Of a stretch of 64,000 bases of DNA, positions 1-64,000 are shown piece after piece. Source of the DNA: an uncultured Sulfurovum sp. (lineage in GTDB: Bacteria > Campylobacterota > Campylobacteria > Campylobacterales > Sulfurovaceae). Numbering within the stretch: the first letter of the stretch is position 1; the number at the start of each line of letters is the position of its first letter. The position numbers and the translations under genes are program-made. The stretch is taken from the NCBI GenBank assembly GCA_902727895.1, contig CACVAP010000011.1, forward strand, positions 69,800 through 133,799. The letters run 5' to 3'. A model generated the notes under the pieces. The model made no database searches, was not told where the DNA came from, and was given only the letters and a program-made list of their open reading frames with translations.

Positions 1-3000
1 CCTCCTTTTTTTGTTCCTACTTTTAAATAGTATTGACTTGACCCTGTGTCTTTCCATCTAAATGTTATTTTTGTTGAGCTCAAGCTTGAACCCTTTACTG
101 GACTTGTCATGCTTGACTTCTTTATATAATCATTTCTATCTTCTAGGTCAGTTCCTGCCTTAATTTCATTAATATTACTAACACCATCTCCATCGTTATC
201 TTCATTTGCATCATTAGTATCTAAAGGGTCTAATCCATATTTCATTTCATCTGCATCACTAATTCCATCATTGTCATCATCTAGATCTTCACTATCAATT
301 TTACCGTCTCCATCAGTATCAATATTATCTTGATTTAAACTTTTCTCTACAACAATTGTTCGACTCAACCCATCTCCATAAAGTTGATTAGAACTTATAC
401 TCATAACAATATGTTTTATACTATTTGTACTTGACGTAGTACAAGTAATTTCTACTTTTTTACCTCCCAATCCTTTAGCCCGTCCACAAGAGGCTCCTTC
501 TAAATCAATGGTTGCCTTTGAAGGAATAGTTTGATCTGATATTAATGTAAACTTAACAGACTTATTACTTGCTACATGAATTGGTGAAACAGTCAAATTT
601 AATGATGCTCTAGCATCCTCCCCTGTTAATACAAGATATTTACTTGGGGATGTATTTGTCAAATCAAGACTAATAGCCTCAAAGTGATTTTCTTCACTGT
701 TCTCTTTGGTTTTAACTTGTAGTCCTCTTACCTCACTGGTTCGATCAAGTATATAGTAAAACTCTCCATTCTCATCAAGTTTAATGCTTTTACTTCCAAT
801 AACTACAGTAGTCACTTTTGTTCCACCAAGAGCATTATAAACTTTACCACGAACGGTATATTGTGGTTTATAAGCTATAGTTTTGGTTGTAGAATATTTT
901 TTATCTTGACTATATACTTCAATAGATAATTTTATATTTTTACCATATAAGTCAGGATAATCTCCCATTAAAAATCGTGCTTTTTTAGCATTTGGTGTGC
1001 CATGAAATAGTTCATACCTTTTGCTATTAGCAATCATACTTATTGTAACTTGGTCGATACCTAGTTCAATATTTGACTTTTTGATACTTGTATTAGTTAA
1101 ATCAACGGTAAATAGTTTATTAGCTACTAATAGATTTTCTATACGGATAGAACTTAGAGTTTCACTAATGCCTGATACAACTTTTGTAGATTCAGGATAA
1201 GTAAACGATGATATAGTAATTTCTTTAGTTGCATTATCTACATAACCTAAATTATCGCCACCATTTACATTAATATGATAGTTACTATTTGGTTTTGTAC
1301 TCATTGGATAAAAGTGAACGACTTTATATTTCCCATCACTACTTGCTTCTTTAAAGTATCCTTTATCCGTACTCCACCAATAATAATCACTTGCCCCGTT
1401 AGATGAATCTATTTTTGAATTGACTGTTAATATGTAATAGTTATCTTTTTTGATTGCACTAATACTTGTTATATCAATTGGTGTAGCATCAGGCTTATAA
1501 TATCTAGGCTCATACTCAAACCCTATCGTTTTATGATAAAGTAATGATAGGTCTAAACTCTCAGGAGTCTCATATCGACTTGATGTAAAAGCATAGTTTG
1601 AAGCAAATTTATTTTTAATTCGTCTTAAAATATAGATTGCTTCTTTTATAGTGATTTTCTCTTTAGGTAAAAGTTTACCATTATTTCCAAAAAGTAATTC
1701 ATTATAAACGGCTGTCTCAAAATACTTTACAAAATCAGAGGCAATCTCACTTCTATCTGTAAAGCTTGATAAATTAGCAGAGTGATTAACTATATCAAGC
1801 CCATTCATAGCCATTTTCAAAAACTCTTCACGACTGGTATGTCTCATAGGATTAAATAGAGTAGCTTTGTTAATTGTAGTTATATTAAAATTACTTTTAT
1901 AATAAGCCAATCTCATCAACGATGGCAAATACTCAGCATCTTGTGGAACATCAGCAAAAGGGTTATAGTACTCTTGCATATCTTTTTTTATACTGCTTTT
2001 ACCTACGTTTCTCATTCCATCAATTAAAATTATGGCATCTGAACGAGAGAGAGGGTTATTATCAATATTCGAAGAAGTTAAGCCCATCTTTTTGATTAAA
2101 CTGTCTCCGTTTAAATAACTAATGATTTCTGAGAAATCAGTTGTATCTTCACTAACAGTTAATGTTGTTTCGCCTAAAACTTTCTCAAATTTATTCTCTC
2201 TATAGAGTTTAAATGTAAACTTAAAAGTTCCTACTTTACTTGTTCCATTTACACTCTCTTGATACCAATTTTTTTGTCCTCCATCTATTTTTTTAGCACC
2301 TGAAAGATTATTTATAGATATTCTTACATCATAATTAGTAGGTAATGTGTTTGTAAAGTTATAATAAAGCTTAAAATATTCTCCTACTGTAACACTACGT
2401 TTTGGAGTTATACCATAGCTTCCTGTCATCGTTAGAGATATTAAATAAACAAAAGAGTCTTGTTCTGAATCTGTACATCCTCCACTATTACAAGCTTTAA
2501 CACGATAGTAGTATTTTGTTCCACTTACTAATCCACTAGTATCATTTCGTGTAAGAGCAGTTCCTGAATATATCTCACTTCCCCAAGAGCTACTACTTGT
2601 AGAACGATAAAGTTTATAAGAAATTCCACTTCCTGTTGCACCATTCCATCTTAGACTCAATCCATTAGTTATAGATTTAATAGAAACACCACTGTTAAAA
2701 ACAGGTTTAGTGACAAGGTACTTATTATAATTCTGTCCTGATGTAGCACACCCACTATCATTACAAGCTTTAGCCGTATACCAATAAGTAACATTATGAG
2801 TTACTCCTGTATCTTCATAATATCGGCTACTTCCTGAATAGATTCTACTTCCCAATGAACCACTACTTGTAGAACGATAAAATTCATATCGAGTTTGTCC
2901 TGAAGCAGATTGAGAATTAATTTGAAATCCTCCTGTAATATTAGCAATATTGACACCACCTGATAGAGTAGGTTTTGAACCATTGACTGTAACTGTTCCC

Positions 3001-3575
3001 CTCTTTAAAGCAGTTCCTCCACTTTTATCTTTAATAACCCAGCTTTTACTTCCTGATGCTTTTGGTGTACAATAAATATAAGCAGAAGTTGAACTAGACT
3101 TACTAACAGCACTGTTACAAGTGGCATCAGCAATAGTAAATGCCATTCCTGAAACAAAGTTACTTCCGTAAAATTGAATTTTACTGTTTACGTCTTTTGT
3201 TAATGTTGGGATACTAACAGAACTTACCGTTGGAGATGTAGCTTTTATAGTTAAGGTACGATTTTCAATATTTCTATCAAAACTTCCATCTTTAAAAAGC
3301 TTGAAGTAAACAGTAGCAGTTCCTGATTTACTTGCTGTTGTATAACTATACCAATTTTTAGATCCACCTCCAAGTTTCACTGAACTTGCAGAGCTAGAAC
3401 TACTTCCTGATATTCTGACATCATATCCTGATGGTAAATCACCATTTAGATTAGCATAAACCTTATATCGTTGACCAACTGTTGGAGATGATGGATCAAA
3501 CCCATATGATGCTGAATTGGCTACAACTGTCATTATTAGAAATAGTAATATTCCTATTAGTTTTGTTGATTTCAT
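1..3575 (-). CDS. Very large secreted surface protein with FN3, SLH-like and TSP3 repeats (partial)
   Basis: The frame is open from the ATG at 3573-3575 to the window edge, so about 1,191 residues are visible and the C-terminus is missing. It begins with a signal peptide (MKSTKLIGILL...). In order I see: a beta domain with a YDVRIS motif (about 20-110), an IPT/TIG-like domain (115-190), two closely similar fibronectin type III domains (196-286 and 289-379), a second copy of the YDVRIS domain (382-481), an SLH-like stretch (482-672), a long unassigned part, then acidic thrombospondin type 3 calcium-binding repeats (1080-1150, DTDGDGKIDSEDLDDDNDG). An AGGAGAGG Shine-Dalgarno sits in the end of the upstream gene, whose stop is 1 nt away, so the two are translationally linked. 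Probably a cell-surface adhesin or matrix protein; ligand unknown. Confidence 0.85.
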   Translation of the reverse strand, partial: MKSTKLIGILLFLIMTVVANSASYGFDPSSPTVGQRYKVYANLNGDLPSGYDVRISGSSSSSASSVKLGGGSKNWYSYTTASKSGTATVYFKLFKDGSFDRNIENRTLTIKATSPTVSSVSIPTLTKDVNSKIQFYGSNFVSGMAFTIADATCNSAVSKSSSTSAYIYCTPKASGSKSWVIKDKSGGTALKRGTVTVNGSKPTLSGGVNIANITGGFQINSQSASGQTRYEFYRSTSSGSLGSRIYSGSSRYYEDTGVTHNVTYWYTAKACNDSGCATSGQNYNKYLVTKPVFNSGVSIKSITNGLSLRWNGATGSGISYKLYRSTSSSSWGSEIYSGTALTRNDTSGLVSGTKYYYRVKACNSGGCTDSEQDSFVYLISLTMTGSYGITPKRSVTVGEYFKLYYNFTNTLPTNYDVRISINNLSGAKKIDGGQKNWYQESVNGTSKVGTFKFTFKLYRENKFEKVLGETTLTVSEDTTDFSEIISYLNGDSLIKKMGLTSSNIDNNPLSRSDAIILIDGMRNVGKSSIKKDMQEYYNPFADVPQDAEYLPSLMRLAYYKSNFNITTINKATLFNPMRHTSREEFLKMAMNGLDIVNHSANLSSFTDRSEIASDFVKYFETAVYNELLFGNNGKLLPKEKITIKEAIYILRRIKNKFASNYAFTSSRYETPESLDLSLLYHKTIGFEYEPRYYKPDATPIDITSISAIKKDNYYILTVNSKIDSSNGASDYYWWSTDKGYFKEASSDGKYKVVHFYPMSTKPNSNYHINVNGGDNLGYVDNATKEITISSFTYPESTKVVSGISETLSSIRIENLLVANKLFTVDLTNTSIKKSNIELGIDQVTISMIANSKRYELFHGTPNAKKARFLMGDYPDLYGKNIKLSIEVYSQDKKYSTTKTIAYKPQYTVRGKVYNALGGTKVTTVVIGSKSIKLDENGEFYYILDRTSEVRGLQVKTKENSEENHFEAISLDLTNTSPSKYLVLTGEDARASLNLTVSPIHVASNKSVKFTLISDQTIPSKATIDLEGASCGRAKGLGGKKVEITCTTSSTNSIKHIVMSISSNQLYGDGLSRTIVVEKSLNQDNIDTDGDGKIDSEDLDDDNDGISDADEMKYGLDPLDTNDANEDNDGDGVSNINEIKAGTDLEDRNDYIKKSSMTSPVKGSSLSSTKITFRWKDTGSSQYYLKVGTKKG

Positions 3576-3576
3576 T

Positions 3577-5166
3577 TTAGTATTCCTCTCCTGTACGTAA
3601 TAATATAGCTTGATCCATGACTCTTACTAACATACTTAACGCTTCATTAATAGATAAATTATCATTAGGTCGAAAATTATCTTTTTCGGGTTTTCCACTT
3701 AAGACCCCTACTGCATATAACCCTATAGACTCTTTTGTCCATCCATTATTTTTTACAGATTCTAATTCCTCTAGCCCCTCTATATAGTCACTTGGATAAT
3801 ACCAATCTTTTATATTATATAGGTCGTAAATATAATTAACAAATATTTTTCTTGTTATAAGAGCACTCTTTACTTCATAAGGGTCATATGTTAACTTAGA
3901 CCCTAACTTATATTTATTTTGAAGTTTTAGTGACCAATTAAATGCTGTATGCTTTCTAATTAAATCATAAGGGTCTTTTGTATATCCTAAATTAAAATCA
4001 TCTAATTTAAATCCATATTTTAGTGCTTTTACTACTTTATCACGATAAGCATCTCCGTAAAAAGATAAAGTATTAATATCAAATTTTTTAGGATTTTTAA
4101 ACATACGCCAAGCATAATCATATTGATATATGGGAAAGAAGTATTTTAAATGTTTTTGAAAATTAGTTTCATCTTCAAGTAATATATCAGCATAAAGTAT
4201 ATAGTATTTTGATATATCTGTTTTCATCATACTTTGCTCATATCTTATACACATATCTTTTAAGTTATAATTAACATGTGTGAGTGAATTTTTCCCACTA
4301 TTAATTGAAGCTAAAAAAGAGCTAAACCCCTTTAAGGAAATTGCATTACACTCTTTACTAAAATTATTTAATGTAGCAGTTTTTTCAAATGAACGATAAT
4401 ATAATTTACTATATTTTGTATATAAATTAATTATTTCTCCTCTTTTTTTAGAATATTTGGCTTGTATTGTTGCATCCATAAGTTCAAATCCACTACCTGT
4501 GACATTAACTCCTATATCTATTAATAATAGTCCATTATCTATAACTCCTGCTTCAATAACCTTTGTAATCATTCCAAAGTAACTATACGCCATAGCTTTT
4601 GCATCATTTTTGGCTAAGGTTAACATCCATTTTAATGATTGCTTAATCGCTTCATCTGGAGCATTGTCATGTATAGCCCAATTAACGATTCCATTATTTC
4701 TAAATCTGGTGATATCTTCATGAGTCATATTAGTAATAGCATATTCAATCAAAACATCTACAGCAGTATCTATAAAGAATTCAACAATCCCACCTATATC
4801 AACCAGTTTATTAGAGGGTAAATTTTTAGGAAAAGTTTTATATATCGCATTGTAAATAGGAAGACTATCATTTAATTTAATAATTTTTCTTTTTACAGCA
4901 AAATCTAATACTCCTGAAATTGACGAAGCAGTTACTTTTAAAAGTTTTGTAAAAACTTCCTTATCTATAACACTTATTGGTAATTTGACTAATACATCAC
5001 ATAAGTTTTTTGCTCGTTTACATTCTTCATTTAATCCACAATCTGCTGAACAAAGTCTGTCTTTAACATCTTTATTCCAAGTTACATTAATTATTTTTTG
5101 AATTTCATCTCCTGCATTAAGTATATTGAGATTCAAAAATAAAATTATAAAAAGTATTCCCCTCAT
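3577..5166 (-). CDS. Secreted protein with C-terminal SLH-like domain, otherwise unknown
   Basis: Encodes 529 residues. The frame extends 7 codons further upstream, but I start at 5166 because GGAGGG lies 7 nt before that ATG and the protein then opens with a clean signal peptide (MRGILFIILFLNLNILNA). The mature N-terminus holds a cluster of cysteines (CSADCGLNEECKRAKNLC), probably disulfide-bonded. The middle is mostly helical and matches no family I recognise. Residues from about 475 to 520 look like an S-layer homology repeat (GWTKESIGLYAVGVLSGKPE, then RPNDNLSINEALSMLVRVMD). It is the middle gene of a three-gene operon, 70 nt after the lipase and 1 nt before the giant protein. Likely exported and surface-associated; molecular role unknown. 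Confidence 0.8.
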   Translation of the reverse strand: MRGILFIILFLNLNILNAGDEIQKIINVTWNKDVKDRLCSADCGLNEECKRAKNLCDVLVKLPISVIDKEVFTKLLKVTASSISGVLDFAVKRKIIKLNDSLPIYNAIYKTFPKNLPSNKLVDIGGIVEFFIDTAVDVLIEYAITNMTHEDITRFRNNGIVNWAIHDNAPDEAIKQSLKWMLTLAKNDAKAMAYSYFGMITKVIEAGVIDNGLLLIDIGVNVTGSGFELMDATIQAKYSKKRGEIINLYTKYSKLYYRSFEKTATLNNFSKECNAISLKGFSSFLASINSGKNSLTHVNYNLKDMCIRYEQSMMKTDISKYYILYADILLEDETNFQKHLKYFFPIYQYDYAWRMFKNPKKFDINTLSFYGDAYRDKVVKALKYGFKLDDFNLGYTKDPYDLIRKHTAFNWSLKLQNKYKLGSKLTYDPYEVKSALITRKIFVNYIYDLYNIKDWYYPSDYIEGLEELESVKNNGWTKESIGLYAVGVLSGKPEKDNFRPNDNLSINEALSMLVRVMDQAILLRTGEEY

Positions 5167-5236
5167 CTCAAGCCCTCCAAAAACCAAATTTCTCTCTCAA
5201 GTAAATACATCATTTCATTCTCCTTTTAATTTTATG

Positions 5237-6859
5237 TTAATACCCAAGAACATCTAGTTTAAATAAATTGTCAGTTGACCCTTTTGTTTTAAACTTTTGT
5301 AATCTCTCAGCTTTGACCTTCACACTCTTTTTTGTAATAAGCTGATAATAATTAAAATATAAACTATCTGCTATCCATTTTGTCATTTGCATTCTTGTAA
5401 TTGCTTTGTCTAATGCAGTATTAGAAAAACGATACGTACTAAACATTGATTTGTCTATCTCTTCTAAAAGCTCTTTTAAGACTTGCTCTTTATCTAAAGG
5501 GTCTACTTTAAAAAGGTAAAGACTTAGACTCTTTTTATATTTTATTTGCATCACAGCATTAAATGTTCTAAAACTCATAACACTGTCTTTATTCATGCCT
5601 GTCGATACACCTGTTACAGTAGAAAAAAGTTGAACAAAATAATTAAACTTAGTTAAACTAGGATTGTTTTTGAGTGCATTACGATAAGAAATATAATAAA
5701 AGTTATTAACCATATAAAGAGCTACTTCATAATTAGTAGTATTTTGATTAGGATAATATTTATACTCACGTTCACTTCTAGGGTAAGAGATAACATGACT
5801 TTTCATTAATTTCAAAACTTTACAATAACCATCATTACCCACAGGAACATCAACAAAACCATGTCTAAAACTTCCATAACTAGCATAATTGGGAGCAATC
5901 TTTGTTAATAGTGAAAACATAGGATGACCAGTATCTGTATCTAAAATGATTCGTTTACCATAAATCAGCTTCTTTAAGTCTCTAACTGTCTGATTCATAT
6001 ATATTTGTGCAACATAGAATATACCTTTTTTTAAGATTATTCCAACATCATGAGAATTTAGCCAATTATCTAATAGTTCTATTCCTGTATTAATCTTAAA
6101 ACCAATTAATGTATGCCCATCATGTGCTTCTGCTGATTTCAAGATATTAGTTAAGGGGTCGTTGTTTGCCATAAAGTTTACATTGTTAGCGTCTGCCCAC
6201 TTTAAATTTTCATCTAAATCATCAACCCATTTTTTTGTTAAATTACTTAAAGGCATAGGAGCTGTATTAAAAGTGACTGCCTTTATTTTTTTATAACCAG
6301 CATACTCTTTACTCATTAAGCCTGCAAATTGAGCTAATCCCCCACCTAACGAATGACCAGTAGCTGTAATATCTTGATTTGGATATTTAACTTGCATTTG
6401 TTGCAAAAAGATAGCAGCAGCATTCACCTGATAAGAAGTTCTTCGATTGCTTAATAATACAGAATCTGTATCGATATCATTCCAAGCAAAACCTTCAGCA
6501 TATTTTTCTTTAGAAGTTGTACCTCCAAAAGCAATAATTAGCCTTTCATTATTTATCTTATACAATCCAGCTTCAAATCCTGATTTATCATCAACTGAAT
6601 ATTCTAAAAGTTTAGCCGTATTATTTTTTCCAAATTGAAATTCTTCTCCTATATCTCTTGTTTTATCAATTATATAAATGTGAAAAGAAACGAACGCTTC
6701 AGCTCTATACTCAGCAACTTTATTATTAATACTGTCTAAGTTTATTTCATTTTTTAAAACATGATAACTTGTTGAACTGCAAGTGGCATTTGATAAATAG
6801 CTAGTTGCCGAAAGGTAAAGCGACATAACAACAATCCAAACCCCTATTTTCAGAAACAT
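5237..6859 (-). CDS. Secreted class 3 lipase-like alpha/beta hydrolase
   Basis: A 540-residue protein with an N-terminal signal sequence or membrane anchor (MFLKIGVWIVVMSLYLSATS). Residues 105-260 match the lipase class 3 fold: an oxyanion strand LIIAFGGT (107-114) and the nucleophile elbow TGHSLGGG with catalytic Ser170. D in NNDPLTNI and H in the following AHDGHT or SHDVG segment are candidates for the rest of the triad. The C-terminal 250 residues are unassigned, though ALDKAITRMQMTKWIADSL resembles a degenerate SLH helix. It is first in the operon; AAAGGA lies 9 nt before the ATG. A pair of TTAGTGTAA boxes 73-92 nt upstream probably controls the operon. Substrate unknown (lipid or ester). 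Confidence 0.82.
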   Translation of the reverse strand: MFLKIGVWIVVMSLYLSATSYLSNATCSSTSYHVLKNEINLDSINNKVAEYRAEAFVSFHIYIIDKTRDIGEEFQFGKNNTAKLLEYSVDDKSGFEAGLYKINNERLIIAFGGTTSKEKYAEGFAWNDIDTDSVLLSNRRTSYQVNAAAIFLQQMQVKYPNQDITATGHSLGGGLAQFAGLMSKEYAGYKKIKAVTFNTAPMPLSNLTKKWVDDLDENLKWADANNVNFMANNDPLTNILKSAEAHDGHTLIGFKINTGIELLDNWLNSHDVGIILKKGIFYVAQIYMNQTVRDLKKLIYGKRIILDTDTGHPMFSLLTKIAPNYASYGSFRHGFVDVPVGNDGYCKVLKLMKSHVISYPRSEREYKYYPNQNTTNYEVALYMVNNFYYISYRNALKNNPSLTKFNYFVQLFSTVTGVSTGMNKDSVMSFRTFNAVMQIKYKKSLSLYLFKVDPLDKEQVLKELLEEIDKSMFSTYRFSNTALDKAITRMQMTKWIADSLYFNYYQLITKKSVKVKAERLQKFKTKGSTDNLFKLDVLGY

Positions 6860-7170
6860 CTATATATCCTTTTTTTATTATTTTAGAATAAACTAATATT
6901 CCTAACAGAAACATATAAAACTGGTACAAAGTTAGTGTAACATTAGTGTAATGCTACTTTAAATAAAGAAAAAAAGTATAAGTATAAATTTATATTTTAA
7001 TAAAAAACTAAAAATATAATCAAAGAAAATAAGAAGGATTAAATAATAGCTTTCAGCTGTCCATCCAACTATTTAAGATTGTAATCTCCCTATATTAAGT
7101 AGTGTAGAGTAAGTCAAGTTTTAAATGACACTTTCTATACCTAGGATAAAATTTCCTATTAGTTTACATT
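6860..7170. other. Intergenic region between lipase operon and IS element
   Basis: This stretch contains the lipase promoter region and the paired operator at 6932-6951. I see no open reading frame or RNA gene in the remainder, which is A+T-rich up to the IS end at 7171. Confidence 0.6.
6932..6951 (+). promoter_or_regulatory. Paired 11-bp-spaced TTAGTGTAA operator upstream of lipase operon
   Basis: TTAGTGTAA occurs at 6932-6940 and again at 6943-6951, an 11-bp period as used by OmpR/PhoB-type regulators. The 19-bp core TTAGTGTAACATTAGTGTA is identical to the one at 39054-39072 (other strand) next to the orphan response regulator gene. Relative to the lipase gene it reads TTACACTAATGTTACACTAA, the same orientation as at the regulator's own gene. 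Confidence 0.75.
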
Positions 7171-8048
7171 AGACTTCTTGCATAACCGATGAAGTAACAT
7201 TCAAACCTCTATCCCAATCAATCAAAGCACAAATAAAATTAAAACGTAAGCCAAATCTTTTACGTCGGTTTCTATATTTTTGAGCTACTATTTTAAAGGT
7301 TTTAATTTTAGCATTAATATGTTCAATAGGAATACGCTTTGAGGATTTTGTTTTGTTCGCTAATTTATACCCTCAAGGGGTAGCTCCTCTTCTTTAGAAA
7401 GAGAATTTAGCTTTGTTTTTTTCTTTGGCATCTCAATATTTTGATGAAGTTTCTTAATTCCTAGATACCCAGTATCAACACAAATCAAAGTCTCTTTTTT
7501 GATAGGAAGTCTTGATTGCTTAAAGAGTTTAAAGTCATGAGTATTACTCATAGCTACCGTTGTACAAATAATTCGTAAATTAGAATCTAAAACTACTTGA
7601 CCTTTTACGGTATGTTGCTTCTTTTTCCCACTATAGCATCGTCTTTGCTTTTTTTGGGTCGCTCCACTGGACATTCTGTTGCATCTATTAAAATATACTC
7701 TAATTCTATATCACCTTCTTCATACAGAGCTTTCTTACTTGGTAATGAAAATTTACCTGATTTTAACAAGACACTTTCTATCTCTTTTATTGTTCTTGAT
7801 ACTGTAGCTTCACTTACTTCATAATCAAATGCCATATGTATCATTGAACGATATTCTCGATAATACTCCAACATCAATAGTATTTGCGTTGAAATACTTA
7901 ACTTATTTGGCTTTCCACCTCTACTTTTCTTTTGCTAATTTGCTAATTCACACTCTGCTAACATAGCTTTGAAAGTATCAGATGTTACTCCTATTAATCT
8001 TTTAAATATCTCTGGTTTTAGCTTTTTTAATCGTTCATATCTTTTCAT
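7169..8048 (-). pseudogene. IS5-family DDE transposase, broken
   Basis: The coding sequence can be pieced together from ATG 8048 to a stop at 7169-7171, at the edge of the left inverted repeat. Lesions: an in-frame amber stop near 7936, beside a tandem TTTGCTAA duplication; a frameshift near 7640-7670 between ILIDATECPVERPKK and the RRCYSGKKKQHTVKGQVV part; a second frameshift near 7375, after which RIPIEHINAKIKTFKI continues. The three pieces lie in three different frames. DDE residues are recognisable: D in LIDAT, D in VDTGYLG and E in IEHINA. The N-terminal part carries the HTH (VSEATVSRTIKEIE). It cannot make functional transposase unless frameshifting rescues it, which two shifts plus a stop make unlikely. 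Confidence 0.88.
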
Positions 8049-8095
8049 CCATAATTATAGCCTCTTCTTTTTGATTTGGGTTATGCAAGAAGTCT
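7171..8095. mobile_element. IS5-type insertion sequence, inactive copy
   Basis: Bounded by perfect 17-bp inverted repeats, AGACTTCTTGCATAACC at 7171-7187 and its complement at 8079-8095. The flanking triplet ATT (7168-7170 and 8096-8098) could be the target duplication. The element holds a single minus-strand transposase that is broken in at least three places. It lies 43 nt beyond the stop of trx2, so it has not disrupted a visible gene. Confidence 0.88.
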
Positions 8096-8138
8096 ATTAA
8101 ATAACACCTTCCTTCTAGTATCACTATCAAGGGCTCCC

Positions 8139-8465
8139 TTACCCTATCAACTCCTCAATAACCTCTACATAGTTCTCACGGCTCTCAGAACCAGAGAACT
8201 TTTCTTTTGGCTCTCCATCTTTCACAAAATAGAGAGTAGGAACAGATCTAATACCATACTTGGCTACAAGTCCTTGTTGTGCATCAGCATTTACTTTGCC
8301 CACAACAAGCTGTCCTTCGTACTTAACAGAGAGTTCATCAATAAGTGGATTAATAGCTCGACAAGGACCACACCATTCAGCCCAAAAGTCTACAAGTACA
8401 GGAAGGTCAGAATTAATCACAAGCTCATCGAAATTTTCTTCTGTTAATTCAATAACCTTAGACAT
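8139..8465 (-). CDS. Thioredoxin (second paralogue)
   Basis: A 108-residue thioredoxin with FWAEWCGPC active site, conserved cis-Pro loop (IRSVPTLYF) and standard length. The frame runs 24 codons further upstream into trxB, but that extension is not thioredoxin-like, so I use the ATG at 8465, which gives MSKVIELTEENF. It starts 1 nt after the trxB stop and is surely co-transcribed with trxB. It differs from TrxA (WAPWCGPC) and probably serves another set of substrates, or is a backup; both would be reduced by the same TrxB in the cytoplasm. Confidence 0.92.
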   Translation of the reverse strand: MSKVIELTEENFDELVINSDLPVLVDFWAEWCGPCRAINPLIDELSVKYEGQLVVGKVNADAQQGLVAKYGIRSVPTLYFVKDGEPKEKFSGSESRENYVEVIEELIG

Positions 8466-8466
8466 A

Positions 8467-9408
8467 TTAAGCCAACTCTTGAAGGTAAGAGATGACTTGT
8501 AAAGCAGCAATAGACCCGTCACCAGCAGCTGAAACAACTTGTTTAGGTGCGTCTATACGTAGGTCACCTGCAACAAAAAGACCTTTAACAGAAGTATGCA
8601 TACTTAAATTGACAATAACTTGACCTCTATCATTCATGTCACAGATAAATTCACCTTTTTCATCTTTAAGTACACCATTGTTAACATTTAGCCCTACAAA
8701 AACAAAAAGTCCGGTATTTGTCATGTCTGTAATTTCATTGCTATTGGTATTTTTAATCTTTACACCATCAAGCCCCATCATCCCACCATAAGCTTCTTCA
8801 ATAACTGAATCAGTAATCAAATGAATATTTTCTTTTCTCATAGCTCTGTCTAAGGTTGGAGGAGCTGCTCTGAACTCATCTCTTCTATGCACAACATAAA
8901 CATCTGAACAAATGTTTGAAAGGAAAAATGCTTCTTCTAAGGCTGTGTCACCTCCACCAAGAACCGTTACAGGTTTGTCTTTATAGAAGAAACCATCACA
9001 AGTCGCACAAGTTGAAACACCTTTTCCAAAGAACTCATCTTCTCCGTTAAATCCTGCACGTCTTGGAGTTGAACCTGTACCAACAATAACGGTCAACGCT
9101 TCAACTTTTTCGCCACCTTCAACATGAAGGGTAAAATGTTCACCTGTTTTTTCGACACGTTCTACTTTTTTAAATTCATGTTTTAAACCAAAAGCGAAAC
9201 ATTGTTCTTTCCAGCCCTCCATGAAGTCTAAACCAGTTTTAGAACTATCAAAAAAACCAGGGTAGTTTTCAATTTCTGAACTTTTTGTAATCTGTCCACC
9301 AATAACACCTGCGTCAAACAATGTTACATTTTGAAGACCACCACGTGTAGCATAAAGCCCAGCTGTAAGACCAGCAGGTCCTCCACCAATAATTGCACAA
9401 TCAAGCAT
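8467..9408 (-). CDS. trxB: Thioredoxin reductase
   Basis: A 313-residue flavoprotein that passes electrons from NADPH to thioredoxin. It shows the N-terminal FAD-binding GGGPAGLTAGLYATRGG, the redox-active CATC pair in GVSTCATCDGFF, the NADPH-domain motif GGGDTALEEA and the C-terminal FAD motif LFVAGDLR. Length is typical. It lies between trxA and the second thioredoxin on the same strand, 134 nt after trxA; the terminator-like hairpin at 9513-9531 may reduce transcription from trxA into trxB. Confidence 0.96.
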   Translation of the reverse strand: MLDCAIIGGGPAGLTAGLYATRGGLQNVTLFDAGVIGGQITKSSEIENYPGFFDSSKTGLDFMEGWKEQCFAFGLKHEFKKVERVEKTGEHFTLHVEGGEKVEALTVIVGTGSTPRRAGFNGEDEFFGKGVSTCATCDGFFYKDKPVTVLGGGDTALEEAFFLSNICSDVYVVHRRDEFRAAPPTLDRAMRKENIHLITDSVIEEAYGGMMGLDGVKIKNTNSNEITDMTNTGLFVFVGLNVNNGVLKDEKGEFICDMNDRGQVIVNLSMHTSVKGLFVAGDLRIDAPKQVVSAAGDGSIAALQVISYLQELA

Positions 9409-9512
9409 ATTAATATTCCTTATAGTTAATAAATTTTTATAAAAACAATGTGCTAGTTTATATTATTTATATAAAGATTTTGTTTAGAGAAAAAAGAGAA
9501 AGAAAAATTTAC

Positions 9513-9531
9513 TCCTACGCGAAACGTAGGA
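9513..9531 (-). terminator. Hairpin downstream of trxA
   Basis: TCCTACG (9513-9519) pairs with CGTAGGA (9525-9531) around a 5-nt loop. On the minus strand it is followed within a few bases by a T-rich run (AAATTTTTC), as expected for a leaky intrinsic terminator after trxA. Confidence 0.6.
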
Positions 9532-9542
9532 ATAAGAAGTAA

Positions 9543-9863
9543 TTACGCTAATTGTGCGTTAATTTTGTCAGCAAATGCATCTTTAGAAGCTGCACCAACT
9601 ACTTGGTCTACTAATTCGCCATCTTTAAAGAAAAGAATAGCTGGAATTGATCTAATTCCATATTTAACAGAAATTTCTTGTTGCTCATCTGTGTTTACTT
9701 TACAAATTGTTGCTTTACCATCAAAGTCTTCAGCTAATTCTTCAACTACTGGAGCAATCATTCTACAAGGTCCACACCATGGAGCCCAGAAGTCTACCAT
9801 CGTTACGCCTTCAGCGATTGTTGCATCAAAGTTTTCTTGTGTTAAATCAATATATTTACCCAT
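9543..9863 (-). CDS. trxA: Thioredoxin
   Basis: A 106-residue thioredoxin with the classic WAPWCGPC active site (residues about 28-35) and IRSIPAILFF cis-Pro loop. It acts as a general cytoplasmic disulfide reductant for ribonucleotide reductase, peroxidases and others. It is first of trxA-trxB-trx2 and has its own promoter with a palindrome over the -10 box (9891-9912). The start is the only sensible ATG, 16 codons before the conserved helix. Confidence 0.96.
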   Translation of the reverse strand: MGKYIDLTQENFDATIAEGVTMVDFWAPWCGPCRMIAPVVEELAEDFDGKATICKVNTDEQQEISVKYGIRSIPAILFFKDGELVDQVVGAASKDAFADKINAQLA

Positions 9864-9890
9864 ATTGTGTTTGTCCTTAAATTTTAATTT

Positions 9891-9912
9891 TTAGTGTTGT
9901 ATTATACACTAA
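9891..9912 (-). promoter_or_regulatory. trxA promoter with palindrome over the -10 box
   Basis: On the minus strand TATAAT (9906-9901) is a perfect -10 box. It sits inside an inverted repeat TTAGTGT-8 nt-ACACTAA (arms 9891-9897 and 9906-9912). The half-site resembles the pilus-regulator box, but here it is inverted and not repeated at 11 bp, so a link is uncertain. Confidence 0.55.
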
Positions 9913-9985
9913 CTATGTTTATAGATTATGTAATAGATAACCTAAAGTAAAGAATTTATACCTCATCTACCTTAAATTGTCAAGT

Positions 9986-10768
9986 TTAACCTAACAAAAC
10001 CTCTCTATATTCTTCAGAACGACTACCTTGTAACGCTTTTGTCTTTTGCCCTTTTACCGTATAGACAAAAGAAATTTTAGGCTTTGAAGTTGAATTTTTA
10101 TTAGCCCGATGTAAAAGTTTACAATGAAAGAAGACCACATCCCCAGCCTTTAAGTCCGTAGATTTTTTTGCTTGAATGAGTGCAGAATTTTTTTCATTAT
10201 CTTCTTTAAAATATTCTTTGTCCCCAAACTGTTCTTTAGAAAAAGACATTCTATGACTAGCAGGTATAAATTCTAAAGTACCATTCTCAGAATTCTCCTC
10301 ACCTAAAGCCAACCATACACTCACTAAATTGTCATCGGTATAAGACCAATAGCGTCTATCTTGATGCCATGAAGTTTCTGTACTTGAATTAGGTAACTTA
10401 GTCATAATAGAGTTATGATGTGCTGTAGTCAACACTACTTCATCTTCTAAAAGTTGTTTAAGTATGGGACGAATTTTTTCATTTTCCATCCAATTTTTAA
10501 AAAGAATATCTCGGTCATACACTTGTCTTAGTCGTCTAACTGTTAAATTCTCTTTTTCTTCTATACTATTGTAATCAACTATATTGGTACGATACTCTTC
10601 AGATTTTCCACCATAATCAATCTCACTCTCTATTGGCTCTATCTTATCTTTTAAATGGGCTAAAGCCACATCTAACATTGCCTCACATTCATCTAAAGGT
10701 AAGAAGTTACGCAAAACTAGAAAACCATCTTCATTAAATGCTTCTACTTCTTGCTCGGTTAGTGTCAT
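9986..10768 (-). CDS. Phytanoyl-CoA dioxygenase (PhyH) family protein
   Basis: A 260-residue Fe(II)/2-oxoglutarate-dependent oxygenase of the PhyH family. The metal-binding HxD is seen in SWHQDRRYWS (about residue 136) and the distal His in FFHCKLLHRANKN, followed by the 2-oxoglutarate-binding Arg/Lys segment KPKISFVYTV. ENGTLEFIPASHRMSF is the usual family signature. The substrate cannot be told; relatives hydroxylate fatty acyl chains, ectoine, or small metabolites. It stands alone between trxA and the DUF3015 remnant, and I know of no standard Campylobacterota pathway that needs it here, so acquisition is possible. An AAGG Shine-Dalgarno precedes the ATG. Confidence 0.82.
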   Translation of the reverse strand: MTLTEQEVEAFNEDGFLVLRNFLPLDECEAMLDVALAHLKDKIEPIESEIDYGGKSEEYRTNIVDYNSIEEKENLTVRRLRQVYDRDILFKNWMENEKIRPILKQLLEDEVVLTTAHHNSIMTKLPNSSTETSWHQDRRYWSYTDDNLVSVWLALGEENSENGTLEFIPASHRMSFSKEQFGDKEYFKEDNEKNSALIQAKKSTDLKAGDVVFFHCKLLHRANKNSTSKPKISFVYTVKGQKTKALQGSRSEEYREVLLG

Positions 10769-10902
10769 AAGAGTACCTTTTTATTTAAATAGGTTTATAT
10801 TATATCTAATAATTCTATTCAAATTCAGAACTAAACTCATAAAGAAAGCTCTTTTACTTCAAAACATTTTCTGCATTAAAAAATAAATTCATGATATAAT
10901 CT

Positions 10903-11122
10903 TTGAATAAAACATTATTTATCCTAGCAGGAACAACTATTTTAACAACAACTTCTTTTGTAGGAGCGAATACAGGTTGTGGATCTGGTAATCAAGTACT
11001 TACAAAATCAAGATTCAGTAGCGATGCAAGTTTTCGCAGTAACTACAATAGGACAATCATTTATTAATGCTCAAAAACTTAAACAAAGCAGTATCATACC
11101 TTTTTGTACTGCTAATCCTTAA
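10903..11122 (+). pseudogene. DUF3015 family remnant, frameshifted and truncated
   Basis: From a TTG at 10903 the frame gives a signal-peptide-like start (LNKTLFILAGTTILTTTSF) and GANTGCGSGNQVL, the hallmark N-terminus of DUF3015 proteins. After a frameshift near 11000 the next frame gives QDSVAMQVFAVTTIGQS, the following conserved block, then stops at 11120-11122. The remaining two-thirds of the family is absent. A TATAAT lies at 10895-10900. The end overlaps the start of the DUF4105 gene. DUF3015 and DUF4105 genes are often neighbours, which supports the identification. Confidence 0.55.
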
Positions 11123-12866
11123 CTCACCTCTTTTCTCAACAAATAACTTTTCTATTCAAATCGATACATTATCTACTAATCCTCAATGGCATAAACTTCT
11201 TCATATGAAGAACCATAAAAGTGAGATAGACGACCCAAGATTTTTTTTTGCCAAAGAAGGTAAAACAGCCCCAAAGGCAGAACTAAAAGCCAGTATAGAA
11301 AAACTTATCTCTGATAAAAGCGATGATAGTAACAGCACCCTTTGCCGTTACCCCTCCCGTTCAAAATGGATTTTAGAACAAATTCCAGTACTGCAAAAAC
11401 AAATCAAGACACCTAAATGTACAGCCCTTAAAGAAGAGTTAAAAGCTTTAAATGCAAAATATGTCACACTTATTTTGGCTTCAGCCCATATCAACTCCCC
11501 TGCTTCTGCTTTTGGTCATACTTTTCTACGAATTGATAGCAATCCAAACACACCTCTACTCTCCTATGCTGTGAACTATGCAGCCCAAACTACTGAAGAT
11601 AACGGTTTTATCTATGCCTATCAAGGACTTTTTGGTGGTTATAAAGGGCGTTATTCTATTGATCCCTATTATAAAAAACTGAATGAATACTCCAACTTAG
11701 AACAACGTGATGTTTGGGAATATACGCTTGACCTTTCAGAAAAAGAGATAGAAAGAATGGTGCTACATATTTTTGAAATTCGTCATTTTCATGCTGATTA
11801 TTTTTTCTTAGCTGAAAACTGTTCTTATAATTTGTTATGGCTTTTAGAAATTGCTAAAGAAGGGGTGAATTTAGTGGATAAGTTTACCCATAAAGCCATC
11901 CCCATAGATACTCTCAGAGCTATTCTCTCCCAAGATTTAATTAAAAAGACCACTTATCGTCCTTCTAAACGTAAAGAAATATTAAACATTGCCAAACCCA
12001 TTCAACATAATAAACAAGCCTTAAATTTCGCAAAAAGTGATGACTATAACCTCACAAGCATAGAAAAATTGTCTAAAAAAGAAAAAATAGCAGCCCTTGA
12101 ACTTGCTACAGCACTCTTACGTATAAGACTTTCAAATCAAGAAATTGATAAAAAGACGTATCTAGAAAAATTTTTAACACTTTTAAAAAACCGTAGTAAA
12201 CTAGGTCTACAAGTAAAGGAAAAGGTCATCCAACCTAATTCACCACTAGAGGGGCATCATTCTACAAAAGCAAGCTTTTCATTGACTAACAACAAAGAGT
12301 TTAAAGGACGTATTAAAGTAGCCTATCATGACATCTATGACAATGATACTGGATTCATACCTGGAGCATACATAAATTTCTTTGACACTGCTATTGAGTA
12401 CAAAAATAAACAACTGAAACTTGATGAAGTTAACCTTTTAGACATTCGTTCTTATGCTTTACAAGATGCTATTTTTAAACCTATCTCATGGCAAGTTTCT
12501 CTAGGAGCAAAACGAATTTTTAACCATGAGTTAACTAGTTTTCTACAAGCAGGGGGAGGAATTGCTTTAGGAGATGAAAAACTCTATGGCTACACTACCA
12601 TTACCCCAGCAATCTATTATAACAAACAAGCTGAACATAGTGTAGCTGCTAATATAGGTCTACTTTATAACCCCTCTAAAAGTCTAAAAATTGGAGTATT
12701 AGGTTCAAATGAATGGTTTAGAAAAAACAGAGAGATACAAGAGCTAGAACCTTTTGTCACTTACAGTATTAATCAAAAATCTGCTTTCAATATACGATAT
12801 GAATATAAAAAATTGAAGAAATTTGAAGAAAAAGATTTGATATTATCTTTGTTTTTGTATTTTTAA
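11067..12866 (+). CDS. DUF4105 (Lnb N-terminal-like) protein with C-terminal outer-membrane barrel
   Basis: A 599-residue exported protein. After a signal peptide (to about residue 25) comes a helical part, then the DUF4105 domain (about 130-270) with the conserved segments SPASAFGHTFLRID, QGLFGGYKGRYS and FHADYFFLAENCSYNLLWLLE; the His and Cys in these resemble an NlpC/P60-like catalytic pair. The last 200 residues are a run of amphipathic strands ending in aromatic LFLYF, typical of an outer-membrane barrel. Probably a periplasm-facing hydrolase or lipid-modifying enzyme anchored in the outer membrane; the reaction is unknown. Its ATG lies within the dead DUF3015 remnant. Confidence 0.8.
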   Translation: MLKNLNKAVSYLFVLLILNSPLFSTNNFSIQIDTLSTNPQWHKLLHMKNHKSEIDDPRFFFAKEGKTAPKAELKASIEKLISDKSDDSNSTLCRYPSRSKWILEQIPVLQKQIKTPKCTALKEELKALNAKYVTLILASAHINSPASAFGHTFLRIDSNPNTPLLSYAVNYAAQTTEDNGFIYAYQGLFGGYKGRYSIDPYYKKLNEYSNLEQRDVWEYTLDLSEKEIERMVLHIFEIRHFHADYFFLAENCSYNLLWLLEIAKEGVNLVDKFTHKAIPIDTLRAILSQDLIKKTTYRPSKRKEILNIAKPIQHNKQALNFAKSDDYNLTSIEKLSKKEKIAALELATALLRIRLSNQEIDKKTYLEKFLTLLKNRSKLGLQVKEKVIQPNSPLEGHHSTKASFSLTNNKEFKGRIKVAYHDIYDNDTGFIPGAYINFFDTAIEYKNKQLKLDEVNLLDIRSYALQDAIFKPISWQVSLGAKRIFNHELTSFLQAGGGIALGDEKLYGYTTITPAIYYNKQAEHSVAANIGLLYNPSKSLKIGVLGSNEWFRKNREIQELEPFVTYSINQKSAFNIRYEYKKLKKFEEKDLILSLFLYF

Positions 12867-12894
12867 TTCTCCTTATCAGCTACACTCAAAAAGA

Positions 12895-12999
12895 GAAGGA
12901 AAAGTATATACAGAAATCATACCTGATGTTACTAAAGCAACATTACAGGGTATTATTACGAGAAGACTTATACAAACTTTTGTTAAAAATCTTCCGTAA
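12895..12999 (+). pseudogene. IS1595-type transposase fragment
   Basis: The frame reads EGKVYTEIIPDVTKATLQGI, then ITRRLIQTFVKNLP and a stop at 12997-12999. It resembles the part of ISXO2/IS1595 transposases around the second catalytic region (GKVYTxIVPD...LQxIIRGRV). Only about 35 residues remain and no terminal repeats are visible, so it is a relic. The match is from memory, on a short stretch. Confidence 0.42.
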
Positions 13000-13033
13000 T
13001 GAGCCTCTAAACTAGTCTAGGCTCTTACATCAT

Positions 13034-13906
13034 CTACTTAGAAGCAAATTTACCAGCTGAAAGTTCAGCTAAAAACTCTTCCATAGAATATGTTTGTCTA
13101 GCTTCTGAAGTCATCAAGTGAATTAAAATATCACCTAAGTCAACAACAACCCAGTCATCACTTTCATCTATGTGAAAAAACTCTTCACCTAAAGGTTTAA
13201 ACTCTATCTTTAACTGATCAGCCAAAGCAGCAGCATGTTTTGAAGAAATAGCATTCGCAATAACCACACGCTCTGCAATATAATCAATCCCATCAAGGTT
13301 AAAAACCTCTAATTCATCTGCTTTTTTATCATCTAAAAAGCTAACTATTCGCTCTGCTCTATCTTGGACACTTAATTCGTTAATACTCATGTATAAACTT
13401 TCCTTTGTAATTTTATTTCTAATTTCTGTTGAACTAAGGTCAACATCTACTGTTAAGAGCTTAAAACTTCTTAACTTATCACTTTGAATCTCATAACCAG
13501 GTCTTGTTGCAATGACCCATGTTATCTGAGTATTTAAGTACTCAAACTCTTTCCATTTTTCAATATTTTCTAAATTATCTGCACCAATTATAATATAACG
13601 TACATCATAAGTTTTCTGAAAATTTTTCAAGGTTTCTACCGTTGCTGTTGGCTTCTTTTCATTAATCTCAAAATCATCAACAATAACATTCTCAAAGCTA
13701 GAAAAAAGCTCTTTTGAGAACTTAAAACGTTCATCTGTTGTAAAGTGTGAATCATGTTTAAAAGGGTTCAGAAAAGTAGGTACAACCACAAGTTTATGGA
13801 CATCTAACACTTTTAATGCTTCTTCCACAATGGTTTTATGTCCAAGGTGTGGAGGGTCGAAACTACCCCCAAAGAGCGCAATCGTGTTTAAGTTATCTTT
13901 CAGCAC
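13034..13906 (-). CDS. nadD-rsfS: Nicotinate-nucleotide adenylyltransferase fused to ribosome silencing factor
   Basis: One open frame of 290 residues. Residues 1-170 are NadD, which makes nicotinate adenine dinucleotide in NAD synthesis: GGSFDPPHLGH nucleotide-binding motif (13-23) and the LSSTEIR motif (157-163). Residues 173-290 are RsfS/Iojap, which binds ribosomal protein uL14 and blocks subunit joining: VVIANAISSKHAAALADQL and DDWVVVDLGDILIHLMTSEA. An internal ATG at 13388-13390 (Met173) with AAAGGA upstream could start RsfS alone, giving 118 residues, the family's normal size. NadD's usual last helix appears to be lost or merged. In Campylobacter, from memory, these are two adjacent genes in the same place, divergent from gap. 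The pair starts 87 nt from gap on the opposite strand. Confidence 0.9.
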   Translation of the reverse strand: MLKDNLNTIALFGGSFDPPHLGHKTIVEEALKVLDVHKLVVVPTFLNPFKHDSHFTTDERFKFSKELFSSFENVIVDDFEINEKKPTATVETLKNFQKTYDVRYIIIGADNLENIEKWKEFEYLNTQITWVIATRPGYEIQSDKLRSFKLLTVDVDLSSTEIRNKITKESLYMSINELSVQDRAERIVSFLDDKKADELEVFNLDGIDYIAERVVIANAISSKHAAALADQLKIEFKPLGEEFFHIDESDDWVVVDLGDILIHLMTSEARQTYSMEEFLAELSAGKFASK

Positions 13907-13993
13907 TAAATAACCTCTATTTATGTAAAATATAAGCTATTTTAACATAAGTATCCCAAAAGGTACGAATCTCATATTGAAGGAATGAACTAA

Positions 13994-14992
13994 ATGGCAG
14001 TAAAAGTTGCAATAAATGGATTAGGAAGAATAGGGAGATGCGTGGCACGCATCATTGCAGACAGAGATGACATTGAGTTGGTAGCAGTAAATGCTACGGG
14101 TTCAGAAGACATGATCCAATATGGTCTAAAATATGATTCAGTTCATGGGAAAAGAGATGATGTTGTTGTTAAAGATGGTTTTGTAAACATTGGTTCTACC
14201 AAAGCAAAACTGTTTGCAGAACGTGATCCAGCAAAAATTGCTTTTGCTGATGCTGGAGCAACACTTGTTTTAGAGTGTACAGGTGCCTTTTTAACAGCTG
14301 AATCTGTACAACCTTATCTTGATAATGGTATTGAGAAAGTTCTTTTCTCAGCACCTGCTAAAGATGACACAGCTACTTTTGTTATTGGGGCTAATGAAAA
14401 CGAATATGCTGGACAAAATGTTGTTTCAAACGCTTCTTGTACTACCAACGGTCTAGCACCAATAGCTAAAGTACTTGATGATGCTTTTGGAATTGAGTCT
14501 GGACTTATGACAACCATTCACTCTTACACAGCTTCACAGCCTATCTTAGATGGAAAGCATAAAAAAGACCCAAGAAAAGGTCGTTCAGGAGCAGTAAACT
14601 TAGTACCTACTACCACAGGAGCTGCTAAAGCCATTTCAAAAGTTCTTCCTCAATTAGCTGGTAAGATTAATGGTCAAGCCATCCGTGTTCCAACACCAGA
14701 TGTTTCAATGGTAGACTTAACCGTAAACCTTGGAAAAGATGTAACTGTAGAAGATATTCAAGCTGCATTCCAAACAGCCTCTGAAGGTGCACACAAAGGT
14801 ATTTTAGGGGTAGATTTAGAATATAGAGTTTCTCAAGACTTCGTAGGCGAAGAACAAAGTACTGTTGTCGTTATGGATACTATTCAAGTAATTAACGGAA
14901 ACATGGTAAAAGTTCTTTCTTGGTACGACAATGAGTGGGGATACTCTGCACGTCTTGTAGACATGGCTGTTCACATTAGTAAGGAAGCATAA
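13994..14992 (+). CDS. gap: Glyceraldehyde-3-phosphate dehydrogenase
   Basis: A 332-residue enzyme that oxidises glyceraldehyde 3-phosphate with NAD(P), or works in reverse in gluconeogenesis or carbon fixation. It shows the NAD-binding GLGRIGR (9-15), catalytic Cys in [11 protein letters not shown] and the C-terminal [20 protein letters not shown] lies 8-9 nt before the ATG. First of gap-pgk-tpiA; the pgk start follows 1 nt after its stop. Confidence 0.97.
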
Positions 14993-14993
14993 T

Positions 14994-16187
14994 TTGAATT
15001 CATTAAAAGATATTGAAATAACAGGAAAAACAGTATTTATTAGATGTGATTTTAACGTTCCAAAAGATGAAGATGGAAACATTACCGATGACAGAAGAAT
15101 TCGTGGTGCTTTACAAAGTATTCGTTACTGTTTAGACCGTGATTGTAAAGTTATCTTGGCATCACACTATGAAAGACCAGAGCCTGGTATTTATGAAGAA
15201 AAATTTTCACTAGCAGCTGTTGTGACAAGACTGCATACCCTACTTAAGTTAGCATCAGATATCAATCTTGCGAAAGATGTGGTTGGTCTTGACGCTAAAG
15301 CAAAGGCAGCTGCACTCAAAGTTGGAGAAGTACTGGTACTTGAAAACTTACGTTATGAAGCTGGTGAAACCAAAAATGATATGGCATTTGCAAAAGAGTT
15401 GGCTTCTATGGTAGACATTTATGTAAACGATGCTTTTGGTGCTTGTCACAGAGCACATGCTTCAATAGATGCTATGGCTAGACTCTTTGCTCCAGAACAT
15501 AAAGCAGCAGGTTTTTTACTAAGCAAAGAAGTTAATTTTTTTGACAAAACACTTTCTAATCCTATTCGTCCTTTTGTGGCTGTTGTTGGTGGATCAAAAG
15601 TTTCAGGTAAACTTGAAGCATTGAGACAACTTTTAGACAAAGTAGACAAGGTAATTATTGGTGGGGGAATGGCATTTACATTCTTAAAAGCTAAAGGTTA
15701 TGAAATTGGAAATTCATTGGTAGAAGATGATTTACTTGATGAAGCACGTACTGTTATGATTAAAGCTAGAAAAAAAGGTGTTAAATTCTATTTACCTGTA
15801 GATGTTATTGTCGCTCCTGAGTTCTCAGATAGTGTTCCTAGTAAATATGTTACCTCTCAAGAAATTCCAGAAGGTTGGATGGGGCTAGACATAGGTCCAG
15901 CTTCTACAAGACTTTTCCGTACTGTTTTAAGTGATGCTCAAACCATCATCTGGAATGGTCCAATGGGTGTTTATGAAATGGACAAATATGCTAAAGGTAG
16001 TTTAAAAATGTCACATAATATTGCTGATTCAAATGGTACTACCATTGTTGGTGGTGGAGACACAGCTGATGTTGCACTAAGAGCTGGAGATGTTGAAGAA
16101 ATGACTTTTGTAAGTACTGGTGGTGGTGCAAGTCTTAATCTTCTTGAAGGTAAAACTCTTCCTGGGATTGAAGCTTTAAAGGCTTAA
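14994..16187 (+). CDS. pgk: Phosphoglycerate kinase
   Basis: A 397-residue kinase interconverting 1,3-bisphosphoglycerate and 3-phosphoglycerate. It starts at TTG (14994), supported by AAGGA 8 nt upstream in the end of gap and by the family N-terminus [20 protein letters not shown]. Other signatures are HRAHAS (substrate Arg/His), [10 protein letters not shown] (nucleotide) and the C-terminal [10 protein letters not shown] and [12 protein letters not shown]. Typical length. Co-transcribed with gap. Confidence 0.97.
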
Positions 16188-16197
16188 CTTCGACAAG

Positions 16198-16219
16198 CTC
16201 AGCTACCTTAGTAGCTGAG
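16198..16219. repeat. Perfect hairpin between pgk and tpiA, part of a CTTCGACAAGCTCAG-type repeat
   Basis: CTCAGCTAC (16198-16206) pairs with GTAGCTGAG (16211-16219) over a CTTA loop. The left arm is preceded by ACTTCGACAAG, so CTTCGACAAGCTCAG is formed, a sequence I recall as a common extragenic palindrome in many bacteria. No T run follows on the plus strand, so it is not a standard terminator. Confidence 0.65.
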
Positions 16220-16318
16220 TTACCCTAACCCTTAAAACCAAGTTCTCATTATATTTCAGATATTATAACTAAAGTGTAGTCTGGGTACTGCACCCATAAA
16301 CAAAAAAAGGTCAATCAC

Positions 16319-17008
16319 TTGATATACGCAGCAAACTTTAAAACAAATCATACAAGACAATCTACTAAAAATTATATGCAAGACTTACAGAACAAACTCT
16401 CAAATAAAAAGACTGAAGACAAAGTCTATGTTTTCCCTCCTCTTACAGCACTCGATACTTTTGAAGGTGATTTCACTGTTGGTACACAAAATGCTTACCC
16501 TGTAGAAAATGGTGCTTTTACAGGTGAAGTTGGTGTAGAGCAACTTGCTGAATTTAACATCAATAGTATTTTAATCGGTCACAGTGAACGAAGAGATATT
16601 ATTGGTGAGTCACAAGAAGATATTGCTGAAAAGTTTGCCTTTTTTAAAGAGCAAGGCTTTGAGATTATCTATTGTATTGGTGAATCATTAGAAGTAAGAG
16701 AAGAAGGTATTGAAGCTGTTATGACACATCTAGTTTCTCAGTTTGAAGGCATAGATACAAGATATGAAAATTTTGTGGTAGCCTATGAACCTATTTGGGC
16801 TATTGGTACGGGAAGAACTGCTTCTGTTGATGAGATTACAGAGACACACAATGCACTTAAAAAAGTTGTAGACAAACCTCTGCTCTATGGAGGATCTGTT
16901 AAAGGTGCCAACATCAAAGATATTGCTACTATTGAAAATGTAGATGGTGTTTTGGTTGGTGGAGCGTCTCTTAAGACAGAAACTTTTTTAGAGTTAGTAT
17001 TACATTAA
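16319..17008 (+). CDS. tpiA: Triosephosphate isomerase
   Basis: A 229-residue TIM-barrel enzyme interconverting dihydroxyacetone phosphate and glyceraldehyde 3-phosphate. Catalytic His is in IGHSERR, Glu in AYEPIWAIGTG, and the phosphate loop is YGGSVKGAN. It is slightly shorter than most bacterial TpiA (about 250), as in other Campylobacterota. TTG start at 16319 with AAGGT upstream; the frame has no ATG before the conserved AANFKTN. The 131-nt gap after pgk, with a hairpin, suggests partly separate expression. Confidence 0.95.
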   Translation: MIYAANFKTNHTRQSTKNYMQDLQNKLSNKKTEDKVYVFPPLTALDTFEGDFTVGTQNAYPVENGAFTGEVGVEQLAEFNINSILIGHSERRDIIGESQEDIAEKFAFFKEQGFEIIYCIGESLEVREEGIEAVMTHLVSQFEGIDTRYENFVVAYEPIWAIGTGRTASVDEITETHNALKKVVDKPLLYGGSVKGANIKDIATIENVDGVLVGGASLKTETFLELVLH

Positions 17009-17014
17009 ACATAA

Positions 17015-17034
17015 GGTACGATTACTATCGTACC
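17015..17034. repeat. GTAGGG-headed hairpin between convergent genes
   Basis: GGTACGAT (17015-17022) pairs with ATCGTACC (17027-17034). On the minus strand it is headed by GTAGGG (17038-17033 side), the pattern of REP elements. It may also act as a terminator between tpiA and the gene ending at 17035. Confidence 0.55.
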
Positions 17035-17364
17035 CTACCCTAGAGAAGGTAAATGCTCATTACCTATCCATACAAATATCAAATAAATTATCATCGTTAG
17101 CACTGGTGCAATCAATGCCAACCAAATAAACTTACCCTTTAAAACATAATAGATGGTCGCAGCATAAGCAACAATAATTGCACCTATATGTACTAAATAA
17201 AGCACTGTAAGGGAACGCATAACATTCCCTACGATGGCTAAAGTAATAACAGCCCAAAGTAATAAAAAAGTAATGATAAGTTTTTTGACATTGCTATCTT
17301 CTTTATACATTACATAAGACAGTGCAGCAACTATTAATGGTGCTAAAACTAATAAGAACTTCAT
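17035..17364 (-). CDS. Small integral membrane protein of unknown function
   Basis: A 109-residue protein made of about four hydrophobic helices (residues 2-18, 27-50, 53-71, 78-99) with short polar loops; no catalytic motif is visible. It follows argS by 10 nt on the same strand and is probably the last gene of the acidic protein-gmk-tatA-argS operon. I do not recognise the family. Confidence 0.75.
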   Translation of the reverse strand: MKFLLVLAPLIVAALSYVMYKEDSNVKKLIITFLLLWAVITLAIVGNVMRSLTVLYLVHIGAIIVAYAATIYYVLKGKFIWLALIAPVLTMIIYLIFVWIGNEHLPSLG

Positions 17365-17374
17365 CTACTTTTCC

Positions 17375-19075
17375 TTATATTTTTTCTACAACTTCAATAC
17401 CTAAAATACTAAGACCTTTTTCAATGACAGCAGCTGTTAATGTCGCCAATTGTAAACGGCTATTTCTTGTAGCTTCATCTATGTCATCTCTTAAAATTGG
17501 GTTTAATTCATAGAACTTCATAAACACCGTTACCACATCATAAAGATATGAAGTAATGGTATGTGGCGTTGCTTCAATGGCTGCTTTGGTTAAAGTGTCT
17601 TCAAACTTTAAAAGCATCAAGGCTAAACGATGTTCCACTTCATCAGCTACTATGATACTTCCTGTAACTTCTGCATTATGTTTTCGTAATATAGACTGGA
17701 TTCGGGCATAAGCATACTGCATATAAAGAGAAGTATTACCTTCAAAAGAAAGCATTTTATCCCAGTTAAAAATGTAATTTGACTCACGGCTAATGCTTAA
17801 GTCAGCATATTTAACAGCGCCAATACCAATGGCTTTAGCCACAGCATCTAGCTCTTCTTCACTACGAACATCTCTATCTTTAATGGCATCTTTAGCACGA
17901 ACAACAGCTTCTTCTAACAAATCAACAAGCTTAGGGGTTCCACCTTCTCTGGTTTTAAATGGTTTACCACCTTGTCCCATCATGGTTCCAAAACCAATAT
18001 GCTCTAAAGCAACTTCATCTTTAACCATACCAGCTTGTTTTGCAATACTAAATACTTGTTTAAAATGCTGTGCTTGACGCGCATCTACCACATAACAAAT
18101 ACGGTCGGCGTTTAACTCTTTATCTCTAAAATTTAATGCTGCTAAATCAGTAGTAGCATATAAATAACCACCATCACCCTTTTGGATAATAATTGGTACA
18201 TCAGAACCTTCTAAAAAGACACATTCAGCACCATCAGAAACTCTTGAAATACCTTTTTCTTTTAAGGTCTCAATTACCTGAGGTAGTTGGTCGTTGTAAA
18301 AACTTTCTGCTCTCACATCTTCACGTGTAAGATTTACATTTAGTTTTTTATACACATCTTCACAGTGACCTAATGAAGCATTAATAAAGCTTTGCCATAA
18401 GGTTAAACAATGCTCATCTCCACCTTGAATTTTAACAACATACTCACGTGCCTTATTTGCAAAGTCTTCACTCTCGTCAAAACGTACTTTGGCATCTTTG
18501 TAGAACTGTTCAAGGTCTTTTAACTCTTGGGTATTTCCATCCGTATTTTGCTCTTCAAGATACGCAATGAGCATACCAAATTGTGTTCCCCAATCTCCAA
18601 TGTGATTTTGACGAATCACTTCTTCACCTAAGAATTCTAAAAGAGTCGATAGCGTATCCCCAATAATACTTGAACGTAAATGTCCTACATGCATCTGTTT
18701 TGCCATGTTTGGACCAGAATAATCAACCACTACTTTTTGAGCTTTCTCAACCTGCCCTACACCCACTCTAGTATCATCTAAAATAGCTATTGTCTGTTCT
18801 GATAACCATTCATTATTCAACCAAATGTTAATGAAACCAGGCCCTGCTACTTCAACTTTAGAAATCATACCTGTAGTATCAATTTCGGCTAATACTTGTG
18901 TTGCTATTTCTCTTGGATTTTTTTTCAACTGTTTTGCAAGCTTCATAACACCATTGTATTGGTAATCACCAAATTCGGGTTTGGTAGCATCTGAAATAAC
19001 AATTTCTTCTGCGTTAATATCGGCATTAATTAATGCACTTTCAATAATTTTACTAAGTTCTGATTTGATTTTCAT
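17375..19075 (-). CDS. argS: Arginyl-tRNA synthetase (E. coli-type)
   Basis: A 566-residue class I synthetase charging tRNA-Arg. The HIGH motif appears as MHVGHLRSSIIGD after VVDYSGPNMAKQ, followed by HIGDWGTQFGMLI. The KMSKS loop is replaced by GQGGKPFKTREGGT. These are features of the E. coli-type enzyme, not the ANPTGPLHIGHARGA form I recall for Campylobacter. The C-terminal anticodon-binding domain is present (MQYAYARIQSILRK to the end). The gene sits in the operon position normal for Campylobacterota argS, so the local gene may have been replaced by a transferred one. Confidence 0.95.
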   Translation of the reverse strand: MKIKSELSKIIESALINADINAEEIVISDATKPEFGDYQYNGVMKLAKQLKKNPREIATQVLAEIDTTGMISKVEVAGPGFINIWLNNEWLSEQTIAILDDTRVGVGQVEKAQKVVVDYSGPNMAKQMHVGHLRSSIIGDTLSTLLEFLGEEVIRQNHIGDWGTQFGMLIAYLEEQNTDGNTQELKDLEQFYKDAKVRFDESEDFANKAREYVVKIQGGDEHCLTLWQSFINASLGHCEDVYKKLNVNLTREDVRAESFYNDQLPQVIETLKEKGISRVSDGAECVFLEGSDVPIIIQKGDGGYLYATTDLAALNFRDKELNADRICYVVDARQAQHFKQVFSIAKQAGMVKDEVALEHIGFGTMMGQGGKPFKTREGGTPKLVDLLEEAVVRAKDAIKDRDVRSEEELDAVAKAIGIGAVKYADLSISRESNYIFNWDKMLSFEGNTSLYMQYAYARIQSILRKHNAEVTGSIIVADEVEHRLALMLLKFEDTLTKAAIEATPHTITSYLYDVVTVFMKFYELNPILRDDIDEATRNSRLQLATLTAAVIEKGLSILGIEVVEKI

Positions 19076-19209
19076 GTGTGTTCCGTAGATTGTGTAGAAT
19101 AAGTTTATAGCATAGAATATACTGCAAAGAGAAAATTTTTAAAAATGCTCTCTTTGGAGTAAGAAATATTAAGCACCGTTCCAAAGCCAAAGCTTTGAAA
19201 CAAAAAGAA

Positions 19210-19452
19210 TTATGCTTGTTTTGTTGTAGTTGTCGCTGTATCTTTAACTTCAGCAACAGTTTCTTTAACGTCGTCTTTAATCTCTTTTACGGCATCTTTA
19301 GCATCTGCAACTTTTTCATCATCTTCTTTAACAGCAGATTTGAAATCTTTAATTCCTTTACCGATACCTTTTGCTAATTCTGGTATTTTTTTACCTCCAA
19401 AAAGTAGTATTACTACTCCAACGATAACGGCTAATTCAATTCCACCTGGCAT
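19210..19452 (-). CDS. tatA: Sec-independent protein translocase subunit TatA
   Basis: An 80-residue TatA-type protein: a short N-terminal transmembrane helix ([27 protein letters not shown] split around the FGGKKIPEL hinge), an amphipathic helix ([17 protein letters not shown]) and a charged, repetitive tail ([19 protein letters not shown]). It forms the pore of the Tat pathway that exports folded proteins. It lies between gmk and argS on the same strand, the usual order in this phylum. The Pro in KKIPEL and the length favour TatA over TatB. Confidence 0.93.
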
Positions 19453-19523
19453 ATTTCAAGTCCTTTTATATAATGTTTCTTCATGTTTAACATGATTTGT
19501 TGATTAATTATACTCAATTTTGA

Positions 19524-20132
19524 TTAATTATGCCAAGTATTAACTAAATTTTCTAATTCTTCAGAACTTTGTTTCAATCTAGCTGCATTTGCAATCGTTG
19601 CAAACTCTGCTGCTGCTTTTGGAATTTCATCATTAATAATTACAAAATCAAATTCATTCACAGCATGAATCTCTTCTTCTGCATTTTTAACACGACGCTC
19701 AATAATTGATTTGTCATCCGTAGCCCTAGCATAAAGACGTTTCTCAAGTTCAGCTAAAGTAGGAGGCGTAATAAAAGCCGAAGTCACATAGTCACCCATC
19801 TTAGCCCGTACCAGACGATGACCTTGAACATCAATGTCAAAAATAACCAATTTCCCCTCTTCTAACGCTGTATTAACAGGCTTCAAAGACGTTCCATAAT
19901 AGTTCCCATGCACCGTTGCATACTCTAAAAAATCACCAGCTTTAATGCCTTCTTCAAATTGTTCATGGGTTACAAAGTAGTAGTCAACACCATCTTGCTC
20001 ACCGTCGCGTGGCTGACGTGTTGTGGTAGAAATAGAAAAATAATACTCACCTATTTGAGGAGCAGCATGATTGATAATGGTACTTTTCCCAGCCCCAGAA
20101 GGACCAGAAAGAACTAAGATGGCACCTTGCAT
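19524..20132 (-). CDS. gmk: Guanylate kinase
   Basis: A 202-residue kinase converting GMP to GDP. The P-loop is LSGPSGAGKSTI (9-20), and the GMP-binding region shows TTRQPRDGEQDGVDYYFV and EYATVHGNYYGT. Its ATG overlaps the last base of the upstream acidic-protein gene (both at 20132), so translation is coupled. Length is typical. Confidence 0.96.
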   Translation of the reverse strand: MQGAILVLSGPSGAGKSTIINHAAPQIGEYYFSISTTTRQPRDGEQDGVDYYFVTHEQFEEGIKAGDFLEYATVHGNYYGTSLKPVNTALEEGKLVIFDIDVQGHRLVRAKMGDYVTSAFITPPTLAELEKRLYARATDDKSIIERRVKNAEEEIHAVNEFDFVIINDEIPKAAAEFATIANAARLKQSSEELENLVNTWHN

Positions 20133-21292
20133 TATTTTGATTTTGGGAATTTAATTTTAATTTTCACAGTTGCTCCAGCCAGAAGTTCACGTAGTGCATC
20201 AACTGGCATTGCAGTTAATGTTTGCGCTAATACACCTGAGTCAATATCAGATGATTTACTGACTTCAAGCTCTTTTACTTTTTTAACTTCCTGATTATTT
20301 TCAGTTTTCTTCTCTTCTTTAACTTCTTCCGTATCTTCTGTTCCAAAAGATGAAAGAGCAACTGGTGTCATTAAGTCATCTAAAGTCATCTCATCATTAA
20401 TATCTTCAGTTAAAATACCTTTGATATTTTCTATTTCTACTTCATCTAAAATTTTTGTCTCTTTTTTTACAATGTCTAATTTTTCATCTTCAACTAGAGG
20501 AAGTTCTTCTTCAAGTTCTAAAAGAGGTTCATCTTCAACTGCACTTACCAATTCAAGTACATCATCATCTTCTACTATATCTAAAGCTTTATCAGTAAGT
20601 TCTTCTTTATTAAGCTCTTCTTTCTTATTTTCTCCAAAAAGGTCATCATCTAAAGAAGGGATTTCATCATCTAAGTCAAGATCAAACAAGTCATTCTCTA
20701 CTTCTTTCTCTTTTAGAGGTTCAGTTTCCGTTTTAAGTGCAGCAACTTCTTTAGGCTCATCATCAAATAAATCATCATCTAATGTATTAACTCTTAAAGG
20801 GAATGCTTCTTCTAGTTGTTGATCAAAATCAAGCTTTGGACTTTCATCCTCTTTCTTTTCAACTTCATCTAAACCGTCTAAAGTAAATAGTTCTTCTCTC
20901 GCTGATTCTTCTTTCTCATCAAGAATATTAAAATGCTCTTCTTCTGCTACAACAGCAGGTGTAACTACTTTAGCTTCTTCTTCAACAGAACGAATAACAG
21001 CTGAAACTTCTGAAGGCAAAAATGGTTTTAAAATAGATAAGTCAAAAGAAGCTCTTTCTTCTTCATCTCCTTCTCCATAAAAAAGTACTGACTTCTTCAC
21101 TTCAATATTTTCAGAAATAACATCACGTACGTCTTTTGTCCATGAGTCTGCATCTACAAATACAATATCGTAAGTATCAGAAATCAATTCAGTTACCTCT
21201 TGAATTTCATCAATCTCAATGTCTTCTTTTCTTGCACTTAATGCTGTTAAACGTGATACTACTGGATTATTGTTTATTAATAATATTTTCAT
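20132..21292 (-). CDS. Highly acidic protein with degenerate receiver-like N-terminus
   Basis: A 386-residue protein. Residues 1-108 look like a CheY fold (MKILLINNNPVVSR, then YDIVFVDADSW and LFYGEGDEEE with LSILKPFLPSEV): the D in VFVDAD is present but the paired acidic residues of strand 1 are replaced by NNN. Residues 110-340 are a low-complexity chain of Glu, Asp, Leu and Val blocks such as DLDLDDEIPSLDDDLFGENK. The last 40 residues, ending KIKIKFPKSK, are conserved-looking and basic. In Campylobacter a highly acidic protein of unknown function sits just upstream of gmk, and this is probably its counterpart. First gene of the gmk-tatA-argS operon. Confidence 0.8.
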   Translation of the reverse strand: MKILLINNNPVVSRLTALSARKEDIEIDEIQEVTELISDTYDIVFVDADSWTKDVRDVISENIEVKKSVLFYGEGDEEERASFDLSILKPFLPSEVSAVIRSVEEEAKVVTPAVVAEEEHFNILDEKEESAREELFTLDGLDEVEKKEDESPKLDFDQQLEEAFPLRVNTLDDDLFDDEPKEVAALKTETEPLKEKEVENDLFDLDLDDEIPSLDDDLFGENKKEELNKEELTDKALDIVEDDDVLELVSAVEDEPLLELEEELPLVEDEKLDIVKKETKILDEVEIENIKGILTEDINDEMTLDDLMTPVALSSFGTEDTEEVKEEKKTENNQEVKKVKELEVSKSSDIDSGVLAQTLTAMPVDALRELLAGATVKIKIKFPKSK

Positions 21293-21342
21293 TTTGTTAC
21301 TCCATAGTCCTATATTGGTTATTAAATTTTATTGACAATTCT

Positions 21343-21348
21343 AGTATA
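21343..21348 (-). promoter_or_regulatory. -10 box upstream of acidic protein-gmk-tatA-argS
   Basis: TATACT on the minus strand, about 50 nt before the ATG at 21292, in an A+T-rich region. This is the best -10 candidate for the operon; no clear -35 is seen. Confidence 0.4.
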
Positions 21349-21544
21349 ATTCCCGTTTAATTTAGATTAATCAACTTTATTGATTAAAAATAGATTAAAT
21401 AAATATATTAAATTAAATCTATAGGAATAATTTTAAACAACTTGAAACGTTTTATTGTTTAAAACTACTGTTTGTTATTAAAAAGTCTTAATTGTTCAAA
21501 CTATTTATAAAGAATTAAAAAGTTATTAAAAAGTGATAGACAGC

Positions 21545-21550
21545 TATAAT
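21545..21550 (+). promoter_or_regulatory. -10 box of ppaC
   Basis: TATAAT lies 35 nt before the ppaC ATG, preceded by a long A+T-rich tract; an AAAGG Shine-Dalgarno follows close to the ATG. Confidence 0.6.
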
Positions 21551-21584
21551 ACCAAAAAAATTTCTTAACTAATAAAGGCTAACC

Positions 21585-22502
21585 ATGTCAACTTACGTAT
21601 TTGGACACACTACTCCTGATTCTGACTCTATTGTTGGAGCACATTCATTATCATATTTAAAAAACCAACTAGGTGAAGACTGTATTCCTACCCGTCAAGG
21701 TGAAATTAATCCTGAGACAGCTTTCATTTTAGAGCGTTTTGGTTTTGAAAAACCAATGTTAAAAACAAACTATGCAGGTGAAAATGTTTACCTTATTGAC
21801 TTTATGGAAAGCTCACAAAGTCCAGAAGACATTGCTGAGGCAACTATTTTAGGTATTGTAGACCACCATAAATTAGGTGACCTTAAAACAGCTGGACCAC
21901 TTGAAATGTGGGTACGTCCTGTAGGTTGTTCAAATACCATTGTAAAACAGATGTTTGATTACTTTGGTGTAGAAATTCCAAAAGATTTAGCTGGGATGAT
22001 GATGTGTGCTATTTTATCTGACACCGTCATCTTCAAGTCACCCACTTGTACAAAAGAAGATACAAAAGCTGTTAAAGAGTTAGCAGAAATAGCAGGCATA
22101 GAAGATCCAAAAGCTTTAGGTATGGAGATGTTCATCGTAAAGTCAGACGTACTTAATGACACAAAAGAAGCACTTGTTCTTAGAGATTTCAAAGACTTCA
22201 ACATGGGTAGCGAAAAAATCGGTGTTGGACAACTCGAAGTAGTTGACTTATCGGTGTTTGACAACATGAAAGAAGAGTTGTTTGCAGCAATGCAAAAAAT
22301 CAAAGATGAAGCTGGAAGACATACGGTACTTCTTCTTCTTACAGACATCATGCAAGAAGGTTCACAACTTTTAGTTCTTTCAAATGATAACGCTAAAATA
22401 GAAACAGCATTTAATGTAACTTTAGAAAACAACCAAATATGGCTTCCTAAAGTAATGAGTCGTAAAAAGCAAATTATTCCTTTCCTTGAAGGTCAATTCT
22501 AA
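21585..22502 (+). CDS. ppaC: Manganese-dependent inorganic pyrophosphatase (family II)
   Basis: A 305-residue DHH-family enzyme that splits pyrophosphate and so drives biosynthetic reactions. Metal ligands are seen in GHTTPDSDS (7-15), the IVDHHK motif, and D in CAILSDTVIFKSP; the C-terminal DHHA2 domain ends in SRKKQIIPFL, where the SRKKQ motif binds substrate. It has its own promoter and a strong downstream terminator, so it is a single-gene unit. Confidence 0.96.
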   Translation: MSTYVFGHTTPDSDSIVGAHSLSYLKNQLGEDCIPTRQGEINPETAFILERFGFEKPMLKTNYAGENVYLIDFMESSQSPEDIAEATILGIVDHHKLGDLKTAGPLEMWVRPVGCSNTIVKQMFDYFGVEIPKDLAGMMMCAILSDTVIFKSPTCTKEDTKAVKELAEIAGIEDPKALGMEMFIVKSDVLNDTKEALVLRDFKDFNMGSEKIGVGQLEVVDLSVFDNMKEELFAAMQKIKDEAGRHTVLLLLTDIMQEGSQLLVLSNDNAKIETAFNVTLENNQIWLPKVMSRKKQIIPFLEGQF

Positions 22503-22517
22503 TTTTTAACACCCATT

Positions 22518-22543
22518 AGTGTTCCTTTTTTAAAAGGAACACT
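22518..22543 (+). terminator. Intrinsic terminator after ppaC
   Basis: AGTGTTCCTTTT (22518-22529) pairs with AAAAGGAACACT (22532-22543), a 12-bp perfect stem 15 nt after the ppaC stop, followed by TCTCTTG. Confidence 0.75.
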
Positions 22544-22611
22544 TCTCTTGCAGTAAACTCTATTTCTATTCTCTCCAAAATTCAAAATTTCAATATAAAG
22601 AAGGTGTAATT

Positions 22612-23328
22612 ATGCAACAAAACCATCATTATATCATCGGTGATGTTCATGGTGAATATCCGATGCTATTAGCCCTTATAAAGAAACTTCCTAAAGATGC
22701 AAAACTCATCTTTGTAGGTGATCTTGTTAACCGAGGAAGACAGAGTCGTGAAGTCGTAGAGTTTGCACGAACTAATGCCCATGCTGTTGTCAAAGGGAAC
22801 CATGAAGGCTACCTATTAGAGCATGGAAAAAATATTCTTAAAGCGCTTGAAACAACTGATGATACAAAATTAAATAATCTTTGGAACTATATTGGTGGGG
22901 TACAAATGTTGTGGTCGTATAAACTGTTAAGACGTAGTAAAGATGCGTCTTTTGGCATTATACGAAACCAAGAAGGCATTGATGCGCTTAAAAGTGATTT
23001 GGCATGGATTAAGAGCTTACCACTCTATCTTGAACTGGGTGAAATAAAAAACTACCATTTACCTGTGGTCATTAGTCATGGAAGCATTGGGGATTATTGG
23101 GATTTAAAAGAGAGTCATCCCAATATCTTTGAAATGCATGTTTTAAGTAATCGAGTCCCACCTTCGGAACAAAGTCCCATCTTTAACATCTATGGACATG
23201 AAGTGGTAACCAATGTAGTCAAAGGAGAAACCTTCATTAGCCTTGACACAGGCTGTGGAAAATATCATGATGGGAAGCTTAGTGCTTATTGTCTTGAGAC
23301 ACAAGAGATTTTTGAGGTTTTTAAATAA
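22612..23328 (+). CDS. Calcineurin-like metallophosphoesterase (PPP-type phosphatase)
   Basis: A 238-residue enzyme with the PPP phosphatase signatures GDVHGEY (9-15), FVGDLVNRGRQS and VVKGNHEGYLLEH, plus the later metal-binding HG/GHE residues (VVISHGSIGDYW and IYGHEVV). It resembles bacterial serine/threonine or ApaH-like phosphatases acting on phosphoproteins or dinucleoside polyphosphates; substrate cannot be told. GAAGG lies before the ATG. It opens a tight five-gene run (gaps 11, 9, 8, 34 nt) with two acetyltransferases and LRR and WD40 proteins. Confidence 0.87.
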   Translation: MQQNHHYIIGDVHGEYPMLLALIKKLPKDAKLIFVGDLVNRGRQSREVVEFARTNAHAVVKGNHEGYLLEHGKNILKALETTDDTKLNNLWNYIGGVQMLWSYKLLRRSKDASFGIIRNQEGIDALKSDLAWIKSLPLYLELGEIKNYHLPVVISHGSIGDYWDLKESHPNIFEMHVLSNRVPPSEQSPIFNIYGHEVVTNVVKGETFISLDTGCGKYHDGKLSAYCLETQEIFEVFK

Positions 23329-23339
23329 AGGTAAAAAAG

Positions 23340-23852
23340 ATGAAAAAAACCATCCTAGAAACAGCAAGATTAAAAGTCCAAATCGTACAAGAAGAAGACA
23401 TCGAACCTTTGTATAAGGATTGTTTTTCAGATAAGGAAGTAATGAAACTTCTTTTAGGAAGAACCTTTACGCTCAAAGAGACCAAAGCATACGTTGAAGC
23501 TAATTTTTCTAAAGGTTCTATCTTAGATTTTTGTGTAGCTTTTACAAAGGTGTCTAATGAACTCATTGGTTATATTGGGATGTTTACGTATGGTTACAAT
23601 AATAGGGAAGATGAATATGAGTTTGGTTATATCTTAAAGCAAGAAGCTTGGGGAAAAGGGTATGCAACCGAACTCTCTTTAGGGCAAATAAAAAAGCTAA
23701 AAGAGAGTTTTCCTAGTTGTACTATTTGGGCTACAGCTCACCCTGAGAATATGGCTTCTAAAAAGGTACTTAAAAAAGTTAAAATGACTTGTGTAGAAGA
23801 GCAAATAACCATGCCCAAACGTGGGCTTCGAGATGTTTATAAATTGACTTAG
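23340..23852 (+). CDS. GNAT family acetyltransferase (RimJ/RimL-like)
   Basis: A 170-residue GNAT enzyme of the RimJ/RimL type: N-terminal LETARLKVQIVQEEDIEPLY, central EYEFGYILKQEAWGKGYATE with the acetyl-CoA loop (WGKGYATE), and the closing segment NMASKKVLKKVKM. Such proteins acetylate the N-terminus of ribosomal proteins or small amines; the acceptor here is unknown. It follows the phosphatase by 11 nt. Confidence 0.86.
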   Translation: MKKTILETARLKVQIVQEEDIEPLYKDCFSDKEVMKLLLGRTFTLKETKAYVEANFSKGSILDFCVAFTKVSNELIGYIGMFTYGYNNREDEYEFGYILKQEAWGKGYATELSLGQIKKLKESFPSCTIWATAHPENMASKKVLKKVKMTCVEEQITMPKRGLRDVYKLT

Positions 23853-23861
23853 GAATAAAAA

Positions 23862-24323
23862 ATGGAATTTAGAAAAGCAAAGACAACAGAGTTTACAGCG
23901 ATTGCTAAACTTGACAGAGTGGCATGGTTAGAGAGTTTTAAAGGGGACTTCATCCCTGATGGAGAACATGTTTGGCGAATATGGGTTGAGTATGCTCTTA
24001 CTTTTGTAGCTGTAGAAAAAGGTGAGATTATAGGTGCATCACTGGCTTTCCCTTGTAATGATGGGCAGTATTCTGTGCATAAACTATTTGTAGCTAAGCA
24101 TCAGAGAACTAAAGGAATAGGAACTGAACTTATGAGGGTTCTTTTAGTCACAATAGATGAGTTAAAAGTAGATTCCTTTTTAACCGTCTATCCTAAAAAC
24201 CCACCTGCCATTGCACTTTATGAAAAGCTTGGATTTACAGAGAAAAAGTTTGAGAAGGATTTTTATGGGGAGGAAGAAGATAGGTTTGTTTTGACGCGAA
24301 TTTTTGAGAAGAATAGAAAATAA
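23862..24323 (+). CDS. GNAT family N-acetyltransferase
   Basis: A 153-residue GNAT protein with VHKLFVAKHQRTKGIGTELMR, which contains the acetyl-CoA-binding (R/Q)xxGxG/A loop (about 85-96), followed by VYPKNPPAIALYEKLGF, the family's last beta-alpha unit. Acceptor unknown. Second acetyltransferase in the operon and not closely similar to the first. Confidence 0.86.
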   Translation: MEFRKAKTTEFTAIAKLDRVAWLESFKGDFIPDGEHVWRIWVEYALTFVAVEKGEIIGASLAFPCNDGQYSVHKLFVAKHQRTKGIGTELMRVLLVTIDELKVDSFLTVYPKNPPAIALYEKLGFTEKKFEKDFYGEEEDRFVLTRIFEKNRK

Positions 24324-24331
24324 GGATCAAA

Positions 24332-25180
24332 ATGGTAATAAAAAACTTACAAATATTTATACGTTGGGCTAAACAACATGAGATTGAATTTGAGTATTTA
24401 CCATCTTCTGCAACAGAGTTTAATCAACTAGAAGCTATGAAGATAGCAGATGCTCCAAATCCAAAATCTTTTAGACTACCTCTTTTAGTGGCTGACTTTT
24501 CTAATTTAGAATATTTGGAATTAAGTTGGTTAGGCTTAGAACAATTACCCAAATGGGTGGAGAGCTGTAAATCATTGGAAGCATTATCAATTATGGGAAA
24601 TGAGATAGAAACATTACCTTCATGGATAGAAAATTTATCAAAACTAGAAAAACTTGATTGCAGTTCTAATGATTTATATTTTCTTCCCTCTTCCTCATCA
24701 TCTCTTTTAGAGCTTGATGCATCATATAATGAGTTAGAAGGTTTTGGTAGCTGGGAAGGAAACTTTCCTAACTTAATAAAACTGAACTGTTCTAGAACTA
24801 GAATGGAAGAAATACCTAGCAGTCTATTGAACCTTCAATCTTTAAAAGAGTTTATTTGCGAAGATTCTCCTAATTTAAGTGAGTTTTCAAAAGAACTAAA
24901 ACATAAGATTGATCTGCAACTTCAAGAAAGAAAAAAAGTAAAAGATATCAAACAAAAAGCATATTTAGATGCCTTTAAAAGAAATACCCTGAATACCTAT
25001 AGGAGATATTTAAAAGAATACCCTGAAGGTCAATATGCAGAAGAAGCACGTGCGAGAATAAAGGTAAAAAGGTTCAAATTAAAAATAAACAATGAAGTAC
25101 ACCTAGAGTTAATTCACCCTTCTGATGCAGAAGACACTTTTACCATAGTTCAAAAAAAGAGCTTTTTAGGACTTGACTAG
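24332..25180 (+). CDS. Leucine-rich repeat protein
   Basis: A 282-residue protein, cytoplasmic as no signal peptide is seen. Residues about 60-195 form five or six leucine-rich repeats of the bacterial type (LEYLELSWLGLEQLPKWVES, LEALSIMGNEIETLPSWIEN, LEKLDCSSNDLYFLPSS). A TPR-like helical pair follows (AYLDAFKRNTLNTYRRYLKE then YPEGQYAEEARARI), then a 45-residue tail. LRR domains bind proteins; the partner is unknown, with the neighbouring WD40 protein a candidate. It is 8 nt after the acetyltransferase. Confidence 0.85.
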   Translation: MVIKNLQIFIRWAKQHEIEFEYLPSSATEFNQLEAMKIADAPNPKSFRLPLLVADFSNLEYLELSWLGLEQLPKWVESCKSLEALSIMGNEIETLPSWIENLSKLEKLDCSSNDLYFLPSSSSSLLELDASYNELEGFGSWEGNFPNLIKLNCSRTRMEEIPSSLLNLQSLKEFICEDSPNLSEFSKELKHKIDLQLQERKKVKDIKQKAYLDAFKRNTLNTYRRYLKEYPEGQYAEEARARIKVKRFKLKINNEVHLELIHPSDAEDTFTIVQKKSFLGLD

Positions 25181-25214
25181 CATATGAATCTATATACAAT
25201 TTTAAAGGAAAGCA

Positions 25215-26516
25215 ATGAAAAAAATAAATAACTTAAGCATAGAATTTGCAACCATTATAAACATTGAGAAAACACACTCCATTTTCAAACCGTTTATATC
25301 GTCGAAATACCAAGAAATATTTTTTAAAGAGATGATTCTAGATGAGGATGACTTTTCCATTTATATCTCAGATGCTGAAAACTTAGTCGATTTTTATACC
25401 ATGCTAGAAGAATTTCATAATCATCAAATAGTCTACCAACTCAGTTACCATGAACCTAAAGAAGATGAATATGGGTTTAAGTATCTTGAAGAAACAAAAT
25501 TAACACTGGATGAGCTTAAAAAACTAGAAATAGTCTATAAAAAACCTCATCAAACACTTACAGGCTTTGATTTTAAAATTAATGACTTTGCACTCTCTCC
25601 TGATGGTAAGTATCTTGCTACTGCGACCAATTACAATATTTTTATTTGGTGTGCTAAATGTTATAAATTTTTAGCACATCATCTTGCTTGGGATGGGGTC
25701 GCTGAAAAAATTTATTTTACACCCAATTCTAAATATCTTATAACGCTCATTAATGACATAGGAAGCTGGCAAAATACCATACAAGTATGGGAACCCTTAG
25801 GAGAAAGCGTTACAAAGTGGGAGTGGCTTCAAGAAGATGATTTTGATATAGAGTACAGTAAAGATGAGATGAAGAAACTGGATGCTCCATTACCCTACCT
25901 TCTGTCAAGTTTAGTTCAAAGTTGTTATGGAGGTTTCTATAACTTTTACCGTGAATTTTATTCTAATGACTTTTTATTTAAAGCCATTTATTATGAAAAT
26001 AGTTTAGCACTTTATCATATGGATAAGCCTTTAGAAACTGAAGCGTCTACCCTACTTAGTAGTATCGAACTCTTTTCAAAAGTAGAAGCCTTAAGCTTTT
26101 CTAACAATTCAAAATATCTCTGTATAGGCTTAGAAGAAGACATCGAAATATTTGATACCAAAGAACTTAAACAGTTAAAGATTTTGGAGTCTCACCAAGA
26201 AAAGATAACAGCACTAGCACTCTCTCCAGACAATCAGTATCTACTCTCTGCTTCATTAGACCAAACTTTAAAACTTTGGTCATTAGAAGGTTTTGAATTA
26301 CTCACGACCATTAAAAGTAATCTCACCAAAAAAATAACAGCCATTCAGTTCTCTAGCGACTCAACCAAAATATTTGCCAGTTCTAAAGAAGGTATAAAGA
26401 TATGGGATGTTAAAACACAAGAAGCTCTTTTTCATCTTTTTAATGACAACTCTTTTTGGTGTCTACTTAATGGAGAAGAAGAGTTATTAGAAAAAGGGAT
26501 GATACCTTGTGATTAA
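25215..26516 (+). CDS. WD40 repeat protein
   Basis: A 433-residue protein without signal peptide. From about residue 120 on it shows WD40 blades: LSPDGKYLATATNYNIFIW, FTPNSKYLITLINDIGSW, FSNNSKYLCIGLEEDIEIFD, LSPDNQYLLSASLDQTLKLW and FSSDSTKIFASSKEGIKIWD. The first 115 residues are a separate unassigned domain. The blades probably make one propeller used as a protein-binding platform. An AAAGGA precedes the ATG. Last gene of the five-gene run. Confidence 0.86.
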   Translation: MKKINNLSIEFATIINIEKTHSIFKPFISSKYQEIFFKEMILDEDDFSIYISDAENLVDFYTMLEEFHNHQIVYQLSYHEPKEDEYGFKYLEETKLTLDELKKLEIVYKKPHQTLTGFDFKINDFALSPDGKYLATATNYNIFIWCAKCYKFLAHHLAWDGVAEKIYFTPNSKYLITLINDIGSWQNTIQVWEPLGESVTKWEWLQEDDFDIEYSKDEMKKLDAPLPYLLSSLVQSCYGGFYNFYREFYSNDFLFKAIYYENSLALYHMDKPLETEASTLLSSIELFSKVEALSFSNNSKYLCIGLEEDIEIFDTKELKQLKILESHQEKITALALSPDNQYLLSASLDQTLKLWSLEGFELLTTIKSNLTKKITAIQFSSDSTKIFASSKEGIKIWDVKTQEALFHLFNDNSFWCLLNGEEELLEKGMIPCD

Positions 26517-26585
26517 AATGCATTTTAAAACGAACTATAATATGGCTTCTGAAAGCAATGACCCATCAGAAACAAATTATTCCTT

Positions 26586-27011
26586 TTAAAAAAAGTAAGC
26601 AAGAAAAACACCCAGCGAAATAGTTAAAATAACAAGAAAAAAAAGTAAAAACTCATTGATTTTAAAATCATCATTTTTTACTTTCCCTCGTTTTACACTT
26701 AACCAACTATTAAATAATTCATGAGAACCTTTATAGCCATTTACAGCATGATAGGCATCCTCATCTGTCCGATGACAGGCAGAACAAAGAGTAACTCCAT
26801 TAGAAACACGATACGCTAACCTAGGGTTAATACTTTTAGGAACAATATGATGCGCTTCTAACTTTTTACTACCTCCTCCTTGATAGCCACATGCGACACA
26901 CGTATAATTGTTTTTTTTATAAACTTTTTTTGCCCATTTAGCAAGTTTAGTACTTCCTCTTGATGTTTTGATATATGCTTTGGGATTAAACCAATATTTT
27001 AATGCACTCAT
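26586..27011 (-). CDS. HNH endonuclease-like protein with C-terminal membrane helix
   Basis: A 141-residue protein. The HNH fold is seen in YTCVACGYQ (C38, C41), LEAHHIVPKS (H54, H55), NGVTLCSACHR (N71, C76, C79, H80): both zinc-binding Cys pairs and the catalytic His-Asn-His are intact. Residues 120-141 (EFLLFFLVILTISLGVFLAYF) form a single strongly hydrophobic helix, an unusual addition that would tether the nuclease to the membrane with its catalytic part at the N-terminal side. No signal peptide. Stand-alone gene, convergent with the WD40 gene. Confidence 0.82.
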   Translation of the reverse strand: MSALKYWFNPKAYIKTSRGSTKLAKWAKKVYKKNNYTCVACGYQGGGSKKLEAHHIVPKSINPRLAYRVSNGVTLCSACHRTDEDAYHAVNGYKGSHELFNSWLSVKRGKVKNDDFKINEFLLFFLVILTISLGVFLAYFF

Positions 27012-27199
27012 TTCTAATTTTTATCCTATTTCTTATCTGAAAAAGAATAATAGCAGGTTAAAGAATTTTTAAGAAGACTCGATGTAGTTTGTCTCTATGA
27101 AGTACATCGAAAACTAGAAAAAGAATCCTCACGGAGCTATATCCTCATCATAGATTCCTTAATTCTTATGATCATTCAATATAAATCGTAACACACTCT
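27012..27199. other. Gene-poor stretch before ATPase remnant
   Basis: No supported gene. Short blocks of broken reading frame precede the recognisable ATPase remnant and may be its more decayed N-terminal part, but I cannot align them. Confidence 0.4.
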
Positions 27200-27451
27200 A
27201 TGCTTACTATCATGGCTGACAATAAAAAAGGCATTACTGCCCTTAGTAAACATGAAAAACTTTATGTAATGAACCCAAAATAGGAACAATCCGTGAAGGC
27301 TTTTTTTCTAACCAACTACAAGAAAGTCATGAACTGACTAACAGTAAAAATGGAGACTTCATTGTTAATGGTAAATACAAAGGATGTGGAAAGTTCTTTT
27401 GTAGTTCAAGATACCGATAGTACAGAAGACAACCGAAAGATTCCTCTTTGA
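27200..27451 (+). pseudogene. C-terminal remnant of a second DUF4143-type ATPase
   Basis: From ATG 27200 the frame reads MLTIMADNKKGITALSKHEK up to a stop at MNPK; the next frame reads IGTIREGFFSNQLQESHELT and NGDFIVNGKYKGCGKFF; a third gives TEDNRKIPL before 27451. These follow, in order, the end of AAA_14/DUF4143 ATPases, e.g. GTVRETFFVNCF, VGDFRVGEYLFEVGGK and NDKKIPLWLFGFL in the intact gene at 27658-28848 on the other strand. At least two frameshifts are present, and the N-terminal two-thirds is missing. Confidence 0.7.
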
Positions 27452-27657
27452 GTGTTTGTTTTTTTGTATTAAGAGTTGTCCATATGAAGAATTTAGAACT
27501 TTCTCATTTATACCTAAAATAGGCACATAATCTAAGAAGCTATTTTAATTTATATTATCTTTTCATAACTTTATTTGAGCGTGTTTTAAATTTAATTTTG
27601 GTTCAATATTTATCATAAAAGTGGATTTTTTACTACTGGGAGGATTTGGTCATATAT
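27452..27657. other. A+T-rich intergenic stretch
   Basis: No gene, hairpin or repeat that I can support between the ATPase remnant and the intact ATPase stop. Confidence 0.5.
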
Positions 27658-28848
27658 TTAAGATAAAAAACCAAATAACCACAGTGGTATCTTCTTATCA
27701 TTCACCGTATAATCAAGGTCAGCGACTACATAACTGTTTTCCATATCTTTTATTTGTTTAAAACTCTTATTTTTCCCACCTACTTCAAAAAGATACTCTC
27801 CTACTCTAAAGTCTCCAACATCACTATAAAAAATCTTTTCAAAACAGTTCACAAAAAAAGTTTCTCGTACGGTTCCTATCTCAACTTCTTTGTCAAACTC
27901 ATTGGCATAACTATAAAGTATATTACTGTTTGAAAAAAGAAGTTTTTCAGGCTTTTTGGAAGTCTTTTTAGAGTACTTTTTAATAGGTGTAAAAATTCTA
28001 CTCTTCTCCAAAATCTCAAAGTAAGTGTATAGCGTTGGTTCACTAATCCCAAATTCACGTGAAAGCTTTGCTACATTTACTTGAAATGGTTTCTCAGCCT
28101 CCACAAGTCTAAAAATCAGTTTCTTAAAAATAATCACATGAGCATAATCTATTTTATTTAAAGAAGGTATGTCTTCATTGATAACTTTGTCTAAAGCATT
28201 AAAAAGTTTTTTAGAAAAGTTCTTTTTCCCCTCTATAAAAAACGGATAAGCACCATATTCCAAATACTCTTTAAAAAGTGCATAAAGATCATCATATTTA
28301 AATACTAAGTCCGAACTCAACTGCTCTGCATTTTCTAAAATATCTTCCAGCTCTAATTTCTCAAAAGTTTCAAATTTTTGCATCGAAAAAAACTCTCTAA
28401 ATGACAAGTGAGGAACTTTATAAAGTACCAATCGCCTACTTAAATCATATTTTTCAAAAAGTATGTTTATCATTGAACTGCCCGAAATTCGTATTTGAAT
28501 ATCTGGAAAAGAATCATAAATATTTTTTATTTCTCCTGCCCAGTTTTTATATTTATGAATTTCATCAATAACAATGAGCTTACGCCCTAAACTATACGCT
28601 TCATCTACAAGGTCATAAAGCTTCAAATCTTGAAATACCACATCATCAGCAGAGAAATAAAGATATTTTTGTGAAGATTGTTTCAGAAATTGAAGGAGTA
28701 ATGTAGTTTTACCCACCCCACGAGGACCAATAATCCCTATAAGCTTTTCATTTTCTCTCAAGTGTTCAATATAGTCTGTACGGATGAACTCTATTGATAT
28801 TTTAGAAATAAGAAGATTTTGTTTTCGTAGAAAGTAGTTAATATTCAT
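27658..28848 (-). CDS. AAA_14/DUF4143 family ATPase
   Basis: A 396-residue protein. Walker A is GPRGVGKTTLLLQF (about 41-54) and Walker B is KLIVIDEIHKY; a winged-helix segment (SREFGISEPTLYTYFEILEK) follows, and the C-terminal DUF4143 part ends with GDFRVGEYLFEVGGKNKSF, which resembles a PD-(D/E)XK core (D...EVGGK). Members are common, mobile-like genes of unknown function, often in many copies in archaea and anaerobes. A perfect 11-bp inverted repeat lies just before the start and may be an autoregulatory site. A dead relative lies next to it. Confidence 0.85.
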   Translation of the reverse strand: MNINYFLRKQNLLISKISIEFIRTDYIEHLRENEKLIGIIGPRGVGKTTLLLQFLKQSSQKYLYFSADDVVFQDLKLYDLVDEAYSLGRKLIVIDEIHKYKNWAGEIKNIYDSFPDIQIRISGSSMINILFEKYDLSRRLVLYKVPHLSFREFFSMQKFETFEKLELEDILENAEQLSSDLVFKYDDLYALFKEYLEYGAYPFFIEGKKNFSKKLFNALDKVINEDIPSLNKIDYAHVIIFKKLIFRLVEAEKPFQVNVAKLSREFGISEPTLYTYFEILEKSRIFTPIKKYSKKTSKKPEKLLFSNSNILYSYANEFDKEVEIGTVRETFFVNCFEKIFYSDVGDFRVGEYLFEVGGKNKSFKQIKDMENSYVVADLDYTVNDKKIPLWLFGFLS

Positions 28849-28850
28849 AA

Positions 28851-28876
28851 TAATACCTAAATGCTTTTAGGTATTA
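28851..28876. promoter_or_regulatory. Palindrome immediately upstream of the DUF4143 ATPase
   Basis: TAATACCTAAA (28851-28861) pairs perfectly with TTTAGGTATTA (28866-28876) across 4 nt. It begins 3 nt before the ATG, in the 5' leader, so it could be an operator or an RNA hairpin hiding the ribosome site. Confidence 0.6.
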
Positions 28877-28945
28877 TAGTATATTTTTATTTATATTAGT
28901 AAATATATTTAGATATTAAAGTATAAAGTAGCTAATTATACTTTT

Positions 28946-31387
28946 CTACTTAACCACCAAATTCACCATCTTCTTAGGAACTAAAATCTCTTTAACCACA
29001 TTTTTATCTTCTAGCCACTTAGCTACAGATTCTTTTGCCATGGCAATAACATCTTCTTTTTGGGCTCCAGCATCTACTTCTATTTCTGCTCTTCTTTTAC
29101 CATTTATGGCTACACCTAAAGTCAAAGTATCTTGAACAAATACCTCATCTAAAATGGCTATCTTTCCTTTTAAATTCTTAGACTCAAAAAGTTCTTCAGA
29201 AAGCTCTGCACAAACATGAGGGATAATTGGTTCGAGTAAATGGGTAATGATGTAAAGCCCCTCTGACCAAACCAGTTCATTGTCTTGTTTGTCTAAAGCG
29301 TTTAACGCTTCCATACAAGCTGCAATAAGTGTGTTAAATGCAAAAGTCTTTTCATAAACATCCACTGACTTTTTCAAAGCATCATACACTTTAGCTCTTG
29401 CTATTTTCTCTTCTTTAGTTAACGATGACTGCTCAATATTTGGCAATTCATTAACCGTTACTTTTGACTTTCTATCATAAAGTTTTTTAATAAACCTAAA
29501 CGCACCCTCAACAGCCGAGTCATTCCACTCTAGCTCTTTTTGTGGTGGTGCAGCAAAAAGCGTAAAGAGTCTTGCTGTGTCGGCTCCATACTTTTCTATG
29601 AGTGCATCAGGGTCAACGGTGTTTCCTTTAGACTTAGACATTTTTGCCCCATCCATCAGTACCATACCTTGTGTTAACAAGTTCTCAAATGGCTCTTTTA
29701 AGTCGTCTATGAAACCAACATCTCTCAATGCTTTGGTAAAGAAACGTGCATAAAGTAAATGAAGAATCGCATGTTCAATTCCTCCAATGTATTGATCAAC
29801 GCCTAACCAATAGTTTACGTCTTCTTTGTCAATTCCACAAGAGTTCCATTTGTCTGGGTGCGTTGCATAACGGAACTGATACCATGATGACTGTACAAAA
29901 GTATCTAAAGTATCTGTTTCACGTACTGCATCTTTACCACACTTTGGACAAGCTGTATGTTTCCATGTTGGATGATTTTCAAGTGGATTACCCTCACCTG
30001 TTATCTCTACATCTTCAGGAAGAGCAATCGGTAAGTTTTCTACTTTTTCAGGAACCAAACCACAAGCGTCACAGTGTACAAATGGAATTGGTGCACCCCA
30101 ATAACGTTGACGTGAGATTCCCCAATTTCTTAGTTTATAATTGGTTGTTCCTTTTCCTAAAGCTTTCTCTTCAAAAAGTTTAATAACAGCAGCTTTTGCT
30201 TCTGTATTTTTCACCCCGTCAAGTTCAGCAGAGTTCATAAGAATACCCTCAGCAGTATAAGCAGATCCTTCTTCTCCACCTTCTATTACGTAGCTTATAG
30301 GTAAGTCATATTGTGTAGCAAATTCAAAGTCACGTTCATCATGAGCAGGAACAGACATTACTGCTCCACCACCATAAGAGGCAAGTACAAAGTTTGCTAT
30401 CCACACAGGTACTTCTAAACCTGTTAACGGATGAATAACGCTAATACCTAAGTCATAACCCTCTTTCCCTGCTTTAGCTCTTTCAACTTCGGTCATATTT
30501 GACATAGCAGTAATTTTTTCTGCTACTTCTGTACTTAAGAGTTCATTTTTAATTAAAGCTTTTACAATTGCATGTTCAGGTGCTAAAGCTGTATAAGTTA
30601 CACCGTAAATAGTGTCGGGTCTGGTTGTAAATACTTCAAATTCTTCAAATTTATTGTCTAATTTTTCTTTTGAAGCACTTGAAAGTTTAAAATTAAATTC
30701 TAAACCTTGTGATTTACCAACCCAGTTACTTTGCATGGTTAAAACTTGTGATGGCCATTTACCTTCAAGTATTTTTAAATCATCCAATAATTCATCAGCA
30801 TATTTTCTAATGTCAAGGTAATAACCTGGCATCTCTTTTAGCTCAACTTCATTGTCACAACGCCAACAACAACCCTCTTCTACTTGCTCATTTGCGAGAA
30901 CGGTATGACACTCTTCACACCAGTTAACGGTTGTAGATTCACGGTAAAGAAGTTTCTCTTCAAACATCTTAATAATAAACTCTTGTTCCCACTTAGTATA
31001 AAGCTCATCACAAGTAGCAAATTCTCTTGTCTCTGAAAATGAAAGTCCTAAAGTCTTTAACTCTTTTCGCATATATGCAATGTTCGAATACGTCCAGTCT
31101 TTAGGGTGTCTTCCGTGTTTAATCGCAGCATTTTCAGCTGGCATCCCAAAAGCATCCCAACCAATCGGATGAAGTACATTGTAGTTTTGTTTACGGTAAT
31201 AACGTGCCATCGCATCACCAATAGAGTAGTTACGAACATGCCCCATATGCAGACGACCACTTGGAAAAGGAAACATACTTAAAATGTATTTTTTATCTAA
31301 ATTCTTGTCATCTAAAGGCTCAAATGCCCCTGTCTCACTCCATGTCTTCTGCCATTTATTTTCTATCTCACTTGGGCTATAACTCAT
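28946..31387 (-). CDS. leuS: Leucyl-tRNA synthetase
   Basis: An 813-residue class I synthetase. The HIGH motif is [20 protein letters not shown] (about 43-62), the editing domain contains [12 protein letters not shown], and the KMSKS loop is [17 protein letters not shown]. Zinc-binding CxxC pairs occur in [10 protein letters not shown] and CPKCGKD. Length matches bacterial LeuRS. A TATAAT promoter lies 32 nt upstream. Confidence 0.97.
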
Positions 31388-31418
31388 ACTTCGTACTCCA
31401 TTAGTAAATCTTGCGTGA

Positions 31419-31424
31419 ATTATA
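31419..31424 (-). promoter_or_regulatory. -10 box of leuS
   Basis: Minus-strand TATAAT, 32 nt before the leuS ATG. Confidence 0.55.
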
Positions 31425-31577
31425 GCAAAATAACGATTGTGATTAAAGTCTCATAGAGAAAAAGGAAAAGCAATAAAAATAAACAAGTTCTTTTCAGTTA
31501 TCCTGTGAAATTCAACAGCAGGCTAGCATTCTTCACTTTTTACTAAATATTTAATAGCTATTTCATCATCGACTCAT

Positions 31578-31583
31578 TATAAT
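31578..31583 (+). promoter_or_regulatory. -10 box of the lytic transglycosylase gene
   Basis: Plus-strand TATAAT, 32 nt before the ATG at 31615. Confidence 0.55.
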
Positions 31584-31614
31584 AGCAAGAAAATAGCATT
31601 CTGGATAACCTCAT

Positions 31615-32745
31615 ATGAAAATCAACCAACTTACTACCCTCACCCTCTCTCTTCTTTTATTTACAGCATGTAGTACCAAAACAATTAAACCAATCGAAAA
31701 TAATACTAGCATTCAATCAAATATTGGTATCCAACCAGCTGCTATCCCGACCATAGCTACAGAGACAGCAGACAACTCTTCAGGTTTAGGTGGAGACTTT
31801 GCAGGAAATTGGAAACTAACAGAATTTATTGAAAGAATGCATAATCAACATAACTTTGAATACGCATACTTATATACACTTTTTTCAAATGCTAGAGATA
31901 CAAACCAAATTGTTGAGCCATGTAAAACAAGTGTAGATAGTAGTGGTAACTGTATTGTCAAAGTAAAACCAAAAGGTAAATGGGACAGATACAGAGGAAT
32001 GTTCATTTATGATCGAAACATTAATCGTGGTGTTGCATTTTGGGAAGAACATGAAGCAACACTTAACCGTGCGTATCAAGAGTATGGGGTGTTACCTGAA
32101 TTTATTATTGGGGTCTTAGGGGTTGAGACAGCTTATGGTGTCAACTTTGGAAAAAAGAGAGTAATAGATGTCTTAACTACCAAAGGAATGCTGGGTGATC
32201 GCCGTGAACGTTTTTACACAAAACAGTTAGAAAAGTTTCTTATTATGACACGAGATTCAAATCTTGATGCATCCGTCCTTATGGGTTCAAATGCTGGGGC
32301 CATGGGTTATGGTCAATTCATTGCCTCTTCATACCTAGCCTTTGCTGTTGACTTTAATGGTGATGGCGTTACAGATTTATGGAATGCAGAAGATGCCATT
32401 GGCTCTATTGCCAATTACTTTGCGATGAATGGATGGAAAAGAAACCTAACGGAGGTTGTTACCCGTGCAAAGTACAAAGGTAATCGTTTTAAAAGACTAA
32501 AAACTGGTTTTAAAACAAAATATTCTCAATATAAACTACGTAAAAAACATAACATTACTGCCAGAAATAAATTAAAATACAAAGGTCCAGTTTCTTTAAT
32601 TAAACTACCAAAATACAGCTATGATGAACTTTGGTTTGGAACACATAACTTTAGAGTTATCACTACTTATAATCATAGTACTTTTTATGGAATGGTTGTT
32701 TATCAGTTGGGACAAGAGGTTAAGAGGAAGAGGTATGGGAGGTAA
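31615..32745 (+). CDS. mltB: MltB-type lytic murein transglycosylase, lipoprotein
   Basis: A 376-residue enzyme that cuts peptidoglycan glycan strands with formation of 1,6-anhydro ends. The signal ends in a lipobox (LLLFTACS, Cys about 19), so it is anchored as a lipoprotein. The SLT_2 domain has the catalytic Glu in IIGVLGVETAYGVNFGK, followed by MGSNAGAMGYGQFIASSYLA, WNAEDAIGSIANYFAMNGW and a C-terminal LWFGTHNFRVITTYNHS block. Single gene; not part of the pilus operon, which converges on it from the other side. Confidence 0.92.
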   Translation: MKINQLTTLTLSLLLFTACSTKTIKPIENNTSIQSNIGIQPAAIPTIATETADNSSGLGGDFAGNWKLTEFIERMHNQHNFEYAYLYTLFSNARDTNQIVEPCKTSVDSSGNCIVKVKPKGKWDRYRGMFIYDRNINRGVAFWEEHEATLNRAYQEYGVLPEFIIGVLGVETAYGVNFGKKRVIDVLTTKGMLGDRRERFYTKQLEKFLIMTRDSNLDASVLMGSNAGAMGYGQFIASSYLAFAVDFNGDGVTDLWNAEDAIGSIANYFAMNGWKRNLTEVVTRAKYKGNRFKRLKTGFKTKYSQYKLRKKHNITARNKLKYKGPVSLIKLPKYSYDELWFGTHNFRVITTYNHSTFYGMVVYQLGQEVKRKRYGR

Positions 32746-32861
32746 AGCTTATCATTCATCCTTACATCTCTTTCAAAAAGATACTCAAGGCACTACTAAT
32801 AGTGTTAAATAATTAGACTCCAAAGTAATTAAAAAAAGATAAAGTATTATTTATTTCTACT

Positions 32862-35687
32862 CTATCTAACTTGAAACACAACTTCATTAGTAAATTCAGC
32901 CCATCTGTTGTCTTCATCTGTTAAGTAAATAGCTTTTGTTGCGCCCATTCCCAAAGTATTGAGTTGAGTACTATTTACACCTTGAGCCAATAAATACTCT
33001 TTAACACTATTTGCGCGTCTATGAGAGAGTTCCATATTGTATTCTTCCGACCCTTTTTTATCAGTATGTCCAATAATATCTATTTTTAATTCTTTATACT
33101 GATTAAGTACTTTTGATAATTTATTTAACTTCTCTTCTTCATTTCCTGTTATAGCATAAGAATTACTTTCAAAATAGATATTTTTCAATACATTTTGAAC
33201 TACTTGACTGACACTCTTTTTACTTTTTTTGTTATAAACTAAATGCTTTTTAACTTCTTCCTTTTCAGGCATTTCTATGTAAACCTTACCCATATCCATA
33301 AGACTCTCTTCTTCTCCCTCTTTTATGAAAAATTGATGCCGTGCAACCCCTGTGTATTCTCTCTCTTTTGTAAAGGTAATGTTAAATGCTCCTACCCCCA
33401 CATGATTAATTATAAACTCACCTTTATCATTAGTAAAACTGGTGCTTCTCTCTCCAGTCTCAGCATTAAAAATTTTGAAAGCTTTATGGACTAAAGGTTT
33501 CCTTGTCTCTTGCTCATAAAATGAACCTTTTATAGAATAAAAGTTCTCAACAGCCACATCCATAATAGCACCAGTTTTATAATTGGTTAAAAACTTCTGT
33601 TTTGAATCTCTTAAGTCCACCCCAAAATCAAGAGCTGATTCATCAATGAAAAGTTCTCTTTCAGAATAATCACTTACGTCAATGGCATAAGTATCATAAA
33701 CAAATTCATCTACTTCATGGTAGCCATTTAGTCCTAAAGAGGTTTCTAATTTATCATCATTGTCCACAATGACAAAACTAGAGTTTATAGGTGCTGTCAA
33801 AGTTACTGTTGTTCCTGCGAATACAAAGCCTGTTGCCATTTGCAAACCAATAGTCTCATTCTTTTGTGCGTTGCTTTTAATATCACTTAAAAGGTAAGAA
33901 GCATCTATTCTAAACTTCTCATTATTCATATCGGCTCTTACATTATAGTTTGTTGCTTGTTTATTACTTTCAAACTGTAAGTCACTGTTGACCCCATAAC
34001 GACCTTCTGCATTTCGTCGTAAATTAAGTTGATGTTTTTGATCACTCAAATAGCTCACATACCGTGCATTATAACGATTACCAAATCTATAATCTATAGT
34101 CGCATAGATTTGAGTATCATCAGTTTGTCCTTCTTTTGTTATTTGATCGAGGTTCAACTCTGTTGACAATGCTCCAAAGTTTTTACGGAGTACCACACCA
34201 TATTTATCTTCGTTTTCATCATCTCTATCATAAGATGAAGCTGAAACACCCATAGAAACACCCATACCGACTTGACTGTACAAACTACCTCTATAAAGAG
34301 TAGAAGCTTGACTTTGACTATTCCCTAAAATTGCATATTTAGCATCTATCTCTTCATAACCCAAGTTTATCGTGACTTCTCCTAGGTTTGTTCTATAGTC
34401 TAGCCCTTTTTTATATCCAACAGCATCTTCACTTTTACTACTTACCACATACGGATTGAACAATCCAAAGTTTGTACCAATAAGCAGTTCAGCACTTCCT
34501 GCTAAATACTCCTCACCTGTCTGAAAACCTGTCTCAACTGTTACAGAATCTAAGAGTCCATACTCAACATAAGCCGAAGCCACTCTTCGTTGTTTCTTAT
34601 AAATCCATTCATTCTCTAGTTGTTCACTCTCTATCCCAACACCTGCTCCATATCGTGCTAAGCCTTTTTTGAGTACTTCAGAATAAGAGAAGTCATTAAA
34701 CTCAATGGTTTCTATTTTTCCTCCATTTTCAATGACTACCAATCGTACACGATTCAGTCCACTTGGTAAATTTAAGTCAAAAAGGTTGTGTGTTCCTCCT
34801 GCTAAATTTAAAGCATTACGGTAACGGTCATTAACATAAATCTCTACCCTACTTCGGTTTTGTATGAAAAACTCATGAGAGTTAATACGGGTAATATTTT
34901 GGGTATAACCCGAACCAATATTCCAAATTTTCTCTACCCCAACCCCTAAAGCATTTACAAATGACATTCGGTCATGTGCTGGTAAACTAATGTCTCCTGC
35001 TTGGTAACGTAACTGATTTTCCACATCATCAGTTACAACTCTAAAACGTCCTTTGGTGACTTCGTTCTCTTCATCATTGTATTGTAGTCGTCCCTCTAGT
35101 ACAAAACCGTGTACATTTAAATGAACATCTGAAGAGAGGTTAAATGCATTTTTCTCAAAACCGTTTGAACCATTCTTATTATATTGTTGGTTAAGATAAA
35201 AGTTCATGCCTCCTGAATAGTTTGTAGGAAGAACTGAACCATTAACATCTCTTGCTCGTCCAGACCTGTTAAAGTTCACAAGAGAAGCTTTCTTAAGATT
35301 TACAGGTAAAAAAACTTTAAGTAAAATATTTTTACGATCATACTCTGTTTTTATACCCATTTGTTCCAATGCTTTTAGAGGAGTAAAACCATTACTATCA
35401 ATCTGAACCACATATTGTGATTGAAACTCTTCTTTCATAAGTGAGCGAAGATACTTCACCGTATCTTCTGTCAATAAAATGTTTTCCTTATTATCAATCT
35501 TAACAAAGACTTCATCTTGTAGAATATCATTCACTTTTAAAGGTAAATAAAACTCTTTACTTTGAGCTTTGTTTTTAGACATTTTTGCAAAAAGCTTCTC
35601 TTCGAGTATTTTTCTTTTTTCTGCCATGCTCATTTGGGCATGTAAAACATTGATGGTAATAAGTGAAAGGAGTATAATATTTTTCAT
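32862..35687 (-). CDS. Chaperone-usher outer-membrane usher fused to C-terminal OmpA domain
   Basis: A 941-residue protein with signal peptide (to about residue 17). Residues about 170-720 are an outer-membrane usher barrel with a plug region: FIQNRSRVEIYVNDRYRNAL, LFDLNLPSGLNRVRLVVIEN and FNDFSYSEVLKKGLARYGAG fit the usher family that exports and assembles pilins. About 725-810 is a carboxypeptidase-regulatory-like beta domain (KGSFYEQETRKPL, TNDKGEFIINHVGVGAF). Residues 836-941 are an OmpA/MotB peptidoglycan-binding domain (NIYFESNSYAITGNEEEKL, IDIIGHTDKKGSEEYN, LSHRRANSVKEYLLAQGV). Known ushers I can recall lack the last domain. It is the last gene of the pilus operon and starts inside the TAATG junction with the tip-like subunit. 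Confidence 0.85.
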   Translation of the reverse strand: MKNIILLSLITINVLHAQMSMAEKRKILEEKLFAKMSKNKAQSKEFYLPLKVNDILQDEVFVKIDNKENILLTEDTVKYLRSLMKEEFQSQYVVQIDSNGFTPLKALEQMGIKTEYDRKNILLKVFLPVNLKKASLVNFNRSGRARDVNGSVLPTNYSGGMNFYLNQQYNKNGSNGFEKNAFNLSSDVHLNVHGFVLEGRLQYNDEENEVTKGRFRVVTDDVENQLRYQAGDISLPAHDRMSFVNALGVGVEKIWNIGSGYTQNITRINSHEFFIQNRSRVEIYVNDRYRNALNLAGGTHNLFDLNLPSGLNRVRLVVIENGGKIETIEFNDFSYSEVLKKGLARYGAGVGIESEQLENEWIYKKQRRVASAYVEYGLLDSVTVETGFQTGEEYLAGSAELLIGTNFGLFNPYVVSSKSEDAVGYKKGLDYRTNLGEVTINLGYEEIDAKYAILGNSQSQASTLYRGSLYSQVGMGVSMGVSASSYDRDDENEDKYGVVLRKNFGALSTELNLDQITKEGQTDDTQIYATIDYRFGNRYNARYVSYLSDQKHQLNLRRNAEGRYGVNSDLQFESNKQATNYNVRADMNNEKFRIDASYLLSDIKSNAQKNETIGLQMATGFVFAGTTVTLTAPINSSFVIVDNDDKLETSLGLNGYHEVDEFVYDTYAIDVSDYSERELFIDESALDFGVDLRDSKQKFLTNYKTGAIMDVAVENFYSIKGSFYEQETRKPLVHKAFKIFNAETGERSTSFTNDKGEFIINHVGVGAFNITFTKEREYTGVARHQFFIKEGEEESLMDMGKVYIEMPEKEEVKKHLVYNKKSKKSVSQVVQNVLKNIYFESNSYAITGNEEEKLNKLSKVLNQYKELKIDIIGHTDKKGSEEYNMELSHRRANSVKEYLLAQGVNSTQLNTLGMGATKAIYLTDEDNRWAEFTNEVVFQVR

Positions 35688-36610
35688 TAGTTAGCACTCA
35701 CCGTTACATTGATGACAGCTTTATACTCTCCTGCAATAAGTGAACCTGTTAAACTCTCAGTTATAAACCTAAATACTCCTACCTTTGTACCATTCTTCTT
35801 ACCTGTCATAATGGTAAAGTATTCATTATTATTAATACTCTGTTCTGTAGCACCAATTTTAGTATAATAGTAACTCATATCTATCTTGTAATTATTATCA
35901 ACTTGACTAATCAAATCAGAGGTCTCAAACTTTATTTGAAAATTTCCATTGGTATTATTTTTAACAAAAACATCTTTCACTTGTTCATTGCTTGTGTTTA
36001 ATGTAAAGTTTCCATAATCTACCAAACCATCTTTAAAAACTTTACCCGTTTTATAAGTAGCCAAGTTTTCAAATCCTACCATACTCACTTGTTCTACATT
36101 TCCACTAGCACTAAGCGTAGCTGTCGGAGAGTCACTCGCATTACCTAAATTAACACTTATATTTTTAGAAAGAGCATAGCTCCCTGCTGTTTGAGTATCA
36201 GCAAGAGAATTTACTTTGATGCGAACATAACCTACAATACTAGTACCATCACGTCCACCAGCAGCAGCAGACAAAAGTGTAAAGGATTGATTTTCAGTTA
36301 TTGCACTCTCTACATCATTAACAACATAATAAAAAGCTGTACTTATAACTTCATTTACACTATTACGTAAAGTAGAAATATTAGCCATAGTCATTTTAAC
36401 TTCATCCATAGAATCAGAAAAAACATAAATAGGAATATCTACAACTTTTAAATTTGTATCAGCTACTTTCATGCTTGTAGAAAAGTTAACATTCATAGCA
36501 TCCACACGAAGAGTATCTCCTGAACAAGCTGATTGAGCAGTTGTCCCAACTTCCAAACAAGCCCCAAAAAGGTTAAGAGAAAGTAAAGTAAGTAGTAGTA
36601 ATTTTTTCAT
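35687..36610 (-). CDS. Two-domain pilus subunit, probable tip adhesin
   Basis: A 307-residue secreted protein. I start at 36610 because AAGGA lies 7 nt upstream and the signal peptide MKKLLLLTLLSLNLFGAC follows; the frame extends 12 codons further. Two pilin-like beta domains are visible: about 20-165 and 166-307. Each has paired alternating strands, a central FVKxNxNG-type turn (DVFVKNNTNGNFQIKF in the second) and an AGxYxxxINVTV closing strand (AGEYKAVINVTVSAN at the end, AGSYALSKNISVNLG in the first). The two-domain design is that of CS1-type tip proteins. The stop overlaps the usher ATG, so the two are made together. Ligand unknown. Confidence 0.72.
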   Translation of the reverse strand: MKKLLLLTLLSLNLFGACLEVGTTAQSACSGDTLRVDAMNVNFSTSMKVADTNLKVVDIPIYVFSDSMDEVKMTMANISTLRNSVNEVISTAFYYVVNDVESAITENQSFTLLSAAAGGRDGTSIVGYVRIKVNSLADTQTAGSYALSKNISVNLGNASDSPTATLSASGNVEQVSMVGFENLATYKTGKVFKDGLVDYGNFTLNTSNEQVKDVFVKNNTNGNFQIKFETSDLISQVDNNYKIDMSYYYTKIGATEQSINNNEYFTIMTGKKNGTKVGVFRFITESLTGSLIAGEYKAVINVTVSAN

Positions 36611-36634
36611 TTTTTTCCTTTTTAGCATTTGTAG

Positions 36635-36651
36635 GTTCGGTAACACCGAAC
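36635..36651. repeat. GTAGG-headed hairpin inside the pilus operon
   Basis: GTTCGGT (36635-36641) pairs with ACCGAAC (36645-36651) with a 3-nt loop, preceded on the plus strand by GTAG (36631-36634). It lies between the chaperone stop and the tip-subunit start, where it could lower downstream transcription or protect upstream mRNA. Confidence 0.6.
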
Positions 36652-36664
36652 ATGAAATTAAAAC

Positions 36665-37381
36665 CTACTTCTTTTCTAATCTCATGCTCACTATTTTGTC
36701 TACAGGAACAGAAGTAATATTTTTTAAATGAAATGTGTTTGTTTTTCCTGCTAGGACTCTTCTGAATTCTGCTTCTTTTAAATCTTCTAAGGTTAGTTTA
36801 TATTCATTTTTTCCAGTGCTTATCAAGAAATGATAATCCTTTGGGTTTGGAACAACACTTGCTGTACCACTATTTGAAATGATTAATGTAACTTCATTCA
36901 TGGACTTATTTATAGAGTTTATTTTTAATTTAGGTTTAGAATTTTCTTCTTTTACAAATAAGAGACCCTCATAAGAAAATCTCATTTTAATTTGTGCATT
37001 AATTTTTCCTTTATTTTCATTATTTTCATTATCACTAACATCAATATCTAGCTCTTTTGCAATAACACGATAAACTTCTTCTGTTTCAGGTAATTTTTGT
37101 CCCATATATCGAACACGTATTGATTTTGTTTCACCAGCATCCAATACAAATTTAGTAGGATAAGCCTCAACCATTTTAGTCTCTTCTCTTTCTTCTTTAT
37201 TCTTAACTGTGCTTAAAACTTTTAAAATAGAAAAAGTTGAAGCAACGGGTTCCTTAGAAGGATTAGTAATTTTAAAAATTACATTTCTTGTTCGTTTACT
37301 GTCTAATGTTTGTATCAAAGGGGATAAACTTACAGCGAATAGTAAATTTGACATCATAAATAGTGAAAATAATACTTTCAT
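36665..37381 (-). CDS. PapD-like periplasmic pilus chaperone
   Basis: A 238-residue protein with signal peptide MKVLFSLFMMSNLLFA. It has the two immunoglobulin-like domains of pilus chaperones: domain 1 with NVIFKITNPSKEPVAST and FVLDAGETKSIRVRYMGQ before EVYRVIAKELDID, domain 2 with LKINSINKSMNEVTLIISNSG and the closing KNITSVPVDKIVSMRLEKK. It would cap the exposed groove of pilin subunits in the periplasm by donor-strand complementation and deliver them to the usher. The short loop between the F1 and G1 strands would suit the alternate (CS1-type) chaperones. Sits between the pilins and the tip subunit. Confidence 0.82.
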   Translation of the reverse strand: MKVLFSLFMMSNLLFAVSLSPLIQTLDSKRTRNVIFKITNPSKEPVASTFSILKVLSTVKNKEEREETKMVEAYPTKFVLDAGETKSIRVRYMGQKLPETEEVYRVIAKELDIDVSDNENNENKGKINAQIKMRFSYEGLLFVKEENSKPKLKINSINKSMNEVTLIISNSGTASVVPNPKDYHFLISTGKNEYKLTLEDLKEAEFRRVLAGKTNTFHLKNITSVPVDKIVSMRLEKK

Positions 37382-37472
37382 AAAAATCCTTTTTATTTTT
37401 TATAAATTTTTAATTAAAAACTTATAAAAAATAAAACTATAGAGATATCTAAAAAGTAAATATCCCTATAAA

Positions 37473-38024
37473 TTAATTTACTGATACCGTTACATTTAAA
37501 GCAGTGGTGTAATCATCAGCCATATATATAGTATTTAGTATGTTTGCACGTGGCTTTATTTCAAATGTACCTATTGAAGCTTGTCCATCATTTACACCTG
37601 TTACTAAATCAACATATTCTGTATTACCAAGTTCAGGATCATATCTAGAACCATTAATATAGTATTTTATAGCTATGCATGGTTTACTACTAGGATTAGA
37701 AACTGGACAAATATATCCATCTTTATTACTAGGATCTTCTAATTTAATACTAACTGTATTGTTAGTATTGGTTTTTACATAAATGTTTCGAGAAACATTA
37801 GTAAATTCACCTTGTCCTCCAACATCACCCAAATCTATGTTACTAGATACACTATCTTTGAATGTTCCTACTCCTGAAACTGCTTCAGTAAGAGGGTCAG
37901 AAACTTGTTCAAAACTAACAATTGCATCTACTAGAACCACACCTGTAACAACTATTTGATTATCAGCTGAAAAAAGTGGAGTCATAGGAAGTAACATGGA
38001 AAGTACTATTAAAGTTTTTTTCAT
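37473..38024 (-). CDS. CS1-type pilin subunit (second)
   Basis: A 183-residue exported subunit with signal peptide ending at SADN. The mature start QIVVTGVVLVDAIVSFEQV parallels the N-terminal donor strand of CS1/CFA pilins, with RNIYVKTNTNNTVSIKLEDP in the middle and ADDYTTALNVTVSVN at the end. It has one Cys pair (GYICPVSNPSSKPCIAIKYY), likely a disulfide absent from the first pilin. It follows that pilin by 33 nt and is 91 nt before the chaperone. Could be a minor subunit or a second major pilin. Confidence 0.75.
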   Translation of the reverse strand: MKKTLIVLSMLLPMTPLFSADNQIVVTGVVLVDAIVSFEQVSDPLTEAVSGVGTFKDSVSSNIDLGDVGGQGEFTNVSRNIYVKTNTNNTVSIKLEDPSNKDGYICPVSNPSSKPCIAIKYYINGSRYDPELGNTEYVDLVTGVNDGQASIGTFEIKPRANILNTIYMADDYTTALNVTVSVN

Positions 38025-38057
38025 AATTACTCCTTTAAGTATCTATTTAAAGAAGCA

Positions 38058-38624
38058 TTAGTTTACTGCAATAGTCACGTTAACCGTTTTTGTATAATCA
38101 CCAGCAACTTGTAAGTCAGCAATAGCAGCAGGAGTAATTAAAAATCCAGCAGCATCTGCATTTACTTTTGCTGTACCAGCATTTGTAGACCCTGCAGCTA
38201 AAACAGTAAATGGAGTATTCGCTGCTATAGCTGTACCAGCATAAGTATAGGCAAGTTCAATCTTTTCATCAGCATCAGCAGTAGCAGCATGTGGAGCTGT
38301 ATTTACCATAGCACCAACATCATCAAGTGCCATTCTTACTCCACCATTAGCATTTGATTTTACAAACACATCTCTATGAATCGCTGTTAGGTCAGTACCA
38401 GCCGTAGTCGGACCAAACGCAATAGCATTTAATGCATTGTCTACAAAAGTACCTACTGTATTAGCTCCGATACCCGTACCTCCCAAAGTTGAACCTCCAA
38501 CACTAGCAAAACCAACGTAACCATCAACATTTACAGTAGCTGTTACAACAATCTTATTTGCATCAGCCTGAACCCCAGTACTCATTAAAGCAGCAATGGC
38601 TGCAATTGATAATAATTTTTTCAT
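38058..38624 (-). CDS. CS1-type major pilin
   Basis: An Ala/Thr-rich 188-residue subunit. The frame extends 28 codons upstream, but AAAGGA sits 7 nt before the ATG at 38624, giving MKKLLSIAAIAALMSTGVQA and a mature start DANKIVVTATVNVDGYVGF. The pattern matches CS1/CFA major pilins: N-terminal VTATVxxD strand, then RDVFVKSNANGGVRMALDD, FTVLAAGS, and a final GDYTKTVNVTIAVN. No cysteines. First gene of the operon and best candidate for the shaft. A -10-like TATAGT lies near 38675 on the minus strand. Confidence 0.78.
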   Translation of the reverse strand: MKKLLSIAAIAALMSTGVQADANKIVVTATVNVDGYVGFASVGGSTLGGTGIGANTVGTFVDNALNAIAFGPTTAGTDLTAIHRDVFVKSNANGGVRMALDDVGAMVNTAPHAATADADEKIELAYTYAGTAIAANTPFTVLAAGSTNAGTAKVNADAAGFLITPAAIADLQVAGDYTKTVNVTIAVN

Positions 38625-39156
38625 CATAAATCCTTTAAAATAAAAGGCATAAAATGCTATGATGTATATGCACTTTATACTATAAGGTGTAGCAAACTTC
38701 CTCGCCAAAGTTTAGTTTGCAAACTCTTTAAACATTGCTCTTTAGATATTAATAATTATTAACATTTAGGAGCAATCTTCCCTTGTGAAATAACATCCAC
38801 GTAACAAAATTATAAACGAAGAAAGTCATTAAAAAGTTAGATTTTTATTTTATTTTTAAAAACTACAATTAATAGCTAGAAGCTAGTTTATAATAAAAAA
38901 TAAATATGTTTTTTATTATTAAAAATTAGTTTTTTATCATTATTTACAAAGTCTTTTTTCTCTAAAAATTATCTAATAATCTAAATATTAAAATTAATTT
39001 AATTTAATATATTAATTTTAATTAATTTCTCAAAAGAGCCTTATCTTGGTGTCTACACTAATGTTACACTAAGACTCTCTAACTTTACACTAAAATATCA
39101 ACATCTTTTTTTAACGATATAGTTATACTGAATTAATCAACTAAAAGGAAGATAAA
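38625..39156. promoter_or_regulatory. Divergent regulatory region between pilus operon and orphan regulator
   Basis: About 530 nt, very A+T-rich in the centre (38870-39030), with no gene. It contains the pilin promoter near 38675 (minus strand) and the boxes at 39053-39093 on the regulator side. Long enough for binding at both promoters. Confidence 0.6.
39053..39093 (-). promoter_or_regulatory. Array of TTAGTGTAA boxes upstream of the orphan regulator
   Basis: On the plus strand: CTACACTAA (39053-39061), TTACACTAA (39064-39072) and TTACACTAA (39085-39093). The first two are 11 bp apart and the third 21 bp further, so all are on one DNA face. The core is identical over 19 bp to the site at 6932-6950. 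It ends 63 nt before the regulator's ATG, which suggests autoregulation. Confidence 0.75.
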
Positions 39157-39831
39157 ATGGAAATCTTAAAATTTAATAAACTATTTTTTTCAGGAAAAGA
39201 AAGTGAAATATTAAATTTTCAAACTTATTTTGAAGAAATAATCTTACTTGAAAATAACCAAGAAATTCTAACTTTTCCTTTTAGCACAACTAAAATAATC
39301 TTTATGAACTGTGATGAAATAAGTAACAATTGTATTCAAGTTATTAAGGAAATTCGTCAATATGACAGAAAAAGTATTATTATAATAATGAGTGAAAAAA
39401 AAGATATAGATACTTTGTTTAATGTTCTACCTCTTCATCTATCTGGATATATACAAAAACCTTTTAAAAAAAATAATCTACAAAAATTATTGGAAAACAT
39501 TGTAAAGGATTTGTCTTATTTAGACAATGATAAAAATATACAACTTAAAAACAACTATAGTTTGAACCTTAATACCTTAACACTACTTAATGAAAAGCAT
39601 AATATTATTAAACTAACAAAGAAGGAAAGAAAGCTTATTCAGATTCTTATAAACAAGAAAAACAATTATGTAACATCTGAAACTCTTGAATATACTATAT
39701 GGGAAGAGGACTCACTAAAACAAGATTGTAACTTACGACTAAAACACCTCATCTATTGCCTAAGAAAAAAATTACCTGATGCAAGCATTATTAATACTTA
39801 TAACATAGGCTATAAGTTTGTTACTAATTAA
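39157..39831 (+). CDS. Orphan OmpR-type response regulator with degenerate receiver
   Basis: A 224-residue protein. Residues 1-120 form a CheY-like receiver: beta strands KIIFMN (46-51), SIIIIMSE (73-80) and GYIQKPF (97-103) with the conserved Lys101-Pro102. But the acidic pair normally after strand 1 is missing (LKFNKLFFSG) and the phosphorylated Asp position reads Asn51, so ordinary phosphorelay seems lost. Residues 125-224 are an OmpR/PhoB winged helix (KLTKKERKLIQILINKK, LRLKHLIYCLRKKLPDASI, NTYNIGYKFV). No histidine kinase gene is near. AAGGAAG precedes the ATG. It is divergent from the pilus operon and flanked by TTAGTGTAA pairs, which are its likely targets. Confidence 0.85.
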   Translation: MEILKFNKLFFSGKESEILNFQTYFEEIILLENNQEILTFPFSTTKIIFMNCDEISNNCIQVIKEIRQYDRKSIIIIMSEKKDIDTLFNVLPLHLSGYIQKPFKKNNLQKLLENIVKDLSYLDNDKNIQLKNNYSLNLNTLTLLNEKHNIIKLTKKERKLIQILINKKNNYVTSETLEYTIWEEDSLKQDCNLRLKHLIYCLRKKLPDASIINTYNIGYKFVTN

Positions 39832-39857
39832 GCAAAGTACGTATTTAGTAACTAAAG

Positions 39858-39877
39858 TTAGTGTATAGTTAGTGTAA
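39858..39877 (+). promoter_or_regulatory. TTAGTGTAA pair downstream of regulator, upstream of HTH gene
   Basis: TTAGTGTAT (39858-39866) and TTAGTGTAA (39869-39877), again 11 bp apart. It lies 78 nt before the ATG at 39955, in the opposite orientation to the site in front of the regulator. Confidence 0.7.
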
Positions 39878-39954
39878 AAGAAGAAAGAACCACTATTTTA
39901 ACTAATTTAAACAATAAAAAAGATTATAATCATCTCTATCTAATGGAGAGGTAC

Positions 39955-40725
39955 ATGGAAAACTTTAAAAAACTAAACTATATATTAAATTCTTACATGA
40001 CTGCGACTGAAGTCACACATGCCTTTGGATTTAAAAGTGAAACAATGATTTCTAAAATGAGAAAGGGTGAAAATCGTATCACTCAATTACACATTGATGG
40101 CTTAGAAAAGTACTTCAATATTCCTCCTGAACTTTTTAATATTACTATAAAAAATGAAGATGAAATTGATTTAATCATTAAAACATATCAACTTCAAAAA
40201 CAAAAAGATCAAAAAAAATTATTAGAACAGACTCAAGACTTAAGTCCTTATTGTAAAATTGATAAAAATATTTTTCCTGAAAACCCTAAACTATTTGAAA
40301 AGATAAAAGGCACTTGGTATGGCTATGTTTACCCTTCCAACCCTGCTTCTTCAGAACATGGTATTTGGGAAGTCAAAACAATTATTGGGGAAGACTATTC
40401 CGTGATTGATGAGCCTTGGGGAAATAAGGGTTATCTGAAACTTGGAAAAAATGAAAGTCTTATTATCAAAGAGTCTTATGACCATGAAGACTTAACCACC
40501 ATTCGTTTTTCTAACCGTCAAGTTCCTTCTGGACATTTTCGTTTTGTAGTCATCTCTAACCAAAACCATACCCTCAATGAAATGGTAAACTTTGGATTCT
40601 TCTCACGTAAACGCTATCCTTTAGACGAAGCCAAAGAAATTTTAGGAGACCGAGAAAGTAAACAACTAAAACTCGATGTAGAATTTAATGAACGTCTTAT
40701 TCAAAGGGCAATTGTTCCTCAGTAA
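39955..40725 (+). CDS. HTH-domain protein with unknown C-terminal domain
   Basis: A 256-residue protein. I start at ATG 39955, since GGAGAGG lies just before it (an upstream ATG at 39943 overlaps that site). Residues 1-62 look like a helix-turn-helix (MTATEVTHAFGFKSETMISK and LHIDGLEKYFNIPPELF). A helical linker (about 75-95) leads to a beta-rich domain (about 115-250) with GTWYGYVYPSNPASSEHGIW and FSRKRYPLDEAKEILGD that I cannot assign. It could be a DNA-binding sensor. A TTAGTGTAA pair lies upstream, suggesting it belongs to the regulon of the preceding gene. It converges on the beta-barrel gene with 1 nt between. Confidence 0.7.
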   Translation: MENFKKLNYILNSYMTATEVTHAFGFKSETMISKMRKGENRITQLHIDGLEKYFNIPPELFNITIKNEDEIDLIIKTYQLQKQKDQKKLLEQTQDLSPYCKIDKNIFPENPKLFEKIKGTWYGYVYPSNPASSEHGIWEVKTIIGEDYSVIDEPWGNKGYLKLGKNESLIIKESYDHEDLTTIRFSNRQVPSGHFRFVVISNQNHTLNEMVNFGFFSRKRYPLDEAKEILGDRESKQLKLDVEFNERLIQRAIVPQ

Positions 40726-40726
40726 G

Positions 40727-41554
40727 CTAAAACCTCCAAGCTACCCCAACGTAAGTAGTATAAGATTCCTCTTTTAAGGAAGCAGAAGGTAAAGTATCTC
40801 CAACACGAGAGCTCACAGTTAAGCTGTCGAATTTTTGTTTCCATGCATCTGTTCGTAAATGTAAAGAAAGATTTTTGGAATACTCATATTTGTAAGTAAG
40901 AGCAATTTTTAAACCCAATGCATTTACACTGTCATCTACAAATGAATCTTGAAATTGACCATTAATAGACTCAGACATATCTACTTTTGCCCTACTGTAA
41001 AGCGTACCTACATTAGCAACAAGCATTCCTTTTTCAAAAACTTTTCTTTGGTAAGCTAGAGAAAATGCTAAACCATCTGTCTGATATTTAAAATAACTAA
41101 CATAATGAAAAAAGGAATCATATGTGTCAGAAGCATTTAAACTTGCATATCTATAAATACCATTAAGTCCCCATGACTCTTTTTCATTTTCTAACAAAGT
41201 ATAATTAACATATAAACCGAACTCTTCTTTGTCAATTCTTGCCTGATCATTTAAAGGAGACTGAGTTGTCACCACATACATATTACTCTGAACTTCATCC
41301 ACCAAAAACTTTCCATAAGTTCCTAGTAACCATCTATCATAAACATAAGAAAAACCTAGCGTAGCTTCTAATACATCATAATCAATAGCAGAATCCATCT
41401 CAGAAGAGTGCAACTCAATAAGATATGAACTATATCCTAAGTCAGCATGAATACCCATCCCTTCTACCTTAGAACTTAAGTCTTTAAAGAAACGGTCTTC
41501 GTTAATTTCAGCATTTAACCCTAATGATAATAAACACAATAATAAAAATTTCAT
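40727..41554 (-). CDS. Probable outer-membrane beta-barrel protein
   Basis: A 275-residue protein with signal peptide (MKFLLLCLLSLGLNA) and then alternating amphipathic strands to a C-terminal aromatic end (YTTYVGVAWRF), as expected for a 12- to 14-strand outer-membrane barrel. No specific family recognised. It is 15 nt after the caspase-like lipoprotein gene on the same strand, so the two are probably made together at the outer membrane. Confidence 0.78.
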   Translation of the reverse strand: MKFLLLCLLSLGLNAEINEDRFFKDLSSKVEGMGIHADLGYSSYLIELHSSEMDSAIDYDVLEATLGFSYVYDRWLLGTYGKFLVDEVQSNMYVVTTQSPLNDQARIDKEEFGLYVNYTLLENEKESWGLNGIYRYASLNASDTYDSFFHYVSYFKYQTDGLAFSLAYQRKVFEKGMLVANVGTLYSRAKVDMSESINGQFQDSFVDDSVNALGLKIALTYKYEYSKNLSLHLRTDAWKQKFDSLTVSSRVGDTLPSASLKEESYTTYVGVAWRF

Positions 41555-41569
41555 TTTTTCTCTCTTTTC

Positions 41570-42460
41570 TTAAATAGGTGGGCTAAAGGCTATTGGTGCT
41601 TTTTTAGGAACAAGCCAAATATTTTTTTCCAATCCCATTATCTCAGAGCTAACCTGTTGACGATTACTCTCTTCTAAAATACTAACACGAACCCGTCTAA
41701 ACACTTCTCCAATGGGAATCTCTTCATCATCTAAATATTTCATAAGTGCATAAGTGTAAGCACCGTGTCCATCATCATGAAGACTATAATCTTTTGCTCT
41801 TTGATTACGCTCAGTGGCATAAGAAACTAAAGTTGAAGGAGGTAATTTATAGCTATACTTTTCTTTCTCCACAAAAACTTGAACATCTTCTTTAACCCCA
41901 TCATCATAACGAATGGTAGTACCCCTAAACCCTTCTAAACTAAAGTTACCTCTAAAGTTATTTTTATTTTGAAGCTTCTCATTTTCTACAATATAATGCT
42001 CTTGATAATCTCTACATACATCCAGAGCAATAATGCTATGTCGTGCTTTAACCTTTTTTAAAAAGTCATAAAACTTAAAAATACTGACTAATGTTGGTCG
42101 ATCTTTATCGGTCATCATTAAAAACTGTTCTGAACTATTTTTATGAAGCGTGTTTCCATGCCCAGCAAAGTAAATAAATACAAGGGTATTGTTCGCTTCA
42201 ATGTTACCTTTTAACCCCTCTAAGGTTTCGTTCAATTGATCTAAAGTACTATCAAGAAGCAAAGTAACATCAAAACCTATATTTTCTAATGTCTCTTTGA
42301 TCCCTATTGCGTCACTTATAGGGTTCTTTAACGTATTTCCTCTATAGTCTTGGTTACCAATCACCAAAGCAACTCTATTAATGGGTACTTTCTGGACTTT
42401 TGGCTCAATATAACACCCTGTCAACACAATAATAAACAAAAACATCACTATTTGTCTCAT
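41570..42460 (-). CDS. Caspase-like (peptidase C14) lipoprotein
   Basis: A 296-residue protein with lipobox LTGC (Cys16), hence membrane-anchored. The caspase fold is seen in NRVALVIGNQDY, VFIYFAGHGN with catalytic His101 and SIIALDVCRDY with catalytic Cys149; the second motif differs from the common LDACR by Val. A caspase-like basic pocket (GFRGTT, LVSYATERNQ, HGAYTYALMKYL) follows. Bacterial members cleave after basic residues in some cases; target here unknown. Divergent with the small lipoprotein at 42521, 60 nt away. The ribosome-binding site contains a run of seven G (42468-42474). Confidence 0.86.
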   Translation of the reverse strand: MRQIVMFLFIIVLTGCYIEPKVQKVPINRVALVIGNQDYRGNTLKNPISDAIGIKETLENIGFDVTLLLDSTLDQLNETLEGLKGNIEANNTLVFIYFAGHGNTLHKNSSEQFLMMTDKDRPTLVSIFKFYDFLKKVKARHSIIALDVCRDYQEHYIVENEKLQNKNNFRGNFSLEGFRGTTIRYDDGVKEDVQVFVEKEKYSYKLPPSTLVSYATERNQRAKDYSLHDDGHGAYTYALMKYLDDEEIPIGEVFRRVRVSILEESNRQQVSSEIMGLEKNIWLVPKKAPIAFSPPI

Positions 42461-42467
42461 TTAACTG

Positions 42468-42474
42468 CCCCCCC
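42468..42474 (-). promoter_or_regulatory. G7 run forming the Shine-Dalgarno of the caspase-like gene
   Basis: Minus strand reads GAGGGGGGG then 7 nt and ATG. Slippage in the run would change the Shine-Dalgarno spacing without altering the protein. Confidence 0.6.
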
Positions 42475-42520
42475 TCAAAAATTTTGGTAGAATTGTAACA
42501 TGTTATCAAAGGAGTTACAC

Positions 42521-43024
42521 TTGAAATATCTATCAATTTTTACGGGGATATCCCTAATGCTTTACACCACGGCTTGTACAACAACTAAACCTATTCAAGT
42601 TGCTTCAACCAAACCTATTAAACTTGCTTCAAATGAACCTACCCCAATAGGAGGGGGTAACCCTGAGGTCATTAATGACTGCTTTGGACTTAAGAAAGCT
42701 GAGAAGGAACACTGTTTTAACCACTTCTTTCCAAAGCACAACCTCTTAATCCATCCAAATCATGGAAAAATAATTAGATTAGCAGGACGAGGAGACAGTG
42801 TTGAAAGAAGAGATCTTAACCTTACTAGCGATGATGAGTTAGTACTACTCTATCTTGATACCACCCATGTTAAACTACCACTTCACTCAAATGTAGAAGC
42901 CAGTCTATTCTCTTACCACAAGAATACTGTAGTACTTAACATTGATGCAAAAGAAATAGAAGATAAAATTATTTTAACCGATAACGATGGAACTATTATT
43001 CTTGAATATACGGTGAACCGATAA
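42521..43024 (+). CDS. Small lipoprotein with GGNPEV motif, unknown function
   Basis: I use the TTG at 42521 (167 residues) since AAAGGAG lies 6 nt upstream; an ATG at 42500 in frame sits before that site. The signal ends in a lipobox-like YTTAC, so the Cys is lipidated. After a threonine/proline-rich stretch with repeated TKPI comes GGGNPEVINDCFGLKKAEKE, sharing GGNPEV with the small secreted protein at 45262. The C-terminal part is a small beta domain. It is 1-nt overlapped with the next gene (TAATG). Confidence 0.68.
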   Translation: MKYLSIFTGISLMLYTTACTTTKPIQVASTKPIKLASNEPTPIGGGNPEVINDCFGLKKAEKEHCFNHFFPKHNLLIHPNHGKIIRLAGRGDSVERRDLNLTSDDELVLLYLDTTHVKLPLHSNVEASLFSYHKNTVVLNIDAKEIEDKIILTDNDGTIILEYTVNR

Positions 43025-45252
43025 TGTTTCATTACATTGTTCCCGTACTCTTTAGCCTCCTATTTATTGGATGTGGTAGTGATGCAAGTCAACATGAACC
43101 ACGTGAAGAGAAGAGTTTATATTTTGTAGACTCTCCTACCAATGGTATTGACTATGCTTGTGGCGAACGTTTAGGTGTTACTAAAACCTACACCTTAAAT
43201 GGCTTAAGTAAACATGGTGCATTTAAATGTGTCTACTCCCCCATTAACTTTTCTTTAGGAAGCTTACATTTAGGCAGCATCGACAGTGTGGTAGATGGTC
43301 AAACCATCTACCCTCAAGATTTAGTCGAAAGTTTTAACGGTGACTTTAACAATAAAGAAGTACTTAAAATAGCCATACTTTTACAATCTCTAAATGACAA
43401 CAACAGTTCTGAATATATTAATATACCTCAAAGTACTAAAGACAACATCACCCTAACAACGTTAAAAGACCTAAGCATTGAAGAATTAAACCAAGCCATT
43501 GTTAAAATGGGAATAACGCCTGTATCTGCTGATGAAGCCCGTGTGCATCTCATTTTAAATTCACCCAATGTACAAAGTGGGAAACCAAGCATTGAAACCT
43601 TTGAAGAAGAGATTTCAAACGAATTAACCGTGGGAAATACCATTGGTGAACTAAACATCAACAAAGGAGATGGAGCACTTATCTATCCTTTTCTTTTAGA
43701 AGGTGAGGGCAAAGAGCATTTTATACTCAACAACAATGGAAAGCTTATTTTAACCCAAAGTTTTACCACAGCTCAAACACTTGAACTAAATGTCACCGTT
43801 AGCAATGAATTTGGATACAGTACAGCCCCTTTAACTATTCATGTCAAAGATTCAGGGAAAATAGGAAAAGCCCAAATCGGACGACTTAAAGAGGCGAACG
43901 TTAAGATTTTTAAACTGCTTGACAATGGCACAAAAGAGTTACTCTCCACAGAAAAAACAAACAGCACAGGCAGTCTAAACCTACTTGGAAATTTTGACTT
44001 ACATACAGAATTACTTGAAGACCATAGTTTTTACATCTATGAGGTCAATGAAGGGTTTGATGTAGATGTTGATGACGATGGAAAAGAAGATAGTAGCCAA
44101 ACTAAAAATCATGGAACAATGCACCTTATCTCTAAAGGGATTTGGATTAAAAATGCAAATCAAAAAATACGGGTTACCCCTCTTTCTGAAATGCTTTACA
44201 CGTACTTAGAACGTGATAACTTTGAGAACATAGAAGAGAGTTTAACAAAGTATTCAGAAATACTCCTCAAAGCCTCGTTAGATACAGACACTACTGTAAA
44301 CGCTAAAGACATCATGCTCTTTAACCCTTTACAAGACAAAGCCCTACTCTATGAGACTTTAACATACAACAATACCTACGCTAACATAGTCCATCAACTA
44401 CGAACAGGGAATTCTACTTATAAAAGTAGTATTTTCAATGCTTTTGTGGTTGAGTCTTTTCAAGCCAATGCCATTGAAATTGTCGGTTCTAGTATTTATA
44501 CTATTGATATGATGGGGACAGGTGAATTTAATATTTATGATTTGGAGACTAAAGAGAAGATAGGAGGCTTAAAACTTCCTAATGCTCCTTTTGAGGAAGA
44601 TACGCATGTGCTTTATGTTAATACCCTTACTTCATTTATAAATATTTTCAGCTTGCAAGATTGGTCTTATGCAATAAGTATAATCAATCAAGCTAAACCT
44701 ATTCTAGTAGGTGAACCTAGTATAAAAACTGCTCTACTAAGTGGTAGTTTTCAACATACAGCGATAGGGTACAGTCAAGCAATACACCTTTTTGGTCAAG
44801 AGAAACAAAACCACCAATATGATGTTTTAAATAATGGGAATACAAAAAGTATTAAATTTTTTAATGTTGATAACGATAACCAGTTCTATCAATTTGAATT
44901 TGACTCTAAACTAACAAGTATTGATAGTCTGTGGGTTAAAAGTGAGTATCTATATGTCATAGGTGACAATAAAATTCATATTTTTACTGAAACAAATACA
45001 GAAGCTACTTTAGATGGAGTTTATACTTCACGTAATGTTAGAGGAAATATTATTGGGATTGAAAAAGATACAATGTATGTTTTAAACGAAAGCTTACTAA
45101 CACTTTATAATATTAGCTCTTCTTTAAATCCAAAATTTATAGAAGAGTTTAGCGTACCATTTACATATAAACTTGGTATTAAAACCAATAACAATTACAT
45201 TACTACTGGTTCTCAAATTATTGATATAGAGGCTTTAAGAGCCTCCATCTAA
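43024..45252 (+). CDS. Large cadherin-like lipoprotein
   Basis: A 742-residue lipoprotein (lipobox LFIGC, Cys17). After an N-terminal unassigned part with a disulfide-capable Cys pair, about residues 200-275 form a cadherin-like repeat (VGNTIGELNINKGDGALIYP, then LELNVTVSNEFGYSTAPL and IHVKD). A calcium-loop-like stretch VDVDDDGKEDSS follows near 353. From about 475 to the end, strand-rich repeats such as SSIYTIDMMGTGEFNIYDLE and SEYLYVIGDNKIHIF look like a beta propeller. Probably a surface-exposed adhesin or binding protein partnered with the preceding lipoprotein, with which it overlaps by 1 nt. Confidence 0.75.
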   Translation: MFHYIVPVLFSLLFIGCGSDASQHEPREEKSLYFVDSPTNGIDYACGERLGVTKTYTLNGLSKHGAFKCVYSPINFSLGSLHLGSIDSVVDGQTIYPQDLVESFNGDFNNKEVLKIAILLQSLNDNNSSEYINIPQSTKDNITLTTLKDLSIEELNQAIVKMGITPVSADEARVHLILNSPNVQSGKPSIETFEEEISNELTVGNTIGELNINKGDGALIYPFLLEGEGKEHFILNNNGKLILTQSFTTAQTLELNVTVSNEFGYSTAPLTIHVKDSGKIGKAQIGRLKEANVKIFKLLDNGTKELLSTEKTNSTGSLNLLGNFDLHTELLEDHSFYIYEVNEGFDVDVDDDGKEDSSQTKNHGTMHLISKGIWIKNANQKIRVTPLSEMLYTYLERDNFENIEESLTKYSEILLKASLDTDTTVNAKDIMLFNPLQDKALLYETLTYNNTYANIVHQLRTGNSTYKSSIFNAFVVESFQANAIEIVGSSIYTIDMMGTGEFNIYDLETKEKIGGLKLPNAPFEEDTHVLYVNTLTSFINIFSLQDWSYAISIINQAKPILVGEPSIKTALLSGSFQHTAIGYSQAIHLFGQEKQNHQYDVLNNGNTKSIKFFNVDNDNQFYQFEFDSKLTSIDSLWVKSEYLYVIGDNKIHIFTETNTEATLDGVYTSRNVRGNIIGIEKDTMYVLNESLLTLYNISSSLNPKFIEEFSVPFTYKLGIKTNNNYITTGSQIIDIEALRASI

Positions 45253-45261
45253 GAAATTATT

Positions 45262-45444
45262 TTAAATAATATCATTTGAACTGCGACAAAGCCCAAGAGC
45301 TCTCATATAAGGATCACAATTCCCAAAAACTGTCGTAGGGTTACCCTTCTTAACAAAAACCTCAGGATTACCACCCAAGTCCGAAGCTGTAGCAACAGCA
45401 CCTAACACCAAAACAACACTCATAAATTTCATAAATCTTTTCAT
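45262..45444 (-). CDS. Small secreted peptide with GGNPEV motif
   Basis: A 60-residue precursor with a clear signal peptide (about 1-20, MKRFMKFMSVVLVLGAVATA). The mature peptide of some 40 residues starts SDLGGNPEVFVKKGNP and has two cysteines (Cys43 and Cys53) that could form a disulfide. GGNPEV recurs in the lipoprotein at 42521. It is convergent with the large lipoprotein (9 nt apart); AAAGGA precedes its ATG. Function unknown. Confidence 0.65.
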   Translation of the reverse strand: MKRFMKFMSVVLVLGAVATASDLGGNPEVFVKKGNPTTVFGNCDPYMRALGLCRSSNDII

Positions 45445-45848
45445 AATTTATCCTTTAATGACATAGACATTTAACTCTTATAGTCACTTAACAAAGAATT
45501 AACATCTAAAATGATAAAATCATGAGTGTTACCTCATATACACCTTTCCTAATGTTGCCAGACATTTAATGTGCTATATGGTGGTAATAGAGATATCACT
45601 CATCATCTACTTAACTGTTTTTAATAAAACAATACACTAACTTTAATCCACTTTATTTTTTAATAATCTCTCATTATGCTACCTCCTATATATTCAATTA
45701 TAGTAGTATATAAATAAATTACTTAATTTTAAATTAAAACTTACATAACTTATTTATTTTTTGTCATAATTATTATTTTTTAATTATTTAAGAAATATTT
45801 TATATTATAGTGCTAGAATGAAGATAGATAAAATTTTAAGGAGATTCC
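45445..45848. other. Intergenic region, promoters only
   Basis: About 400 nt, A+T-rich. It holds the promoter region of the small secreted peptide and, at 45801-45810, TATATTATAG as the likely -10 region for the leader ORF and HicB genes. A single half-box (TACACTAA, 45633-45640) is not repeated at 11 bp. Nothing else supported. Confidence 0.5.
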
Positions 45849-45938
45849 ATGGATGCCATCAAATTAAAAAGCACAAACATTCTCAACCGACTTAGTAGTT
45901 TAAAATACTACTACATAAGGATGTCTCAATGCCCCTAA
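45849..45938 (+). CDS. 29-residue leader ORF ahead of the unknown-HicB pair
   Basis: ATG at 45849 follows a strong AAGGAGA and opens a frame of 29 codons (MDAIKLKSTN...MSQCP) ending at TAA 45936-45938. The stop overlaps the start of the next gene (ATG 45929). The middle of the ORF forms a hairpin (45893-45913) just before the next gene's AAGGA. The pattern suggests a leader peptide coupled to translation of the next gene; it could also be a real small protein. Confidence 0.5.
   Translation: MDAIKLKSTNILNRLSSLKYYYIRMSQCP
45893..45913 (+). promoter_or_regulatory. Hairpin inside the leader ORF
   Basis: TAGTAGT (45893-45899) pairs with ACTACTA (45907-45913) over a 7-nt loop, 3 nt before the AAGG of the next gene. 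Ribosomes reading the leader would open it. Confidence 0.5.
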
Positions 45939-46174
45939 GTTATGATTTAAAATTTTTTCAAAAAATTCTAAAAAAAGAGTTAAACAAAAATAAAGAGCAC
46001 GTTTCAAAAATAAAAATAGAGGATATGGGAAGCTATATCACTGTCTTTATCATATGTTACAAGCAAACTTCAATATTTAGAGTTTCAAAGGAAAATGTTG
46101 TGGAGATGAATAACAATACTAAAGAAAATTATTCTTTAAAATACCTTGTTAAAAATATAAGATGGGATACTTAA
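45929..46174 (+). CDS. Unknown 81-residue protein paired with HicB
   Basis: A small basic protein (MPLSYDLKFFQKILKKELNK at the start, then SYITVFIICYKQTSIFRVSK and YLVKNIRWD). I cannot assign it; it lacks the GSHH-type His of HicA toxins. AAGGA lies 8 nt before the ATG. Its position ahead of a HicB-type gene makes it a candidate toxin or partner, but nothing in the sequence proves that. Confidence 0.55.
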   Translation: MPLSYDLKFFQKILKKELNKNKEHVSKIKIEDMGSYITVFIICYKQTSIFRVSKENVVEMNNNTKENYSLKYLVKNIRWDT

Positions 46175-46239
46175 TTCCATGTTATATTTCAAACAATATC
46201 CATGGGTCTCTTTAGTATTACTTGAAGGAGAATACTGCA

Positions 46240-46671
46240 ATGCTACATGAAAAAATACTTGTTTCTTTTGTTTATGAAGAGGGCTATAATTTTGTTTTAA
46301 TAGTTCCAGATGTAGGCAATGAACTAATGGTTAGAGCTAAAACACAATCAGAAGTAATACGTAAAGCAATTCGCGCCTTACGTGAAAACTATACTGACAA
46401 TCTTATGGAGTTATCTCCCAGCCCTATTGATATCTATACTGAAGAATATAAAAATAGTAAAGGCATACCTAAACATGCCATTCTATATCCACTACCTGTT
46501 AAAATTGGAAAAAGGAAAAAAGTATTTAAACGCTTTACCTCCTCAATGGATGAAAAACTATTAGAAGAAATTGAAGCCTTTACTAAAAGTAAAAAAATAA
46601 AAAAGAGTGATTTCTTTGCGAAAGCAAGTAGAGAATATATTCAAGGTTATGATAGGCAGAATATAAAATAG
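46240..46671 (+). CDS. HicB-family antitoxin-like protein
   Basis: A 143-residue protein; ATG 46240 is chosen as AAGGAGAA lies 6-8 nt upstream (a TTG in frame lies 6 codons before). The N-terminal half has the HicB fold (LVSFVYEEGYNFVLIVPDVG, then ELMVRAKTQSEVIRKAIRAL). The C-terminal 50 residues are a ribbon-helix-helix (KRFTSSMDEKLLEEIEAF, KKSDFFAKASREYIQGY) for DNA binding. In classic systems HicB neutralises HicA; no HicA is present here, only the 81-residue protein upstream. A terminator follows. Confidence 0.78.
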   Translation: MLHEKILVSFVYEEGYNFVLIVPDVGNELMVRAKTQSEVIRKAIRALRENYTDNLMELSPSPIDIYTEEYKNSKGIPKHAILYPLPVKIGKRKKVFKRFTSSMDEKLLEEIEAFTKSKKIKKSDFFAKASREYIQGYDRQNIK

Positions 46672-46685
46672 TAAATAGATAATAA

Positions 46686-46713
46686 AAAGGCTTAGTCCTA
46701 CGACTATGCCTTT
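46686..46713. terminator. Bidirectional hairpin after the HicB-like gene
   Basis: AAAGGCTTAGTC (46686-46697) pairs with GACTATGCCTTT (46702-46713), one mismatch, ending in the stop of the convergent gene at 46712. Confidence 0.65.
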
Positions 46714-47059
46714 AAAACTCTTCCTTAGTCTTAGCACTCTCAACAATAGAAACTACCAACGTATATAAGTTAGCAATAATTGCACCAACCACAAGACCTG
46801 TAATAAGATTATCATGTGAAGCTGTATTTCCAAATTGGAACATGAAAAATGCTGGGATTAGGTGTAAGTCGGCTACCAATGAACCTGCTAAAAGTTCGGC
46901 AGCTAGTAAATTTCTAACACCTAGTTTTAAAATACTTGAAATAAAATTAATACTCGCAGCTGCAAAAAGTGCTGTTGCTGAATGTTCAAAAAGAAATGCT
47001 ACAGATGTAGTTAGAGACATTAACGCAAAAAATATATAAAAGACTTTTCCCCAATTCAT
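46712..47059 (-). CDS. Small conserved-looking membrane protein
   Basis: A 115-residue protein with about three or four hydrophobic helices (VFYIFFALMSLTTSVAFLF, ALFAAASINFISSIL, LITGLVVGAIIANLYTLVV) and a charged C-terminus. It resembles a small membrane family I associate with Campylobacterota (perhaps DUF6394), but I am unsure. Stands alone between convergent HicB and the end of secF. Confidence 0.65.
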   Translation of the reverse strand: MNWGKVFYIFFALMSLTTSVAFLFEHSATALFAAASINFISSILKLGVRNLLAAELLAGSLVADLHLIPAFFMFQFGNTASHDNLITGLVVGAIIANLYTLVVSIVESAKTKEEF

Positions 47060-47144
47060 GGATACTCCTCAGTATAAACAATTTAAAAAAATAATTTATA
47101 ATGGTATTATTTTTTTAAATGGTTTAAATTACCTTAACAACAAA

Positions 47145-47169
47145 GAACTACCAAAAGAATTGGTAGTTC
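47145..47169 (-). terminator. Terminator after secF
   Basis: GAACTACCAA (47145-47154) pairs with TTGGTAGTTC (47160-47169); on the minus strand TTTGTTGTT follows. It ends the yajC-secD-secF transcript. Confidence 0.75.
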
Positions 47170-47181
47170 CTACTGTTAAAA

Positions 47182-48153
47182 TTAAATACTTCCTTGTTCA
47201 AATTGAGCACGTTGTTTGTCACGCTCTTTTTGACGTTTGGCTCCAGCAGCCTCTTTTTCTCTAAATTCTGAAACTGAAAAATTTAACCACATCAAAATTG
47301 GTGATGCAACAAAAATAGATGAATAAGTACCCACAACCACACCAACTAAAAGTGTAAATGAGAAACCAGCAATAATCTCTCCACCAAATAGAAACAATGT
47401 TAAAACAACAAAGAAAGTTGTTAACGAAGTAAGTGTTGTACGTGACAATGTTCTTGTTACAGACTCATCTATTACTTCTTCCATCTTTGCTGACTTAATA
47501 GTACGAATACCTTCACGAATACGGTCAAATACAATAACTGTATCATTCAGTGAATACCCTAAAATAGTCAAAATAGCAGCTAGAATTGGTAAGTTTATGT
47601 CAACTTGGAAAAGTGCTAACATACCCATAGCAATGGTAACATCATGAATTAAAGCAACTACAGAAGCCACAGCAAAACGCCACTCAAATCTAAATGATAA
47701 GTAAATTAAAATACCTATAATAGAAAGAAGCATAGCCATAAGACCTTTAGTCTTTAACTCATCACCAACTGAAGGTCCTACTAAGTCTACACGTCTAATT
47801 TCAAATGTTCCTGTGGTAGCTAACATCTCTTGTACTTCTAATTTAGCCCCACCTTTAACCGACTTAGAAGCATGCTTAGTACGGATAACAATTTCAGAGT
47901 CAGATCCAAACTTAGTAACTGTCGCTCCAGCATACTTTGCATGTTTTGTAACAATGTCTCTTACTTGATCAATAGGTGCTACACCTTCGTACTGTACTTG
48001 AATAATGGTTCCACCAGCAAAGTCAATACCATAGTTAAGTCCTTTAGTAAAGAGAAGTGCTAAAGAAGCTAAAATTAAAACAGCAGAAAAAATTGCTGTT
48101 TTCTTAGCGTTAGCCATAAAGCCAACAGCTTTTTTATACTTAAATACTTCCAT
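47182..48153 (-). CDS. secF: Protein translocase subunit SecF
   Basis: A 323-residue inner-membrane protein with six predicted membrane helices. The family signature near the first periplasmic part is GLNYGIDFAGGTIIQVQYEG; helices 2-6 include LNDTVIVFDRIREGIRT with the conserved DRIRE. With SecD it uses the proton gradient to help preproteins leave the Sec channel. ATG overlaps the last base of secD. Last gene of yajC-secD-secF. Confidence 0.96.
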   Translation of the reverse strand: MEVFKYKKAVGFMANAKKTAIFSAVLILASLALLFTKGLNYGIDFAGGTIIQVQYEGVAPIDQVRDIVTKHAKYAGATVTKFGSDSEIVIRTKHASKSVKGGAKLEVQEMLATTGTFEIRRVDLVGPSVGDELKTKGLMAMLLSIIGILIYLSFRFEWRFAVASVVALIHDVTIAMGMLALFQVDINLPILAAILTILGYSLNDTVIVFDRIREGIRTIKSAKMEEVIDESVTRTLSRTTLTSLTTFFVVLTLFLFGGEIIAGFSFTLLVGVVVGTYSSIFVASPILMWLNFSVSEFREKEAAGAKRQKERDKQRAQFEQGSI

Positions 48154-49763
48154 TATTTTGCTCCTTTTTTAGAAACATTTTTTTCGGAAACATCTTTTTT
48201 AATTCCAAACCAGAAACCAAGTTTCTTTTTGTCCATCTTAGGTAGTAACCATTGGTAAATACCATGTGTACCTAAAATAGCTGTTAGCATAGATGCCAAA
48301 ATACCAATACTAATGGTCAAAGAAAACCCTTTAATAGGTCCCGTTCCATAAGCAAAAAGTACCACAGCAGCAATTAGCGTCGTAATGTTTGCATCCCAAA
48401 TTGCTGTAAAAGCATTGTTGTACCCTTGCTCAATGGACTTAGTCAGTGTTGACCCTGAGTGCAACAACTCACGAATACGTTCATTAATAATAACGTTTGC
48501 ATCAACAGCCATACCAACGGTCAAGACAATACCTGCCATACCTGGAAGTGTTAGTGTCGCTTCAAACATTGACATAACAGCCAAAATAAGGAAAAGGTTC
48601 GCAACAAGTGCTAAGTTAGAAATAATCCCAGCTGCACCATAATAAAGAACCATAAATATGATTACAGCTAAGAAACCAACAACAAGCGCAATCAAACTCG
48701 CTTTAATATTGTCTGCTCCAAGGCTTGGTCCAATACTTCGTTGACTTTCAACTTGTACAGGAGCTAACAATGCACCTGAACGAAGAGCAATGGAAATATC
48801 ATTTGCTTCTTGTGCTGTAAATGCACCAGTAATCTGAACATTTCCACCACCAATTCTTTGTACAATGTTTGGTGCTGTATAGACTTCACCATCTAGAACA
48901 ACAGCCATACGCTTACCTACTGATTTCTCAGTAAAGTCACCAAATATTTTTGCACCTTGTCCATTAAGTGAAAAAGTAACCATTGGTCGGTTAGATTTTT
49001 CTTCATAAGCTACTTTTGCATCTGTTAACATTGAACCATCTAAAATAGGTACTGAATAAAGTAAATATTTTGTCTCGTTACTTTCTACATCTGGTAAAAT
49101 CACATCACCATAACTTTTTGCTTCTGCCTCAGACATCGAGTAAACACGATTTGCTCTCTCTTCATCCACTGCCATCATTTGAAGGTGTGCAGCTTTAGCA
49201 ATAAGTGATTTAATACGATCTTCATCTTCTTGTGTTTTAATCCCAGGGACTTCAACAAGAATTCGTTCACTTCCTTGTTTTGCAACAGTTGGTTCTGCTA
49301 ATCCAAACATATTTAAACGATTACGAATGGTCTCAACAGCCTGATCAATCGCAGCCAGCTCTGTTTTCTTCGCCAATTCTTCTGTTAAAGAAAGTTCATA
49401 AGACAAACCTTTTTTTACAATTTTATTCTCAGCAAAACTCTCTGCTAACATTGCATCAACATTTTTAGCATCGTCTTCATCTAAAAGTTCAAAAACAACT
49501 TTATCACCATCAATCTTTAAAGCGTCATAAACAATATCGTCATCATCTAAATTATATTTTAGTGAGGTTCCTATTGATTTTACTTTTGACGCCAATGCCA
49601 TTTCTGTTTTTACAGAAAGTAACATATGGAGTCCCCCTTGCAGATCAAGACCGAGGGTAATTTTCTTTCCTTCGTCACTTTGTGTTAATGAAGGGACTGA
49701 AAAGACCACTCCAAACACAAATGCAAAGAAAAAGATAACAACTCTATAATTTAAGTTACCCAT
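48153..49763 (-). CDS. secD: Protein translocase subunit SecD
   Basis: A 536-residue inner-membrane protein: helix 1 (ynrvvIFFFAFVFGVVFSVPS region), GLDLQGGLHMLLSVKTE at the start of the large periplasmic domain (P1), then GSERILVEVPGIKTQEDEDR, and the C-terminal five helices with ANVIINERIRELL. Forms a complex with SecF that drives the last step of Sec export. It overlaps secF and follows yajC by 3 nt. Confidence 0.96.
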   Translation of the reverse strand: MGNLNYRVVIFFFAFVFGVVFSVPSLTQSDEGKKITLGLDLQGGLHMLLSVKTEMALASKVKSIGTSLKYNLDDDDIVYDALKIDGDKVVFELLDEDDAKNVDAMLAESFAENKIVKKGLSYELSLTEELAKKTELAAIDQAVETIRNRLNMFGLAEPTVAKQGSERILVEVPGIKTQEDEDRIKSLIAKAAHLQMMAVDEERANRVYSMSEAEAKSYGDVILPDVESNETKYLLYSVPILDGSMLTDAKVAYEEKSNRPMVTFSLNGQGAKIFGDFTEKSVGKRMAVVLDGEVYTAPNIVQRIGGGNVQITGAFTAQEANDISIALRSGALLAPVQVESQRSIGPSLGADNIKASLIALVVGFLAVIIFMVLYYGAAGIISNLALVANLFLILAVMSMFEATLTLPGMAGIVLTVGMAVDANVIINERIRELLHSGSTLTKSIEQGYNNAFTAIWDANITTLIAAVVLFAYGTGPIKGFSLTISIGILASMLTAILGTHGIYQWLLPKMDKKKLGFWFGIKKDVSEKNVSKKGAK

Positions 49764-49766
49764 CGT

Positions 49767-50027
49767 TTATGCTTCTACCTTCCGGTTAACAAAAGCTTTT
49801 TCAAGTTTCACGATAGTGGTATCGTTCAGTTTGATTTTGATAAAATCCTCTTCAACTTTGACAACTTCACCATGAAGCCCACCGTTGTTAACAATAATAT
49901 CACCTTTTACAAGTGCTGCTAGCATAGCTTTATGCTCTTTTTGCTGTTTTTGTTGAGGTCTGATAATTAAAAAATAAAAAATACCAAATAAAAAAATGAG
50001 GGGTAGAAATTGCATTACTTGTTCCAT
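49767..50027 (-). CDS. yajC: Sec translocon accessory protein YajC
   Basis: An 86-residue protein with one N-terminal membrane helix (PLIFLFGIFYFLIIRPQQKQQ) and a conserved cytoplasmic domain (VKGDIIVNNGGLHGEVVKVE). It associates with SecDF. The AAAGGA Shine-Dalgarno at 50040-50035 overlaps the start codon of the divergent lnt gene. Confidence 0.95.
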   Translation of the reverse strand: MEQVMQFLPLIFLFGIFYFLIIRPQQKQQKEHKAMLAALVKGDIIVNNGGLHGEVVKVEEDFIKIKLNDTTIVKLEKAFVNRKVEA

Positions 50028-50038
50028 AGGGGAATCCT

Positions 50039-51334
50039 TTGAGTTTATCTATAAAAATTAGCGATTATTTTACCATTAACAACATAACAAAAGGCTTGTT
50101 CATTGCCCTTTTAAGTGCTGGCTCACTTTACCTTGATTGGTTTGGTTTTGTCAATTATTTCGTCAACACAATTTTAGGTCTACTAACTTTTTATTACTTA
50201 CTTCAGTCAGACAAGAAAGTCTGGTTTTGGTTTGGATTTTTCATGGCGACACTATGGTTTTGGTGGCTTTCTATAAGTTTTAAAAACTATGGTTTTGCTT
50301 GGGCTATTCCCATTGGTGTACTTTTTTCTTCTCTTACCTTTGCTCTTTTATTTGGTATATTTGCTTCATTCTTAGAATACATAAGTAAAAAACTCTCTAA
50401 AACCCATGATGACCTCATCAATTTAATAGGAAAAGCCTTAGTATTACTTTTACTTTCGACCATTCATCCTTTTGGATTTGACTGGTATAAACCAGAACTT
50501 GTCTTTACTAACTCCTACATAGGCATTGAAAAATGGCAGTTTGCTTTAGTGTTAGGAGTAATGATTTTAGCCATTTATAAAAAACAACTACTCTTCTTAC
50601 TCTTGATTTTTACAGCTTACCCTTATGCTTCACATTTCCAAACATCAACAGAACTAAGTAGCAACATTGAGTTAAGTAATTTCAAGATTAATGTTATTGA
50701 TAAATGGAAACCTGAGCTTCAACAAAAACATATTGGTATGGTTTTTGCAACCATTGACAGAGCTATTAATGAGAAAAAATCTTTAGTGATTCTGCCTGAA
50801 TCTATTTTTGCACTTTTCCTCAACAAACAGTCCGTTCTTATGGAAGCATTGCTTGAACGTTCTAATAAAATAAGTATTGTACTAGGTGCCTTATATTTGG
50901 ATAAAAAAATACCTAGAAACTCAACTTACATTTTTAAAAATGGTCACTATAGCATTGCTAACAAAGTGGTACTTGTCCCTTTTGGCGAATCCAACCCACT
51001 ACCTAAATGGATGGGTAAAGTGGTAAATAAACTCTTTTTTGATGGCGCCCCTGACTATGTAGCAGCAGAAAATCCCATAGACTATCAAGTTGCTGGAAAA
51101 ACATTTAGAAATGCCATTTGTTATGAAGCTTGTTCTGAAGTACTCTATGAAGGTAAACCTCAAAACATGATTGTAATTTCAAATAATGGTTGGGTTTCTC
51201 CTTCTATAGAACCTACCCAACAAAAGATACTCCTACAGTACTATTCTAAAAAATATGGAACAACGATTTACCATTCGGTTAATATGTCAGATTCATACAT
51301 AATTAAAAATGGAGCATACATCAGTGTTAAATAA
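50039..51334 (+). CDS. lnt: Apolipoprotein N-acyltransferase
   Basis: A 431-residue enzyme that adds the third acyl chain to lipoproteins in the inner membrane. N-terminal part is five or more hydrophobic helices; the C-terminal nitrilase domain has VILPESIF (catalytic Glu), IVLGALYLDKK and RNAICYEACSE (catalytic Cys). TTG start at 50039 with AGGGGA upstream; there is no Met until residue 67, within a membrane helix. Start lies only 11 nt from the divergent yajC start, so both Shine-Dalgarno sites sit in the same few bases. Overlaps yidD by 26 nt. Confidence 0.92.
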   Translation: MSLSIKISDYFTINNITKGLFIALLSAGSLYLDWFGFVNYFVNTILGLLTFYYLLQSDKKVWFWFGFFMATLWFWWLSISFKNYGFAWAIPIGVLFSSLTFALLFGIFASFLEYISKKLSKTHDDLINLIGKALVLLLLSTIHPFGFDWYKPELVFTNSYIGIEKWQFALVLGVMILAIYKKQLLFLLLIFTAYPYASHFQTSTELSSNIELSNFKINVIDKWKPELQQKHIGMVFATIDRAINEKKSLVILPESIFALFLNKQSVLMEALLERSNKISIVLGALYLDKKIPRNSTYIFKNGHYSIANKVVLVPFGESNPLPKWMGKVVNKLFFDGAPDYVAAENPIDYQVAGKTFRNAICYEACSEVLYEGKPQNMIVISNNGWVSPSIEPTQQKILLQYYSKKYGTTIYHSVNMSDSYIIKNGAYISVK

Positions 51335-51644
51335 ATTCTTTATAGCCCCGATTAAAGGCTACCAATACATTTCAAAAATGTTACCAGCCAACTGTCGCTA
51401 CTACCCTACTTGTTCAGAATATGGAAAATGGCAATTTCAATTTAACCGAGCAGACAAAGCCTTAGCACAAACAACACTTAGAATTTTACGTTGTAACCAA
51501 CTTTTTGCAGGAGGTATTGACTATCCTCTTCTAAAGTATAGACCTCCAAGACTTTTAACGCTTAATCAAAAAATAAATATAGCCTATTGGATAGTTCCAA
51601 ATAACAAAGGCTTGTTTTACATTATTAAAGACTTCACAAAATAA
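51309..51644 (+). CDS. yidD: Membrane protein insertion efficiency factor YidD
   Basis: A 111-residue protein with the YidD core IAPIKGYQYISKMLPANCRY then YPTCSEYGKWQFQ and RILRCNQLFAGGIDYP. It assists YidC with membrane insertion. Start at ATG 51309 lies in the end of lnt; a GTG five codons later is an alternative. Usually beside rnpA-yidC, here it follows lnt. Confidence 0.9.
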   Translation: MEHTSVLNKFFIAPIKGYQYISKMLPANCRYYPTCSEYGKWQFQFNRADKALAQTTLRILRCNQLFAGGIDYPLLKYRPPRLLTLNQKINIAYWIVPNNKGLFYIIKDFTK

Positions 51645-51748
51645 CCATAAAGATAGATACTTAAAAAAATAATCAAAAAGTAATGTAAAACTCTTTTTTT
51701 TAACAGTTATTGTGCAATAATCGTGGAAATTTTACATTAGGTTTACAT

Positions 51749-52759
51749 ATGTCCATTACTCTGAATTCTCCTCTTGATATGCACCTTCACCTTAGAGATG
51801 AAGCCATGCTAAACACAGTTGGTCCTCTGACTTCTGATACATTTTCAGGTGCAATTATTATGCCTAACCTTGTACCTCCTGTTACAACTAAAGAGGCTCT
51901 TTTAGCCTATAAAGAACGTATCTTAAAAGCCTGTAATAATGACGCTTTTACTCCTTATATGACACTCTTTTTCCAAGCTACTTATACTAAAGAGTTTTTA
52001 GAATCTGTAAAAGATGAACTTACAGCCATTAAACTCTACCCAGCAGGTATTACTACCAACTCAGAGGGAGGATTAAGTGGTTTTGATGTAGATGAACTAC
52101 GCCCAACCTTAGATGCTATGAGCGAGCTTAACATTCCACTTTGTGTACATGGAGAAACGAATGGTTTTGTCATGGACAGAGAAGCTGAGTTTGTCTCTAT
52201 TTATGAAATGCTCGCAACAAACTTTCCAAAATTAAAAATAATTATGGAACATATTACCACCAAAGAGAGTGTTGAAGCTTTAGATAGATTTGAAAACCTA
52301 TATGCAACCATAACCTTACACCACCTACTCATTACCCTTGATGATGTGGCTGGAGGGATGTTGCAACCTCACCTCTTTTGTAAACCCATTGCTAAACGTC
52401 CAGAAGACAGAGAAGCTTTACAAAAAGTAGCACTTGAAGGTCATCCTAAAGTAATGTTTGGATCAGATTCTGCACCCCATCCACAACATGCAAAAGAAGC
52501 TTGTGGTTGTGCAGCTGGCGTTTTTACAGCACCCATTGCCTTACAAGTTTTAACAGAATTCTTTGTTGAACACTCAAGTGTAGAGAAATTACAAGCATTT
52601 GTTTCAGACAATGCACAGAGTATTTATACTAACATTGAAATTCCAAGTAAGACCATAATCTTAGAAGAAAAGAAATTTAAAGTCCCTAATAAATATGCAG
52701 AGGTTGTACCCATGTTCGCAGGGGAAACACTCAAATACTCTATTGCAGAGATAAAATAA
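51749..52759 (+). CDS. pyrC: Dihydroorotase
   Basis: A 336-residue PyrC (homodimeric type) that cyclises carbamoyl-aspartate to dihydroorotate in pyrimidine synthesis. The zinc-binding DMHLHLRDEAML is at the N-terminus, IKLYPAG holds the carboxylated Lys, and later metal ligands are in CVHGET, MEHITT and FGSDSAPHP. The frame opens at 51710, but MSITLNSPLDMHLH at 51749 matches family length. Confidence 0.94.
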   Translation: MSITLNSPLDMHLHLRDEAMLNTVGPLTSDTFSGAIIMPNLVPPVTTKEALLAYKERILKACNNDAFTPYMTLFFQATYTKEFLESVKDELTAIKLYPAGITTNSEGGLSGFDVDELRPTLDAMSELNIPLCVHGETNGFVMDREAEFVSIYEMLATNFPKLKIIMEHITTKESVEALDRFENLYATITLHHLLITLDDVAGGMLQPHLFCKPIAKRPEDREALQKVALEGHPKVMFGSDSAPHPQHAKEACGCAAGVFTAPIALQVLTEFFVEHSSVEKLQAFVSDNAQSIYTNIEIPSKTIILEEKKFKVPNKYAEVVPMFAGETLKYSIAEIK

Positions 52760-52780
52760 AAAGCTAAGAAAGGCTAGAAA

Positions 52781-53692
52781 ATGATACATGAAAACATCGA
52801 AGGGCTTATTGGAAATACTCCTTTAGTCAAACTAAACAAACTATCAGAACTTACAGGGGCGACCATACTCGGAAAATGTGAGTTTATGAACCCTACCTCT
52901 TCTGTTAAAGACAGAATTGCTATGAACATGATTAATGAAGCTTTAGCTTCTGGTGTCATAGATGAGAACTCAACCATCATTGAACCAACCTCAGGTAACA
53001 CAGGTATTGGTTTGGCTGCTATTTGTGCTGCTAAGTCTTTAAAACTTATTTTAACCATGCCAGAGTCTATGAGTATTGAACGTCGTAAGCTTTTGACACA
53101 CTTAGGTGCTGAGATTGTTCTTACCCCAGCAGCTGAGGGAATGAGTGGTGCTATCAATAGAGCAGCCTCTCTTTCTAAAGAAGTCAATGGTTATGTTTTA
53201 CAACAATTTGACAATCTAAACAACCCTGAGATTCACCGTAAAACAACAGCAATAGAAATTTTAAATGACACAGAAAGTAAAGTTGACTATTTTGTAGCAG
53301 GTGTTGGGACAGGTGGAACGCTTACTGGAACTTCTGAAGTTCTAAAGAAGTCAATACCTTCACTAAGAGCCATTGCCGTTGAACCAGAAAACTCTCCTGT
53401 ATTATCAGGTGGGGCAGGTGGTCCACATAAAATTCAAGGAATTGGTGCTGGTTTTGTTCCAAGTATTTTAAATACAGAAATTTATGATGAAATTATTAAA
53501 ATAGCTGATGAAGAGGCTATTAAGTATGCTCAAAATGTAGCCCTTCAAGAAGGTTTACTCGTAGGAATCTCAGCTGGTGCAAACATCGCTGCTACAGCAG
53601 CAGTTGCAGCTCGTCCAGAAAATAAAGGAAAAGTTTTTGTAACCGTTCTTTGTGATACTGCTGAACGTTACCTTTCAACAGATCTTTTTTAA
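52781..53692 (+). CDS. cysK: Cysteine synthase (O-acetylserine sulfhydrylase)
   Basis: A 303-residue PLP enzyme making cysteine from O-acetylserine and sulfide. The PLP lysine is in NPTSSVKDRIAMNM, the asparagine loop is EPTSGNTGIGLA and the phosphate loop is GVGTGGTLTG. It could also be CysM, but PTSSVKDR and the length favour CysK. 21 nt after pyrC, probably same transcript. Confidence 0.93.
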   Translation: MIHENIEGLIGNTPLVKLNKLSELTGATILGKCEFMNPTSSVKDRIAMNMINEALASGVIDENSTIIEPTSGNTGIGLAAICAAKSLKLILTMPESMSIERRKLLTHLGAEIVLTPAAEGMSGAINRAASLSKEVNGYVLQQFDNLNNPEIHRKTTAIEILNDTESKVDYFVAGVGTGGTLTGTSEVLKKSIPSLRAIAVEPENSPVLSGGAGGPHKIQGIGAGFVPSILNTEIYDEIIKIADEEAIKYAQNVALQEGLLVGISAGANIAATAAVAARPENKGKVFVTVLCDTAERYLSTDLF

Positions 53693-53697
53693 GAAAC

Positions 53698-54288
53698 ATG
53701 AAAAAGGCACTTGCTAAAAGTATGCTCTTTGAAACCATTAAAGTTGAAGATGGAGAAGTCTTCAACTTAGAATGGCACAATAAGCGTTTTAACAAAGGTC
53801 GAACAGAACTTTTTAAAACCTCTTCTACACTAGACCTAATAGAGTATATCACCCCACCCCAAATAGGACTTTACCGTTGCAAGATTATTTATAATAAAGA
53901 AGTTCAATCCGTAGAATATTTTCCCTATGAAGCTAAAAACCTTCAAAGCTTTAAAGTTGTAAATAGTCAAATTGATTATACTTACAAATATACCGATAGG
54001 TCAATACTCCAAGAACTTGCGCAGAAAAATTACGATGAAATAATTATAGAGAAAGATGGTTTTCTAACCGATACAAGTATTGCGAATATTGCTTTTTACG
54101 ATGGTAAAGATTGGTTAACTCCTACCACTCCTCTTTTAGAAGGAACAACCCGAGCAAGACTGATAGATGAAGGCTTTTTAAAGTTAAGTAATATTAAGAA
54201 AGAGAATATAAAAAATTATTCATACTTTTCTTTAATGAATGCTATGATAGGATTTCGTATACAAAAGTCTGTAGCCATACAGATATAA
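53698..54288 (+). CDS. Aminotransferase class IV protein (PabC-like)
   Basis: A 196-residue member of the fold type IV PLP enzymes: FNLEWHNKRFNKGRTELF at the start, DEIIIEKDGFLTDTSIANIAF in the middle with the family Thr/Ser-Asn, and TPLLEGTTRARLIDEG. It is shorter than branched-chain aminotransferases, so an aminodeoxychorismate lyase (4-aminobenzoate for folate) is the best guess. The catalytic Lys is probably in the YTYKYTDR segment. 5 nt after cysK. Confidence 0.82.
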   Translation: MKKALAKSMLFETIKVEDGEVFNLEWHNKRFNKGRTELFKTSSTLDLIEYITPPQIGLYRCKIIYNKEVQSVEYFPYEAKNLQSFKVVNSQIDYTYKYTDRSILQELAQKNYDEIIIEKDGFLTDTSIANIAFYDGKDWLTPTTPLLEGTTRARLIDEGFLKLSNIKKENIKNYSYFSLMNAMIGFRIQKSVAIQI

Positions 54289-54298
54289 GGGAAAACGT

Positions 54299-54760
54299 TT
54301 GTCCATAGAAAAACTACGAAGTTCTACATATCAAGAACTTATGAAAGAACATATTTTAGCAACCATTGAATACTTATTTAATGAGAGTCAAGAATTTGGT
54401 ATTGCTTGTGAAACCTCAACTGTAAATTTTGAACCTAACTTACCAACTGAACTCAGAGAATCTTTACCAGAAGTCACCCTCTTTATGTTAGCAAACTATT
54501 CATTTGAAACAGCAAGTATTGATGCACACTATATTTCATTTGAAGCTGGTTTTGGAGCAGAGAATTTTGGTGCATTGGTACATATACCATTACTTGCAGT
54601 CAAACAAGTTTTTGTAGAAGAATATCCTATACTTATTAACGTTAGTTCAGTAGAAGAAGATAATGGGGAAAAAGAAGAAGTTGTTGAAAAAGAGGCAATT
54701 AACTCGATGGAAGCCTTACTTAACAATCCTGAGAATGCAAAACTGTTAAAAAGAAAATAA
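54299..54760 (+). CDS. SspB-like protein, possible ClpXP adaptor
   Basis: A 153-residue protein; TTG start with AAGGGA upstream. A folded part (1-115) ends with YISFEAGFGAENFGALVHIP and LLAVKQVFVEEYP, which recalls the SspB pattern (strand, FG loop, VPL-AV-I). An acidic linker (EEDNGEKEEVVEKE) then leads to the tip NAKLLKRK, reminiscent of SspB's ClpX-binding tail. The similarity is by architecture and short pattern only, so function is a guess. Downstream of the aminotransferase by 10 nt; ends at a bidirectional terminator. Confidence 0.6.
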   Translation: MSIEKLRSSTYQELMKEHILATIEYLFNESQEFGIACETSTVNFEPNLPTELRESLPEVTLFMLANYSFETASIDAHYISFEAGFGAENFGALVHIPLLAVKQVFVEEYPILINVSSVEEDNGEKEEVVEKEAINSMEALLNNPENAKLLKRK

Positions 54761-54783
54761 AGTTCCTAATAACTAGGAACTTT
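54759..54783. terminator. Bidirectional terminator between the SspB-like gene and LysR gene
   Basis: AAAGTTCCTA (54759-54768) pairs with TAGGAACTTT (54774-54783), loop 5 nt, between convergent genes. Confidence 0.8.
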
Positions 54784-54791
54784 AAAAGAAA

Positions 54792-55700
54792 TTAAGTATC
54801 ACACTTTCCTGCAATTACATAATTTACAACATTGTCAATAAAGACATTGTTTTTATTTTCTTTTGTATACGCAATATAGAATGTTCTTTTCATAGAATAA
54901 CCATAAATTCTAGCTTCAAATAATTCACCACGTCTAACTTCATCTGCAATTGCATATTTAGAAATAACTGAAACAGTTGGTTTCTCAGCATCTGCTTTAG
55001 CACGTTTTACACTTTGTAGTGCTGCTGTACTGTTAGAAACTTCTGAAAGTACATCAAAGCTTTTACAAGAAACACCCAGTTCTTCAAATACTTCAGAAAT
55101 TAATTTTCTAGTATAAGATCCCTCTTCACGACAAATCCATTTATAGTCATATAATTCTTCGGTATTAACTGTCTTAGGTAATGGTGAACTTGAAAAAAGT
55201 ACCAATTCATCATCAAACCATTCTCTGTAAATTAAATCAGAATCCATCACTGGAGACTCAATCAAACCTACATCAAATTTACGGTCTTTAAGTCCTTCGA
55301 CAATTTTTTCGCTCATCTCAATACTTAACGTAACATCATTTCCAATGCTCTCACTAATAGAGTTTAAACACTCTCCAGGAATAACATAAGAACCAATAGT
55401 ATAAGAAGCAGCCAGTCTAAAAGTCATCTCTTTTTTAATAATTTTCAATACGTCTTTTTCAAGTGTAATAATTGACTTCTCTAACTGAGTAACAACCTTA
55501 TAAAGTTCGTCACCTTCTGCTGTTAACTTAATCCCGTTTTTCTTTCGGTCTATAATTTTTGCTTCTAAATAATTTTCAATATATTTAATTTGCTGTGTTA
55601 CAGCTGGTTGTGAGATTCCTAACTTAGCCGATGCTTTAGAAAAACTACGTTCTCTAGCTACCGTCAAAAAAGTCTCCATTTTCACAAAATCTTTTAACAT
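54792..55700 (-). CDS. LysR family transcriptional regulator
   Basis: A 302-residue LysR-type regulator. The N-terminal winged HTH reads FLTVARERSFSKASAKLGIS then QPAVTQQIKYIENYLEAKI; the C-terminal substrate-binding domain (about 90-295) is typical. Ligand and targets unknown. It is divergent from the helicase gene, separated by 200 nt with A+T-rich promoter DNA. Confidence 0.92.
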   Translation of the reverse strand: MLKDFVKMETFLTVARERSFSKASAKLGISQPAVTQQIKYIENYLEAKIIDRKKNGIKLTAEGDELYKVVTQLEKSIITLEKDVLKIIKKEMTFRLAASYTIGSYVIPGECLNSISESIGNDVTLSIEMSEKIVEGLKDRKFDVGLIESPVMDSDLIYREWFDDELVLFSSSPLPKTVNTEELYDYKWICREEGSYTRKLISEVFEELGVSCKSFDVLSEVSNSTAALQSVKRAKADAEKPTVSVISKYAIADEVRRGELFEARIYGYSMKRTFYIAYTKENKNNVFIDNVVNYVIAGKCDT

Positions 55701-55876
55701 TTAAATACCTCATTCGTTTTAATGTATAATTTATTAGAATTATTATATCAGATTATATTTAAACTCCCTATAAGTTATTCAAATATTTTAAAATATTTAT
55801 AAAAGATATTTATATTTCATTTATTTGCATAGTTAGCCGTTATAAAGGCTAGAGGTATTTTTAACCTTAAAGGTGT

Positions 55877-55882
55877 TATAAT
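55877..55882 (+). promoter_or_regulatory. -10 box of the UvrD-type helicase gene
   Basis: TATAAT 18 nt before the ATG at 55901. Confidence 0.5.
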
Positions 55883-55900
55883 AAATTAAAAAGTAATTAA

Positions 55901-57955
55901 ATGCAAGAAGTTATAGAAGCCCTAAATAAAGCACAACAAGAAGCTGTTAGGCACATTGATGGTCCTCTACTTATTTTGGCTGGTGCTGGTTCAGGTAAAA
56001 CAAAAACCCTAACAACCAGACTGGCTTATCTTATTTCCGAAGTTGGTATTGACCCCCTAAATACCTTAACCTTGACCTTTACAAACAAGGCTGCATCAGA
56101 AATGCGTGAACGTGCGTCAAAGCTAGTTCCAGCATATTCTTCCATGCCCCTACTCTGTACTTTTCATAAATTTGGATTACTTTTTTTAAAGTTTAATATT
56201 GAGAAGCTTGGTCGTGCTAATAACTTTGTTATTATTGATACTGATGATAGAAAACGTATCTTAAAACGTATTGCAAAAGAACATTCCATAGATTTAAATA
56301 TCGCTTTTGTCTCTTCTGAAATCTCAAAATATAAGAATACATTATTAACAGCTGATGAGATTTTAAAGAAAGCAGAGCTTCCAGACTATCGAAAAATTGC
56401 TACCATTTACAAAGATTATCAAGCAGAAATCACAGAAAACAACCTAGTAGATTTCGATGATTTACTTATGCTTACCTATCAAATTTTGGAACAAGATGAA
56501 GTTCTTAGAAAAGAAACTTCAAACCGTTACCAATACATTATGGTAGATGAGTACCAAGATACCAATGAACTACAATTTAAACTACTTGAACTCTTATCTT
56601 CAGAACATAACAATCTCTGTGTTGTTGGTGATGATGACCAAAGTATCTACGGTTGGCGTGGGGCAAACATTCGTAATATTTTAGAGTTTTCCGAACGTTT
56701 CAAAGGTACTAAAACTGTTAAATTAGAAACGAATTATCGTTCTACCAGCCCCATTCTTAAAGCTGCTAATGAGCTTATAGAGCATAATTCACAAAGAATT
56801 GGTAAAAAACTGACCTCTTTTAAAGGTGATGGAGACAGTGTAAAGCTATTTCATTCTCTTGATGAGTCACTAGAATCAAAAGGTATTGCTAGGGAGATTA
56901 AAGTTTTATTGGACAGAGGTGTTTCATCTGATGAGATTGCTGTACTTTACCGTATAAATGCACTTTCCCGTTCACTTGAAGAAGGTTTTACAAAAGAAGG
57001 ATTACCGTTTAAACTCTTAGGTGGAATGCGTTTCTACGACCGTGCAGAAATAAAAGACATGATTTCTTATTTTAGAGTCCTCTCAAATCCTAATGATGAC
57101 TTCTCAATAGAGCGTATCATCAATAAACCAAAACGTGCCATTGGAAAAGTAACCGTTGACAAGCTCAAGAAAGCAGCTTTTGACAATCAATGTTCTATTT
57201 TCAAATTCATTAAAGAACATGATCTTGGGACAGTAGTAAGTAAGAAAGCAGCGAATTCACTAAAAGAATTTGTTCAACATATTGAACTACTACAAAGTGA
57301 AATTCACCATTCCCTCCATAACTTCATTGAACTATTTGAAGATACCATTGGTATGAAAAAATACTACGCTGCCATGGTAGATGGAAATGAACGGGTACAA
57401 AATATTGATGAATTTATTGGGTACTTTAGAGAAGCTATTACCAACACTCCAGACTTAGCCTTAGATGTCTTTTTAAATGACATCTCTTTACAATCTGATC
57501 AAGACAACATAGATGAAAATGCCATAACTATTATGAGTATTCACGCATCAAAAGGTTTAGAGTTTGAACACCTTTATGTCATAGGGCTAGAAGAAGAATT
57601 CTTCCCACTATTAGGTGATGGCTGTAATATGGAAGAAGAACGACGTTTAGGATACGTTGCCATTACCCGAGCTAAGTCTGATCTTACGCTTTGTTATGTG
57701 GATTCACGTTTTTACAAGGGTCAAAGAAAACGCATAGATAAAAGTCGTTTTTTAGGTGAAGCAGGACTTATTCAAGGAGAAGCACTTAAGATCTCTAAAG
57801 TAGCAAGTTATAAAATAGGTGACTTAGTTAAACACAAGATTTTTGGTATTGGGCGTGTCCAAGCTGCCAACAAATCAGGTCAAGAATACAAACTAAAAAT
57901 TAACTTTGGTGGAAACAAAAAAGAGATTTTAAGCTCTTTCGTCCAATCGGTATAA
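55901..57955 (+). CDS. UvrD/Rep/PcrA-family DNA helicase
   Basis: A 684-residue superfamily 1A 3'-5' helicase. Motifs seen: Q-motif NKAQQEAVRH, Walker A LAGAGSGKTKTLTTR, Ia LTFTNKAASEM, II MVDEYQDTNELQ, III VGDDDQSIYGWRGAN, IV LETNYRST, V TIMSIHASKGLEF and VI GYVAITRAKSDL. Works in repair and replication restart. Length and the C-terminal Tudor-like segment (YKIGDLVKHKIFGIGRV) resemble PcrA/UvrD; I do not choose between UvrD and Rep. 10 nt before truB. Confidence 0.93.
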   Translation: MQEVIEALNKAQQEAVRHIDGPLLILAGAGSGKTKTLTTRLAYLISEVGIDPLNTLTLTFTNKAASEMRERASKLVPAYSSMPLLCTFHKFGLLFLKFNIEKLGRANNFVIIDTDDRKRILKRIAKEHSIDLNIAFVSSEISKYKNTLLTADEILKKAELPDYRKIATIYKDYQAEITENNLVDFDDLLMLTYQILEQDEVLRKETSNRYQYIMVDEYQDTNELQFKLLELLSSEHNNLCVVGDDDQSIYGWRGANIRNILEFSERFKGTKTVKLETNYRSTSPILKAANELIEHNSQRIGKKLTSFKGDGDSVKLFHSLDESLESKGIAREIKVLLDRGVSSDEIAVLYRINALSRSLEEGFTKEGLPFKLLGGMRFYDRAEIKDMISYFRVLSNPNDDFSIERIINKPKRAIGKVTVDKLKKAAFDNQCSIFKFIKEHDLGTVVSKKAANSLKEFVQHIELLQSEIHHSLHNFIELFEDTIGMKKYYAAMVDGNERVQNIDEFIGYFREAITNTPDLALDVFLNDISLQSDQDNIDENAITIMSIHASKGLEFEHLYVIGLEEEFFPLLGDGCNMEEERRLGYVAITRAKSDLTLCYVDSRFYKGQRKRIDKSRFLGEAGLIQGEALKISKVASYKIGDLVKHKIFGIGRVQAANKSGQEYKLKINFGGNKKEILSSFVQSV

Positions 57956-57965
57956 TAAGGAAATC

Positions 57966-58820
57966 ATGAACCGTTTATTCGTCGTCAACAAACCCATCTT
58001 TCGCTCTTCAAACGGCTACATGGGTTATGTAAAAAGAAAATACAACACCAAAAAAGTGGGCTTTTCAGGAACCCTTGACCCTTTTGCAACAGGTTGTCTC
58101 ATCGTAGCCACAGGTCAATACCCAAAACTTTTTCAATACCTCAAAAAAACACCAAAGTCTTACGCAGCTACTTTATGGCTTGGAGCGAACTCTAAAAGTC
58201 TAGACATTGAAAATGTAGATTCAGTTAAAATAATCGAACCACTAAAAAAAGAACGGATAGAAGAGGCATTAAATAGTCTAAAAGGCGAACTTACCTACTA
58301 TCCACCAAAATTTTCTGCTAAAAAAATCAATGGAAGAAGAGCCTATGATTTAGCTAGAGCTGGTGAAGAAGTTAAACTAAAACAAATCACTTCAAGCATT
58401 CATGAAATTAAACTCATAAACTATAATCACCCTTTTGTACATTTTGAAGCGACTGTTTCTGAGGGAACTTACATTCGTTCTTTAGGTGCTATTATCTCAG
58501 ACAAACTCAATGTAAATGGTACACTTTCAAGTCTAGCACGTCTTAATGAAGGTGCATTTTTTTACGATGATGAAAAAGCACTTGACCCTCTAAAATTTTT
58601 AAAAATTCCTCAAAACATTTATACAGGTGATCCTGAGTTTTTAGAGCTTGGTAAAAAAATTTATTTAGAATATCTTGAGACTAAAGAAGATGGTACTTAT
58701 TGGGTAGAGACAGAAGACTTTTTTTCTGTTATTGAAATACTTGAGGGAGAGATTACTTATAAGTTAAATCGAGTGCATAAGTTGGCTAAAGCCAACCCTA
58801 CAAGTAACAAACATTTATAA
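57966..58820 (+). CDS. truB: tRNA pseudouridine(55) synthase
   Basis: A 284-residue TruB that modifies U55 in tRNA. Catalytic Asp is in GFSGTLDPFATGCLIVA; further motifs are YPPKFSAKKINGRRAYDLAR and VSEGTYIRSLG. 10 nt after the helicase; likely co-transcribed. Confidence 0.95.
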   Translation: MNRLFVVNKPIFRSSNGYMGYVKRKYNTKKVGFSGTLDPFATGCLIVATGQYPKLFQYLKKTPKSYAATLWLGANSKSLDIENVDSVKIIEPLKKERIEEALNSLKGELTYYPPKFSAKKINGRRAYDLARAGEEVKLKQITSSIHEIKLINYNHPFVHFEATVSEGTYIRSLGAIISDKLNVNGTLSSLARLNEGAFFYDDEKALDPLKFLKIPQNIYTGDPEFLELGKKIYLEYLETKEDGTYWVETEDFFSVIEILEGEITYKLNRVHKLAKANPTSNKHL

Positions 58821-58833
58821 AGTTTGAAAGCCG

Positions 58834-58853
58834 TAGGGTCGGCTTCAGCCGAC
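58834..58853. repeat. GTAGGG-headed G+C-rich hairpin after truB
   Basis: GTCGGC (58838-58843) pairs with GCCGAC (58848-58853) over TTCA, preceded by GTAGG (58834-58838). It is a G+C-rich island in an A+T-rich genome, and no T run follows on either strand. Confidence 0.6.
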
Positions 58854-58867
58854 GCAAAAAATAGCTA

Positions 58868-59317
58868 CTAAGATACTGACGCTTTTAACATCCAAATGTC
58901 TTTTTCAAATTTTGCAATATTATCATCTGCAAATGCAATGGTCGTTGTATCATTTAACTCAGATGCAAAGTTAGAGAGTTCTTTAAACTCATATAAAAAG
59001 TGAATATAGTCTGTTTTAATAATTTCTAAAACTTCTTTAGTATCAAATTCAGTTTTATCTGTCTCTTCTATATGTGAATATTCTACAGCTTGTGCCATGG
59101 TTACCAATGGTTTCTGACCCAACTGAAGTACTCTCTCTGCCGTATCATCAAATAGTGTTGCCATAGCAAGATACATCGTTTCAGTCATTGCATGAATTTC
59201 GTAAAATGCCATACCTTTTATGTTCCAATGTAAATTATGTAATTTAATATGCATTACCATTGCATCGGCTTGAATTTGTTTTAGTTTATTAATTGTTTTC
59301 ATATCTACTGTTTCCAT
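58868..59317 (-). CDS. dps: Dps-family ferritin-like protein
   Basis: A 149-residue four-helix protein. The ferroxidase motif is LHNLHWNIKGMAFYEIHAMTE, holding conserved H, H and E, with later DDTAERVLQLGQKP. Dps proteins form dodecamers that oxidise and store iron and shield DNA under oxidative stress. Stand-alone gene, convergent with truB. Confidence 0.92.
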   Translation of the reverse strand: METVDMKTINKLKQIQADAMVMHIKLHNLHWNIKGMAFYEIHAMTETMYLAMATLFDDTAERVLQLGQKPLVTMAQAVEYSHIEETDKTEFDTKEVLEIIKTDYIHFLYEFKELSNFASELNDTTTIAFADDNIAKFEKDIWMLKASVS

Positions 59318-59493
59318 GTAATTATCCTATTTAAAAATTTATTGATAAGGTTATTTTAACATAAAGCTTTAACAGTTAATAGTATTAATAAGACAATTCA
59401 TAATGAAACTAAGTATTGTTTTATGAAAAAAGCATTATTTTATGTAAAATAATATGGATATTTTTCAACAAAAAAATGAAAGAAAATAATAAA

Positions 59494-60252
59494 ATGACCC
59501 AAAAAGCCCACGCAAAAATAAACACTTTCCTAAAAATAACAGGACACCAAAATGGTTACCATACCCTACTCTCACGTTTTGTGAAAGTCCCAAACCTTTA
59601 CGATGTAATCTCTTTTATACCCCAAGAGTGTAAAAGCTTCACCATAGAAGGATGTGGCGATGTACCTGTAGAGGTTAATACTATTTATAAATCTTTTGTA
59701 GCCATGCAAAACGAACTAACTATATATACAGACTTTTTTAAACATCATAAAGTAGTCGTAAAAAAGAACATTCCCTCAGGTGCTGGTCTTGGTGGTGGTT
59801 CTTCTGATGCTGCTGCTTTTATGCGTTTGTTTAATGAAGTTTGTAAACTGAACATCGACACCCCTACTCTGGCAAAAATAGGTTCAAGCGTTGGAGCAGA
59901 TATTCCATTTTTTGTTTATGACTATGACGCTGCGAATGTTTCAGGTTTTGGTGAAGTTGTTGAAAAGTTTGAAGATGAGAGTTTTGAAATAGAACTCTAT
60001 ACACCCAATATTCATTGTGATACAGCTTTGGTTTATAAAACTTTCAAACGTGAGTTGTTCGATAAAATCGAACCTACTGATTTTGATGGTTGGGAAAACC
60101 TATCTTCTAAAGAAGTCTTAAACTCAGTCGATGCTATTATGGCTAATGACTTGTATAAAGCTTCACTCATTGCCTACCCTAAACTAAAAGAAGAACAACC
60201 CAAAGGCTGGTATTTTTCAGGCTCGGGTAGCACTTTTTTTAGGATTAAGTAG
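59494..60252 (+). CDS. ispE: 4-diphosphocytidyl-2-C-methyl-D-erythritol kinase
   Basis: A 252-residue GHMP kinase in the methylerythritol phosphate pathway of isoprenoid synthesis. N-terminal KAHAKINTFLKITG, phosphate loop PSGAGLGGGSSDAAAFM and C-terminal FSGSGSTFFRIK fit. The frame is open from 59416; I use ATG 59494 because IspE starts only a few residues before AKIN; ATG 59476 is an alternative. 26 nt before the NfeD-like gene. Confidence 0.92.
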   Translation: MTQKAHAKINTFLKITGHQNGYHTLLSRFVKVPNLYDVISFIPQECKSFTIEGCGDVPVEVNTIYKSFVAMQNELTIYTDFFKHHKVVVKKNIPSGAGLGGGSSDAAAFMRLFNEVCKLNIDTPTLAKIGSSVGADIPFFVYDYDAANVSGFGEVVEKFEDESFEIELYTPNIHCDTALVYKTFKRELFDKIEPTDFDGWENLSSKEVLNSVDAIMANDLYKASLIAYPKLKEEQPKGWYFSGSGSTFFRIK

Positions 60253-60278
60253 TATAATAACTGATATAGGAGCATAAT

Positions 60279-60731
60279 ATGTTAGAACTTTTATCAACAG
60301 ATTTACTTTGGTGGCATTGGATTGCTTTTGGACTTATTTTAGTGACACTTGAAATCTTTATTGGTACTTTTATGTTATTAGGACTGGGAGTTGCAGCCAT
60401 GCTTGTAGGGGCTACTGACAACCTTTTTAAAACTTCTATAGAAACAGAGCTAACATTATGGTTAATTCTTTCTTTACTCTCTATTCTCTTATGGTTCAAA
60501 TACTTAAAAAACCCACGAGTAGAAACTACTGGACAATCTAATTACACACTAGAAACTTTAGGAACAGTAGAAGAAGCTATTTCAGCCAATGCTAGAGGTA
60601 AGGTGAAGTTTGATGCACCTGTTCTTGGAAATACCACATGGTTTGCAACTTCAAAAGAAGACATAGCTATTAATAGCCGTGTTAAAATCATCGAAATTAA
60701 AGGTCAACTCATCGAAGTTGCCAATATATAA
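60279..60731 (+). CDS. NfeD-like membrane protein
   Basis: A 150-residue protein with three hydrophobic helices (WHWIAFGLILVTLEIFIG, MLLGLGVAAMLVGAT, LTLWLILSLLSILLW) and a C-terminal OB-fold domain (LGTVEEAISANARGKVKFDA, then SRVKIIEIKGQLIEVANI). NfeD proteins accompany SPFH proteins, as here (next gene 16 nt on). They help organise membrane microdomains or protein quality control. Downstream of ispE. Confidence 0.88.
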   Translation: MLELLSTDLLWWHWIAFGLILVTLEIFIGTFMLLGLGVAAMLVGATDNLFKTSIETELTLWLILSLLSILLWFKYLKNPRVETTGQSNYTLETLGTVEEAISANARGKVKFDAPVLGNTTWFATSKEDIAINSRVKIIEIKGQLIEVANI

Positions 60732-60747
60732 AATAAAAGGATAAATA

Positions 60748-61602
60748 ATGGAATTAAATATACTCATCATATTAGCCGTAGCTGTCATCGTTACCCTTTA
60801 TAAAGGAATCAAGATTGTCCCTCAAGGTGAAGAATGGGTGGTTGAAAAACTTGGTAAGTTTTCACGTACACTTGAGCCTGGGTTAAATCTTATTATCCCT
60901 TATGTTGATGATGTACGTCAACGTATCTCAACACGTGACATCATTATGGATATTCCTCAACAAGAGGTTATTACCAAAGATAATGCTGTTATACGAACCA
61001 ATGCCATTGCTTTTGTGCGTGTTACCAACCCTAAAGATGCACTCTATGGTGTAGAAGACTTTAAACTTGCCATTGCCAACCTCATCATGACTACTTTACG
61101 TTCTATTATTGGTGAAATGAAACTGGATGAAGCACTTTCAAATAGAGAAGCCATTAAAACTAGACTTAAAGAAACCATCATTGATGATGTTGCAGACTGG
61201 GGTGTTACCGTTAAATCAGTAGAAATCCAAGACATTAACCCAAGTGGTTCCATGCAAGATTCTATGGAACGTCAAGCAGCAGCAGAACGTGAAAGAAGAG
61301 CCATAGAAACCACAGCAGAAGGTAACAAAAATGCTGCCATTTTAGAAGCACAAGGGAAACTAGAAGCTGCCAAACTAGAAGCACAAGCACAAGTAGCGTT
61401 AGCCTCTGCCTCTGCTGAAGCCATGGAAATGATAGCCAAAGCAACAGATGGAAAAGAGTTACCTGCCATGTTCTTACTAGGTGACCGTTACATTAACACT
61501 TTAGAAAAAATGACACACTCACCAAATTCTAAGTTTGTGATTTACCCTGCTGATATTCAAGGTGCTATAAAAGGTATGCTTGGGTCAGTGTTTACTAAGT
61601 AA
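60748..61602 (+). CDS. SPFH/stomatin-family membrane protein (QmcA-like)
   Basis: A 284-residue protein: N-terminal membrane helix (LNILIILAVAVIVTLYKG), band 7 domain (VPQGEEWVVEKLGKFSRTLE, RTNAIAFVRVTNPKDALYGV, TLRSIIGEMKLDEALSNRE) and an Ala/Glu-rich coiled coil (about 180-240). SPFH proteins oligomerise into membrane scaffolds that regulate proteases. Pairs with the NfeD-like gene. Its 3' end overlaps the convergent ATPase gene by 8 nt. Confidence 0.93.
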   Translation: MELNILIILAVAVIVTLYKGIKIVPQGEEWVVEKLGKFSRTLEPGLNLIIPYVDDVRQRISTRDIIMDIPQQEVITKDNAVIRTNAIAFVRVTNPKDALYGVEDFKLAIANLIMTTLRSIIGEMKLDEALSNREAIKTRLKETIIDDVADWGVTVKSVEIQDINPSGSMQDSMERQAAAERERRAIETTAEGNKNAAILEAQGKLEAAKLEAQAQVALASASAEAMEMIAKATDGKELPAMFLLGDRYINTLEKMTHSPNSKFVIYPADIQGAIKGMLGSVFTK

Positions 61603-62917
61603 ATTTTAGATAATCCTCTTTTGTAACGACTAAAAAAGAAACTTTTTTAGTCGTTTTAATTATCGAACTCTTTCTTATTAAAGCCTCTTTTACTTTATCG
61701 TGCTTCACAGAATTTTGCCATTTACATTCTATGAAACAAATATTATCATCATCAAAAGCGACAATATCTATCTCTTCTTTGTTATTCCACCATCGTCCTA
61801 TCTTATGAGGTCTAAATGAGAAATATTTTTTGTGATTTAATAACATATCCTCTAAAACATAATCTTCAAACGCAAAAGAAACAAATCTATCATTAAAATT
61901 TAGTTCTAATTCATCTAAAACGACATCGGTTTGATTCACTTCTAAATAGTTGTAGTTCTTATAAACATAGTAAAACCAAAAGTTTAAAAATTTATCTTTT
62001 ATCTTATAACGACCCAATTTACTTTTCAAGGGATTACTCTCTGTAATTGGTACTTCTTTCATCAAAATATCCAATTCCAAAAGCTTTTGTAAATAAGGGG
62101 TTAAAAACGTCGAAGGCTTACTAAGGTTTGAAGCAATAGCCCCTACTTTTGTATTACCTTTTGCAATGCTTTCTAAAATAGCAAAATAGTTTCCAGCATC
62201 TGAAATCTCTTGTTTTAATAAAAAATTTCCTTCGCTATAAAGATAGGCATTTTTATCCAATATTTTTTCAACGATATTCTCTTTAAAGCTTTTACTACTT
62301 TCATACTCATTAAGATACTTTGGGATGGTTCCAAATGAGGCATAAACATTCATAAGCTCTTCAGGGCTTAAATTTGGCAAAAATGTAGCTATGTATTTAA
62401 AGTGTAATGCTTTCAAGTGGATATTTGTTGTTCTTCTACCATAAAGAGGAGCATTGTATGCCAAAACTTCCGAATGCATCATAGATAGAACTGAACCACA
62501 AAGAATTAAATGAATATTAGATTTAGAGAGGTAAAGATCCCAAACTCTTTGAAGTGATGAGGAAAAACCTTTTTCAAGTTTACATAAATTTTGATATTCA
62601 TCAATCACTAAAATTAACTTACTATCAAGTGGCAACTCTACTAAAAACTCGAAAGCATCGGTAAAACTCTCAAAGCTAAGGTTTTTAGCCACTCTAGGTT
62701 CTACAAATGCTTTAATTTGTTTGGTAAATCCCAATAGTTGCTGAGCAATATTTCCCTCTGTAGCATAAAGATAAATATGCGTTTTATCACGAATATACTC
62801 AGATATAAGTGCTGTCTTTCCAACACGTCGTCGTCCATAAATAACGCTAAAGGTAGCACTTTTCTTTACATACTCACTCTCTAAAACTTTTAACTCATCA
62901 TTTCTATTTACAAACAT
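61595..62917 (-). CDS. DUF234-type ATPase with C-terminal nuclease-like domain
   Basis: A 440-residue protein. Walker A is YGRRRVGKTALISEY (about 26-40), Walker B is LILVIDEYQN. A winged-helix part (VGAIASNLSKPSTFLTPYLQ) follows, then a C-terminal PD-(D/E)XK-like core (KEEIDIVAFDDDNICFIECKWQ) in which D, E-x-K are kept. These archaeal-type ATPases occur widely in scattered copies; role unknown. The 5' leader is an A+T-rich stretch with TTATAA repeats. Confidence 0.87.
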   Translation of the reverse strand: MFVNRNDELKVLESEYVKKSATFSVIYGRRRVGKTALISEYIRDKTHIYLYATEGNIAQQLLGFTKQIKAFVEPRVAKNLSFESFTDAFEFLVELPLDSKLILVIDEYQNLCKLEKGFSSSLQRVWDLYLSKSNIHLILCGSVLSMMHSEVLAYNAPLYGRRTTNIHLKALHFKYIATFLPNLSPEELMNVYASFGTIPKYLNEYESSKSFKENIVEKILDKNAYLYSEGNFLLKQEISDAGNYFAILESIAKGNTKVGAIASNLSKPSTFLTPYLQKLLELDILMKEVPITESNPLKSKLGRYKIKDKFLNFWFYYVYKNYNYLEVNQTDVVLDELELNFNDRFVSFAFEDYVLEDMLLNHKKYFSFRPHKIGRWWNNKEEIDIVAFDDDNICFIECKWQNSVKHDKVKEALIRKSSIIKTTKKVSFLVVTKEDYLKFT

Positions 62918-63004
62918 TATAATATTCCTTATTATAAGATATATTATAATAATACTATTTATAAGTTAAAGTTAGTATTATTTCCTTCTTGATGAAAACA
63001 ATGG

Positions 63005-63928
63005 TCAAACTTTTAACAACTCTAAAACCAATGCTTCTTTTTCAACAATCAAATTCTCTTTCAACTCATCAAAATAAGCATCCAAGTCATCAATCTCTTT
63101 GATAGTAATATAAGTATCACTTTGCATTAGTTCTTCTATCTCTTTAATGATAACTTTTATCTTCTCTCTCAAAACCTCTGATTTTTTTCTTAAAAGCTCT
63201 TTATCATTTATTTCATCAGAACCATAAGCAAAAGCTGTACCACTCTCTAAACCAACAAATATCTCTTTTACTTTGGCTAAGTCTTTTCTTTTATAGGCAC
63301 TGTTAAGAGCGATAAATATTTTTGTAGCCTCTTCTTTAAATGCGTCAGCTACAGTATCAGGGTGTGTTAACCTACTGGCTTTTCTATAAAGTTTTTTAAG
63401 CTCTTTCTCTTCTTCTTCTGTAAGTGAGAAAGGTTGCTCTTTAGATTGAGTAATAGCTTCTTCATAAAATGATTTATACTCATCTTTGGATGCCTTTAGC
63501 TCCTCTTCATCTATCTTGCCTTTGTCATAAGACTTTTGAGCCACCTCTTGTTGCAGTCTCAAAATCTCTTCTATCACAGCCCCTAAGTGCCGATAATAAT
63601 CAGAGGTAAAAGCATTAATCTCAGCCAAGTACTCATTTTGACTCTCTGAGAGACTATTTAACTCTTTTTCCAAAATACTTAGCTCTACTCTTAGCCCTTG
63701 TATCTGTGGGTCTTCATAAACAGTTACCCCTGAAAAACGATGCACATAAGTTGTAATAGAAGAGATGACATGTTCATAGCGTTTATCCTCTATCATCTTC
63801 AATATCTCTTGCACATCATTATCTATAGACAACTCTCTAAGTTTGGCTACTTGCTCCTCTATCATCTCATTTTCTTCTAAATCTATTGCCGAAGATATAA
63901 GCTCTAGGCGTTTTAGTATTTTTTTCAT
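63005..63928 (-). CDS. J-domain-containing coiled-coil protein
   Basis: A 307-residue protein without signal peptide. Most is helical with heptad-like Leu/Glu patterns (MKKILKRLELISSAIDLEEN, VELSILEKELNSLSESQNEY). About residues 175-225 form a DnaJ-type J domain: LKKLYRKASRLTHPDTVADA, with the essential HPD tripeptide, then EEATKIFIALNSAYKRKDLA. It would bind and stimulate a DnaK-type chaperone. The client is unknown. The end of another gene lies 4 nt upstream on the same strand, so they may be co-transcribed. Confidence 0.82.
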   Translation of the reverse strand: MKKILKRLELISSAIDLEENEMIEEQVAKLRELSIDNDVQEILKMIEDKRYEHVISSITTYVHRFSGVTVYEDPQIQGLRVELSILEKELNSLSESQNEYLAEINAFTSDYYRHLGAVIEEILRLQQEVAQKSYDKGKIDEEELKASKDEYKSFYEEAITQSKEQPFSLTEEEEKELKKLYRKASRLTHPDTVADAFKEEATKIFIALNSAYKRKDLAKVKEIFVGLESGTAFAYGSDEINDKELLRKKSEVLREKIKVIIKEIEELMQSDTYITIKEIDDLDAYFDELKENLIVEKEALVLELLKV

Positions 63929-63931
63929 TTT

Positions 63932-64000
63932 TTAACCTCTTACACAACGAACTTCTACACTACCATTCTTATAAAAGCTGTAAGTATCACCACCATAAAA
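63932..64000 (-). CDS. C-terminal end of an Lcl/DUF1566-type protein (partial)
   Basis: Only the last 22 codons are in the window: YGGDTYSFYKNGSVEVRCVR then Gly and a stop at 63932-63934. The VRCVRG end is typical of the Lcl C-terminal (DUF1566) domain found in secreted Campylobacterota proteins. The rest lies beyond the window, so nothing more can be said. It is 4 nt before the J-domain gene. Confidence 0.55.
   Translation of the reverse strand, partial: FYGGDTYSFYKNGSVEVRCVRG

Follow-up and report, generated by a model that had tools for sequence, protein, structure and literature searches.

A recurrent NadD-RsfS gene fusion in Sulfurovum and its relatives, with conserved signals for a nested RsfS start

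The fused gene and its surroundings

The DNA analyzed here (the window) is a stretch of 64,000 nucleotides from an uncultured Sulfurovum sp., on the minus strand of which nadD and rsfS, two ordinary genes, are joined in one uninterrupted reading frame. The first-pass annotation had reported a single 290-codon frame at this place without giving a strand, as well as a Met173 preceded by a Shine-Dalgarno (SD) sequence and opening an RsfS of 118 residues; both observations hold, and the features can be specified as follows.

13034..13906, minus strand: fused nadD-rsfS reading frame, 290 aa; GTG start at 13906, TAG stop at 13036-13034
13913..13917, minus strand: SD sequence GAGGT of the NadD GTG, 7 nt upstream of the start
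13400..13876, minus strand: NadD domain, residues 11-169 (TIGR00482, PF01467)
13401..13405, minus strand: internal SD sequence AAGGA, 10 nt upstream of the RsfS ATG; kept in fused and split relatives
13391..13393, minus strand: TAC (Tyr172), at the site of the NadD stop TAA in the split relative G025
13034..13390, minus strand: nested rsfS frame, 118 aa, a predicted separate product starting at Met173 (ATG 13390-13388)
13073..13357, minus strand: RsfS domain, residues 184-278 (TIGR00090, PF02410)
12995..13029, minus strand: hairpin just 3' of the fused gene, a possible transcript end; fold -11.7 kcal/mol, z -2.1

Both domains pass the equivalog thresholds of their families. The NadD part scores 131.2 bits against TIGR00482 (cut-off 112.45) and the RsfS part 87.2 bits against TIGR00090 (cut-off 56.9; profile positions 2-98 of 99), so that NadD is followed by RsfS in one open frame, which is what identifies a NadD-YbeB (RsfS) fusion protein. 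The motifs GGSFDPPHxGH and SSTxIR, which we take to be the nucleotide-binding motifs of NadD, are present as GGSFDPPHLGH (residues 13-23) and SSTEIR (residues 158-163). The TIGR00482 match covers profile positions 1-173 of 194, the last approximately 21 NadD positions being absent; the window protein thus lacks the C-terminal stretch after SSTxIR that is typical of NadD, although not required for the cut-off. A short NadD that ends soon after SSTxIR (13394-13420 in the window) is found in most species of the genus, split and fused alike. Because most congeners with two separate genes have a NadD just as short, the missing stretch is not a consequence of the fusion.

The genome contains one RsfS copy and one significant NadD match. 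RsfS (also Iojap or YbeB) binds the ribosomal protein uL14 and blocks the joining of the ribosomal subunits. The NCBIfam model PRK07152.1, presumably of the NadD-YqeK type, likewise combines NadD with a second domain, but the second half of the window protein is RsfS; membership was rejected, as the score of 129.7 falls short of the cut-off (315) and the match is confined to profile positions 3-175 of 361. A structure prediction for the window protein, made with one homologue, was of too poor quality to be used (mean pLDDT 59.7, pTM 0.41).

As for the surroundings, a UUUUU run lies about 10 nt beyond the 3' hairpin; the hairpin was not scored as an intrinsic terminator, and the promoter/terminator scan returned nothing above chance. 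The fused gene and a set of gap-, pgk- and tpiA-like frames, given these names by eye on the basis of their translations, point away from each other. By eye, too, the pgk-like frame on the plus strand starts with TTG at 14992-14994, one base past the stop of the gap-like frame, and the tpiA-like frame on the same strand also has a TTG start, at 16319. At 8139-9408 on the minus strand, a thioredoxin-like frame, when read from its first TTG, overlaps the end of a thioredoxin-reductase-like frame; an internal ATG (MSKVIEL) appears, by eye, to be the likelier start.

The junction in the nearest relatives

A search of genome contigs yielded one close relative, the next match being a distant NadD. 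The two nearest relatives with a fused gene (G019, 85% identical, and G009, 79%) possess an intact counterpart of the fused frame with the same junction as the window, namely TAC directly before the ATG. In the two nearest relatives in which the genes are split, NadD ends at this very place, with a stop codon TAA adjoining the ATG in G025 and with TGA TAG in G014. Hence, a single base separates the window from the two-gene state.

Distribution and turnover of the fused and split states

How common is the fusion? The survey covered the window's own phylum, and nadD and rsfS are neighbors in those relatives for which the junction was read. An RsfS match was found in 29 of the 34 genomes of the genus, and the junction is fused in 9 of these 29 and split in 20, so that the statement in the first-pass annotation that relatives have two genes is right for the majority of congeners and wrong for the remaining nine. 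In the family, 164 of 175 genomes have an RsfS match and at least 47 of the 175 carry the fusion, this lower bound coming from those full-length matches whose sequences were retrieved. In the class sample, a full-length match with no stop is present in 81 of 397 genomes (a hand count from the table), and the fusions occur in families f1, f6, f8, f9, f10, f13, f16 and f20; in f20, according to a hand reading of the table, 18 of 22 genomes have the fused gene. The linker between NadD and RsfS varies from 3 to 36 residues across families.

The main set of junctions comprised 167 genomes, 90 fused and 77 split; as full-length matches had been retrieved first, fused genes are over-represented in it. 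One of the 90 (G498) holds a stop elsewhere in its match and was left out of the 81. A later set of 30 junctions, including one repeat (G514), contributed 7 new fused and 22 new split genes.

Parsimony, applied to a tree built from both core domains of the 167 genomes, requires at least 31 changes between the fused and split states, gains and losses being counted together, whereas shuffling of the labels on the same tree gives a mean of 55.6 changes and a minimum of 43. The state of the junction is therefore inherited, yet labile. The genus tree contains a case in point: the split G033, with TAG at the junction, is nested inside the fused G030, G032 and G021, which have TAT (support 100/99), and is best read as a re-splitting through one base. 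In 22 of the 77 split genes, rsfS is in phase 0 with nadD and a single stop intervenes; other split genes are in differing frames, often with a 4-nt overlap. This pattern of turnover is what is to be expected from chance loss of stop codons in a packed operon.

Conservation of the inner Shine-Dalgarno sequence and start codon

In the main set, the start of RsfS was picked blind to the SD sequence, which was scored only afterwards. An SD sequence of at least 5 nt precedes the start in 68 of 90 fused genes, as compared to 61 of 77 split genes, and one of at least 4 nt in 86/90 and 74/77, respectively; with the start chosen in this way, the 5-nt sequence is absent in 22 and the 4-nt sequence in 4 of the 90 fused genes. 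By contrast, among 300 other internal in-frame ATGs of the fused genes, used as a control, only 3 have an SD sequence of at least 5 nt and 16 one of at least 4 nt. Synonymous recoding of the seven codons before the start (2000 runs) produced a 5-nt SD sequence in 14.6 genes on average and in 29 at most, as against the 68 observed. To allow for kinship, one gene was taken per all-fused clade: 35 of 42 have the 5-nt sequence, the null mean being 6.3 and the maximum 14 (5000 runs). The choice of codons is in line with these counts, arginine being written AGG in 27 of 36 cases within the six codons that immediately precede the start but in 84 of 922 elsewhere. As a point against, synonymous conservation in these six codons, compared over 22 fused pairs, is raised only mildly (73/90, versus 321/454 upstream and 958/1485 downstream).

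The AAGG core is not tied to one codon phase (44, 25 and 10 genes in the three phases), and it is therefore an RNA signal, not a peptide, that is conserved. The inner start is ATG in 83 of the 90 fused genes, and in some fused lineages the start position is a leucine written TTG, itself a start codon. In 86 of 90 fused genes, the RNA around the inner start is less structured than that of the remainder of the gene; in the fold of the window RNA, the SD sequence is unpaired and the inner start lies in a weak hairpin (-3.3 kcal/mol). Each of the seven additional fused genes of the later set retains AAGGA and ATG. The fused genes thus display an SD sequence and a start codon inside a longer frame, conserved beyond what the protein needs, which is the mark of a nested gene. 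Because both signals are kept in nearly all fused species, it appears likely, as the first-pass annotation had surmised, that the fusion and the 118-residue RsfS are both made, and the window bacterium very probably still produces free RsfS from the inner start.

The fused genes that lack such an SD sequence point in the other direction, above all G514, one of the four without even a 4-nt sequence. In G514 (L167 / L221; family f10), the genes are fused through a longer linker, with neither ATG nor SD sequence at the junction, so that RsfS in the fused form only is possible there; this organism may rely on the fusion alone.

Relation to known systems

A NadD-YbeB protein of Wolinella succinogenes, presumably a member of the same class as the window organism, resembles the window protein in that the same two families are joined in the same order. 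It appears in row 28 of a table in a 2011 paper and, according to the accessible part of that paper, was tested and displayed neither NAD cleavage nor pyrophosphatase activity (PMC3223725). The fusion itself is, therefore, already known. The accessible part of the paper deals with an enzymatic idea and mentions neither a nested start nor an alternation of fused and split states (PMC3223725). Within the portions of the open-licence literature that were available, we found nothing on a start of RsfS inside the fused gene, on the conservation of such a start, or on an alternation between the fused and split states of nadD and rsfS.

Short forms of IF2 and CheA are C-terminal isoforms that arise from in-frame internal starts. 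Candidates for internal in-frame starts have also been reported in Campylobacter jejuni, in a ribosome-profiling paper the available main text of which does not name nadD or rsfS (PMC11955535). What these cases share with the nested start predicted for the window is that a ribosome-binding site located within a longer gene yields a shorter product in the same frame; unlike them, the short product here would be a whole separate family that is encoded by an ordinary gene in sister species. As to the phenotype, the accessible text of a TraDIS study of C. coli describes rsfS insertions as disadvantageous under H2O2, fused and split genes not being distinguished (PMC10832277), and cj1404 is listed, in the part of another report that was available, among genes predicted or found to be essential (PMC3229698).

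Stop loss in a packed operon as the likely origin of the fusion

The scenario that we favor, with a probability of about 0.83, is that of stop-codon loss in a packed operon, which would yield a tolerated and reversible fusion isoform, with free RsfS still translated from its own start. In this scenario, nadD and rsfS would have been tightly packed operon neighbors, the stop of the former and the start of the latter being superimposed. The in-frame stop of NadD would then have been lost, in the window through replacement of TAA by TAC in the codon that adjoins the rsfS ATG, as judged from the nearest split relatives. Ribosomes starting at the GTG would run past the former stop and produce the 290-residue NadD-RsfS, and other ribosomes would initiate at the inner ATG, the cell's only presumed source of free RsfS, to make the 118-residue protein. 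Free RsfS would bind the large ribosomal subunit, which is the function of the RsfS family in other bacteria. NadD would remain active despite the RsfS tail, and the RsfS activity would come mainly from the free form. The fusion as such would be nearly neutral, and the neutral joining that the first-pass annotation had offered as its alternative fits the comparative data best; the persistence of the fusion in some clades limits the certainty of this neutrality.

Could the fusion be functional? The tether to RsfS might bring NadD, and with it NAD synthesis, to the 50S subunit, or NAD status might tune silencing, with free RsfS as a second isoform. The recurrence of the fusion across many families of the class, its dominance in some clades and the adjacency of nadD and rsfS at the junctions read in relatives speak for this possibility. 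Nevertheless, it appears unlikely, given that the fusion is lost or absent in close relatives by one base, that the length of the linker is so variable across families, and that the W. succinogenes protein, in the accessible part of the published work, showed neither NAD cleavage nor pyrophosphatase activity (PMC3223725). Coupling to NAD was dropped as the main reading because sister species alternate between the fused and split states, and the link between ribosome dormancy and NAD status, proposed in the first-pass annotation, is not supported. A more elaborate version, in which the class would keep rsfS nested deliberately, is distinctly improbable: each fused species would make two RsfS forms at a fixed ratio, one of them a free silencer and the other a form tethered to NadD that would compete for the same 50S site or report on the NAD supply, and the one-base change at the stop codon would act as a switch between coupled and uncoupled modes.

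Alternatively, the fusion could be the sole product, the internal SD sequence and methionine being leftovers. G514, which has lost both signals and remains fused, would conform to such a view; the retention of SD sequence and start, which greatly exceeds the synonymous null when tested across 42 fused clades, and of a TTG start in several fused lineages that have leucine at this position, makes it a very improbable account of the set as a whole. That a sequencing or assembly error deleted a stop codon has a negligible chance of being correct and is excluded in practice because three species have a common junction: although the window genome is a draft of 105 contigs, the junction with its TAC codon is common to two other species at 79-85% identity, and fusions are found in single-contig genomes as well, e.g. 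G154 and G347.

Implications

The fusion of nadD and rsfS is, then, a real and recurrent joining of ordinary genes, for which comparison of the sequences provides good evidence of a probable second, nested product; it has more the look of an accident that can be undone than of a new device. The window and its relatives form a natural series in which one and the same gene pair has fused repeatedly and, with good support, has been re-split at least once, and in which the inner ribosome-binding site survives. Such a series allows a direct question: are the fusions found in databases bifunctional proteins, or are they run-through isoforms of genes that are translated separately? For annotators, the locus carries a warning, since one predicted "bifunctional" protein here probably conceals a second product.

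Follow-up and report, generated by a model that had tools for sequence, protein, structure and literature searches.

A chaperone-usher pilus usher fused to an OmpA domain in an uncultured Sulfurovum: a proposed built-in peptidoglycan anchor

Results

An operon that ends in an usher-OmpA fusion gene

The window, by which we mean the whole 64,000-nucleotide stretch of DNA analysed (contig CACVAP010000011.1 of an uncultured Sulfurovum sp., assembly GCA_902727895.1), carries on its minus strand a five-gene operon in the order pilin-pilin-chaperone-tip-usher. The last gene, which runs from an ATG at 35687 to a stop at 32864-32862, encodes an usher with a C-terminal OmpA/MotB domain. The original prediction had given its coordinates and its length correctly, and we add that it reads on the minus strand. 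The five genes are:

38058-38624, minus strand: pilin-like subunit 1 (start ATG at 38624, 188 aa); resembles pilin 2 and the tip protein, and found at the same place in the relatives
37473-38024, minus strand: pilin-like subunit 2; 30% identical to pilin 1 (E 3e-15), with no family match
36665-37381, minus strand: periplasmic pilus chaperone; PF00345 PapD_N, E 1e-6, over the cut-off
35687-36610, minus strand: two-domain tip-like subunit, 307 aa from its ATG; BLASTP relates its domain 2 to both pilins (pilin 1, E 2e-10; pilin 2, E 3e-7); kept in three relatives
32862-35687, minus strand: usher-OmpA fusion gene, 941 aa; open reading frame, with hhalign matches to PF00577-positive ushers and a PF00691 match (both detailed below)

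The stop codon of the tip gene overlaps the start codon of the usher gene (TAATG), and the chaperone is the single PapD_N match in the genome. The two-domain protein, which matches no Pfam family or solved structure, is read here, by analogy, as a putative tip subunit; profiles of the pilins and of the tip protein found nothing in the PDB.

Divergent from the operon, across an AT-rich gap of about 530 bases, lies an OmpR-type response regulator (39157-39831, plus strand), a candidate regulator of the operon. Further along, on the minus strand, a caspase-like protein with a lipoprotein-like start (41570-42460; Peptidase_C14, E 3e-27) adjoins a 275-aa protein (40727-41554) that looks like an outer-membrane barrel and has no Pfam family match. 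On the other side, an MltB-type lytic transglycosylase (31615-32745, plus strand; PF13406, E 1e-73) is convergent with the fusion gene.

A complete but divergent usher

The Pfam usher model (PF00577) has no match in the fusion protein or anywhere in the genome, and the TcfC plug model (PF16967) gives a weak one, to residues 273-323 (E 2e-4, 21 bits against a cut-off of 29.4). Since the missing PF00577 match would by itself speak against the usher barrel of the original prediction, usher identity was tested independently, with ushers gathered by homology from plasmid records (Leptolyngbya, Niveispirillum, Photobacterium, and Sphingobium) and from other Campylobacterota genomes. In a Pfam scan of eight ushers (two relatives with the fusion and six tail-less proteins), PF00577 matched all six tail-less ones. 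A profile of the window's family aligned unambiguously by hhalign with six PF00577-positive ushers at a probability of 100 (E 2e-44) over 751 columns, and BLASTP aligned the fusion protein with the Leptolyngbya usher (L050) over 814 columns (E 2e-38). When the profile was built from the window protein and five homologues and compared with the PDB, four sequences fell below E 0.01, all of them FimD-type ushers (E 4e-4). Against single FimD or EcpC sequences hhalign was insignificant and BLASTP weak. Because profile-profile homology is clear, we take the PF00577 miss as a limit of model sensitivity and not as absence of an usher; the predicted barrel thus stands on homology, while the Pfam match that had been expected for it did not appear.

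The domain boundaries of FimD, as generally known from its structure, were transferred to the fusion protein through an alignment of 12 ushers. The layout of the protein is:

35637-35687, minus strand: putative signal peptide, residues 1-17; opens with a few basic residues, then a hydrophobic run and LHA/Q (from sequence)
35256-35552, minus strand: usher N-terminal periplasmic domain (NTD), residues ~46-144; FimD projection
34929-35216, minus strand: usher barrel part 1, residues ~158-253; FimD projection
34671-34928, minus strand: usher plug, residues ~254-339; PF16967 match, projection, and identity
33801-34670, minus strand: usher barrel part 2, residues ~340-629; FimD projection
33534-33800, minus strand: usher CTD1, residues ~630-718; FimD projection
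33267-33533, minus strand: usher CTD2, residues ~719-807; CarboxypepD_reg match shared with tail-less ushers, beta sandwich in the model
33189-33266, minus strand: Lys-rich linker of ~26 residues, ~808-833; alignment
32865-33188, minus strand: OmpA/MotB domain, residues 834-941; PF00691, PDB matches to PA0833 and Pal, Pal/OmpA fold match

With the projected NTD, plugged barrel, CTD1, and CTD2 all placed, the usher is complete. Judged by its sequence, the protein is a complete but divergent chaperone-usher outer-membrane usher. An AlphaFold model of the full 941-aa protein, made from a four-row alignment, had a pLDDT of 34 and was not used for the barrel. The plug is the best-conserved part, at 80% identity to the relatives where the remaining usher domains reach 48-60%, and cysteine is absent from the usher.

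Two other assignments were rejected. Membership of the alpha (CS1/Ecp) usher class was set aside, the TcfC plug match being below the cut-off and the hhalign comparison with EcpC insignificant. The original prediction had also described a regulatory-like beta domain between the barrel and the tail. The alignment identifies it as the ordinary CTD2, and the same weak CarboxypepD_reg match lies at the same place in the tail-less ushers L050 and L053, which rules out an extra regulatory domain before the OmpA part.

The OmpA tail

The tail is a genuine OmpA/MotB domain, joined to CTD2 by the linker. PF00691 matches residues 838-927 (E 4e-23, 82 bits against a cut-off of 27.2), and the tail is also matched by the NCBIfam TpgA model, named peptidoglycan-associated protein; the best solved sequence relatives are PA0833, which ranks first, YiaD, and Pal. 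A model of CTD2 plus tail (pLDDT 65, usable for the OmpA part) has the fold of Pal/OmpA domains, with Z up to 13.4 and with the peptide (DAP)-bound A. baumannii OmpA domain among the matches; the matches listed for this piece were nearly all OmpA domains, and the comparison barely probed CTD2. Thus, the predicted order of usher and then C-terminal OmpA/MotB domain is borne out by profile, PDB, and Pfam matches, the tail residues that had been quoted are present in the sequence, and structure prediction agrees for the OmpA part.

In A. baumannii OmpA, Asp271 and Arg286 contact diaminopimelate, and PA0833 binds peptidoglycan in vitro (PMC5974059). Three residues of the tail sit at the peptidoglycan-contact positions of OmpA and Pal:

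33060-33062, minus strand: D876, the equivalent of A. baumannii OmpA Asp271 by motif position
33036-33038, minus strand: N884, part of the OmpA motif; both full-length relatives have Glu here (alignment)
33015-33017, minus strand: R891, the equivalent of A. baumannii OmpA Arg286 by motif position and alignment

In the true numbering, D876 is the last residue of GHTD and R891 the arginine of the RA pair, so the conserved diaminopimelate-binding Asp and Arg on which the prediction depended are both there. The usual NRRV arginines near the C-terminus are absent from the window's own tail.

OmpA domains also end some very long proteins of the genus (986-1796 aa; L057 726-4091, L060 2484-7874, and L061 1059-4019), which have an N-terminal membrane segment followed by coiled-coil or simple repeats and are possible periplasm-spanning tethers.

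Distribution, origin, and conservation

The five-gene operon occurs in the same order in three more species of the genus (MAGs titled Campylobacteraceae bacterium) and hence in four species in total, which makes four genomes out of 34 in the genus and out of 175 in the family. Two of the three other species (L047 and L048) have the full fusion, at about 54% protein identity to the window protein, and in the third the usher is interrupted by a contig end. The fusion is therefore in frame in three separate genomes, which rules out a separate gene, a frameshift, or an assembly artefact. Apart from these species, a related usher occurs in just four of the 397 genomes surveyed in the phylum. Three of the four genes were read; they stop at 764-792 aa and are tail-less. 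The remaining genome has a 769-aa open frame.

The operon is flanked in the window by leuS and the MltB-type gene and in the relatives by other genes, so it has moved at least once and the adjacency of MltB is probably coincidental. Since the linker can be aligned between the window protein and its relatives (it is only 35% identical), a single fusion event in their common ancestor is favoured.

As far as searched, the fusion is confined to one genus. In plasmids, matches came up in 619 records, but no record reached 80% coverage of the query and the matches listed were to OmpA only; viral contigs held no relative; and a scan of genome contigs used two short N-terminal peptide patterns, carried only by close relatives. 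Because coverage beyond the Campylobacterota consisted of the plasmids, the viral contigs, and this one narrow scan, other lineages may have fusions too. In the literature searched, no usher was described as carrying a wall-binding domain, of the OmpA kind or any other, and to our knowledge no usher with a wall-binding tail has been described.

Between the window protein and its two full-length relatives, identity is 37-38% in the tail and 48-80% in the usher domains. In L047 and L048 the motif GHTD...N...LS..RA has become GYPD...E...IA..RA, which keeps the Asp and the Arg and loses the Thr, Asn, and Ser, and their tails are 8 residues shorter in the C-terminal part. With these losses, and with a tail less conserved than any usher domain, peptidoglycan binding in these two may be weaker or altered. 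Comparison of L047 with L048 shows purifying selection on the tail similar to that on the barrel (dN/dS 0.12 for the OmpA part, 0.15 for the barrel), based on few changes (6 synonymous and 3 non-synonymous). The tail is maintained, yet its ligand contacts may have shifted in the L047/L048 branch.

Discussion

Here, we propose that the fusion protein works as a chaperone-usher usher and has a peptidoglycan anchor built covalently into it, so that load is shared between the barrel and the wall. We give this a probability of roughly 0.6. Of the possible readings, a wall anchor is the simplest, because the identity and order of the domains are right and the diaminopimelate-binding Asp and Arg are present; these are also the parts of the original prediction that held up, its regulatory-like beta domain having proved to be CTD2. 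Placed in the outer membrane, the barrel would work together with the chaperone to polymerise both pilins, with the two-domain tip protein leading. The periplasmic part of the usher would end at CTD2, from which the flexible linker (at most about 8-9 nm when extended) could reach the wall, where the OmpA domain would grip diaminopimelate-containing stem peptides via D876 and R891. Outer-membrane barrel and cell wall would then share the pull on the pilus, and the usher itself would stay fixed at the wall.

In favour of an anchor are the complete usher followed by a tail, the canonical OmpA domain with D876, N884, and R891, the Asp and Arg retained in L047 and L048, the purifying selection on the tail, the operon in four species with the genome's single PapD_N match, the match to the peptidoglycan-binding PA0833, and the parallel with TpgA described below. 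Counting against it are the motif change, the 8-residue loss, and the low tail conservation in L047 and L048, the window's missing NRRV arginines, the few changes behind the dN/dS values, and a fusion found in one genus as far as searched. Other ushers, moreover, FimD among them, retain their pili under load although nothing tethers them to the wall.

What else might the tail do? One option is that it binds the wall for localisation, or for general tethering of the outer membrane to the wall, and not for pilus load. It could hold the usher at chosen sites or help the barrel assemble, which would fit the same sequence evidence, and the genome also has OmpA domains on coiled-coil proteins with an N-terminal membrane segment and no evident role in pili. 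We nevertheless consider this unlikely, as the tail is fused to the one protein that must transmit the pull of the pilus and is kept in every full-length copy of the operon found. Quite unlikely, in our view, is that the tail no longer binds peptidoglycan and is decaying or repurposed, contacting another periplasmic protein or merely folding. Its faster divergence than the usher domains, together with the residues lost in L047 and L048, would agree with decay, but the Asp and Arg are kept in all, selection is purifying as in the barrel, and the window copy is near-canonical. That some other outer-membrane barrel protein, and not a pilus usher, is fused to OmpA is highly improbable: the silence of PF00577 and the poor alignments to single FimD and EcpC sequences would allow it, but the usher profile match is full-length, the PDB profile matches are ushers only, and the same operon has a PapD_N chaperone and pilin-like genes.

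A review on adhesive appendages from 2024 names the outer-membrane usher as what anchors chaperone-usher pili (PMC7616799). It is a mechanical question how such a barrel can resist the pull of a pilus when the membrane around it is fluid, and an usher whose wall-binding tail occurs naturally and can be removed opens this question to experiment. We see the case as evenly balanced for a class of pili in which the means to grip the wall is built covalently into the assembly platform, the chaperone-usher pili of this lineage being wall-moored by design. If true, this would be convergent with the TpgA solution of autotransporter adhesins.

The fusion usher shares its NTD, plugged barrel, CTD1, and CTD2 with the FimD/PapC-type ushers (PF00577) and with the TcfC/EcpC branch (PF16967 plug), and those systems likewise have an operon with a PapD-type chaperone and pilins. 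It differs from both in being too divergent for PF00577, in being free of cysteine, and in having a linker and an OmpA domain after CTD2. The tail, in turn, resembles Pal, YiaD, PA0833, and the C-terminal domain of OmpA in sequence, fold, and the positions of Asp and Arg, but in those proteins the domain hangs on a lipid anchor, a membrane segment, or an 8-stranded barrel, whereas here it hangs on an usher. YeeJ, an inverse autotransporter, is an outer-membrane adhesin reported to bind peptidoglycan (PMC5595812), as we propose for the fusion protein; YeeJ is a monomeric autotransporter and not a pilus usher. Close in function would be the trimeric autotransporter adhesin AtaA of Acinetobacter sp. 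Tol 5, whose accessory periplasmic protein TpgA raises the computed extraction force of the AtaA fibre and reinforces its membrane anchor (PMC13082670). There too the outer-membrane anchor of a fibre is reinforced via a periplasmic OmpA-domain protein, but the reinforcing part is separate and the fibre is an autotransporter, whereas the window protein, fused to a chaperone-usher platform, would unite in one chain the platform and the wall anchor, the job that TpgA does for AtaA.

Follow-up and report, generated by a model that had tools for sequence, protein, structure and literature searches.

The closest described relatives of the locus presented here are the archaic (sigma) and alternative (alpha) chaperone-usher pili, whose non-classical chaperones are marked by an invariant proline and a subunit-anchoring arginine (PMC4654587). 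For the chaperone EcpB, a cysteine pair in the second domain has been described, and archaic systems have been listed solely for alpha- to delta-proteobacteria, Cyanobacteria and Deinococcus-Thermus (PMC4654587). For Campylobacterota, no description of a chaperone-usher pilus was found in the library searched, in agreement with an earlier note on this DNA, and the locus would extend these pili to that phylum. The Campylobacterota host named in the same note agrees with the relatives of the locus, which are labelled as Campylobacteraceae MAGs.

In the window, which is the whole stretch of 64,000 nucleotides that was analysed, five open reading frames on the minus strand encode two pilins, a chaperone, a two-domain subunit and an usher, all in one direction as had been proposed. 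The operon and its flanking features are listed here.

38058..38624, minus strand: pilin 1, the first gene and the probable major pilin (open reading frame; ATG at 38624, stop at 38058)
37473..38024, minus strand: pilin 2 (open reading frame; profile match to pilin 1 and to domain 2 of the two-domain subunit)
37382..37472, minus strand: intercistronic RNA structure in the gap between pilins and chaperone, two strong neighbouring hairpins (folding against shuffles)
36665..37381, minus strand: periplasmic chaperone of the non-classical type (PapD_N; alignment; profiles and tree)
35687..36610, minus strand: two-domain tip-like subunit (likely ATG at 36610, stop at 35687; donor motif, profiles and a low-confidence model)
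32862..35687, minus strand: outer-membrane usher of 941 aa with N-domain, plug/barrel, C-terminal sandwich, linker and OmpA domain (profile, tblastn)
32907..33176, minus strand: OmpA-type peptidoglycan-binding domain of the usher, residues 838-927 (PF00691, 82 bits)
38634..39156, no strand: A+T-rich region upstream of the operon, presumably with the promoter (sequence)
39157..39831, plus strand: divergent OmpR-type response regulator gene (Trans_reg_C and Response_reg matches)

The genes of the tip-like subunit and the usher overlap by one base, and the other intergenic gaps measure 33-91 nt. The gene order is indeed unlike that of classical CS1 operons. The earlier five-gene reading stands, although the OmpA domain at the C-terminus of the usher had been missed. 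Upstream of the operon (38634..39156), promoter-like matches are not commoner than in shuffled sequence. The response regulator is a possible, unproven regulator of the pilus operon, and its gene was not found beside the operon in the neighbourhoods of the relatives (L008, L009). Judged from these genes, the locus is probably (a probability of roughly 0.78) a complete chaperone-usher pilus operon of a divergent lineage related to the archaic systems, with an usher tethered to peptidoglycan via its OmpA domain; the same overall reading takes the operon to be transferable as a complete unit.

In translation, pilin 1 has a signal peptide, the N-terminal donor-strand motif KIVVTATVNVDGYVGF and the C-terminal strand NVTIAVN, and pilin 2 has the donor-strand motif QIVVTGVVLVDAIVSF and the C-terminal strand NVTVSVN. 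The pilin starts and the closing strands NVT(I/V)(A/S)(V/A)N, which had been said to agree among the subunits, are thus present, and the homology of the subunits was above chance in profile comparison. Pilin 1, pilin 2 and domain 2 of the subunit are homologous (96.5%, 96.6% and 93.8%; E 9e-10 to 2e-7), with domain 2 matching both pilins (93.8% and 96.6%, E 2e-7 and 7e-10), and domain 1 matches pilin 1 more weakly (81%, E 1e-5). No Pfam family over its cut-off was found for the pilins or the two-domain subunit, and PDB sequence searches with their profiles gave nothing relevant.

Between its two domains, at residues 165-180, the subunit repeats the pilin donor motif of 16 residues. No other position in the protein scores as high, and in two orthologues the score exceeds the mean of all 16-mers by 4.6 and 4.9 standard deviations. 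Domain 1 has no N-terminal donor extension and contains an invariant cysteine pair, C18-C29. Because a pilin donor strand lies between its domains, the subunit looks like a tandem pilin that caps the fibre, and the simplest reading is that it is a fusion of two pilins, with domain 1 presumably completed in cis and the protein confined to the tip. The sequence LFGAC resembles a lipobox; a lipoprotein is less likely here than a disulfide because C18 is accompanied by the invariant C29. The AlphaFold model of the subunit is weak (mean pLDDT 54). Its best matches among solved structures are CfaB-CfaB, CooA, CsuA/B and CfaE (Z 11.8 to 10.4, the first three tied); these matches speak for a pilin fold but do not discriminate between the families.

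In the chaperone, PapD_N is matched with 28.8 bits, over the Pfam cut-off of 23. P75 and R89 align with the non-classical proline and arginine (Pro59 and Arg89 of CsuC); in this alignment, an arginine of the classical FimC also falls in the column of R89. The cysteine pair of the alternative chaperones was seen in EcpB, in plasmid homologues of EcpB and in the chaperone of the CS1 control, and no cysteine was found past residue 120 in the chaperones of the window and of the two relatives with the complete operon (G520 and G515). When the chaperone profile, built from an alignment without FimC, was compared with the PDB, the best match was CfaA (E 0.001), with CsuC at 0.07.

The usher and chaperone were further compared with reference loci, comprising five ECP-type loci and one true CS1-type locus (alternative), six SCPU-type loci (archaic), seven archaic-related loci and FimC/FimD. 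In hhalign, the usher matched the archaic-related profile, whose group includes annotated ushers, at E 2.5e-42, the archaic profile at 1.6e-17 and the alternative (ECP) profile at 0.004, and the chaperone matched the same profiles at 8e-19, 3e-10 and 1.7e-4, respectively. With the CS1 member added to the alternative profile, the values were 2.2e-4 for the usher and 2.1e-5 for the chaperone. The best trees of ushers, of chaperones and of both joined placed the operon with the archaic-related group, outside the alternative family, and the separation from that family received 100/100 support in the usher and concatenation trees. The tree stem of the window operon is long, and the AU test did not reject a union with the alternative family (p 0.13 and 0.09).

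At E 1, the CS1 family model Fimbrial_CS1 (PF04449) matched neither of the pilins nor the two-domain subunit, and a search of genome G000 with the same model gave nothing over the cut-off. CooC_C (PF15976) had no match in the window usher, and the TcfC E-set match (PF16967) reached 21.0 bits, with a cut-off of 29.4. In contrast, all three models were found in the CS1 operon used as control (PF04449 in the pilin, 55 bits; TcfC, 74; CooC_C, 37), and EcpC and the Providencia usher pass the cut-offs of both TcfC and CooC_C. The SCPU domain (PF05229) gave no match in the subunits, and pilin 2 has a weak profile link to archaic-related tips (E 2e-5). Membership of the CS1/CFA family, which the earlier CS1-like reading had suggested, is therefore not supported at family level, since PF04449 is not matched, the best profiles are archaic-related and the chaperone cysteine pair is absent. 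What is left of the resemblance is the weak TcfC match and the low-confidence fold match to CfaB/CooA, tied with that to the archaic CsuA/B. Both non-classical families have pilin ends of the donor-strand type seen here, and these ends were the source of the CS1 impression. Taken together, the non-classical proline and arginine, the missing cysteine pair, the profiles and trees and the failure of the CS1 models indicate that the locus is archaic-related and divergent rather than CS1. Separately, a TcfC-type usher on a plasmid of Sphingomonas daechungensis (L062 3957-6369) is split in the annotation into two pieces, and its profile scores fall between those of the alternative and the archaic-related ushers.

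The alternative explanation that survives best, although unlikely, is that the locus encodes a genuine alternative (alpha, CS1/CFA-class) pilus, by now too divergent for the CS1 models to recognise. The 21-bit TcfC match would fit such an origin, but an equally weak match (19.7 bits) is given by the archaic-like usher of Leptolyngbya, and the match of the window usher to the archaic-related profile is tens of orders stronger. The PDB match of the chaperone profile to CfaA ahead of CsuC, the structural resemblance of the subunit model to CfaB/CooA and the AU values of 0.09-0.13 also fit, yet the chaperone is without the cysteine pair, the gene order is not that of CS1, and PF04449, CooC_C and an above-cut-off TcfC are all absent.

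Under the preferred archaic-related reading, the interest of the system lies chiefly in the usher, which carries a predicted peptidoglycan-binding domain. The OmpA domain matches PF00691 with E 4.1e-23 in the window, with 42 bits in the usher of G520, and is also present in that of G515; the ligand residues D876 and R891 are invariant in these three full-length copies. The Asp/Arg pair of OmpA domains binds diaminopimelate. Its position after the C-terminal sandwich predicts that the domain lies on the periplasmic side. With an identity of 37% against 56-59% for the usher, the OmpA domain is the faster-diverging part, and the GHTD motif of the window is replaced by GYPD in G520 and G515; therefore, peptidoglycan binding may be weak in the relatives. 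No usher-OmpA fusion was found among the reference ushers compared or, outside the genus, among the plasmid matches listed and in the sampled genomes of the phylum. The latter were searched with a barrel-only usher profile, since the whole-usher profile drew mostly ordinary OmpA proteins. One plasmid record covering 80% of the usher query ends before the OmpA part. A literature search gave no description of such a fusion, and we could not find this arrangement in any described chaperone-usher system. To our knowledge, the export pore of chaperone-usher pili has no cell-wall anchor of its own.

The remainder of the usher is divergent. The usher barrel model PF00577 does not match it and does match relatives aligned along 756 columns, and tblastn links it to the annotated usher of Leptolyngbya (4e-30). 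A PDB sequence search with the usher profile gave no relevant match. The AlphaFold model of the usher (pLDDT 35) was made with three sequences only, and no claim about the barrel rests on it.

Chaperone-usher loci are almost absent from the phylum. The usher family of the window was found in 4 of the 175 genomes of its own family, all 4 in one genus, and a profile search of genome contigs with the genus alignment matched only the three same-genus Campylobacteraceae MAGs. All five genes are present in G520 and G515, in the order seen in the window; in the third relative, G516, the operon is cut by the contig end and the usher is incomplete. Its recurrence within the genus, complete in two further MAGs and truncated by a contig end in a third, shows that the operon is not a chance pattern. 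Usher identity among the same-genus relatives is 57-60%. Between the window and G515, residues 19-805 of the usher have a dN of 0.35 with saturated dS (3.8, NG86), indicating that the frame is maintained under selection. No relatives of the locus were found in the viral contigs searched. Elsewhere in the order, PF00577 ushers occur in 4 of the 298 sampled genomes (L003, L004, L055-L058), two of which (G018 and G037) have a pilin, chaperone and usher of the archaic type without an OmpA domain.

Within the genus, the five-gene set is found at two different chromosomal sites. A mltB-like gene adjoins a DUF6394 gene in G367, which is without the operon, and in G520 and G515; in the window, the two genes are separated by about 14 kb of DNA that includes the operon. 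Conversely, alaS and a YkuD gene are direct neighbours in G367 and in the genome to which the window belongs, and in G520 and G515 they flank just the five pilus genes. These reciprocal empty sites show that the operon occupies two loci within the genus, each lineage lacking it at the locus used by the other. As the alaS-ykuD gap holds the five genes alone, the gene set looks self-sufficient. No recombinase was identified.

The island of about 14 kb in the window (32746-46711), from the mltB-like to the DUF6394 gene, also contains the response regulator, a helix-turn-helix protein, a caspase-like protein and lipoprotein-like genes. The caspase-fold (Peptidase_C14) protein, at 41570-42460, has a lipoprotein-like signal, and beside it lies a 275-aa protein (40727-41554) with no Pfam match that resembles a small outer-membrane barrel. 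A 742-aa protein at 43024-45252 has a lipoprotein-like start and no Pfam match, and a small protein at 46222-46671 resembles, judged by eye, a HicB-type antitoxin. At each of the two sites, a neighbour of the operon is a peptidoglycan enzyme, a YkuD L,D-transpeptidase in the relatives (L008 3021-12458) and a lytic transglycosylase in the window, which is possibly a coincidence.

Conservation extends to the 91-nt gap between pilin 2 and the chaperone. In the window, it folds into two hairpins with an MFE of -28.5 kcal/mol (z -8.0, 0 of 200 shuffles), and in three relatives the same gap holds one long hairpin (z -5.1 to -5.8), differing in sequence from the window. A strong hairpin between pilins and chaperone is thus present in all four operon copies and is likely an attenuator or mRNA stabiliser that sets an excess of pilin over chaperone and usher.

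It is improbable that the locus is a chaperone-usher locus without a discrete pilus, either decaying or making a capsule-like surface coat. A rare and patchy distribution, known from draft genomes only, would suit such a locus, but the five frames are intact in the window and two relatives, dN is low, and gene order and hairpins are conserved. Slightly less probable still is a canonical archaic (SCPU) pilus like Csu, in which an ordinary usher has acquired an irrelevant OmpA tail: the chaperone and usher relationships and the archaic-type operons in some other members of the order point towards it, but the subunits fail the SCPU model, the tip gene lies before the usher (after it in the archaic loci compared), and both relatives with complete ushers retain the OmpA tail, its D and R being invariant.

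For the preferred archaic-related pilus, whose named members are MAGs, a route of assembly can be inferred from the sequence in all its functional steps. In the periplasm, the chaperone would take up both pilins as well as the two-domain subunit, lending a strand to each. The usher would then polymerise the subunits by donor-strand exchange and export a thin fibre. The two-domain subunit, because it has no free N-terminal donor strand, would both start and cap the fibre, and the repeat of the donor motif suggests that its own internal strand completes domain 1 in cis. The hairpin would keep the output of pilins above that of chaperone and usher. The OmpA domain may fix the usher platform to peptidoglycan, helping it to resist pull on the fibre or keeping it in position. 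A further-reaching proposal is made only tentatively, at somewhat less than even odds: the lineage could form a separate clade, neither SCPU-archaic nor alternative, that combines an usher covalently joined to a peptidoglycan anchor with a tandem-pilin cap already completed in cis, and in which the anchored outer-membrane platform bears load that in other ushers falls on the membrane only. With a natural usher-OmpA fusion, how the pore withstands pulling force becomes testable by removing one domain.

In comparison with known systems, the archaic (sigma) pili, such as Csu of Acinetobacter and CupE of Pseudomonas, likewise have one or more pilins, a chaperone of the non-classical Pro/Arg type, an usher and a two-domain tip, with clear similarity in usher and chaperone profiles. 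The window differs from them in that its subunits match no SCPU model, its tip gene precedes the usher and its usher has an OmpA domain. The closest ushers and chaperones found are those of the archaic-related operons of Leptolyngbya sp. BL0902, Niveispirillum, Indioceanicola, Qipengyuania, Novosphingobium and Photobacterium (L013, L014, L048, L063, L064, L049). The Leptolyngbya operon matches the order of the window, with two small secreted proteins, chaperone and usher. Unlike the window, these operons are without the OmpA domain and have the tip gene, if present, after the usher, and identity is only about 20%. The alternative (alpha) pili, including CS1, CFA/I and the E. coli common pilus, share donor-strand-type pilins, the weak TcfC E-set match and model similarity to CfaB/CooA; they are set apart by PF04449, CooC_C, the chaperone cysteine pair, another gene order and their separate position in the best trees. 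Among the NCBIfam matches, PorE of type IX secretion and TpgA of trimeric autotransporters are cases in which an OmpA-type domain serves an export or adhesion machine, whereas in the window this domain is fused in one chain with the usher of a chaperone-usher system.

Follow-up and report, generated by a model that had tools for sequence, protein, structure and literature searches.

The stretch of DNA analysed here (the window, 64 kb in length) carries an orphan regulator gene, 39157, with a chaperone-usher pilus operon reading away from it on one side and a helix-turn-helix (HTH) gene, 39943, following it on the other, and, further off, an operon that begins with a lipase gene. Short boxes repeated head to tail lie before the lipase gene (site A), before the regulator gene (site B) and between the regulator and the 39943 gene (site C), in the following arrangement:

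5237-6859 (-): class-3 lipase gene (Pfam Lipase_3), 540 aa, first in its operon (Pfam, gene order)
6932-6951 (+): site A, tandem box pair, TTAGTGTAACATTAGTGTAA
32862-38627 (-): chaperone-usher pilus operon, divergent from the regulator (Pfam)
38631-38726 (-): conserved 5' leader of about 95 nt with two hairpins, before the pilin gene (folding, covariance model)
38809-38814 (-): predicted -10 TATAAT of the pilus-operon promoter (constant distance from the 38822-38842 element to a -10-like hexamer)
38822-38842 (-): separate conserved 11-bp tandem element ATCTAACTTTTT-N4-ACTTT in the pilus-operon promoter (pattern search)
39053-39072 (-): site B, box pair forming the first two boxes of an array before the regulator gene, TTAGTGTAACATTAGTGTAG
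39085-39093 (-): final box of the regulator-promoter array, TTAGTGTAA, 21 bp from the neighbouring box
39124-39129 (+): TATACT, predicted -10 of the regulator gene; the core of the last box is 35 bp away
39157-39831 (+): orphan regulator of OmpR/PhoB type, 224 aa, the receiver of which is degenerate (a pseudo-receiver; Pfam, alignment, model, Foldseek)
39858-39877 (+): site C, box pair after the regulator gene and before 39943, TTAGTGTATAGTTAGTGTAA
39925-39930 (+): TATAAT, predicted -10 of the 39943 gene; the second box of site C is 56 bp away
39943-40725 (+): HTH gene (likely start 39955), putative target of site C, with a lambda-repressor-like N-terminus and a beta-rich C-terminal domain

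The first-pass annotation had read the four box sites at exactly these positions, with two of them (39053 and 39858) on either side of the regulator gene, and the re-read sequence agreed throughout. Equally correct was its observation of a 19-bp core, TTAGTGTAACATTAGTGTA, identical at two places 32 kb apart, namely 6932-6950 (+) and 39054-39072 (-), the flanks of which are unlike. Site A, read toward the lipase gene, is TTACACTAA-N2-TTACACTAA, with the lipase start codon 73 bp further on; TTACACTAA also points toward the gene at site B and is reversed relative to the gene at site C. In site B the final base of the second box deviates, and a weak CTAA core (39079-39082) lies between this site and the box at 39085-39093, so that the regulator promoter can be read as a four-core array with a spacing of 11-10-11. 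The consensus of the boxes from the relatives and the window, TTTACACTAACTTTACACTAAC, consists of a 7-bp core CACYAAC and four A/T-rich bases (TTTA) arranged head to tail, in agreement with PhoB-box architecture, and at the level of sequence the tandem direct repeat with an 11-bp period by which OmpR/PhoB family targets are recognised is present. The cores lie upstream of the -10 elements, mostly at about -47 to -79.

Pattern searches, from which the genome-wide box counts derive, found the exact pair TTAGTGTA-N3-TTAGTGTA three times in the whole 2.96-Mb draft genome, each time inside the window (6932, 39054 and 39858), and the reversed control pattern had no match in the whole genome at zero mismatches. 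The motif, for which the first-pass annotation had proposed a genome scan, is rare in the genome. With two mismatches allowed, the whole genome held three additional places for the box pair and five for the reversed control; in the window alone, up to three mismatches gave four matches versus 0.41 expected. A held-out matrix (27 bp, 13 sites, from the relatives only) scanned over the window placed site C at the top (32.3), site A second (22.1) and site B as the next independent place (14.2), while simulated windows (order-3 Markov) reached maximum scores with a mean of 12.8 and an s.d. of 3.2; by this comparison sites A and C are significant on their own, and the case for site B, the score of which falls within the simulated maxima, comes from its exact 19-bp core and from synteny. 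In another part of the genome (C86) a TTGGTGTA pair falls inside a gene and was discounted as coding; the corresponding repeat of the related genome G172 is in a coding gene too. Among the 175 family genomes, an exact pair was present in three of the eight with a close regulator homologue versus one of the 167 others (Fisher p = 0.00025); the perfect pair in G172 (C6) sits between two genes that converge on it, and that in G117 has a context unlike the others.

Regulator homologues with 63%, 59% and 44% identity to the 39157 protein are encoded in G172, G171 and G173 respectively, and in these three genomes boxes stand before the regulator gene at the same place. The cores of the regulator promoter are spaced 11 and 21 bp in G000, G172 and G171, with the last core 35 bp from the TATACT hexamer in each of them; in G173 there are three cores, both spacings being 11 bp, in a CCAA variant. 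No boxes were found near the regulator in G163 and G161, the homologues of which have about 40% identity or less, and in G145 the region upstream of the regulator is cut off by the contig end. Boxes likewise precede the 39943-type gene in G000, G172, G171 (where the gene itself lies beyond the contig end), G162, G169 (with two box pairs) and G152, and in G173 they lie in the intergenic region shared with the 39943-type gene. From the second box to TATAAT the distance is 56, 57, 56, 55 and 56 bp in G000, G172, G171, G162 and G169, and a matching -10 hexamer was not found at the expected place in G152. Extra boxes in G172 precede a short 43024-like lipoprotein gene and another lipoprotein gene. 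The sites, their rarity, and their conservation and geometry are established directly, and the fixed promoter distances in related species indicate that the three tandem boxes are very probably real regulatory switches, which upholds the first-pass reading of the 11-bp direct repeat as an operator of OmpR/PhoB type; the analysis adds that it is rare genome-wide and kept at the same promoters in relatives. It is highly improbable that the repeats arose by chance or by recent duplication of AT-rich sequence with no regulatory role: the intergenic DNA is AT-rich (67% A+T) and sites A and B share an identical core, but their flanks differ, only about 0.009 exact pairs per genome are expected by chance (our own estimate from base composition), and the positions and -10 distances are kept in five genomes at a regulator identity of 40-63%.

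The 39157 protein shows the two domains of the OmpR/PhoB type, an effector domain (Trans_reg_C, PF00486; 41.5 bits, cut-off 26.2) and a receiver fold that is marginal by score (Response_reg, PF00072; 30.8 bits versus a cut-off of 30.2). An alignment of seven homologues shows neither the acidic pair nor the phospho-acceptor Asp conserved (S-G-K and N/S in their place, or deleted), so the degeneracy of the receiver is read directly and the acidic pair and Asp that a canonical phospho-activated response regulator keeps are missing. By the same alignment 39157 falls under the definition of atypical response regulators, which lack one or more of the five active-site residues of the receiver, and the activation of such pseudo-receiver regulators, although they are common, is an open question (PMC12632262). 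Together with the OmpR-family fold, the Asp-less receiver makes 39157 an atypical, aspartate-less response regulator, which, having lost the phospho-acceptor Asp and the acidic pair, is probably independent of phosphorylation and controlled by its own level. The structure model (mean pLDDT 85, pTM 0.61) contains the winged-helix elements, and Foldseek matched it to whole chains of the OmpR family (best E 1.1e-11, with whole-chain TM-scores of only 0.4-0.5), including RitR (5u8m), CosR (8uvk) and KdpE-DNA complexes. No kinase gene was seen adjoining the regulator. Its nearest homologues come from MAGs that bear the label uncultured Sulfurovum sp. or Campylobacteraceae, which places the window in a Sulfurovum-like member of the Campylobacterota. 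The four genomes with boxes at the regulator promoter have the recognition-helix stretch DCNxRLKHLIYxLRKKLP in common, and it is altered in G163, G145 and G161.

On these grounds it appears fairly likely that the boxes are operators of an OmpR/PhoB-type factor and that 39157 is the most likely binder, acting at its own promoter, at 39943 and at the lipase operon. That another OmpR-family response regulator, or several paralogues of similar specificity, should bind the boxes, with 39157 as a target rather than the binder, seems unlikely to us; it draws on the at least 15 sequences resembling 39157 that the genome encodes, on a triple box in G173 before a different response regulator gene (L118), on a similar ATAGTGTA triple box (L119) beside yet another response regulator, and on the boxes kept at the 39943-type gene in G169 and G152, which have no close 39157 orthologue. 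A search for distant orthologues, with a query composed by hand from two homologous effector domains, found no recognisable one in either genome. As the G169 and G152 drafts are 96% and 81% complete, the regulator gene may be unassembled there, or another protein binds, and to that extent 39157 is a candidate binder. The regulator homologues of G163 and G161, which have no boxes near them, also count against it. What speaks against another regulator is that boxes occur on both sides of the 39157 gene in three genomes, that the recognition helix differs in box-less homologues, and that orthologues of the G173 L118 regulator have no box upstream. The triple 11-bp box at L119 (4755-4792; ATAGTGTAAAA, of ATAGTGTA type) precedes the gene just upstream of sox-like genes and adjoins another response regulator/kinase-like pair, and may be a similar operator for a different regulator.

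The 39943 protein has weak Foldseek matches to XRE-type HTH proteins and to lipocalin-like barrels, and its family, for which Pfam and NCBIfam gave no match, has several paralogues per genome within the genus. A lipoprotein of the 43024 family follows the 39943-type gene or shares a cluster with it in G000, G172, G162, G169, G152 and G173, and the box is associated with the 39943/43024 gene pair no less closely than with the regulator. Nearby, a caspase-domain (Peptidase_C14) protein is encoded at 41570-42460 (-), in a cluster with the 40727, 42500 and 43024 genes that is kept in G172 and G173. The 39943 protein might itself bind the boxes, autoregulating its gene and controlling the regulator gene, since a box stands before its subfamily wherever the upstream region is visible (G000, G172, G162, G169 and G152, with a shared intergenic region in G173), including in genomes that have no regulator, and since its N-terminus resembles a lambda-repressor-type HTH. 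XRE-type proteins normally bind inverted repeats, though, and the core CACYAAC is not palindromic; the repeat of 7 + 4 bp has the layout of OmpR/PhoB sites, and 39943 paralogues elsewhere have no box, all of which makes this a rather improbable assignment.

Site A was described in the first-pass annotation as standing before a lipase/SLH operon, and a lipase-headed operon for exported proteins of 540, 536 and 1521 aa is indeed there, but no SLH domain was found in it. No homologue of the lipase was found among the 33 other genomes of the genus that were searched, and the operon may have been acquired. A transposase remnant lies beside it at 7360-7674 (-). The annotation had further joined three surface loci by one shared operator, which is too strong, as site 39053 leads to the regulator and 39858 to the HTH gene 39943, and only 6932 to an operon of exported proteins; at the pilus locus, the promoter has its own, differing tandem element (38822-38842). 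What is left of the claim covers the regulator's own gene, one HTH gene and a single lipase operon.

The pilus operon encodes two pilin-like proteins, a PapD-type chaperone, a 319-aa protein and an usher-like protein (32862-35687, -), in which a TcfC E-set domain is combined with a C-terminal OmpA peptidoglycan-binding domain. Its promoter element, ATCTAACTTTTT-N4-ACTTT, occurs at zero mismatches in one copy each in G000, G172, G171, G163 and G161, always beside the regulator. It was rejected as another copy of the box, as it scores -4.8 with the box matrix and has nothing in common with the box beyond a CTAAC core and the 11-bp period; the regulator may bind here in a second mode, or the element may belong to a different factor. 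Between promoter and first gene in the window, G172, G173 and G163 lies the leader, which folds into two hairpins with three pairs showing two-sided changes (a modest covariation). By covariance model it is present in exactly one copy in 11 of the 175 genomes, all Sulfurovum-like, Rfam gave no match for it or for anything else in the window, and wherever the downstream gene is visible it precedes an operon of pilin-like or repeat-rich exported proteins, which is not evident in G173. The surface operons downstream of the leader are unrelated to one another. Divergent from the regulator, the window has the pilus operon, G172 and G161 have an operon of repeat-rich secreted proteins, and G171 has one containing an RHS-repeat protein. 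As a tentative idea, which we regard as possible but doubtful, the pseudo-receiver regulator, the TTTACACTAAC operators, the second conserved promoter element and the two-hairpin leader RNA, not described before, might form a fixed module of a portable surface-switch cassette, beside which whole surface operons would be exchanged (pilus in the window, repeat-rich secreted in G172 and G161, beta-barrel/RHS in G171, a pilin-like gene in G163).

Returning to 39157 as the most likely binder, its dimers would bind head to tail to 11-bp half-sites, each composed of the 7-bp core CACYAAC and four A/T-rich bases, on one face of the helix. At its own promoter it would occupy three to four cores at about -47 to -79, and near -68 and -79 it would occupy those of the 39943 HTH gene; in this strain the operator would also have been recruited to the lipase operon, where 39157 would bind it. 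Sites of activators are typically found upstream of -10, and, as the cores are so placed, the box positions suggest activation rather than repression. Binding of 39157 to the boxes, the direction of regulation and the signal are thus what we infer, and, judged from sequence, the orphan regulator probably controls itself and a few neighbouring genes. It is best read as autoregulated and independent of phosphorylation, and its regulon as very small.

For Sulfurovum-like bacteria, an orphan pseudo-receiver regulator thereby gains a regulon, an operator and a promoter geometry that can be tested. The findings also point to a conserved control region, including a leader RNA not listed in Rfam, beside interchangeable surface operons. 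A literature search turned up no such regulon for these bacteria.

The pho box consists of head-to-tail 11-bp repeats, each a 7-bp core with four A/T-rich bases, upstream of -10. The boxes of the window share this layout, head to tail with 7 + 4 bp and before -10, but their core is another one, no adjoining kinase gene was seen and the receiver is degenerate; the PhoB model reaches 39157 with E = 4e-7 and 29.5 bits against a cut-off of 296.2. From the same phylum as the window comes HP1043/HsrA of Helicobacter pylori, an essential regulator which recognises TTTAAG repeats, the target being a direct repeat with centres 11 bp apart, and which binds its own promoter at a site on the opposite strand from most targets (PMC5253667). 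Both are orphan OmpR/PhoB regulators of Campylobacterota with a degenerate receiver, the 11-bp repeat spacing is common to both, and opposite site orientations are also seen at the boxes of the window; here, however, the core is CACYAAC, there are three exact sites only, and just a few Sulfurovum-like genomes have the regulator. Neither the sequence orthology nor the TTTAAG-type repeat of an HP1043/HsrA orthologue was found for 39157, HP1043 was absent among the 10 matches in a phmmer search of solved-structure sequences with the 39157 protein (P0001), and the atypical orphan regulator structure 2hqr appeared at rank 40 of the Foldseek matches, with 13% identity. ChxR of Chlamydia and other atypical response regulators combine a pseudo-receiver with an OmpR/PhoB effector and direct-repeat targets, and phosphorylation is unneeded (PMC3960148, PMC12632262). 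The 39157 protein likewise combines a pseudo-receiver with an OmpR/PhoB effector domain and has direct-repeat candidate targets, while ChxR differs from it in lineage, cognate sequence and regulon.
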